Assembly: GCF_011397635.1 (NCBI RefSeq)
Contig: NC_064757.1
Span: forward strand, 28,963,839 to 29,027,838
Direction of reading: 5' to 3'
Origin: Epinephelus fuscoguttatus
Taxonomy: Eukaryota > Chordata > Actinopteri > Perciformes > Serranidae
Length of the DNA stretch: 64,000 nt
Shown: one piece after another, positions 1 to 64,000 of the stretch
How positions within the stretch are numbered: the first letter of the stretch is position 1
How the letters are laid out: every line of letters starts with the position of its first letter
The notes under the pieces: model-generated
What the model was told of the DNA's origin: nothing
What the model saw: only the letters and a program-made list of their open reading frames with translations
Databases searched by the model: none
Made by a program: the position numbers and the translations under genes

Positions 1-2
1 AT

Positions 3-83
3 TGTCAGGTTGATGTGACCCCTGAAGAGAATGACACAATAGAAGAAGACAGCTGTCAACTTCAGAGTCACTTCATCTTATGA
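3..83 (+). CDS. Possible C-terminal end of an unrecognised plus-strand gene (partial)
   Basis: The plus strand is open from base 3 to a TGA at 81-83 and encodes 26 residues of acidic, natural-looking sequence containing VTPEENDTIEEDSC and ending in HFIL. An AATAAA at 414-419 follows about 330 bases later, which fits a terminal exon plus 3' UTR. The protein is not recognised. If real, the gene runs opposite to OXCT1 and ends inside its intron 12, or OXCT1 has a nested gene here. The open frame is short and could be chance; only the polyadenylation signal and residue composition support it. Confidence 0.3.
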   Translation, partial: CQVDVTPEENDTIEEDSCQLQSHFIL

Positions 84-648
84 ACTCACTCGTGAAGTCC
101 ACTCACCAACAGAAAAAGCATATATTTTTGCTACATTTACCCTATTTGTTTGTGACAAGACAAACAATGCAAACACAAATACTTGACAATAGGATGGATT
201 CTCACAAACAAATGTCTTCACTATAGCAGAATTTGTTATCAGTAAAACGCTGGTATTTTCATGTATTTTCTAACAACTGTATCTTCTTAGGACTAATCTG
301 TTTCTATAATATAATTTGTATTTTGCATAATTTGTTTCTGCTGGTTTTAAGATCTTATCTGCTCCAGCCGCCACATTAAATGCCTGTTACATATAAATGC
401 ACTGTATTATCAGAATAAATTAAAGCCTGATTCTGTGGACAAGTTATTTATTTCCTTTTTTTCCTGTTTCTCCTAAAAAAGGAATCCAAAGTGAGGAATT
501 CCACAGTCCATATAGAGCAGGTAGGAGCATTGTTATGATGCTTAAGTTGCAACGATTTAAACCAGGACCTATGGCACTGCTGTCTACAGTAAAATTGTAA
601 GTATCCTAAAGGAATACTTCCCAACAATACCATAGTTTGCATAATAAT
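84..648. other. A+T-rich non-coding stretch with a polyadenylation-type signal
   Basis: No coding exon is visible on either strand. The only notable element is AATAAA at 414-419 followed by a T/G-rich stretch, which may end the transcript whose coding part closes at base 83. Confidence 0.4.
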
Positions 649-1378
649 TAGGGCCTGCCCCCGACTAAGAATTTTCTGAGTCAACCAGTAGTCGTCACTG
701 CATGTTTATGATGTTAATTTAATTATTAAATGATATATTTTGGGCGGGGCAACACGATGGTTTGAGTTGAAGGAGTGAGAAAGAATAGTATCAGTAAAGT
801 TGTTAACACTGTGCTACATTACAGAGAAATACAAAACCGTACTAATGAACCTTCATTAATATAGGCCTATATTTTATCTACAAGTGCACGTCACACACTG
901 AGTGAGCCGCCTGTTAATGACGCAGTCGGCAAAGCAGTAATGATTGTGCTAAGTGGCTAATGGGCATGTAGCTGCTTCCATGTGTCAGATGATACGTCAT
1001 GTTTGTAGTCGACCAATGAAGATGAGTTTACATATCACCTTGGGTTCGTCCTTCACCTTCTCAAAATGATCCCACACTTTGGATTTCCTGCCCGACATGT
1101 TATTAACTAGCCTGTGGAATAACTGCAGGTACCAGCCCTGGAAATTAATGTGACTCCTGTCTGATTGCTGAGCGTGGTCACTTCCTGTGTCTGTCCTTTC
1201 AAATTAAATTCCCACATGGTCCAGTCATATAGGTTTTGATTTATTTTGACAAGGCGCAGCTCCTAATAGAGTTTCACGTTTGTTTGTTTTTTCTGTGACT
1301 AAGCGACCAATGAAATCTTGCCGACTAATGACCTTTCTGGTTGACTAACATTTGGTCGACTATTAGGGGGCAGCCCTA
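649..1378. mobile_element. hAT-like non-autonomous DNA element (MITE), 730 bp
   Basis: The left end begins TAGGGCCTGCCCCCGACTA and the right end is its imperfect inverted match, CGACTATTAGGGGGCAGCCCTA. Flanking octamers ATAATAAT (641-648) and GTATTAAT (1379-1386) agree at 6 of 8 positions, as expected for an aged 8-bp hAT target duplication. There is no transposase frame inside. The 'GGGCTGCCCCCGACTA' end is one I recall as common in percomorph genomes. It lies in OXCT1 intron 12. Confidence 0.65.
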
Positions 1379-2342
1379 GTATTAATCACTCACCTCTTGT
1401 ATTCATGAAGAAAACTTCATAGTAAATGGCGAATCCAAAAATGGTAAAAGGCCTGATGAATTGGAATAAAAGGGGCCCATAAAGCAAACCTATATGTAAA
1501 CCTTCCATAAACTCAAACACAACTCATGAATCAATTCAAGGTAACATGTGGTGAGAAACTGATATACAAATGATCATTCTTTGGGTGAAGCATTCCTTTA
1601 ATTTCCTTATTATTTCTCCATTGAATGTGGCAACACTTAACAGGTGTGAGGCCAAACACAACACTTAAGAAGACTAAGCAGTGATTAAGGTCTGTGATAA
1701 AGACATACAAGTCTAAATGTAATCCCAGTACAAGATGTAGCTGGGGTGGTATTTGAGGCAAGATGGCTCACAATCCACCATATGTTGCGTTATTCTTTCT
1801 CAGCATCTCTGGACTCTTAACTGTGGTCACACACCAGCAGACACAGACACAGACACCAATGCACACACACACACCTGGTTCCGTTTGGTCTCTGCCAATG
1901 TGGCTGGACAGCGCTATTTATGAGCACTATTGGATTTCCACTGGGTGGACAAACAGAAGTGATGCTGCAGGGTGTGCGGGTGGGCAATCTCAGACAGCTG
2001 GCAAATCAATAAGAACCAGGGACCTTGGGAATATTGGCAAGGCTGCTGTCTAGTTGTGCTGGTGACAGTGGCTGTTTGTTAATATCCAGTGTCGATGTCC
2101 TGTGGTCAAATCCAATGATTCTACCTGGCTTATGGTGCAGGTGAAAAACTACTGAATTAAGGGGAAATTTGCTGAAAAAATATTAACAGGTGTGTTGTTG
2201 TTTTGTTTTTCACACAAACTGAACTGCAAAGTTCAAAGAAGTGACTTGTAGGATTAATGAACTGTGCAAACCCAGAAAAGTCAGACACATCTAACTTTGA
2301 GTCAGCAAATACATTCTCAAAGCTTATGTGTTATAGCCTTAC
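1379..2342. other. OXCT1 intron 12 sequence (window part), no gene seen
   Basis: Non-coding sequence on the 3' side of exon 12, including a short ACAC-rich run near 1840-1880. The 96-codon plus-strand frame at 1763-2053 has no recognisable domain, no splice context and low-complexity CA repeats inside, so it is treated as chance. Confidence 0.5.
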
Positions 2343-32414
<30,072 letters not shown>

Positions 32415-32426
32415 GTTTTTGGAGCT

Positions 32427-32451
32427 ACACACACACACACACACACACACA
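32427..32451 (+). repeat. (AC)n microsatellite in the OXCT1 5' UTR or promoter
   Basis: 12 AC units, starting 13 bases upstream of the OXCT1 ATG on the minus strand, where they read (GT)n. Confidence 0.85.
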
Positions 32452-32804
32452 GAGGATATGAGTCGAGGAGCAGCGTGAAAGCCCCAGCCGCTGAACGACT
32501 GATGATGCAGACTGAAGTGTAGCAAAGCGTAGCTAAATGCAGTGCTAGCTCACACACACACCAAAAAGTCAGCGCCACGATGACATTGGCTGGTTCCTCA
32601 ATGGGCTGGACTAGCACGAGGGGATACAGAGAGGCTCGGCACGCTCATTTAAATATAACCCTTTCACCGCCGCCATAAAGTACTCTGCGTTCATTACGGT
32701 CAAGGTGCTTAAATGTTAACGTTATTTCAAAACTAAATGAGGCAATAAGTTATGTATTACTGGTAATGGTTATGTGGTGCGTGTTGTTTTTATAGCTACT
32801 CCAG

Positions 32805-32820
32805 GCGTGCGCGCGCACGC
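32805..32820. promoter_or_regulatory. GC-alternating palindrome, NRF1-like / Z-DNA-prone
   Basis: GCGTGCGCGCGCACGC is perfectly self-complementary and continues as alternating purine-pyrimidine to about 32824. It contains TGCGCGCGCA, close to but not exactly the NRF1 consensus (YGCGCAYGCGCR). Confidence 0.45.
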
Positions 32821-32876
32821 ATACAGACACACTGCTGTCTTGGAAACCGTCATGACATTCTATGAGCACGTGAGTA

Positions 32877-32894
32877 ATCCCTGGCTCACGTGAC
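32877..32894. promoter_or_regulatory. Tandem CACGTG E-boxes, second one CLEAR-like
   Basis: CACGTG at 32877-32882 and again at 32887-32892, ten bases apart start to start. The second is TCACGTGAC, one base short of the GTCACGTGAC CLEAR motif bound by TFEB/TFE3 and also a USF site. They lie 15-32 bases upstream of the RIMOC1 ATG. Confidence 0.6.
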
Positions 32895-32908
32895 GCATAC
32901 TTTTAGTC

Positions 32909-33002
32909 ATGGCCGACGACTACAGGCGACAAGGTTTCGAGTTGGAGAGAAGGATATTTGAGTTAGACATCAAGTGTTCCAGTCTCAGAGCTGAAAAGCA
33001 AG
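32909..33002 (+). CDS. rimoc1: RIMOC1 exon 1
   Basis: ATG in a good context (GTCATGG) opens MADDYRRQGFELERRIF; residues 1-31, heptad-like charged helix. Donor GTATC, phase 1. The N-terminus differs from human, as expected for the family's variable start. Confidence 0.88.
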
Positions 33003-35902
33003 GTATCGATAAGACGCTGTTATTTATTTTCTGCCCCGGGGCCACGCTTGGCAACTCCGCGCGCTAGGCTAACATCTTGGTTCAGTTTATTAGCCAACTA
33101 GCAAGCTAGCTAACGGTGTCTAGCTTGCAACTGTAACAACAGCTGCTGCCCGATGAAATGTTGCATGTTTACAAATAATGCTCGCAATGCAGTTAGCTAA
33201 CAGGCGGCGGAAGTGAAGATTAGCAACGTTATAGTTACATTTACTCACGAAATGACGGTTGTTTTAAAGATTTGGGTGTTTGTGTTAAGGGCTAGCGTAA
33301 GTTTGCTAACGTTAGCTTAATGTTGTCAACCGTTAAACTGGCCATCATACACGATGCTGCGTAAGAGGTAATTGTCGAAGCAAAGTTGGCATTATTTTGT
33401 GTTGAATTGTACCTTGTTATATTACTTATGCATTCAAATCTTGTCAAACCCTTCATATTGTATAGTTGTATACCCTATGTCATCCTATAGTCACATTGCC
33501 GTTAACTTTGCACCGTTATAACTTTAACCATTTTAGCATCGGTTGATTTGTAATGCGTAAACATGTCTAAATCTAAAGCGCCATTCATCAGCAACAGTTT
33601 TATGACGTGTAACGTTGGAGACCATTTTTCTTGACTTCAGATCTGCAGTTGGTAACATGTTAACGTATCGTTCTTCCATAGATGATGACTATTTACAGAA
33701 TGCGTCCGCCATACTAGACAAGTTGAAAAGCTATTACAGGCAAGGAGGAGAAAGTAGCAACCTTTCCAAGGTGCTTCAGGATTACACACAGGTACTTCAT
33801 TACATTAAACTTCATTGATTGTATAGGGGTGCAATAATTGAATGTATGCATTAGGGTTAAAAAGCTGACTCTGTTTTCAGTCAACCAGTTGACTCATGAA
33901 ACATCAGATAACTGTGAAAAATGTCCTTCTCAGTTTCCCTGAGCTCAAGTTGATCTTCAAATCGCATGAGGCATCTGTCCAAGAGTCCAGAACACAAGGC
34001 TATCTGATCATGTTTCATTATATAACAGGGAGAAACTTCCTCAAATTTGAAAGGGCAGATCCTGCAAATGCTGCATGATGAATGACATTGACAATAAATC
34101 AACCAAAAGTGCCGGATATTTTTTCTTTCTTTGTTTTTTTTTTTTTTGTTTTTTTTTTCATAAAACAGGACCCTCAGTTTTGCTTTTCAGTTCAGAACCA
34201 TGTGAGCACATTTACCAATAGAGGTTATGTTTACTTTTTGAAAACTGACACCATGGCTTTAAGAATGAAGGAGTGAAAACGTATGCCCAAGCTGCAAAAC
34301 AAGTTACCTAACTTGGTACCAAGCCTTAAGAATTGCTTAGATTGACGAAATTAAAACCAATGGCATATGGGAAGTCAGCAGGACGTTGTAGACAGTATCT
34401 GGTGTTGGTTTTGATGTTGTGCAGTGGTCTAAACTGCAACCAAAAAGACTCAATAAGGTTTCAGTATCAAGTTGCCAGTAATCAAGCGACCTCTTGCTAC
34501 TGAACACTCAAAGAAAGTAGAGAAGTCAATGACATTTGGATGTCAAGTTTGCTTTTGAGAAGGGGTTTAATGACAGTTTTAAAGAAGAGACTGCAACTGT
34601 GGCTACCATGTCCTGGCAGGTATATTGTCAGTTTTACTTCTGATTTGATCTACCATATTAGTAAATAATTCAATTAAGTCATTAAGTAATAAGGGGGGGT
34701 AATTGTTTCTGATGATTTAAACAGATTGTTGTATTTTTTAAATGTTGCATAGTTTTCTTGCAGGTTGCATTCAATGTTTGGTGTGGGTATATATTTGTTT
34801 TTCATCATTTAGGTAATCCTAGACATCACATTTTATGAAGAGAATAAACTGGTGGACCAGGAGTTCCCTGAGGACTGTTCACCTTTTAAAATCCAGCAGC
34901 TGCTGCAAGACCTGACTGAGCCAGAAGTTTTGGTGGGGAGGCTAGCACCAGCACAAGAAGTGTGTATATCTGTTTCTTAAGATAATTTTGTGTACATGGT
35001 CTGTGTTTTTATTTTCTTGCTGATTATTAGGTATTCTCAGTGAGAGGTCTGTTCCACTTTTATGTTGGCGATGTTGTTTATAGTTTTGCAAAAAACCCTT
35101 GCTCACATTTACTTCCGTGTCATTGTCTAACAGCACAATTCATGTCCTTTGATCTAAATTAGGTGCAGTCTGTGTTGGGCCTAGAGCTGCTAGAATGCCT
35201 CTATTGGAGACGTGGAGCCCTGCTGTACATGTACTGCCACACCCTTCATCAACGAAAACAGTGGATTAAGAAAAACAAGGACACATTCCTAAAGGTACCA
35301 CTCTGTGAAAATATCTAAGTGGATTCAGTAGATTGCATTTGTGAACAGAAATTTGGGCTTGTCTGATTTTACGTGCTTTTGTTTTGTTTAGTATTGAAGA
35401 TTTGTTATTGGTGTATGCTAAGATTAGGTCCACTGCTCATCTGACTGATGATATTTTAATCCAGTGTATTCAGGAAGGGGTGCGCTACCTAATGCGGATG
35501 CTGCAGGTGAGAAACTCTGTGAAGCTCAACGATGGGGTGGTGCTTCATGACACTGCTACAGCAAGCTTCCTATCTGAAGGTAAGTATGTCATCAATTAAC
35601 TTTTGCTGCCTCTGTCTGCCTGTAGAAAATTGATTAGGCTCACTACCTGCTTATGTTTTTGGCCAGGCATCTTCTCAGACACACACCTGCTGACAATGAT
35701 GTACATTGGGGAAATGTGCTTCTGGGCAGTCAAGTACGAGGACTGCAGCGCTGACACTATGGATCGCAAAGAAGATCGCCTCCAGTTTCGGGACATTGGC
35801 ACACAGATCCTCAACAAATATGTGCTTGCCTGCGAGGGCCCTCTGCAGGGCCAGGGCTGGAACACAGAGAATGCCAAGGAAATCCTTAGTATTTTACAGT
35901 GA
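32909..35902 (+). CDS. rimoc1: RIMOC1 (C5orf51), RAB7A-interacting MON1-CCZ1 complex subunit 1
   Basis: Six coding exons: 32909-33002, 33682-33791, 34813-34959, 35163-35294, 35465-35579, 35667-35902; all GT/AG, phases agree, 277 aa plus TGA. Human is about 294 aa. Matches to human C5orf51 as I recall it: TFYEENKLVDQEFPED, ELLECLYWRRGALLYMYCH, IFSDTHLLTMMYIGEMC and KYVLACEGPLQGQGWNTENA. The family binds Rab7A with the MON1-CCZ1 GEF and stabilises it during mitophagy; cytosolic/endolysosomal. It has no known catalytic motif. It is divergently paired with OXCT1 and followed by FBXO4 in the same orientation, as in human. Confidence 0.95.
33682..33791 (+). CDS. rimoc1: RIMOC1 exon 2
   Basis: Residues 32-68, DDDYLQNASAILDKLKSYY then ESSNLSKVLQDYTQ, corresponding to human DDHFLIRASAALEKLK. 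Acceptor TTCCATAG, donor GTACT. Confidence 0.93.
33792..34812. other. RIMOC1 intron 2
   Basis: About 1 kb; a T-rich run at 34130-34160 and no recognised element. Intron 1 (33003-33681) is likewise featureless apart from small GCTAACGTTAGC-type palindromes. Confidence 0.45.
34813..34959 (+). CDS. rimoc1: RIMOC1 exon 3
   Basis: 49 codons: VILDITFYEENKLVDQEF, PEDCSPFKIQQLLQDL, TEPEVLVGRLAPAQE. Acceptor CATTTAG, donor GTGTG. Confidence 0.93.
35163..35294 (+). CDS. rimoc1: RIMOC1 exon 4
   Basis: 44 codons: VQSVLGLELLECLYWRRG, ALLYMYCHTLHQRKQW, IKKNKDTFLK. The most conserved exon. Confidence 0.95.
35465..35579 (+). CDS. rimoc1: RIMOC1 exon 5
   Basis: CIQEGVRYLMRMLQVRNS and VKLNDGVVLHDTATASFL. 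Acceptor AATCCAG, donor GTAAG, phase 1. Confidence 0.93.
35667..35902 (+). CDS. rimoc1: RIMOC1 exon 6 (stop)
   Basis: IFSDTHLLTMMYIGEMCF through WNTENAKEILSILQ and TGA at 35900-35902. Acceptor TTGGCCAG. Confidence 0.95.
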
Positions 35903-36834
35903 ACCAAGTTGCACCTGTGTTGAAGTTGCCCTCAGGCACAGATCTAAGTTCAGTATTCAAATGTGTGTCAGACCCCAAATAAAAATGGATCCCATCTGCT
36001 GGGGTGTAATGTTGTGGAAGGTTAAGGGGAAGGCACGGGGGAGAAAGTGTAAGTGGAGAAGAGAGTCTTTGGATCAGTGTCTACAGGCAACCTCATCCCA
36101 TGCCAAACGGCCCAGGCCAAAGCAGGTGAAGGAGAGGTCAGAAAGGATGAGATAGGTGGTGTAAAACTGGCAGGGGTTGCAGAGGAGCCTGTTGAATAAT
36201 TTTTTGCCCTGTCCTGCTGAAAAAGCAGTTATCATCCCGATTCCAGACTGTTGACTGGGGCACTTATTTTGCTCTGAGAATGTGTTATAATAACATTAAT
36301 ATGAATATAAAAAAAAGGTTATTAATAAAATTGACCTTTTTTCCCCCTCCCTTTCATTTTTTTAAAGATTGTTACAAGTTTGAAGATAATCCAGCTGGAA
36401 ACGAGACATTGCACAGTAACATTTTATTTATTGTTTTGTTGCCATTTTGTTATGCTTTTAATATATTATAATTGCATATACATTATATATGTATGTGTGT
36501 ATGAAACCATGCATACTAAAGGCAAAGAAAGGTGTTAAAGAAGTGTTTGACAATGATGTACTCATGACTATTTTCAAGTATGTTCAGATTTGTTCATACC
36601 AGCTTTGTAATGCGCCACTTGTATTCCCATCAATTGCAAGTTCCATTTTTTTCTGCCACTTGAGTAATGTTGATAGTATAACTATTAATAGAGAATCTGT
36701 GTTGTTTGGACAAAAATCATTTTCTGTTTTTTATGTCCTCGTTGACAATAAACACGCGCGTTGTTTTAAGAAAAGACGCTTATTTTGCATTCCAACTCAA
36801 ATTTCTAGCTCCAGAAGTAGTCACACGTCTTAGA
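35903..36834 (+). other. RIMOC1 3' UTR region and RIMOC1-FBXO4 spacer
   Basis: AATAAA occurs at 35978-35983, 36324-36329 and 36747-36752, so alternative polyadenylation is possible; the middle signal is followed by a T-rich stretch. The 149-codon frame at 35706-36155 overlaps exon 6 in another frame and is a shadow. Confidence 0.5.
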
Positions 36835-36854
36835 ACTACAATACCCATGATGCC
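36835..36854 (+). promoter_or_regulatory. ZNF143/Staf-type motif upstream of FBXO4
   Basis: ACTACAATACCCATGATGCC closely follows the ACTACAA-TTCCCA-NAATGC consensus of the ZNF143 (SBS) site, which marks many housekeeping promoters. It lies 121 bases upstream of the FBXO4 ATG. Confidence 0.65.
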
Positions 36855-36908
36855 CCGCTGTCGCCAGCAACGAGGAAATGTGAAAGGTGAAACGTCAAAT
36901 CTGTTGCC

Positions 36909-36938
36909 ATGTCTCGGGGTCTATGTCACTGTGTTTAA
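36909..36938 (+). other. Possible upstream ORF of FBXO4
   Basis: ATG TCT CGG ... TAA encodes nine residues and ends 36 bases before the FBXO4 start codon. It counts as a uORF only if transcription starts upstream of it, which the ZNF143 motif position would allow. Confidence 0.35.
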
Positions 36939-36974
36939 CTAGCTGTTGGCATATTAGCACCCACATAAGAAGTC

Positions 36975-37136
36975 ATGGCAGGAACAATGCAGCAGGTTAA
37001 TGAGTCAGTGGTGATACGGAGCCTCAGAAGGTTCAGAGACAGATACTTCCCGAATACTGGTAAAGTTAAAGACGATTTGACGCCTGTTGAAAACACTGGA
37101 GAAGAGAGGCAGCCGGGATTTCTGGATATATTACCA
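36975..37136 (+). CDS. fbxo4: FBXO4 exon 1
   Basis: 54 codons from ATG (context AGTCATGG). MAG start shared with human, then a divergent basic segment and DILP just before the F-box. Donor GTGAGT. Confidence 0.88.
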
Positions 37137-40100
37137 GTGAGTTAAATCATTTATGTGAATGGTTTACATTTTTAAACTGTCTTAAAGTATAAAAGTCGTT
37201 TTTTAAATGTCAGTATATTCATGTCATATACCGAGTTAGGGTAACGTCAGGTTGAAATTCAGCACTTGTGTAATGCACAAGTTCGACTTCCAAGTTGCCG
37301 TACAAATACCAAAAACTTGGCACTAAACTAAAATGGACGTGTCACATTACACAGGGTGAAACACGGGCTATGTGTCCCCAATAGCTGCTGATATTGTGAA
37401 GAAAAAAAAACAACATTTTGTACAAGCAGTGTACTCAAAAACAGAATTTGTACTGTCATGTGCCTACTGGGTAAGTCATGGCACTTCCTGTTTCTACCCC
37501 ACTACTTCCCACTATACACCCACCGCCCACTTTAGTAGGTACACCTGTCCAACTGCTCCTTAACACAAACAGCATCTCAATGTATTTAAGCATGTGGACA
37601 TGGTAAAGATGACCTGCTGAAGTTCAAACAGAATGGGGAAGAGAAGTGACGTTGAGCGTGGCATGGTTGTTGGTGCCAGACGGGCTGGTCTGTCAGAAAC
37701 TGCTGATCTACTGGGATTTTCACACACAACCATCTCTAGGGTTTACAGAGGATGGTCCCAAAATGTCTTGTTGATGCCAGAGGTCAGGGGAGAATAGCCA
37801 GACTGGTTCAAGATGATAGGAAGGCAACAGTAACTCAAATAACCACTTGTTACAACCAAGGTCTGCAGAAGACCATCTCAGACCAACAGCACGTTGAACC
37901 TTAAAGTAGATGGGCTACAGCAGCAGAAGACCACACCAGGTGCCACTCCTGTCAGCTAACAACAGGAAACTGAGGCTACAGTTCACACAGGCTCACCAAA
38001 ACTGGACAACAGAAAATTGGAAAAACGTTGCCTGGTCTCATGATTTCTGCTGCAACATTCAGATGGTAGGGTCAGAAATTGGTGTAAACAACAGATGTGG
38101 GGGATATTTTCTTGGCACACTTTGAGCCCCTTAGTACCAACTGAGCACGGTTTAAACACCATAGCCTACCTGAGTATTGTTGCTGACCGTGTCCATCCCT
38201 TTATGACCACAGTGTACCCATCTTCTGATGGCTACTTCCAGCAGGATAACGCACCATGTCACAAAGCTCAGATCATCTCAAACTGGTTTCTTGAACACTG
38301 TACTCCAATGGCCTCCACAGTCACCAGATCTCAATCCAATAGAGCACCTTCGGGATGTGGTGGAACGGGAGATTCTCATCATGAATGTGCAGCTGACAAA
38401 TCAGCAGCAACTGTGTGATGCTATCATGTCAATATGGACCAAACTCTCTGAGGAATGTTTCCAGCACCTTGTTGAATCTGTGCCACAAAGACAGTTCTGA
38501 AGGCAAAAGGGATCCAACATGCTACTAGCAAGATGTACCTAATAAAGTGGCTAGTGAGTGTATTTGGCAGACACCACACACAAAAATTCTGATATTACAC
38601 AATCCAGTGTAAATCTGACTCAATAATTCTTTGGTGCTCATGGTTTCAGTAAAATGAACTGAACGGTTTGAATTGTAGAGAATCTTACCAAGCTAACACA
38701 ATATGTTGCATGTCCATATTGACAAAAGTTTAAACATTTATATTTGTATGCACAATATAACCAGCTAAACTAACGTTAGCTCCAGTGGGTAGCCAACAGC
38801 TTGGTTTCTATAAAAATAACTACATGGCAACCAGACCAGACGTCTAATTGAGACAGGCATTTATTTGTCAAAATGCGTAGCTACACCGGGCTAGTGAAAG
38901 GGACTGGGTGTTTATTTGGGCTTTTATTTGAAGTTCTACAGTATAACAAAAATAGACTAGACTAAAACACAGACACAGAAAAACAAGACAACAATGAAGA
39001 TATATGCTTTTTCATGATTTCATTTGGTAAGTATGCCAATCGCCAATTATGGGCGAAATTTTGCTCTGATTACCTGATGATGCTCCATTATTGTAATATC
39101 AGACCAAGCATTACATCATACTGTATATTCACGTGTGTGGGAAAGAATATTTTTACCACGCATGAAGTTCATTACAGTGTATGAATGCAGCTAGAACAGT
39201 CTGGTACATTCAGGAAAATACATTTCTTTATTGTATTACAGCCTTTAAAACCAGAAAAAGACAACTCTTACAATATTACGATATCCATAATATTATAATA
39301 TTCGTATTATATTTCCCAGGCATGGCTTATTATTAATAATAGATTTGCTGGTGTTAGTGATTGTCTGTCATCTCCATTTCTTACCTAGTTCTTGATACTC
39401 TTCTGTTTTGTTGAAATCATCATCATAAATCTTATCTTCCCTCCTTAAGGTGGACATACAGTTCCTGATCATGACCTTTTTGTCTCCTGCCGATATCTGC
39501 TGCCTGGGAGCCACCAGTCGCTACTGGAGGGCCATGGTCAGAGACCCGTTACTGTGGAAGTACTTCCTGCTCAGGGACATGCCATACTGGCCCTCCATCG
39601 ATCACGTCAGCATGCCCCAACTTGAGCTGTTGGATGCACCATTAATCAATGAAGACGAAAGCCTGGATGATAGAGAAGAAGGGGATGACAAAGGGGTGGA
39701 ATCGAAATGCGACTACATGTCAGAGTAGGTATCTTTCACTGTCATCCTCTATCAATGTAACAGTTTGTCATACAGAAACAATTTTTTTTTTTTAACCACT
39801 GATTTTGTCTTGACAGATACCTGAAAGGCTGCCCGTCCTGCAGACAGCAGTGGCTTCCTTCACGGCCAGCATATGAGGTCGTGACCTCGTTTCTTCAGTC
39901 TCTTGTGCTCGCATCTGAACCACGGTATGCCATGTTCGGCCCTGGCATGGAGCAGCTGGATGTGTCTTTAGTCACGAGGCTCATGCATGCCCCAGATGTG
40001 CTTCCTGTGGCGGGCACTCCGCACAGACAGATAAATGGTGAGATAACATTGATCTTAAATGCTGATGATGAAGGATTAGCTTTCTTATGAGACGCTTTCT

Positions 40101-41140
40101 CCTCAACCAAGGGAAACGCTCTTGAAAAAAATCATTACTTGTAGGTCTTTCTTTTGTCCACTAGATGGCAACATTGGCCCACAACTTAGTCTCACCAGTT
40201 ACTATCCCCTAAACCGCCCCAAGAACCCCACCAACATCAGTCTTTTTTTTCCCCAGGTATCGGCTCAGGGATCAGTTACATGTTCAACAACCAACACAAA
40301 TTTAATATTCTCACTCTGTATTCGACCAATAGGTAAGAACTTTTTATTTTAAATTACCACATGAGTTGCAGTCATGATCTTTTTCTGTATTTTCCTGCAG
40401 CTTTGTGTGTTTGTGTGTGCAGGGCAGAGAGGGAAAGAGCCAGGGCGCAGCAGCAGAGCATCAGTAATAAACTTTTTACCATTGAAGGAACAGATGAGTC
40501 AGGCTGTCCGATCTACAGCCCTGCTCCTCAGGTCCAGCAGGTGTGCCAGGTGGTGGATGGTTTCATCTATGTAGCCAATGCAGAGCCTGGAAGAGGTGAG
40601 ATAAGAGGATAATTTTACTCTGTTTCTCTTCTGCTCCTTTATTAGCAAGCATTTTGTCATGCTCATTGGTTTAATATAACAAATGCATGAAAAACCATGT
40701 CTTCAATAGGTGAAGGGGAATCTGAGGTGGCTCAGATTCGGGCTGTGCTGAGCTCTGCGGGCGGTTTGGCATCCAGGCCTCTGCTGGTGCTCTCCTGTGT
40801 CTCCAGAGAAGAACCAGAAGAGGTCACAACAACCAGGCTGCAAACTGTTAGCAGCAGAATTAGAGCCAGGTGTCGAACTCCCTGTGTCTACATGGCAAAG
40901 AGACTTGGCCTACCCCAGCTGGCTAACCCCTGGATGGTAATTTCTGACATTTAATCAACTGAAAGGCTTCCTCTGCAGTTATATCCACCTGGTGTCTGTT
41001 TGAGATCATTTCCAGCCTGCGTTTGTGTTTCCCTCTCTTTCATTCAGGTGCAGGATACAGTAGCAGAATCTCTGTCAGGTCTTCTGGATGGCATTTCTTG
41101 GTTGCTGAAATGTTCTGGAGTCAAACTCCACGGCAGCTAG
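36975..41140 (+). CDS. fbxo4: FBXO4, F-box only protein 4 (SCF ubiquitin ligase receptor)
   Basis: Seven exons: 36975-37136, 39450-39724, 39817-40037, 40257-40332, 40423-40595, 40710-40936, 41048-41140; GT/AG throughout, phases agree, 408 aa plus TAG (human about 387). The F-box spans about residues 53-96, with VDIQFLIMTFLSPADICC, then ATSRYWRAMVRDPLLWKYFL. The C-terminal atypical GTPase-like domain (known in Fbx4 to bind TRF1) starts near AMFGPGMEQLDVSLVTRL and includes YMFNNQHKFNILTLYSTN, VCQVVDGFIYVANAE and RPLLVLSCVS. It recruits substrates to SKP1-CUL1. Human Ser12-Pro, the GSK3-beta site used for dimer activation, has no obvious counterpart in this N-terminus (MAGTMQQVNESVVIRS). Confidence 0.95.
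37515..38562 (+). pseudogene. Tc1/mariner-like transposon copy with broken transposase, in FBXO4 intron 1
   Basis: Terminal inverted repeats at 37515-37544 (TACACCCACCGCCCACTTTA...) and 38533-38562 (...AAAGTGGCTAGTGAGTGTA) agree at 24 of 30 bases and start/end with TA. The interior keeps pieces of a DDE transposase in several frames: an HTH region (GRSD-VERGMVVGARRAGL, from ATG 37633), the second-Asp region QQDNAPCHKAQI (about 38250) and SPDLNPIEHLRDVVE with the catalytic acid (about 38325). Frame changes and lost middle make it inactive. Confidence 0.88.
38563..39449. other. FBXO4 intron 1, distal part
   Basis: A+T-rich; no recognised element. Confidence 0.5.
39450..39724 (+). CDS. fbxo4: FBXO4 exon 2 (F-box)
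   Basis: F-box followed by LRDMPYWPSIDHVSMPQL and an acidic stretch ESLDDREEGDDKG that is longer than in human. Acceptor CCTTAAG, donor GTAGG, phase 2. Confidence 0.94.
39817..40037 (+). CDS. fbxo4: FBXO4 exon 3
   Basis: EYLKGCPSCRQQW, then VVTSFLQSLVLASEPRYA and AMFGPGMEQLDVSLVTRL, ending GTPHRQIN. Acceptor TTGACAG, donor GTGAG. Confidence 0.94.
40257..40332 (+). CDS. fbxo4: FBXO4 exon 4
   Basis: GIGSGISYMFNNQHKFNI then LTLYSTN, matching human GIGSGVNFQLNNQHKFNI. Acceptor CCCCAG, donor GTAAG. Confidence 0.94.
40423..40595 (+). CDS. fbxo4: FBXO4 exon 5
   Basis: AERERARAQQQSISNKLF ... QVQQVCQVVDGFIYVANA. Acceptor TGTGCAG (a GT-rich, rather weak pyrimidine tract), donor GTGAG, phase 1. Confidence 0.92.
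40710..40936 (+). CDS. fbxo4: FBXO4 exon 6
   Basis: GEGESEVAQIRAVLSSAG, LASRPLLVLSCVSREE, CRTPCVYMAKRLGLPQLA and NPWM. It includes an insert (EVTTTRLQTVSSRIRA) relative to human. Confidence 0.93.
41048..41140 (+). CDS. fbxo4: FBXO4 exon 7 (stop)
   Basis: VQDTVAESLSGLLDGISW then LLKCSGVKLHGS and TAG, matching human VQDTEAETLTGFLNGIEWIL. Confidence 0.94.
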   Translation: MQDTVAESLSGLLDGISWLLKCSGVKLHGS

Positions 41141-42264
41141 TTATCTAACTTCTGCCGCTGCTGCCAGATGAATGAAAACCGCAGACCTCACTGCTGCGTC
41201 ATCCTGACACCAAGACACACTACGGCATTTCCTGCGTAATGTATACCACATGTGTGCAATGTCTCACCGTTGGAGCAAAGCCTTTGGGATTTAATGACTT
41301 GGATCAGCTGCAGCATTGATGGGTTTCTCGCAACAGTTGTGAATGAAGGAACACGCAGATAAACAGACTCGGGTGCAGATGTAGAAAAACAAAATGAGAA
41401 AAGTGGTAAAAGCCACACGTGAAAACAATCAGTGACTCAATTTATTGCCAACTTACTGATCTTAAATGCTTTTTATATGTAATGAGTATATGCTGCTTTG
41501 ATTTATATGCCGTATGATGACACATGTTTACAAGTGGTGAGCTGCTAACTAATCAGGTGTCCCGCTGTGTGGTTTAAAATGGGATGGAGACATATTTAAA
41601 TGTTTTATTAAGGGATTAACCTCTGCAAAAGTCAGCTTATATAACTTTCAGATAAAAAAACAACAGCCTCCTGATCAGAACTTTAAACTGCAAAGATATG
41701 ACTAAACCAGCAACATTATAATACAAGCAAATGAATGTATTATTTTACTTTTATGCTCTGGCAGTTAAGAAATGCTGCCTTTTCAGAAGTGCTGGATGGT
41801 CCTCTGATTTCAAACGCTGACATCTTTTATTTGCTGCTCAATGACTTTGTTCTACAAGTGGTTTCAGAGCGACAGGTTTTTCTTGTGTTGGATGAGTCAC
41901 ACTCTCAGGCTCGAAGAACACTGACGACTCACTACTAAATGTCTGTTAAATTACCAGCAAATCACTGTTAAGTAATCACGTAAAAACGACTCTATGTATG
42001 TGTGAGTCACGATTTCTGTCTTCACCTTTTCCTCCTTTCTTCTTCTTCTTTGCATCGCACGCACATACGCACAAGTTTAAAATCTTGCGAGCAGCGGATG
42101 GTATTTCCTTTACCTTCCGTTCCTTTCCTCTGAGGTCGATCCTGGCATGAAAAGCTGAATCCACATCTGTATGACATGACGGCAAGCATGGAAGAACAGC
42201 CTGCTTCGACAACCAGGGAGCGCTGCCAGTAGCTGTGTGAGTTAGTGCTTGGCTGCAGAGAGCT
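41141..42264. other. FBXO4 3' UTR region and beginning of the intergenic stretch
   Basis: No canonical AATAAA was noted close behind the stop codon, so the 3' end is not placed. No further exon seen. Confidence 0.4.
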
Positions 42265-42720
42265 CTGCCTTTGATTTTTTTATTTTATTTGATTTTATAT
42301 ATTCAACTAGGAAGTTACATTTAGGTTAAAACCTCTTTAACAAGGGAGACCTAGCTCAGACAGGGTCAAACATGCAGCAGGACAAGAACATCAAATCACA
42401 GTAGCAACAGTAGGTACAGCAAAAAATGCATTACATAATACGGTGCATTCGAAACATAGCAACATTTAATCATGTGTTTGATGGTTAACAGCAGCACCTG
42501 TATCTAGCAGTGACCACTTTTACACTGTGAAGAAGCTGAATAGGAAAATCCTGACACATAAGAATATATTTAATCCACAGCAACCTTCTGGAAGCCAAGT
42601 ATATAGACGCAGTTTTCAAATCATCCCAGCAGGAGTACAGGTTTTATTTAAAGCTGCCTACTGTAGATAATTCAGGACCTAAGCTGACCTGTCTGTCAGG
42701 CAGGCATGAAAAATCAAAAA
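42265..42720 (-). mobile_element. LINE-type 3' end, minus strand
   Basis: Read on the minus strand the sequence ends GACCTAGGTCTCCCTTG-like, TAACTTCCTAGTTG, then an A/T-rich (AAAT)n tail. This resembles the 3' UTR of fish L2/Rex-type LINEs from memory. The 5' extent is uncertain and no RT frame remains. Confidence 0.45.
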
Positions 42721-43263
42721 TACCTTCTGTAATATAATAATGGAGGTACAACCCCACACGCAAACACTCCCGGTTAGTTGTGGCTTCATTTCTGCGTTTG
42801 CTTGTGATGATTTTCTAAAACAGAATTCCAGTGCAATTACAGCACTTAAATGATCCCATATCTCCCTTTAATGTGTTTAAGTTGTGTTTATCCACTGAAA
42901 ATGACCACCTGTTTCATATTCAGTGTCCCCGGCAGCAGTGTTCACATGCTACTAATGGCAGGATGTGGGGCCTGACAAGATAATGTGCCTCGCTGCTGCT
43001 CTTTTGTTCTGCTCCCCTAGGTAACCTCAAGTCTTTGGTAAAAGTATGTTCCACTCCCCCCCACCCCCACCCCCCACAGTAGTCCTTCCATCAAAAGGCT
43101 CTTTTGTCTCAACAATCATTTTCATAGACATACAGATTTAGAATAGGACCATGATTGGTGCAATTAAGGTGCATTAAGCTGAGCTGAATACTGGTGAAGC
43201 GGAGATTGATTCTTTTTTTTTCCCCATTGAAATTTACAGGGAAATGATGGAGGAGCTGGCTGC

Positions 43264-43264
<1 letters not shown>

Positions 43265-43334
<70 letters not shown>
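43265..43334 (+). repeat. (GT)35 microsatellite
   Basis: 70 uninterrupted bases of GT; the apparent ORF here is purely repeat. Confidence 0.97.
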
Positions 43335-43337
<3 letters not shown>

Positions 43338-45371
43338 AGAGAGAGAGAATCTGACTTTTATCTCTGCTCATCTCTGCTCTCTGTAAACAGGATGTCTATC
43401 TCTTCGGTCATCAGTCCACAGTTATTTACCTATACTGTAAGTTTGTGTGTATATGTGCATGCATGCTCATGTTCACACGGTTGACCATATTAGAAAAAAA
43501 TAGCATGTAAACCATGGGAACCTGTTTTTAGGGCAGATATGCAGGGAATACTGCTTAATCCTTTGTTATTACTCTATGATCCTGCCGGAGCCAAAAAGAT
43601 TTGCTGAACAAGGATTGCTGCCTCTGTCAGCGTGTATGAATATGTACGATGTTTGAATGAATGAATGAAATGAATGAAGATGAGCTGCTTTAATGTGAAT
43701 GCAGACTAAAGAAAAATAAACAGCAATAAAGTTATTGAGAGTTCGCAGCCAGGGTGTGTTGGATCCACTGCTGGACTTGCTTGGATAGGATATTTTCAAG
43801 GTCTGTTTATTTAGAGAACAGACTGTGGACCATAAGCGCACGCCCCTACATAATGGTGGCTGGGGTTCGGTGGGGGAGGTTCCCTGGCAGTGTTTTGGGA
43901 GGGTGAATGAGTACCAGACCTCCAGCTGCCTCGTCTTCCACAATCAAAGGGGGCCTCTGGGATATGATGTCACGAGGAAGAAACCCCTGTTTACTGACCC
44001 AAGACAGTTTACAGAAGTCTGCAACAGCTAAAGCATAGCATGCATGTAACATGTGTCTGGAGACACCAGTGTATTGTAAATAATGTGTGTATTAAAGAGA
44101 AAAAAAAGTCAAGGACGGATGAAAAGGCTCTTCGTCTGTGCTTTACAACAGCTGTGACTGGTGTGATGCCAAGTGTTTGAGAGGTGTGCCTGTGTGTGAA
44201 ACAGAGTTTAATGCAGTTCAGTTTATGGTGGGTTTTTTTTACAGCCTGAAGCAATATGAAAAAATAATCAGCAAAATTGCACACAGTCTGTTTACTTATG
44301 TAATCTGAAGGATGTTATGGCAGAGGTATTTCCTATATATTCCCAGCGGTTTCCACTGCTCAATGAAGTTTAAGTTTTCTTGCTGGTGGATACGTATAGT
44401 ATCTCATTTTATGCCAGCAATGACCTTATTTAAGTCAGCTTACATGCAGCTTTTCAGCATTTGCAGAACAAGTCAAATATTGAATTTGGGTAGTATAATT
44501 GCAAAATAAGTGGTTATTTTTGCACAAATTTGCACAGAAATTAAAGCTAAATATGCTCTCTGTTGAGTACATATTATTGCAAACATTATTTTAGTGCACC
44601 TAGATAAATAATAAATGTTGTGGACACACCAAGCAACTATTACCCCTGCTTATAATATTAAGTTGAAACTGTATTCTGAGCCTGTAGTGCGTGGTGGTGT
44701 AGACTTATAATAATCAAGCACCATTAATGCAAATATATTGCAGAAGAAGAGTCAATACAACACTATGAGTAAAATTATATACGAGGTTAAGTGCAAAGTA
44801 ACTGCTATAAATCTATACATGTGCTACCCCATCAATAATTAAGCCGGCTCTGTCTCACTGTCTCCCTCAAACTTCTGCTTTTTACATCACCCTCTCCATC
44901 TTCCGCCGTGCCTCTTCTTCACCTTTGTCGCATCCCACTCCTTTCACTCTCTCCTCCTTTCATTAGAGTTAAGTCCCTGATTTGTATTCTACAATGACAG
45001 CCAAGATTAAAGTAGGCATTGGGAAAAAAAAACATCATTTGCATGATGCATTCAGTGATTAGGCTAAGCGTACCTCTTAATTGTGTTGTTTTGCACATGG
45101 TGGGGCTCTCATGCTGATACTCTGTGGATCTTACTCATCCCATGCAATCTCATCAATTCACTTCAATTTCCTCCCCACTTCACTGCGTCTATCCCACCTA
45201 CCTCCTGCTGCTATATATATGGCAGGTTAGGGACTCGTAACACTGAATTAGGGTTCAGAAGTGTTAATAGTGGATTATATGTGAATCCCTTTGAGTCCAT
45301 CAGCAGCTCTGTAATAAAGAAGATATGGAACGCGGAGCACAGTGATCTGCCCTTATATTTGCTGCTGTTGT

Positions 45372-45375
<4 letters not shown>
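43335..45375. other. Intergenic, no gene recognised
   Basis: Holds a pyrimidine-rich tract at about 44850-44965 (CTCTCC/TTC-rich). The frames at 43569-43943 and 43825-44031 overlap on opposite strands without family resemblance. Confidence 0.4.
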
Positions 45376-45435
<60 letters not shown>

Positions 45436-45440
45436 TGTGT
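45376..45440 (+). repeat. (GT)n microsatellite
   Basis: About 28 GT units with one interruption near 45433. Confidence 0.95.
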
Positions 45441-46029
45441 TCCCCCTGTAGCCATCCCCTCTCTTTTTTATCCTAATCCAATGGGCAGCAGGGTGCTGAC
45501 ATAGTTGTGAATGGCCACACTTGTGATGTGAAACTGCACTAAATGCATTACAGGTGACTTGAAAGGGATGACACAAAGGCCACTCTTTCATTAAGTGGAA
45601 AATACAGACAGACAGCCAAGCACGAATAGATCCTATACGGCTATTGAAAGGCATGCTATTGCAGAAAACCAATTATGAGTTACTCAGTCAGACGGCTCAG
45701 AAACAGAAAACCAAACAATCTCTGAAAACAACCATTAAACGTTATTTTGTTGTCCGTGACTCAATTCTGATTAAAACAAATGTTCCCTGCAAAGATTTAA
45801 AAAAAAAAAAAAAAAAAAAAAGTGATGTCTGTATTTTTTTTATTTTCAACAAATGCCAACAGCAACAATAAACTGATGCTATTGCTTGTGTAACAAAATC
45901 CTGATATAGCTTATTCCTCTGGGCCACAGACCTCCATGTCCTGCACCTATTAAAAACACATGGTAACCACATTGCTACACCGGGTGGCATGTGTGGTTGT
46001 GCTGCTGCCGTGGTCCTGCCAGATGTCTC

Positions 46030-46548
46030 CTGCTGCTGCTGCCATCATTAGTCATTAGTCATACTTCTACTGTTATTATACACATATGATTATTGTCACA
46101 CATGTATACTGCCAGATATTAATATATACTTTCAACATATTGTACCGCAGTAACCAGAACTATAACTATAATATTATTACTTTCATTAATGTTGTTGTAA
46201 GCTACTGTCATTACCGTCTGTCCTGCATCTCTCTCTCTCTCTTTCTTTCTATCTCATTGTGTCATAGGGATTAACGTTACTGTTAATTTATTATGCTGAT
46301 CTGTTCTGTACGACATCTATTGCACGTCTGTCCGTCCTGGAAGAGGGATCCCTCCTCAGTTGCTCTTCCTGAGGTTTCTACCGTTTTTTTCCCCCGTTAA
46401 AGGTTTTTTTGGGGGGAGTTTTTCCTTATCCGCTGTGAGGGTCAGAGGGATGTTGAGGGATGTTGTATGCTGTAAAGCCCTGTGAGGCAAATTGTGATTT
46501 GTGATATTGGGCTTTATAAATAAAATTGATTGAATTGATTGATTGATG
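46030..46548 (+). mobile_element. LINE 3' UTR and tail, plus strand
   Basis: CATCTATTGCACGTCTGTCC, GGAAGAGGGATCCCTCCTC, GCTCTTCCTGAGGTTTCTAC, GTTAAAGGTTTTTTTGGGG and TGTGATATTGGGCTTTATAA lead into a (GATT)n tail. This is a very common fish non-LTR retrotransposon 3' end. No reverse-transcriptase frame is present, so it is a 5'-truncated copy; the left limit is approximate. Confidence 0.7.
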
Positions 46549-46559
46549 TTGCTTTATTA

Positions 46560-47821
46560 CATTGTACTGTGTGTCTTTCAAAATTGCTTTGTGCTTCTTC
46601 AGAGCTAAGCTAGTTTTCCAAAATGAAGTTAGTAAAACTAAACAAAATCCTCTAACATTTAAAAAAAAAAAAAACAACTCATAAGCTACTGCAGGGTTAG
46701 CGAATTAGCTTGCTAAGTAGATTGGCTATGCGAACAAGTAAACTGACCAATAGATTTAGCAAGTTAGCTATGCTAACAAGTAAGCTTGCTTGTAGGTTAA
46801 AATACAGTTCACTAACATTACGTTACATTTTTTGACCGTGTGGTCCTGGATCAACACCAAAAAAAAAACGTTTTTAATAGACTATAAAAAAGGAGGTGGG
46901 ATGTCTTAATCGCAGGTATTTGCAACTGAAAATTTATATTATCCTTACTCTTAATTAGTGAACAATAATCTAGCCTATTGGCAAGCTTATTTGGTAGCAT
47001 AGCCTTCCTAGTTAGCAAGCTAACTTGCTAATAGTCTAGCTACCCTATTGGCAAACTTATTTGTTAGCATAGCCTTCCTAGTTAGCAAGCTAACTTGCTA
47101 ATAGTCTAGCTGGCCTATTGTCAAGCTTATTTGTTAGCATAGCCTTCCTAGTTAGCAAGCTAACTCGCTAATATTCTAGCCTATTGTCAATCTTATTCAT
47201 TAGCATAGTCTTCCTAGTTAGAAAGCTAACTCGCTAATATTCTAGCCTATTGGCAAGCTTATTTGGTAGCATAGCGTTCCTAGTTAGCTGACTAACTTGC
47301 TAATATTCTAGCCTATTGGCAAACTTATTTGTTAGCATAGCCTTCCTAGTTAGCAAGCTAACTTGCTAATAGTCTAGCTAGCCTATTGTCAAGCATATTT
47401 GTTAGCATAGCCTTCCTAGTTAGCAAGCTAACTCGCTAATATTCTAGCCTATTGTCAAGCTTATTCCTTAGCATAGTCTTCCTAGTTAGAAAGCTAACTC
47501 GCTAATATTCTAGCCTATTGTCAAGCTTATTCATTAGCCTTCCTAGTTAGTTAGCAAGCTAACTCACTCATATTCTAGCCTATTGGCAAGCATATTCGTT
47601 AGCATAGCCTTCCTAGTTAGCAAGCTAACTTGCTAATATTGTAGTCTATTGGCAAGCTTCCTCATTAGCAAAGCCAACCTACTTAGCAAGCTAACCTGCA
47701 GTAGCTTGTAAGGTTTTTGTTTAATGTTACCAAGGATTTCGTTTAGTTAAACTAACTTCATTGTGGAGAACTAGTTTAGCTCCGAAGACGAATTTTGAAG
47801 ACGCTCAGGAGCAGTACACTG
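46560..47821. mobile_element. Foldback-type element: long terminal inverted repeats around a tandem array
   Basis: The left arm 46560-46695 and the right arm 47695-47821 are inverted copies: CATTGTACTGT / ACAGTACACTG-type tips, GAGCTAAGCTAG / CTAGTTTAGCTC, ATGAAGTTAG / CTAACTTCAT and AAGCTACTGCAGG / CCTGCAGTAGCTT. Inside the arms the same ~66-70-bp unit occurs: about two inverted, degraded units on the left (46700-46800) and eleven on the right. A ~170-bp non-repeated centre separates them. No transposase frame. The design recalls Drosophila FB elements, whose inverted arms are made of tandem repeats and differ in length. Confidence 0.75.
46981..47700 (+). repeat. Tandem array, 11 units of 65-70 bp with four-unit higher-order structure
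   Basis: Units start at 46981, 47051, 47121, 47187, 47253, 47319, 47389, 47455, 47521, 47586 and 47652 (last partial). Consensus begins GCAAGCTTATTTGTTAGCAT, continues AGCCTTCCTAGTTAGCAAGC and ends TCTAGCCTATTG. Shared variants pair unit 1 with 5 (TTTGGTAGC), 2 with 6 (GCAAACTTAT and ATAGTCTAGCT), 3 with 7, and 4 with 8 (TAGTCTTCC and TTAGAAAGC). Confidence 0.93.
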
Positions 47822-47968
47822 ATAATGTCAGAGATCTGTGATTGGTTGATTGCAATGTTGGTCCAGGCGCAGTAAATCCGCCGCTGAAAATAGTCCCCAA
47901 CAAATCCACTGTTTACTTCAGTGTAACTGGTGTTTGCCAAAAATTACCATGTTTTAGAAATGACTTGG

Positions 47969-47970
<2 letters not shown>

Positions 47971-48028
<58 letters not shown>
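47971..48028. repeat. (AT)29 microsatellite
   Basis: 58 bases of perfect AT, self-complementary. Confidence 0.97.
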
Positions 48029-48032
<4 letters not shown>

Positions 48033-51000
48033 ACAGATTTATATCTTCAGTAGGAACCCATGAGAGTCACAGACAGGCTGGGGAAAGTGGAAAGTAATTA
48101 GGGAAAGACTAATGCATTGTTGGTTCTTGCCTTTAATTTAAAAAAAAAAAACATATAGAATATCACTACCCTTAGTCTTTAACATGGATTATAGGATATG
48201 GATGAATATGGATTACAGCAGACTGACAAAGCAGAGTCATCAACAATAGCACTTGCACTGTTTCACTTTCAATAAAATCACTGAATGTGGCAAAAAAAGA
48301 CATGGTGCAGGTCATTTTCTAGAGGCTAAAGGCAGATCTGCAAGACAGTGATTTCATCATTTAAATCAAGCCCTAATCAGGGGCAGAGCCAGACGTTTAA
48401 ACATTCAGTGCTCAGCCCAAACCTAGGGGGTCCGAGGGCACGCTCACCTGTTTGCAGCAGCTATATGCACTCTTATTCAAGCCATTCAAGATAATAGAGT
48501 GCCTAAAATTTATACATCATTTGTGAAAAACAGGATAGTTGCCAAGGGAAACAAAATCATCCTGTAGAGCTTACATCCTATTTTTGATCTCCAACTGTGT
48601 TCATCATTCTGAAGCCATAACAAAATAAATGTTGACGAAATGATGACTGATTTTCCCTCCTGCCATCTAAAAAGAGACAAAAAAGTAGAGTTCACTGAAT
48701 TAATGTTTATCTCATAAATCTGCTACATTTGAATCAATGCCATAATAACCTTGGTTGAGCTAATTGCAAATCAAGGATCCCTAACAACGCCAAGTAAATG
48801 TGGTCTTCAATACTCTGACATGAATATTTGCTATCTTCAGGGAGTAGCAAGGCTGGAGCTCCAAGAGCCAACCCCTAGTCTGCCCCTGGCCCTAATGACA
48901 CATGCTAGGATCACAGATAATAGAATACTTCATTTAAAAGCATTTTAATGGCTGGTTTAACAACTAACACCCGATTGTTCACCTAATATCCCACAGAGGG
49001 CGTAGCTGAGGGGGATAGCTTGGGGAATGAGGACCCAGTTCCAGGCCTCCAGTGCAGGCCCAGTGGCATCAGTCTGTGGGCCAGATGCATTGTTCTGTTG
49101 TCACATTCAATACAGCATAAGTCCACATGATCACTCGGAGCAGACAATCACAGGAATGAGTACTCAATAACAAAGGAACTAATTCAAAGGACGCCCTCAG
49201 TCTCCTCCAATCAGGGCTCTCTGTCCAACAACTGACCATTACACGGACGTGTTCAGGGGTCATTTAATACATACAAATTGTTTGGCAGTGTTTTTTCTAT
49301 TAGGTCATTATTGTCACAAAGGGCCTCAAGTCTAGTAAGAGGTCACAGCTACTTGCATTAACCCTAATGTTGCTTGAATTTATTTGTTTAATCTCAGTGA
49401 GGTGGAGAAAGTCATCATGCACAAAACTTCCTAACCTCATTACAACAAGTACAAGTTCTAGCTGCAGTATCCATGTTGCCTGAGAGCAGCCTCTGTGTCT
49501 CGCTGAGTGTTTTTATGCACGCTGCAGCTGTAGGACTTGGAAAAGCCGAGCCATAACTTGTGGGCCTCGTAGATGAGAAGGAGACAGGGATAGCTATAAA
49601 AATACAAGGATGGCTCTGCTCAATACGGACAGGCCAATTCCATTTCTTTCCCCTGGCATCACAAATTATGTCAACAATGCATCTGTGCATTGGTGGAAAG
49701 GAAAATACACCCCTTTCAGGCCTCATCTGTCTCTCTGTCAGTATGTTTGTCACTCTGACTTTGTTTCTATTTACAGCTGACCACGCTAGACGCTATAGGT
49801 TCCAGTACATCCTGTTTTCTTACTACTACTCACTGCTATTGGAGCATACAGGCTTGACTTACTCATATAACTTCATCAATTGTAAGTGAGCACTGCATGT
49901 AAAGTGGGGTGAGTTATAGCAAGATGTTGCCATGCAAAATGAAACCCTGATGCTTTGGCTTTATTACTGCAATTGATGTTGTTTACACTGATGGATGTTT
50001 GCCTTGGGATGATCATCGATTGGAAGGCAAATCCTGAAAAGACAAACTACCACAAGCTCCACGCAGGCAGATACGTTCATACATTTTAGCAGCAGCAGCA
50101 ACAGCTGGGTGTGTTTTTCTCTCACGTGTCGGGGCGGGCCGTCCATACTAATTGATGGCTCTTGGGTCGGGGGGTGTATATCCACTGACAGCTGAAATTC
50201 TAGGCGAGCCTCTCATGGCGTCACTTCTCCAGTGGGCCCTCCACGTGAGCCAAAGCAGGCTATAGTTTATAGACAGACGCAGCCATTCAAGCTGCTTGGA
50301 GTTCTCGGCATCAGCGCGGGAAGTTGTTCAGTGACGGCAGATTTTCTAAAGACAGTCTCCATTTTACAATCCTGAAGCAGCTGACATGCACACAAAAGTT
50401 TTATTTTCATCAATGCCAGTCAGACAGAATAACAGTAATCTCTCTGGTGACTCTCTGAAAGCAGCAGGTATGTGATCCATCCGCAGTCTCTAATTGGAGT
50501 GATGTTGCGCACTGTCAAAGCGCAATTACGCACGGCAGATGCGCGGGTTAAATTAGGCCTATACGCATCATGCACCAGAGTGGTACAAAAATAACCGCAG
50601 AAACCTCCGTGCTCATGTGCACATGAAACAGGTCGCTTATGGTTAATTATTCTACAAGGTTTGTTATGTAAATCAATAGGCGTGTTGAAGATTGACACAA
50701 TTCCATGAAAGGTTGTCTATTACCATCAGCGCGTCATCCTCCTAGTCTGACCACAGTGGCATACCTCCTGGAGCTACAAATCAGACGGTGGCTGCCATGT
50801 GAAACATATGTGATGGAGATTTGTCGGGTTCAATTTCATGATGATGTTCGCAGAGACAAAACTTATTTATTTGTACACCATATTAACCCACTTTATGGAG
50901 GTATGGTGATCAAAACAACCATTGTGCGCAGTGACAGGGGCTGATTGCGTAAAACACCCCAAAACGCTTACCAGCAGAGCAAAACCCATTCATTAAACAC

Positions 51001-51370
51001 GTGTATCCTGCTGTTATATCATTTCCAAGCAAAATTATTTACTGCAAACTTTAATATGCACGCGCTCCTATGATGTGGCGCGCATGCACGTGCCTTCTAC
51101 TTCCCCCAAATGCAATAAAAGATTGAACCTGTGAAAATGTGTAATCATAATTACTCAAAAAGCGCCATTTTCATGCGTCTATTAACACTCCAAAGTTAAT
51201 AGGTGCTAATTATAAAGATATTCCCGAGGGCATGGAGCCTAGTCATGTCCAGGCAGAGACACCTCGTGATGTTTTCTGCCTTTCTTTTTAGTATTAATAA
51301 TAATGGAATAAATACAAACTAAAATTTAAAAAAAAAAAAAGTCATTGTATGCCTATCCCCAGAGCGTCAC
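48029..51370. other. Intergenic, no gene recognised
   Basis: No exons or bounded repeats. The part 50400-51250 is unusually free of repeat texture (for example CTAATTGGAGTGATG and CGCAATTACGCACGG near 50490-50535) and could include conserved non-coding sequence, but that cannot be shown here. Confidence 0.35.
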
Positions 51371-51649
51371 TATAAAAGTATGTTCTAACGAGATTGTTTT
51401 GCACGGTGGGGCTGTGGTTCTCTCTTAATAAGAAATAAACTAATAAAATGTTTATTGGTGACTTTGGCTCATGCCAGAAAGCGTGGCAGCAGGCAGCCCC
51501 TCACTAAAAGGCTTTATTTTGGAAGTCTGGCCCCGGCAGTTTTTCTCCCTGGCTGTCCTCTCTCTGTGGTCATAATGGAGCAGATTGGATTGTTGGCGGA
51601 TGAGGGCGCTTCACCGCCATTTGAAACTCACACACACACACTCACGCTC

Positions 51650-51953
51650 AGTGGCTCTGTCCGAGCTACGTAGCGTGTGTATCCCTGAAAGTAGAGTAGA
51701 TGATGAACTGAGCAGCTGATAAGACAAGGAAAATCTTCACCACGACAGCGACACAGATCCGAGATCAATGATCGGGTGATGTGAAAGATCCCGATCGGAG
51801 GAGATCTTACTCGGCCGAGCAGGCTGAAGTGGAGAAGCAGGACTTTTTGTCGTGCCTGTTGGTGCTCACGCTGGCCATCAGATGACCAAGTTGTGAAAAG
51901 TCGATCTGCGCTGTCTTTGCAGTTTTTCTCCCCAGCTTGAGACTTCGAAACAA
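51650..51953 (+). other. Candidate non-coding first exon (possible GHR 5' exon)
   Basis: A moderately GC-rich block ends at CGAAACAA followed by a near-ideal donor GTAAGTG at 51954. Upstream, CTATAAAAGTATG near 51371 is TATA-like, though about 280 bases before the chosen block. There is no long frame into the donor. In human the gene after FBXO4 in this orientation is GHR, whose first exons are non-coding. The left limit is arbitrary and the link to GHR is inference; no GHR coding exon was found up to 64000. Confidence 0.3.
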
Positions 51954-53201
51954 GTAAGTGCGTTTGTGTTTGCTTTAAAGTGTGCAGCGCGTCTGTTTTT
52001 TCACTGTTGATCCTTGTCTCCAAAACGCCATGTGTTAGGCAGCTTGCGCACGAGTCGGGAAACTTTCCTGAAATTGCAATACTTTCCCTTTACATCTCAG
52101 TCTCGCTGCAAAATCTTTCTGAGCAATCGTGAACTTTTAGCACTCTGTGTGGAGCCTACTGTTTGTTGTAATGTGCAAGTAAAGCCTAAATTAACATGAC
52201 AGAAACTTGTCTCAAATCCCAGTGCAACACCCAACTGCTCCTGAAGTGACAGCCATGGTGGGTCTTGACGGATGTAGCCTAACCAGAGCACTGATAAATA
52301 TCAACTCCTGAGGGAGGGAATAGAAACATCTGTTGAAAATGACTTAGAAATGCTCGCTTATTGAAAAATCAGCCTCAAACCCTGAAATTATAAAGCGTAA
52401 AGATAAAGCCTGAATTATTCTTGACGTGTTGCTTCACTGTTGACACAGTGATCTTTGCACAGATGGAGATCAGCTTGGCCCATAATGGCTTTAATGACCA
52501 TGATATGCATATTTATATGACTTTATATACAGGGCATAAGGAGTGATAGTTTTCTGTAGAGATTATAGGTTTTATGTTTGACTGTTTTAATCTATTGATC
52601 CACAAATAACAGGATGCTATGTGTTAATGAGAAGTTGTCATAATTTATAACTGCGTATATGGTCTCATCTACTGCCCAAAACCCAAATATTGGTATAAAA
52701 CAGAGAAAAGCAGCAGGTTTTATTTTAATTTGGAGGAACTGGGACCTGCAAATCTGTGGATTCTTACTGGTAAATTGACTTCAAACTATTAAATATATAC
52801 TAAAAATGTTGATTAATTTAGTGCATCACTAATTGGCAGTAACAGTAATTCAACAGGTTGTTTTTTTCTGTCTCTGTGTTGCATGTCTTTATCAGTTTTT
52901 ATGTCACAGTCTGCTCTCAGTATGTTTGCCCTTCATTAGTGATTGGCAGACTGTTGCACTGACCACAGGAGAACACCTTTGCTCCTCTGCTGTTGTAATT
53001 AGAAAGCATGCCACACTTTGATGAGATGCAGTGTGCAAACTGTAACCCCGACTGCAGGCCTACGCACTCTGCCTGTCAGAGGACATTTTAAAAATGGCTT
53101 TTGATCTGCATCTGTTTCAATTTCTGGCTGTCTGCATTTTTAGCAATTTCGTTTGTACTGTAATTCCAAAAGAAAAGTGTTCAGTTGTGATTTAAAAAAA
53201 A

Positions 53202-53202
<1 letters not shown>
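51954..53202. other. Putative intron or intergenic, nothing recognised
   Basis: No coding exon with receptor-like sequence or repeat boundary was found. Confidence 0.35.

Positions 53203-53250
<48 letters not shown>
53203..53250 (+). repeat. (TCTA)12 microsatellite
   Basis: Uninterrupted tetranucleotide tract preceded by a poly-A run. Confidence 0.95.
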
Positions 53251-53734
53251 ATCCTGCATGTTATGGTGTTAGTTTAGAGACCAATTTAAGAAATAATCAG
53301 CAACCTCTTGACACTGTAGGATCTAATGCATATCACTGCATATCACAAACCCTTTTCCTATAAGGCCGCACTGTTTGATAATATTAGCCTGAATGTAGCT
53401 GAAGCACATTTAATGGGATTTATTGTTGCAACAGCAGCTCAGCGAGTATACAAATGCAGAGAAAAAGCATGATGAGGGGTGTGCATAATGGCAGCCATTA
53501 TAGCATCTACCTGGTAGCCAAGGTACGAGATTTTTTAATAGATGAGGCGAGGAGTTTTAAGAGACGTTAGTTCCATCAGGTTCTGTCTCAGTGTTCGCTA
53601 CACTCCCACGTGCAACATTAAGTACAGCTGTTATGTTCTATACCCTTTGACAGCTCCACAGCACTCTGGAAAACCATTAGGTTTTACACGCAGCCGTGTG
53701 CACTTTTTCTTCACTGATGTGCATGATTGTCAGG

Positions 53735-53735
<1 letters not shown>

Positions 53736-53776
<41 letters not shown>
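53736..53776 (+). repeat. (GT)20 microsatellite
   Basis: Perfect GT tract. Confidence 0.95.
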
Positions 53777-53779
<3 letters not shown>

Positions 53780-55539
53780 ACAAAGTGGGAGAAACAGCAG
53801 GATTTAGTGCAAATTAGAGAGGTACGTGCCGTTCATCTATACTTAGTCCTCCAAAGCAGCATGTGGGTTGATAGACTTTTCTTTTTTCCTCTGCATAGGA
53901 CTGAACCTTACAACCTTAAGCACTGAATGTGTAGCATTCATTAAACCCAAAATCCAGATTAGTCTACTCGTGATCCTGATTAGTTTGAATTCATTGTCTC
54001 TGAAATGAGCAAACGTAGCAACCAGTTATTCTACTGATGTCAAGCAGCTGCAAGAAATGTAGGGTTAGATTTGAGGCCAAAATGTGACTTGACAGCTATT
54101 AGTTTTAATATCTTTGACAAACCGTTGCAGGCCCATGCATGCACACACACAGCGTGGAATGCTGCAAAGCAGACGTTTTCCACAAAGATCAATTTTCAGA
54201 TCTGTGCAGCACAGACTTTCTCTGTTTCTGCTGGATTCCGTCTCCTGCTTGCACTCTTTACCTTTTCTTATCCTCGCTCGGATACACACACTTGATTTTG
54301 TACATACACACGTGCACGCATGCACATAAACACCCGCTCTGTCGCTCACTCGCCTCCCACGTACACACAGAGTGTAGCGGGGTTTGCAGATGTGTGTCCT
54401 GATCTGCTTCCAGCACAGGCTCTCTTCGTGCCAGTGTGCTGACTCTGAGTTTTCCACTCTCTCTTATGAAATAAGAGCAGGAGACATTAGAGCCATCCAG
54501 TAGCCAGATCTGGCTGCCTGAGAGCGCACACAAGACACACGTGCACACAGGTTGAAAATGCATCCTGTGTGTATACCTGCACATATCCTCTCCACAAACA
54601 CACACTGTCACCACAGGCTAATGAATTTAAATACACCCAACAGTTGAAGGCCTATTAGGAGCAGCTGGATGAGCTGCAGTTCGGCAGGGCTCCGCCTCTT
54701 GTCTGTGTGGACTCTTCCTCGCCAGTGTCTGGTCTATGCAGGCTCATGTTGAAGTCTGCGGTGTGTTTACTTTAATTTTGTTTATTTTAAAGAAAGAGGT
54801 TAGTGGTGAAGGCGAAAGTCGAGGGCATAAAATCTATTTGCATGATTCTTGTGTAATTATTGAGAGACCGAACGGTGGACTTTGGACAAGTTTGTGTACT
54901 CATACTCACAAACATGATTATTTAATGATGATGATGATGATGTTGAAGTATATAATTATTTTTTGCCACAATATTTGTGAAGTCATGTGCGGTTGTTGTC
55001 ATGGAGCCCTGGAGTATAATATTATTGAGACGTAGTGATTAAAGATGCTCCATGACATTAAATTGTCAGTTGCTCGTGTATGAATTTCCAGTAAGTGAGT
55101 GACGTGTTGTGGCTGTAAAGAAGTTAATAATTAACTGCTTACATTTTGGGCTACTTAAATTCTCCATATTGTTAACTCAAATGGCACATGCCATGATGTT
55201 TTATTAATATTAGTGTCATTTTGTAGTTTTTCAAAGTGTTTTTCAAACTGAATTCAGCGATAATTGCTTCTTTTTAAACCAATAAGGAATATAAAAATGA
55301 ACAGAGTGTCCAGCAGGCATCTTTCTCTTTTTCTTTTGTTTTTTTTTTTTTTCAACCTGTCTGCATTAGTCTTCGTAGCTTAGCGCCACAAAAGGGTGTA
55401 AGCTTTTTATGAAGATTGATGCACTGTTAATCTTGCATTCAAGAATTTTATACCCATACTGTGCGTGGTTGTGACCGTCACCCACCCTTCCTGGAGACTA
55501 GCCTATCAGCCTTTATTGGAAAAACTTCCTAATATGAGC
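53777..55539. other. No gene recognised
   Basis: Contains a short (GAT)n at about 54926-54942 and CA-rich stretches near 54135-54370. Overlapping frames on both strands at 54065-54614 reflect the CA-rich composition. Confidence 0.4.
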
Positions 55540-55559
55540 CAGAGAGGGCCGTGATACAC

Positions 55560-56480
55560 CAAAGTGTGTCAAGGGGAAAGTAAGGGACGAGCAGGGGGGA
55601 TTGAAGGACAGGTGCTTAAGTCCTGAGATATATAGCGACAGTGCATGCAGAGAAGAAGGAGAAAACAAACAAACAAACAAAAAAAACAGGAGAAACCTTG
55701 TTGTGCTCCATACAGATTACCAAAAATAAACAAATAAATGTATAATAAAGAAAAAAACAAAACAAAAACAAAAGATAATTCCATACTGAACACCAGAAAT
55801 GCGAGAGTCTTGGTGGAGGAGGAAAGTCCGATTGTGGAGAAGAGTTGCCAGCGCGGTGTGGTAGGTTTGAGAAGCAACTGAGCCCCTTTTGAGTGATTCC
55901 ATCAGTTCTTTGCGATGCGTCACGGAGCTGAAGTATCGAACATGCATGCGTGTACTTGAACCCTCCCAGTGTGTTTATGAAAACCATCACCAAGTTCCAG
56001 GGCCAATGTCCCAGCCCCACAGGGGAAGGCGGGCGGTAAGGCACTCCAAGGCCGCAGGGGCATCCAGACCCCACGGCCAGGGAGCCGCAGAGGCCGCAGG
56101 ACACCACGCAGGCCCAAGGACCCGGGGCGGCAATGGCCAGCACCCCCAGAGAGCCAGAGACACACCCCAGATGGGGGGGGGGCAGGAGGGCCCGCCCACC
56201 CACCGCCCAACGCAGACTCCCCCGCCCACCCCCCCATGGCCTGTGCAGCCATAAGGCACCTGTAACCTGTTCCCATCTGTCCCCCAAAATGTAGGTGTGT
56301 GTGTGGTACTTTAAAATTGGAGGACAGATAAGGATGGGTTGGGGGTGCAGCATGGAGGGCTACAGGACACCACTGTCCCATAGCCTGCCCCAACGTGAAG
56401 CCCCCCAATCCATCAGTGGTCTGCACCTCGAAGAGTGAATGTATGTGGTGCGTTAAAAGTGTGGAATGGCCACTGGTTTC
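55560..56480 (-). repeat. GC-rich unclassified repeat-like block
   Basis: Bases 56000-56240 are strikingly rich in C/G (CCCGCCCACC, CCACGGCCAGGG, ACCCCAGATGGGGGGGGG) against an A+T-rich background, and an A/C-rich (AAAC)n-like stretch lies at 55665-55775. Overlapping long frames on the minus strand result from few A/T stops. It looks like a piece of a retroelement, but I cannot name it or place its ends. Confidence 0.4.
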
Positions 56481-56502
56481 CAGTATAGGGGTGGAGGAAA
56501 AG

Positions 56503-56676
56503 TTGATATAGTATAGTATCGGGATATATCTGTGTGGCAATATCATATCATCACACAGTGCCAAGTATTGATTTTTTTATTATATAAATTATTAATAATA
56601 CAAATACAAACTAAACTTTAGATAGCCTACTAGAATAATAAAAACAATTGATTTTTCAGTCCACTAGATACATTTC

Positions 56677-56708
<32 letters not shown>

Positions 56709-56933
56709 AAAAACGGCTGAAGTGAAGAACTGAAAACTTCATCTCATTAGATAAAACGGACTTCTCTTTTGGGAGCATAAATTACAGTTGAAAAGAGGTA
56801 ATAAATTGCAATATATCGCAATATATTTTATCGCAATACTCAGGATATCGCAACATATTTAAAATCGCAATAATATCGTGACTTAAGTATCGTGACAATA
56901 TTGTATCGTGGATCCTCTGGGGATTCTCATTCC
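56503..56933. mobile_element. MITE relic with ATATCG-rich ends
   Basis: Left part AGTATAGTATCGGGATAT and right part GCAATATATCGCAATAT, CACGATACAATATTGTC (as its complement) and AGAATCCCCAGAGGATCC (complement) are the kind of ends I recall in a common fish hAT-type MITE. It contains a (CTG)10 tract at 56678-56708. Ends approximate. Confidence 0.45.
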
Positions 56934-57314
56934 TACTGGTTTCCAACCTTTTTTTTAAAAAATATACAGTAGACCAATATCTCAGCATTTTATTTATTAA
57001 AAAAATCGCAAAAGAAGCCTCTTATGTAGCCTATGTATGATTGTTAAAAATATCAGGAAAACTCATCCTTCAATATTCACAGGAAATAATCGGCTCAAAA
57101 TTGCATCCAAAAAGCTGATTTTACGCAAACTTCCTGCAGTTATTGCCTTCATTATTTGGGTTAATTGTACCGCTTATCAGTTTATCCTGTACTCTTATTG
57201 TCATTTACTGAATATAATATGAAATATCCATGAAATATGTCACTTGGTCAGGTGTTGTCTGTTGACTTAATGATAGAAAAGGGGTCTCTTAAGGATAAAG
57301 GTTGGGATCCACTG
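56934..57314. mobile_element. hAT-like MITE with CAGTGGTTCCCAACC-type ends
   Basis: Left TACTGGTTTCCAACC (56934-56948) pairs with right GGTTGGGATCCACTG (57300-57314), 11 of 15 or better. Family of the widespread CAGTGGTTCCCAACC repeats. It abuts the preceding MITE directly. Confidence 0.6.
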
Positions 57315-58779
57315 CGTTAGGCGCCCAACGTTTTCAGGACTCTCAGCCTTTTATTTTTATGTGGCCATTTTCAAGTGATGTAACGTGCAGTTTATGAAAG
57401 CAGAGGAGGGAGCAGATGAAAGTTGGCTGATGTAAGGAAGCACAGTGGCGGGACATCAAGTCTTCTTGGTAAGATTTTTGTGTGTATCTTTTATGTTTGC
57501 GTGTTATCCTGTGGGAGCGCACTGCTGGCTACACTGTAGGCTAGCTAATGTTAGATCATTTACCCAAAGTACTTGTTCCTCTCTGCAGGTTTCCTGCTGT
57601 TCCTGCTACTTTTACCCTCGTATTTTATTCATATGAGCTCTATGGTTGTAGTTGATTGCCTTTGGCTGAATTGTTGTCTGGCTTTCCTTGAGAAATCAGA
57701 CCCTGAAATGGTTTTGTTGTATTGGCTTGGCATGAAATTCAGTGGCTGGTTCCAAAGTAATTAACAACATCATACTAAATTGATGCATACCTTCCTTTAT
57801 TTCTTCTTTGGCCCTCAAATATACCAGTGAGGTTGGATCATCAGGGCATTTGTAGTGAAAGGTAGACTGCGATGAATGAGCAAGGGCTGAAGGAAGGAGT
57901 AAAGAAGACATACATAATGAAGAGTTGATAGTGAGTGAGCTAAACATTGAGGATGCACTAATAGGCGGCATTACATTCACACTAACCAATTTAAAGACTT
58001 GAGGGGTCCCTAAAACATCTAAAGCCACTGAAGGGCAAAAGTAGTCTTGCAAATTGTTATGCTGTGTGCTATTTCTAACACTGATGCACTAAAAACACAG
58101 TTTCATGTAAGTGCAGACATCCTTTTCCTTCCTTACACTGCCTAAAACTATTCTAGATATATTTACATCTAATACATTTAGCTGGCAGCCTCACTCACAA
58201 AACATGACTCATAAATGAGCATGTGGGGGTTCTTTGTTTTAAAGCCTTGAAAGTATACTGTGCCGCAACAGTGGCCTTGCAAGTTTATTACATGTCACAT
58301 TGTGTGAGATCGGTCTAATAAATTCTTGAGGTCATGAGGTTGTCTGATGAATCCAAGTGCTACAATGTAAAGTAAAACAAATAAATAAATAAAGCATGTA
58401 CTACATATATACCGTATATTCAAGCAGGCATGTCATCTGCTTGTCATCCATTGAAAATGCAACAAAATAAAAAGACTTTAAAAGAAAAAACACTTTGAAA
58501 AAGGGTGCTTACAATTCCATGTTGGCTGCTCTCATCTAATGCTGTATTCCATTTCGGCATAGTCACCAGAAGAAAATGTTGGCATTGTAGGTTTCTGCAA
58601 ACCATGACTATATTTCGTCTGTATATTGCTAACCTATTATATAGACATTTCTAAGTGACTTAGTTTATGGGCTAACTTTGTATAGGGAGTGGAGGGATGG
58701 TGGATGATGGATGGTGGATGGCGTGACACCTAGACGAGACGAGACGGTGTGTTTCCAGTGGCTTTTTAGACACCAAACG
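57315..58779. other. No gene recognised
   Basis: The apparent signal-peptide-like frame at 57445 starts with GTG rather than ATG and is not supported by splice or family evidence. Confidence 0.35.
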
Positions 58780-58990
58780 TAGGTGTTTTTCAGGGACCTG
58801 TCCCTTTTTCTCCATTCGAAATAATGCCACCAAAAACAGATATTTTTACTGAGACATTGCTGCATTTCCTGCGGGAATAGCACCACAAAAAGCGGTTGTT
58901 TTCTACAGAGGATAGTGCAACAGAAAGTGGTCGTTTTTTTCCGAGACATTGCTGTGTTTCCAGCCATGATTACGCCATGGAAAGGTTTTT
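58780..58990 (-). repeat. Degenerate ~60-bp tandem repeat
   Basis: The pattern GAGACATTGCTG(C/T)(A/G)TTTCC followed by a CCA(C)AAAA(A)G(C/T)GGTNGTTTT motif recurs three to four times. Units are diverged; limits approximate. Confidence 0.5.
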
Positions 58991-60239
58991 TATTTTGAAG
59001 CCCAAACAAGATATTTTCCTAACTATAACCAAGTTGTCTTTGTGCCTAAACCTTACCATGATTTTGTTGAAAATTTATGAAGTAGCATACATGATAACAG
59101 ACAAATGTAACATATCTGTGGTTTGCAGATATGTATATTGCCGGTTTTCTCTGGTGAATGTGCGGCCCTTTTTGGTTGCTCATCGCTTGCACATGGGTTG
59201 TAACAGCAGCAACATTGTGACAATTTGAATCTTAAACCGTTGTCACAGGTTGTCTTTGGTTCCCTAAGCTTTAGCTGATAGTTGGTTGATGTGTCTCTCA
59301 GTGCAACGTAGGACTATCTTTCTGAATTGATGACCATACATTAAACAACGTTACACTCTTGATTCCTTATTTTCATCTTGGACAGCCCAAAATGGCACGG
59401 TGGATATAAGCCTTTACTCTAGGGCAATTTTAGTGTCTTGGTTTGACTCTTTTTTGAGTGTCCGACTCCCTCTGAGGAGCTTTGCCCATGTTGTTTTTAC
59501 CTCCAGTGACATGTTACTACTCACCTCAACCAGCATTCTGTCTGCCTTACACTTCATTTCCTCTGGACTGAAGCACTTGACTCCACTCAGTCATCAACCA
59601 TAAACGTCTTATATTACTGGAATGTCGAAAAAATGAAAGAAAGGGTGAAGGCTGATGTTAATTAGCCTTTCCCCTACGCTACACACCCCTTATAGAATAA
59701 GTCCTTGATTATGATTGGCTGAGTAGGGTATAAAGCCGTTTTAACATACTCTATAGGCTCAAGGCTGTGACCACATCTCAACAGCATTACTGTATGGCAT
59801 GAGTCACCTACTGTCGTAAGGGATGCAGAGCTAAAGAGGGCAACCATCAACTGAGACCTGAAACATTTATCATCCGCCAAGACGAGAACGGTCAGAAGTA
59901 AACAGCACTGTCTTTCAATGGACGCCCAAAAGACCCACAAAGTTGTCGGCCAAAGAAACAAGAGGACCTATAGGGATTGATGTTTTAGCAGCTAGGGAAC
60001 CCATTGTGTCCTGTAGCTTCGTTGGAGAAATATCGGTCGTCCCAGTCCAGTGGACAAACTAAACCACCCATCTATGTAAGTTAACAATACGATAAGATAA
60101 CAAGTTAACTTCAGCTAGCTTGCATGTTTTAATTGTAGCTGCTTATGCTCACTTTTCTCTAGCTCTGTTGTTAATTGCTAGCAATGTTGTTTTCCTAACG
60201 GTGCAGCTTGATAACTCAGCAAGTAACAAAAATGATATC
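58991..60239. other. No gene recognised
   Basis: No exon or bounded repeat. The minus-strand frame at 59674-59961 has no recognisable domain. Confidence 0.35.
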
Positions 60240-60245
60240 GCAAGC

Positions 60246-60743
60246 AGGAGTGGGACAAAATCATTGTTTTGCAAGACTCAAGTAATCTCAAGTCTTTGCA
60301 CTCAAGTCCCAAGTCATGGATGACAACGTCCAAGTCCAAACTCCTAAACTTTGTTTCATGTCCTAAAAAGTCATAATGTGCTCTTTACCAAATGTAAACT
60401 GAGTATCAATATATTTTTTTTCAAAAATTGTGAATGCTTTTCAAAATTTGTGTTTATTTGTTGAAACAAGCTTTTTAAAAACTTACTTAACTGTCAGGCC
60501 AATGTTAGCTTAGCATTAGCTTGCTAACCTTACACTGACATACTGTTTTCTGTGTAACGTGTCGAACAAAGTTGGACGTTGTTGCATTTTTGTCTGCATG
60601 TTTTGCACACTGCAATTCATTTTTTTTGTTAAATGTCGCATTTTTGTACGGGAACATCTCTTGATTTTGTCCAGTCTTAAGTCATCACGTTTGTGACTCA
60701 AATCTGACTCCAAGTCCAAGTCAGTTGAGTCCACACCTCTGCT
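60246..60743. mobile_element. MITE with AAGTCCAAGTC subterminal repeats
   Basis: The left end GCAGGAGTGGGACAAAATC leads into CAAGACTCAAGTAATCTC, CAAGTCCCAAGTCATGG; the right end carries GACTCCAAGTCCAAGTCAG and CCACACCTCTGC. The imperfect inverted tips (GCAGGAGTGgGA / CCACACCTCTGC) and the ACTCAAGTC motifs belong to a widespread fish DNA-element family. Confidence 0.6.
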
Positions 60744-62365
60744 GCAAAGTGACAACAGCTTGGGGAAAGTGAGCATCACTGTTCTTGATAGTAGACATAT
60801 ATGTGGTTATAATGTAACTTCACCATGATGAGAACTTTCTGTCTCCTAATGTTATGTATACTTGAGCCACAGTGATGAACTTCTTTGGCTCCATATCATG
60901 AATTTGTAAATCAGCCGGCACTTTACACTGCGTTTGTGTGGCTATTCAATCATTCTGCTAAATGTTGCTACAGAGCTACATTGCCTGGCAGAAGAACGAT
61001 TATCAGTAAATGATGGCATATTATGTTGCTGCGTATTTTTTTTAATGAAACAATGCCAGGTCTGTATAGTTACCGTTACGTATCTGTGTTGTGCCTAACA
61101 GTGCCCCTTAGCTTTTCTGGCATCACTGTAAACTGCTGCCTCTCATGGCGTATTGCTTAACATGAGTGTGTGTGCACCTGTTAAACACGAGTGTGTCTCA
61201 CAGATTGAGGATGACAACTCATTGAGAGTTGGAAGTGTAGAAGGGATCCATCTCAGCATGGGGTCCTAATCCCATTTAAGGGTGACCTAATTTTCTCCAT
61301 GTATGTTTGTGCAAGAATGTATGCTTTTGTATAATCATGTTAATGAATGTATGACATCAGTGTTTACATACATAGATGGTAATTTCCATTTTGTTTTTCA
61401 AGTTTTTCTAGATATTGAGTCAGTAGCTGTAGCAGTATGTTTCTATGTGTTTTCATCTCAAATATTAAAATTTGTGGTGCAGCTCTGTAGGAATATTAAA
61501 GGGAAAACACTGATGTCAGTTGTCAGAGCATTAAACCTATAATCTGTTGAGTCAGGACTCAATAGTCTAACAATGGCACAGCCATCAGTGCAGAAAAAAA
61601 TGTTTAAATCAAAAATTAAACTAAATTTTGACCTCAAAATTGAAATCAACTTTTGGATCTGGAGAGTTGTGACACCCTTATTAGGTAATCGAAATGATTT
61701 CTGAAATAGTGGACTAGTAAAATACTGTCTCCTTGCACAATAAATGCATTCAGGCACTGGATTATATGTCCTAAGGGATCCAAAACAAGGACCGATTGTA
61801 TCATAATACTCATAAAATAAAACTCCATGAAACCATGAAAATCTGCAGTGTTTCCAAACATGGTGTCGAAAGCTGTGATCCTCAGCCGTACTCCTAATGC
61901 ATCCATTATGTATCTGAGTTCCAACGGTAGCACAAAATAATAATGTCCAAACTTTTATGTACTTGAATTCTGAAACGTAACTTTAGAAATGCATATAAAA
62001 AAAGGAAGAACGTAAATAAGTAAATTGACGATGAGAAGTGTCCTCCAGAGTACATTCACCATTCACCTCAAACTCAGACTTGCAACATTTCTCTGTGTGC
62101 ATGTGCTTTTCCTCTGCAGCTGAAAAAGAGACGCAGAGATGATGTGACCTCTCACCCCCTAACCTTTCATTTTCTTTGGCTTCACCCTCACACCATCGCC
62201 CCATCTCCTCCTAACCTCCTCCTCCCTCTCTTGACAGCTCCTTTTCGAACAAACACAGATGATCAATAGAGATTTAAGGAAACATGGGAGAGGCATGGTG
62301 CTGGCAGTGGGGTGCCGAGTCAAGATGTGCATCTGTGTGTGTGTTGTGCTCATGTTCCATGCGTG

Positions 62366-62371
<6 letters not shown>
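60744..62371. other. No gene recognised
   Basis: A+T-rich; pyrimidine-rich at about 62150-62240. No supported exon. Confidence 0.35.

Positions 62372-62408
<37 letters not shown>
62372..62408 (+). repeat. (GT)n microsatellite
   Basis: About 18 GT units. Confidence 0.93.
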
Positions 62409-62411
<3 letters not shown>

Positions 62412-63123
62412 AGGGCAGAGGTAGTGGGAGGAAGGTTGACCACAGAGGCCTTAAATGTTTACCAAGGGACCCCAGGAGGCCTGGGCTGAGCCTCCCTCTT
62501 TTCCGATTGGACTAGACAGCCTTCCCGCGAGTGTGAGAGGCTGTAATTGGCTGAGAGAAGGAGAGGAATGGGGGAGAAACGTGCATGAGATGGAGATGAA
62601 GCCCCGGCCTTGCCAGGGCTCTCACAGACGCTCTCACATGAGAAAGGGGGAGACTAATGTTAGGATTAACATGAGGCCACATGTTGGAGAGGAGGGATGC
62701 TTTGGCCCTCCTTTATAGTGCTTTGGTTACTCGACTGATTAAGGAATGTTTGACTTGAAAGAAAAGACGATGTGAAAAAAGGGGAAGAAAACTTAAACCT
62801 ACAAAAAATAGTAAAGAAAACTTGTTTAAACGTGCTGATTGGATGGAGCTTTGGCTTCTCATGAGGGGAGAAATATGACACGTTTGTAATCGTGATTTTC
62901 GAATAATAAATTATCAAAATGGAGGGGAGAGGGAGGGTCTGGGAGAATCTGAGGACAAAATTGAGCAAGATGTCAAATGTAGAAAATGAGCACTAATTGA
63001 TTATAAATGGAGCATTTTAGCCAGGCCAGATGAGCTCGCTGTTTGACAGCTGCCTGCCATGAATTCTTGCATTGTATAATTTGGCCTTGTGCGGCCTCTG
63101 AGTTTGGATTTTAGCCACACACG

Positions 63124-63125
<2 letters not shown>
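62409..63125. other. No gene recognised
   Basis: Purine-rich segment at 62750-62960; no supported exon. Confidence 0.35.

Positions 63126-63171
<46 letters not shown>
63126..63171 (+). repeat. (CA)n followed by (TA)n
   Basis: About 18 CA units followed directly by four TA units. Confidence 0.93.
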
Positions 63172-64000
63172 ACTGAGCGTTTATGCTGACGTTGATGCAC
63201 TGACTGTTAGAGAAATTTGTTACATAGTGACAAATCAACATGATTACACTTTTAATTTGTGCAGTTTGACAAACTGTGTGTAAAGGTTGTTGAGTTTATC
63301 TTTATGTCCTTGCTGCACCGTTAATTTTTGTTTCTGCTGTAGCTGCACATTATATAGATTTCTCCTAATCTGCTTCTCTCTAAATCTAATGCAGAAATGA
63401 ATGGATTGCATTCTTGCTGTAAATGGGTGCCAGTGTTTGATGTGTCCTGTGATACGAACACTTGTATAAACTTTGCCCAGGCATTCCTCGCCACTTGGTC
63501 TCACAGAGCTCTATCCAACCTTGTCGGTCTTAAAAATGTGTCTGAGGACACCACAGTGTTGCTCAGTAGTTGTCACTCTACATATGGAAAAAAAAATGTT
63601 ACCATTCCTCTGCACATAGGCCAAACTGTTTTTCCCATAAAAACCTAGAGAATAATTTAAATGCTTTATAGCTGACTGTAGTTATATGGCTTTAAGACTC
63701 TCTGTCATCAGACTCCACCAGAACTGAGGAAAATACTGGCAGCGTTGCCCTGAGAAACATAGCCTGTACATTTTGGGGTTGCTGGCTGCCCAGCGAAGTT
63801 GTGGAGACACAGCTGTAAATAGCCAAGGGTGCGGACAGAAAGTTTGGCCTATATTTAGAGGTCGGGTCTTGACTGGTAGAACTTGTCCGCTAACACCAAC
63901 TTATTGACCGAGAACAGTTTTTCACTGTTTTTCTATATCACAGGCCACATACTGTTTAAACACAGTCTTATTTTAGCTGTAGGTAGATGGCCTGGATGAG
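63172..64000. other. No gene recognised
   Basis: The 83-codon plus-strand frame at 63397-63648 has no clear homology and no splice evidence. Confidence 0.35.

Follow-up and report, generated by a model that had tools for sequence, protein, structure and literature searches.

The interval 46560-47821 of the 64-kb stretch of DNA analysed here (the window) is a 1.26-kb inverted repeat, the arms of which hold 65-70-bp units in unequal copy number. We consider it likely that this is the remnant of an old, non-autonomous foldback-like DNA transposon, a long-armed MITE, and from its sequence and from analogy with described elements we regard this as the best reading. The long inverted arms with tandem units, in a different number per arm, are foldback-like. 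The longest stop-to-stop frame in the element has 58 codons, as in non-autonomous elements, and there is no transposase gene of its own. In Drosophila, the FB elements have inverted arms that are likewise repeat-built and unequal; the likeness is an anatomical one, to FB as generally described.

When 46540-47840 was compared with the window by BLASTN, the stretch 46596-46784 paired in inverted orientation with 47788-47609 (198 columns, 74.7%, E=9.6e-32), while the alignment of the arms reaches CATTGTACTG at 46560 and CAGTACACTG ending at 47821. The full arms measure about 256 bp on the left vs about 867 bp on the right and flank a 139-bp centre (Table 1). According to the alignment, the order of the domains is common to both, namely an outer domain, units and an inner boundary, the last of these being an addition to the earlier account. 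The coordinates given in the initial annotation, 46560..47821, hold almost to the base in the arm alignment. The arms of about 130 bp described there correspond to the outer domains, for which we find about 130 and 122 bp, and the about two inverted units on the left and eleven direct units on the right are recovered as one full and one shortened unit on the left and eleven on the right. A fold of the whole element at -228.5 kcal/mol pairs the two ends, and, being calculated without a shuffle control, is an illustration only. At gathering scores Rfam has 0 matches in the window, and a reading as an RNA family was rejected on this ground.

Table 1. Features of the 1.26-kb inverted repeat, in window coordinates.
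Feature	Position	Strand	Basis and remarks
Left outer domain	46560..46687	+	Begins CATTGTACTG; inner limit approximate; 98/113 aligned bases and shuffle control
Left-arm unit Lout, 66 bp, inverted	46688..46753	-	Unit alignment and tree
Left-arm unit Lin, shortened to 42 bp, inverted	46754..46795	-	Unit alignment
Left inner boundary	46796..46815	+	Ends GTTCACTAA; inverted match to 46955-46974
Unique centre, 139 bp	46816..46954	.	Without detectable relation to the unit
Right inner boundary	46955..46974	+	Begins TTAGTGAAC; inverted match to 46796-46815
Right-arm units R1-R10, 65-70 bp each	46975..47645	+	TRF, unit starts, unit-tree split
Duplicated block: R2-R4 (47045-47246) again as R6-R8 (47313-47514); R1/R5 probably included	47045..47514	+	Block alignment
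Outermost right unit R11, cut at 60 bp, outer limit approximate	47646..47705	+	Variants in common with the left unit
Right outer domain	47706..47821	-	Ends CAGTACACTG, reverse complement CAGTGTACTG

We now turn to the outer domains and the ends. Between 46560-46689 and the reverse complement of 47700-47821, 98 of the 113 aligned bases are identical (87%, gaps not counted). Taken alone (46560-46690 and 47700-47821), the outer domains reach a local score of 91, whereas 1000 dinucleotide-preserving shuffles averaged 18.7 and did not exceed 30. The inverted homology halts at both ends beside CA(T/G)TGTACTG, and the two termini are unlike, with CATTG on the left vs CAGTG on the right. ATTA (left) and ATAAT (right) carry the inverted symmetry a few bases further, which may be due to chance. 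Beyond this, the flanks (46200-46560 and 47815-47970) have no match to each other in window searches with E up to 1 and 5, and the possibility that the arms run on into the flanks was therefore rejected.

No target-site duplication was found, in that no direct repeat abuts either end of the element. No word common to 46530-46575 and 47805-47850 is longer than 6 bases, and the left copy of the 6-base word lies within ATTG repeats; the 8 bases adjoining each end differ, so that no 8-bp duplication is seen, and a 9-bp duplication, the length in Mutator / Rehavkus elements, was not found at the element ends either. Such a duplication may have been lost through age or through a neighbouring insertion. 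The initial annotation had proposed an FB-like foldback transposon, and of this the architecture with repeat-built, unequal arms holds, while a target duplication at the ends is lacking. For hAT elements, the terminus consensus is YARNG (form CAGNG) and the target duplication is 8 bp. The CAGTG of the right end fits this form and is compatible with hAT, but the CATTG of the left end does not fit it and, like the missing 8-bp duplication, is not compatible.

In the surroundings of the element, a retroelement-like 3' tail with ATTG repeats at its end, which we take to be a fish retroelement tail, is located at 46330-46545, about 10 bp to the left. It may have disturbed the left side of the element. 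An AT dinucleotide run of 37 copies (47971-48044) is located 150 bp to the right. The tail bears on another explanation, according to which the inverted arms are the inner part of a longer element that has its true ends outside 46560-47821 and was cut on the left by the tail. The tail finishing so close to the left end and the missing target duplication would agree with this. However, the two flanks are without match to each other and both arms stop at a similar motif, so that we judge this explanation to be improbable. That the arms might lie within a longer repeat had also been considered in the initial annotation, and it is not borne out by flanks without a match and arms that stop together.

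Next, we consider the tandem units and the kinship between the arms. TRF gives a period of 66 with 11.0 copies at 46964-47699 and 86% matches, and the unit starts of the right arm run from 46975 to 47646 at a spacing of 65-70 bp. R1-R10 are mutually 74-99% alike, and the right units differ by 1-27%. Lout is 63-74% identical to the right units in the multiple alignment and 65-84% in pairwise comparisons, where R11 is best with 84% and the next unit has 76%. A tree of the units splits R11, Lout and Lin from R1-R10 with an ultrafast bootstrap of 96. At columns 15, 30, 31 and 36, R11 has the same base as Lout, and another base is found in 10, 10, 9 and 10 of R1-R10, respectively. Lout has 6 of the 15 bases that set R11 apart from the majority of R1-R10. 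When the columns were resampled (n=1000), the unit nearest to Lout was R3 in 318 cases, R10 in 226, R11 in 225, R1 in 143, R2 in 85 and R9 in 3. Since only 6 of 15 columns are common and the resampling does not single out R11, the split of R11, Lout and Lin is better supported than a one-to-one pairing of the outermost units. Because of its internal deletion, the alignment of Lin is ambiguous, and the bases at columns 30-36 may agree only through the way this deletion was aligned.

The unit consensus contains an inverted repeat, TTAGCAAG-CTAA-CTTGCTAA, with a predicted stem, which is exact in R1, R2, R6 and R10 of the 11 right units and could promote slippage. As to the origin of the unit, a relation to the centre was rejected because the score was reached by 893 of 1000 shuffles; the best match of the centre elsewhere in the window has 19 bases (E=0.08). 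That the unit arose out of the outer domain, the origin proposed in the case of Tetris, is unsupported, with a best local score of 18 that was reached by 137 of 1000 shuffles.

The element is known from a single copy, and elsewhere in the 64-kb window the search found nothing more of it than matches of 22 and 24 bases to the A-rich stretch. The single copy and the absence of a target duplication at the ends are also what one would have if a minisatellite-bearing stretch had been duplicated in inverted orientation at this one locus, for example by template switching, without ever being mobile, the array then growing on one side. The hairpin in the unit could favour both slippage and template switching. 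However, the arms have a distinct inner boundary as well as an outer domain in common and end together on both sides, and the anatomy is like that of several described transposon families. Such a single-locus duplication is thus unlikely in our view, and we keep to the transposon remnant as the preferred reading. The element presumably moved at some time, and a transposase was presumably responsible for this.

The right arm has a further internal order. R2-R4 match R6-R8 at 198 of 202 aligned bases, and for R1-R4 against R5-R8 the figure is 259 of 268. Four rare variants were tested, three of which are confined to R1/R5, R2/R6 and R4/R8, respectively. The fourth, ATAGTC with a 4-bp longer unit, is present in R1, R2 and R6 and absent from R5, and R1 is closer to R6 (96%) than to R5 (92%). 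A plain four-unit copy does not fit, because the fourth variant sits in R1, R2 and R6; on the basis of the aligned units, a block of three was copied, and the block probably comprised four, with a later change. The mean identity by offset among R1-R10 has its peak at offset 4 (92.1%), which is only slightly above offset 5 (90.6%) because R5/R9 (75%) and R6/R10 (91%) lie outside the block. The block copies are closer to each other than the arms are (97-98% vs 87%), and the block duplication is therefore probably younger than the divergence of the arms, given equal rates and no gene conversion.

Unequal exchange and slippage would both account for the block duplication, and the data fit either. 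The initial annotation had suggested that the right arm expanded by unequal exchange while the left one stayed short. The growth is supported by the unit-tree split and by the block duplication at 97-98%, but unequal exchange specifically is not, since slippage fits equally well. The right arm probably grew in place, after insertion, and we infer that the left arm never expanded, rather than having lost units. It is important to point out that arrays are error-prone in short-read assemblies, and the exact unit number could be wrong through assembly. It is very improbable, however, that the array was inflated or mirrored in the assembly, because mis-joined copies of one sequence would not show the 13% divergence of the outer domains or the differences among the right units given above.

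In the mechanism that we propose, a transposase from an autonomous partner would have mobilised the element through recognition of its outer domains (at 46560 and 47821), with the units in each arm acting as a spacer or as extra binding sites for the transposase. In the early state, one or two units would have stood between the outer domain and the inner boundary of each arm. On the right, a variant among the inner units would then have multiplied, and later a three- or four-unit block would have been duplicated by unequal exchange or replication slippage, to yield the eleven units on the right. By analogy with Galileo and Tetris, the units may once have aided transposition as extra transposase-binding sites. 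The extracts of the papers report such extra sites in the tandem repeats within the inverted repeats of Galileo (PMC3573991), and the Tetris authors suggest them for the Tetris repeats too (PMC4079207). The Tetris authors further propose that transposition may have been disrupted by larger arrays, which thereby opened the way to satellite growth (PMC4079207). By analogy, the present element fits such a course from a large array to satellite growth.

It is important to note that the architecture is already known, as described in extracts of the corresponding papers, from flies (Tetris and Galileo F), nematodes (Tm1) and cod (gadMor-hAT-1784). The claim in the initial annotation that no such family is described in fish is, for the architecture, contradicted by gadMor-hAT-1784 of the Atlantic cod (PMC12368964). 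The latter consists of two inverted repeats of about 600 bp made of 167-169-bp tandem units, has mean lengths of 1,334-1,404 bp at breakpoints, and is called a hAT-derived non-autonomous MITE in the extract of that paper (PMC12368964). The present element is like it in its apparent teleost host, in having no ORF and in its two long inverted repeats of tandem units. It differs, when the two are compared by description, in the length of the unit (167-169 bp there vs 65-70 bp here) and in that gadMor-hAT-1784 sits at inversion breakpoints in a tandem arrangement (PMC12368964).

The other elements are compared here on the same kind of extracts. Tetris of Drosophila virilis also has a flanking domain, a tandem-repeat domain, an inner domain and a non-coding middle, and its unit number varies, with unequal crossing-over as a possible cause of the change in array size (PMC4079207). 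Unlike the present element, however, it has a unit of about 220 bp and target duplications of 8-10 bp, its units also form long satellite arrays, and Mutator has been proposed for it (PMC4079207). Tm1 of Meloidogyne has composite inverted repeats, unequal unit numbers per end and a conserved inner motif, as here, and its domains, like those of Tetris, follow one another as in the present element, but its unit is 13-15 bp, its target duplications are mostly 9 bp, and transposase-bearing members are known (PMC3169594). In Galileo subfamily F of Drosophila mojavensis, tandem repeats lie inside the inverted repeats and the arms are unequal within a copy, but it belongs to the P superfamily with a known transposase, and the repeat is about 210 bp in two or three copies (PMC3573991). 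Rehavkus, finally, has a minisatellite adjoining the terminal inverted repeat; it differs by a transposase ORF and 9-bp target duplications, and is listed for Arthropoda and Annelida only in the table of the paper (PMC6446971).

The element thus probably represents a new family with a known architecture, set apart from gadMor-hAT-1784 by description. Four strings from the unit had no match in published papers, which is a weak test because repeat libraries are not in papers. For four strings from the terminus or the outer domain, none of the 15 papers listed out of 58 was about a transposon, judged from title or opening of the abstract. The word 'foldback' does not occur in a 2020 review of fish mobile elements, the extract of an Arctic codfish paper reports MITEs and no comparable structure, and a literature search joining foldback element, zebrafish and transposon found no paper.

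We have also scanned contigs and public collections for short patterns. The unit patterns gave 0 stretches in viral contigs, and the outer-domain pattern gave 1 there, where BLASTN found only the 21-base pattern itself and short chance matches. A degenerate outer-domain pattern gave 0 in prokaryote genome contigs, a result that is silent on fish. These viral and prokaryote scans, with 0 or chance matches, are as expected there. A 16-base pattern gave 69 stretches in public collections. When 46300-48000 was compared by BLASTN with the 70 pattern-matched loci, the best match, at locus L019, had 32 bases at 94% (E=9e-7), half of which is the selected word. Once this word was excluded, L019 still had the highest score of the 70 loci (22), but 58 of 100 shuffles reached it, and this locus was rejected as a relative, the match being due to chance.

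Tandem repeats within transposons are thought to be one source of satellites. Among foldback elements, Tetris is a published case of transposon repeats giving satellites, according to the extract of that paper (PMC4079207). In the present case, the short left arm seems to retain the older unit next to the expanded right arm, and the order of events, from variant unit to expansion to block duplication, would therefore be readable at one locus. Tentatively, and as a possibility that we hold to be the less probable side of the matter, we may have here an undescribed fish foldback family and a dying copy with one arm becoming a satellite, in which one variant unit took over the right arm and multiplied in three- or four-unit blocks while the left arm keeps the original state as a record. 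If the family is multi-copy, the unit number per arm would test whether the arms grew before or after insertion. The long inverted arms are also plausible seeds of inversions, as proposed for gadMor-hAT-1784 in the extract of its paper (PMC12368964).

Three other features of the 64-kb window can be mentioned. An open frame on the + strand at 38044-38418 contains FQQDNAPCHKA, a stretch reminiscent of Tc1-like transposases; searches of Pfam, NCBIfam and PDB sequences with this frame found nothing at the cut-offs applied. A compact, small-MITE-like hairpin of 162 bp at 10041-10202 has 33-bp arms that are 97% complementary. At 4087-4605 there is a dispersed-repeat-like stretch with a direct repeat (4143-4291 and 4457-4605, 82.6%) and an inverted one (4296-4347 and 4471-4522, 84.6%), which is perhaps a rearranged or nested element.
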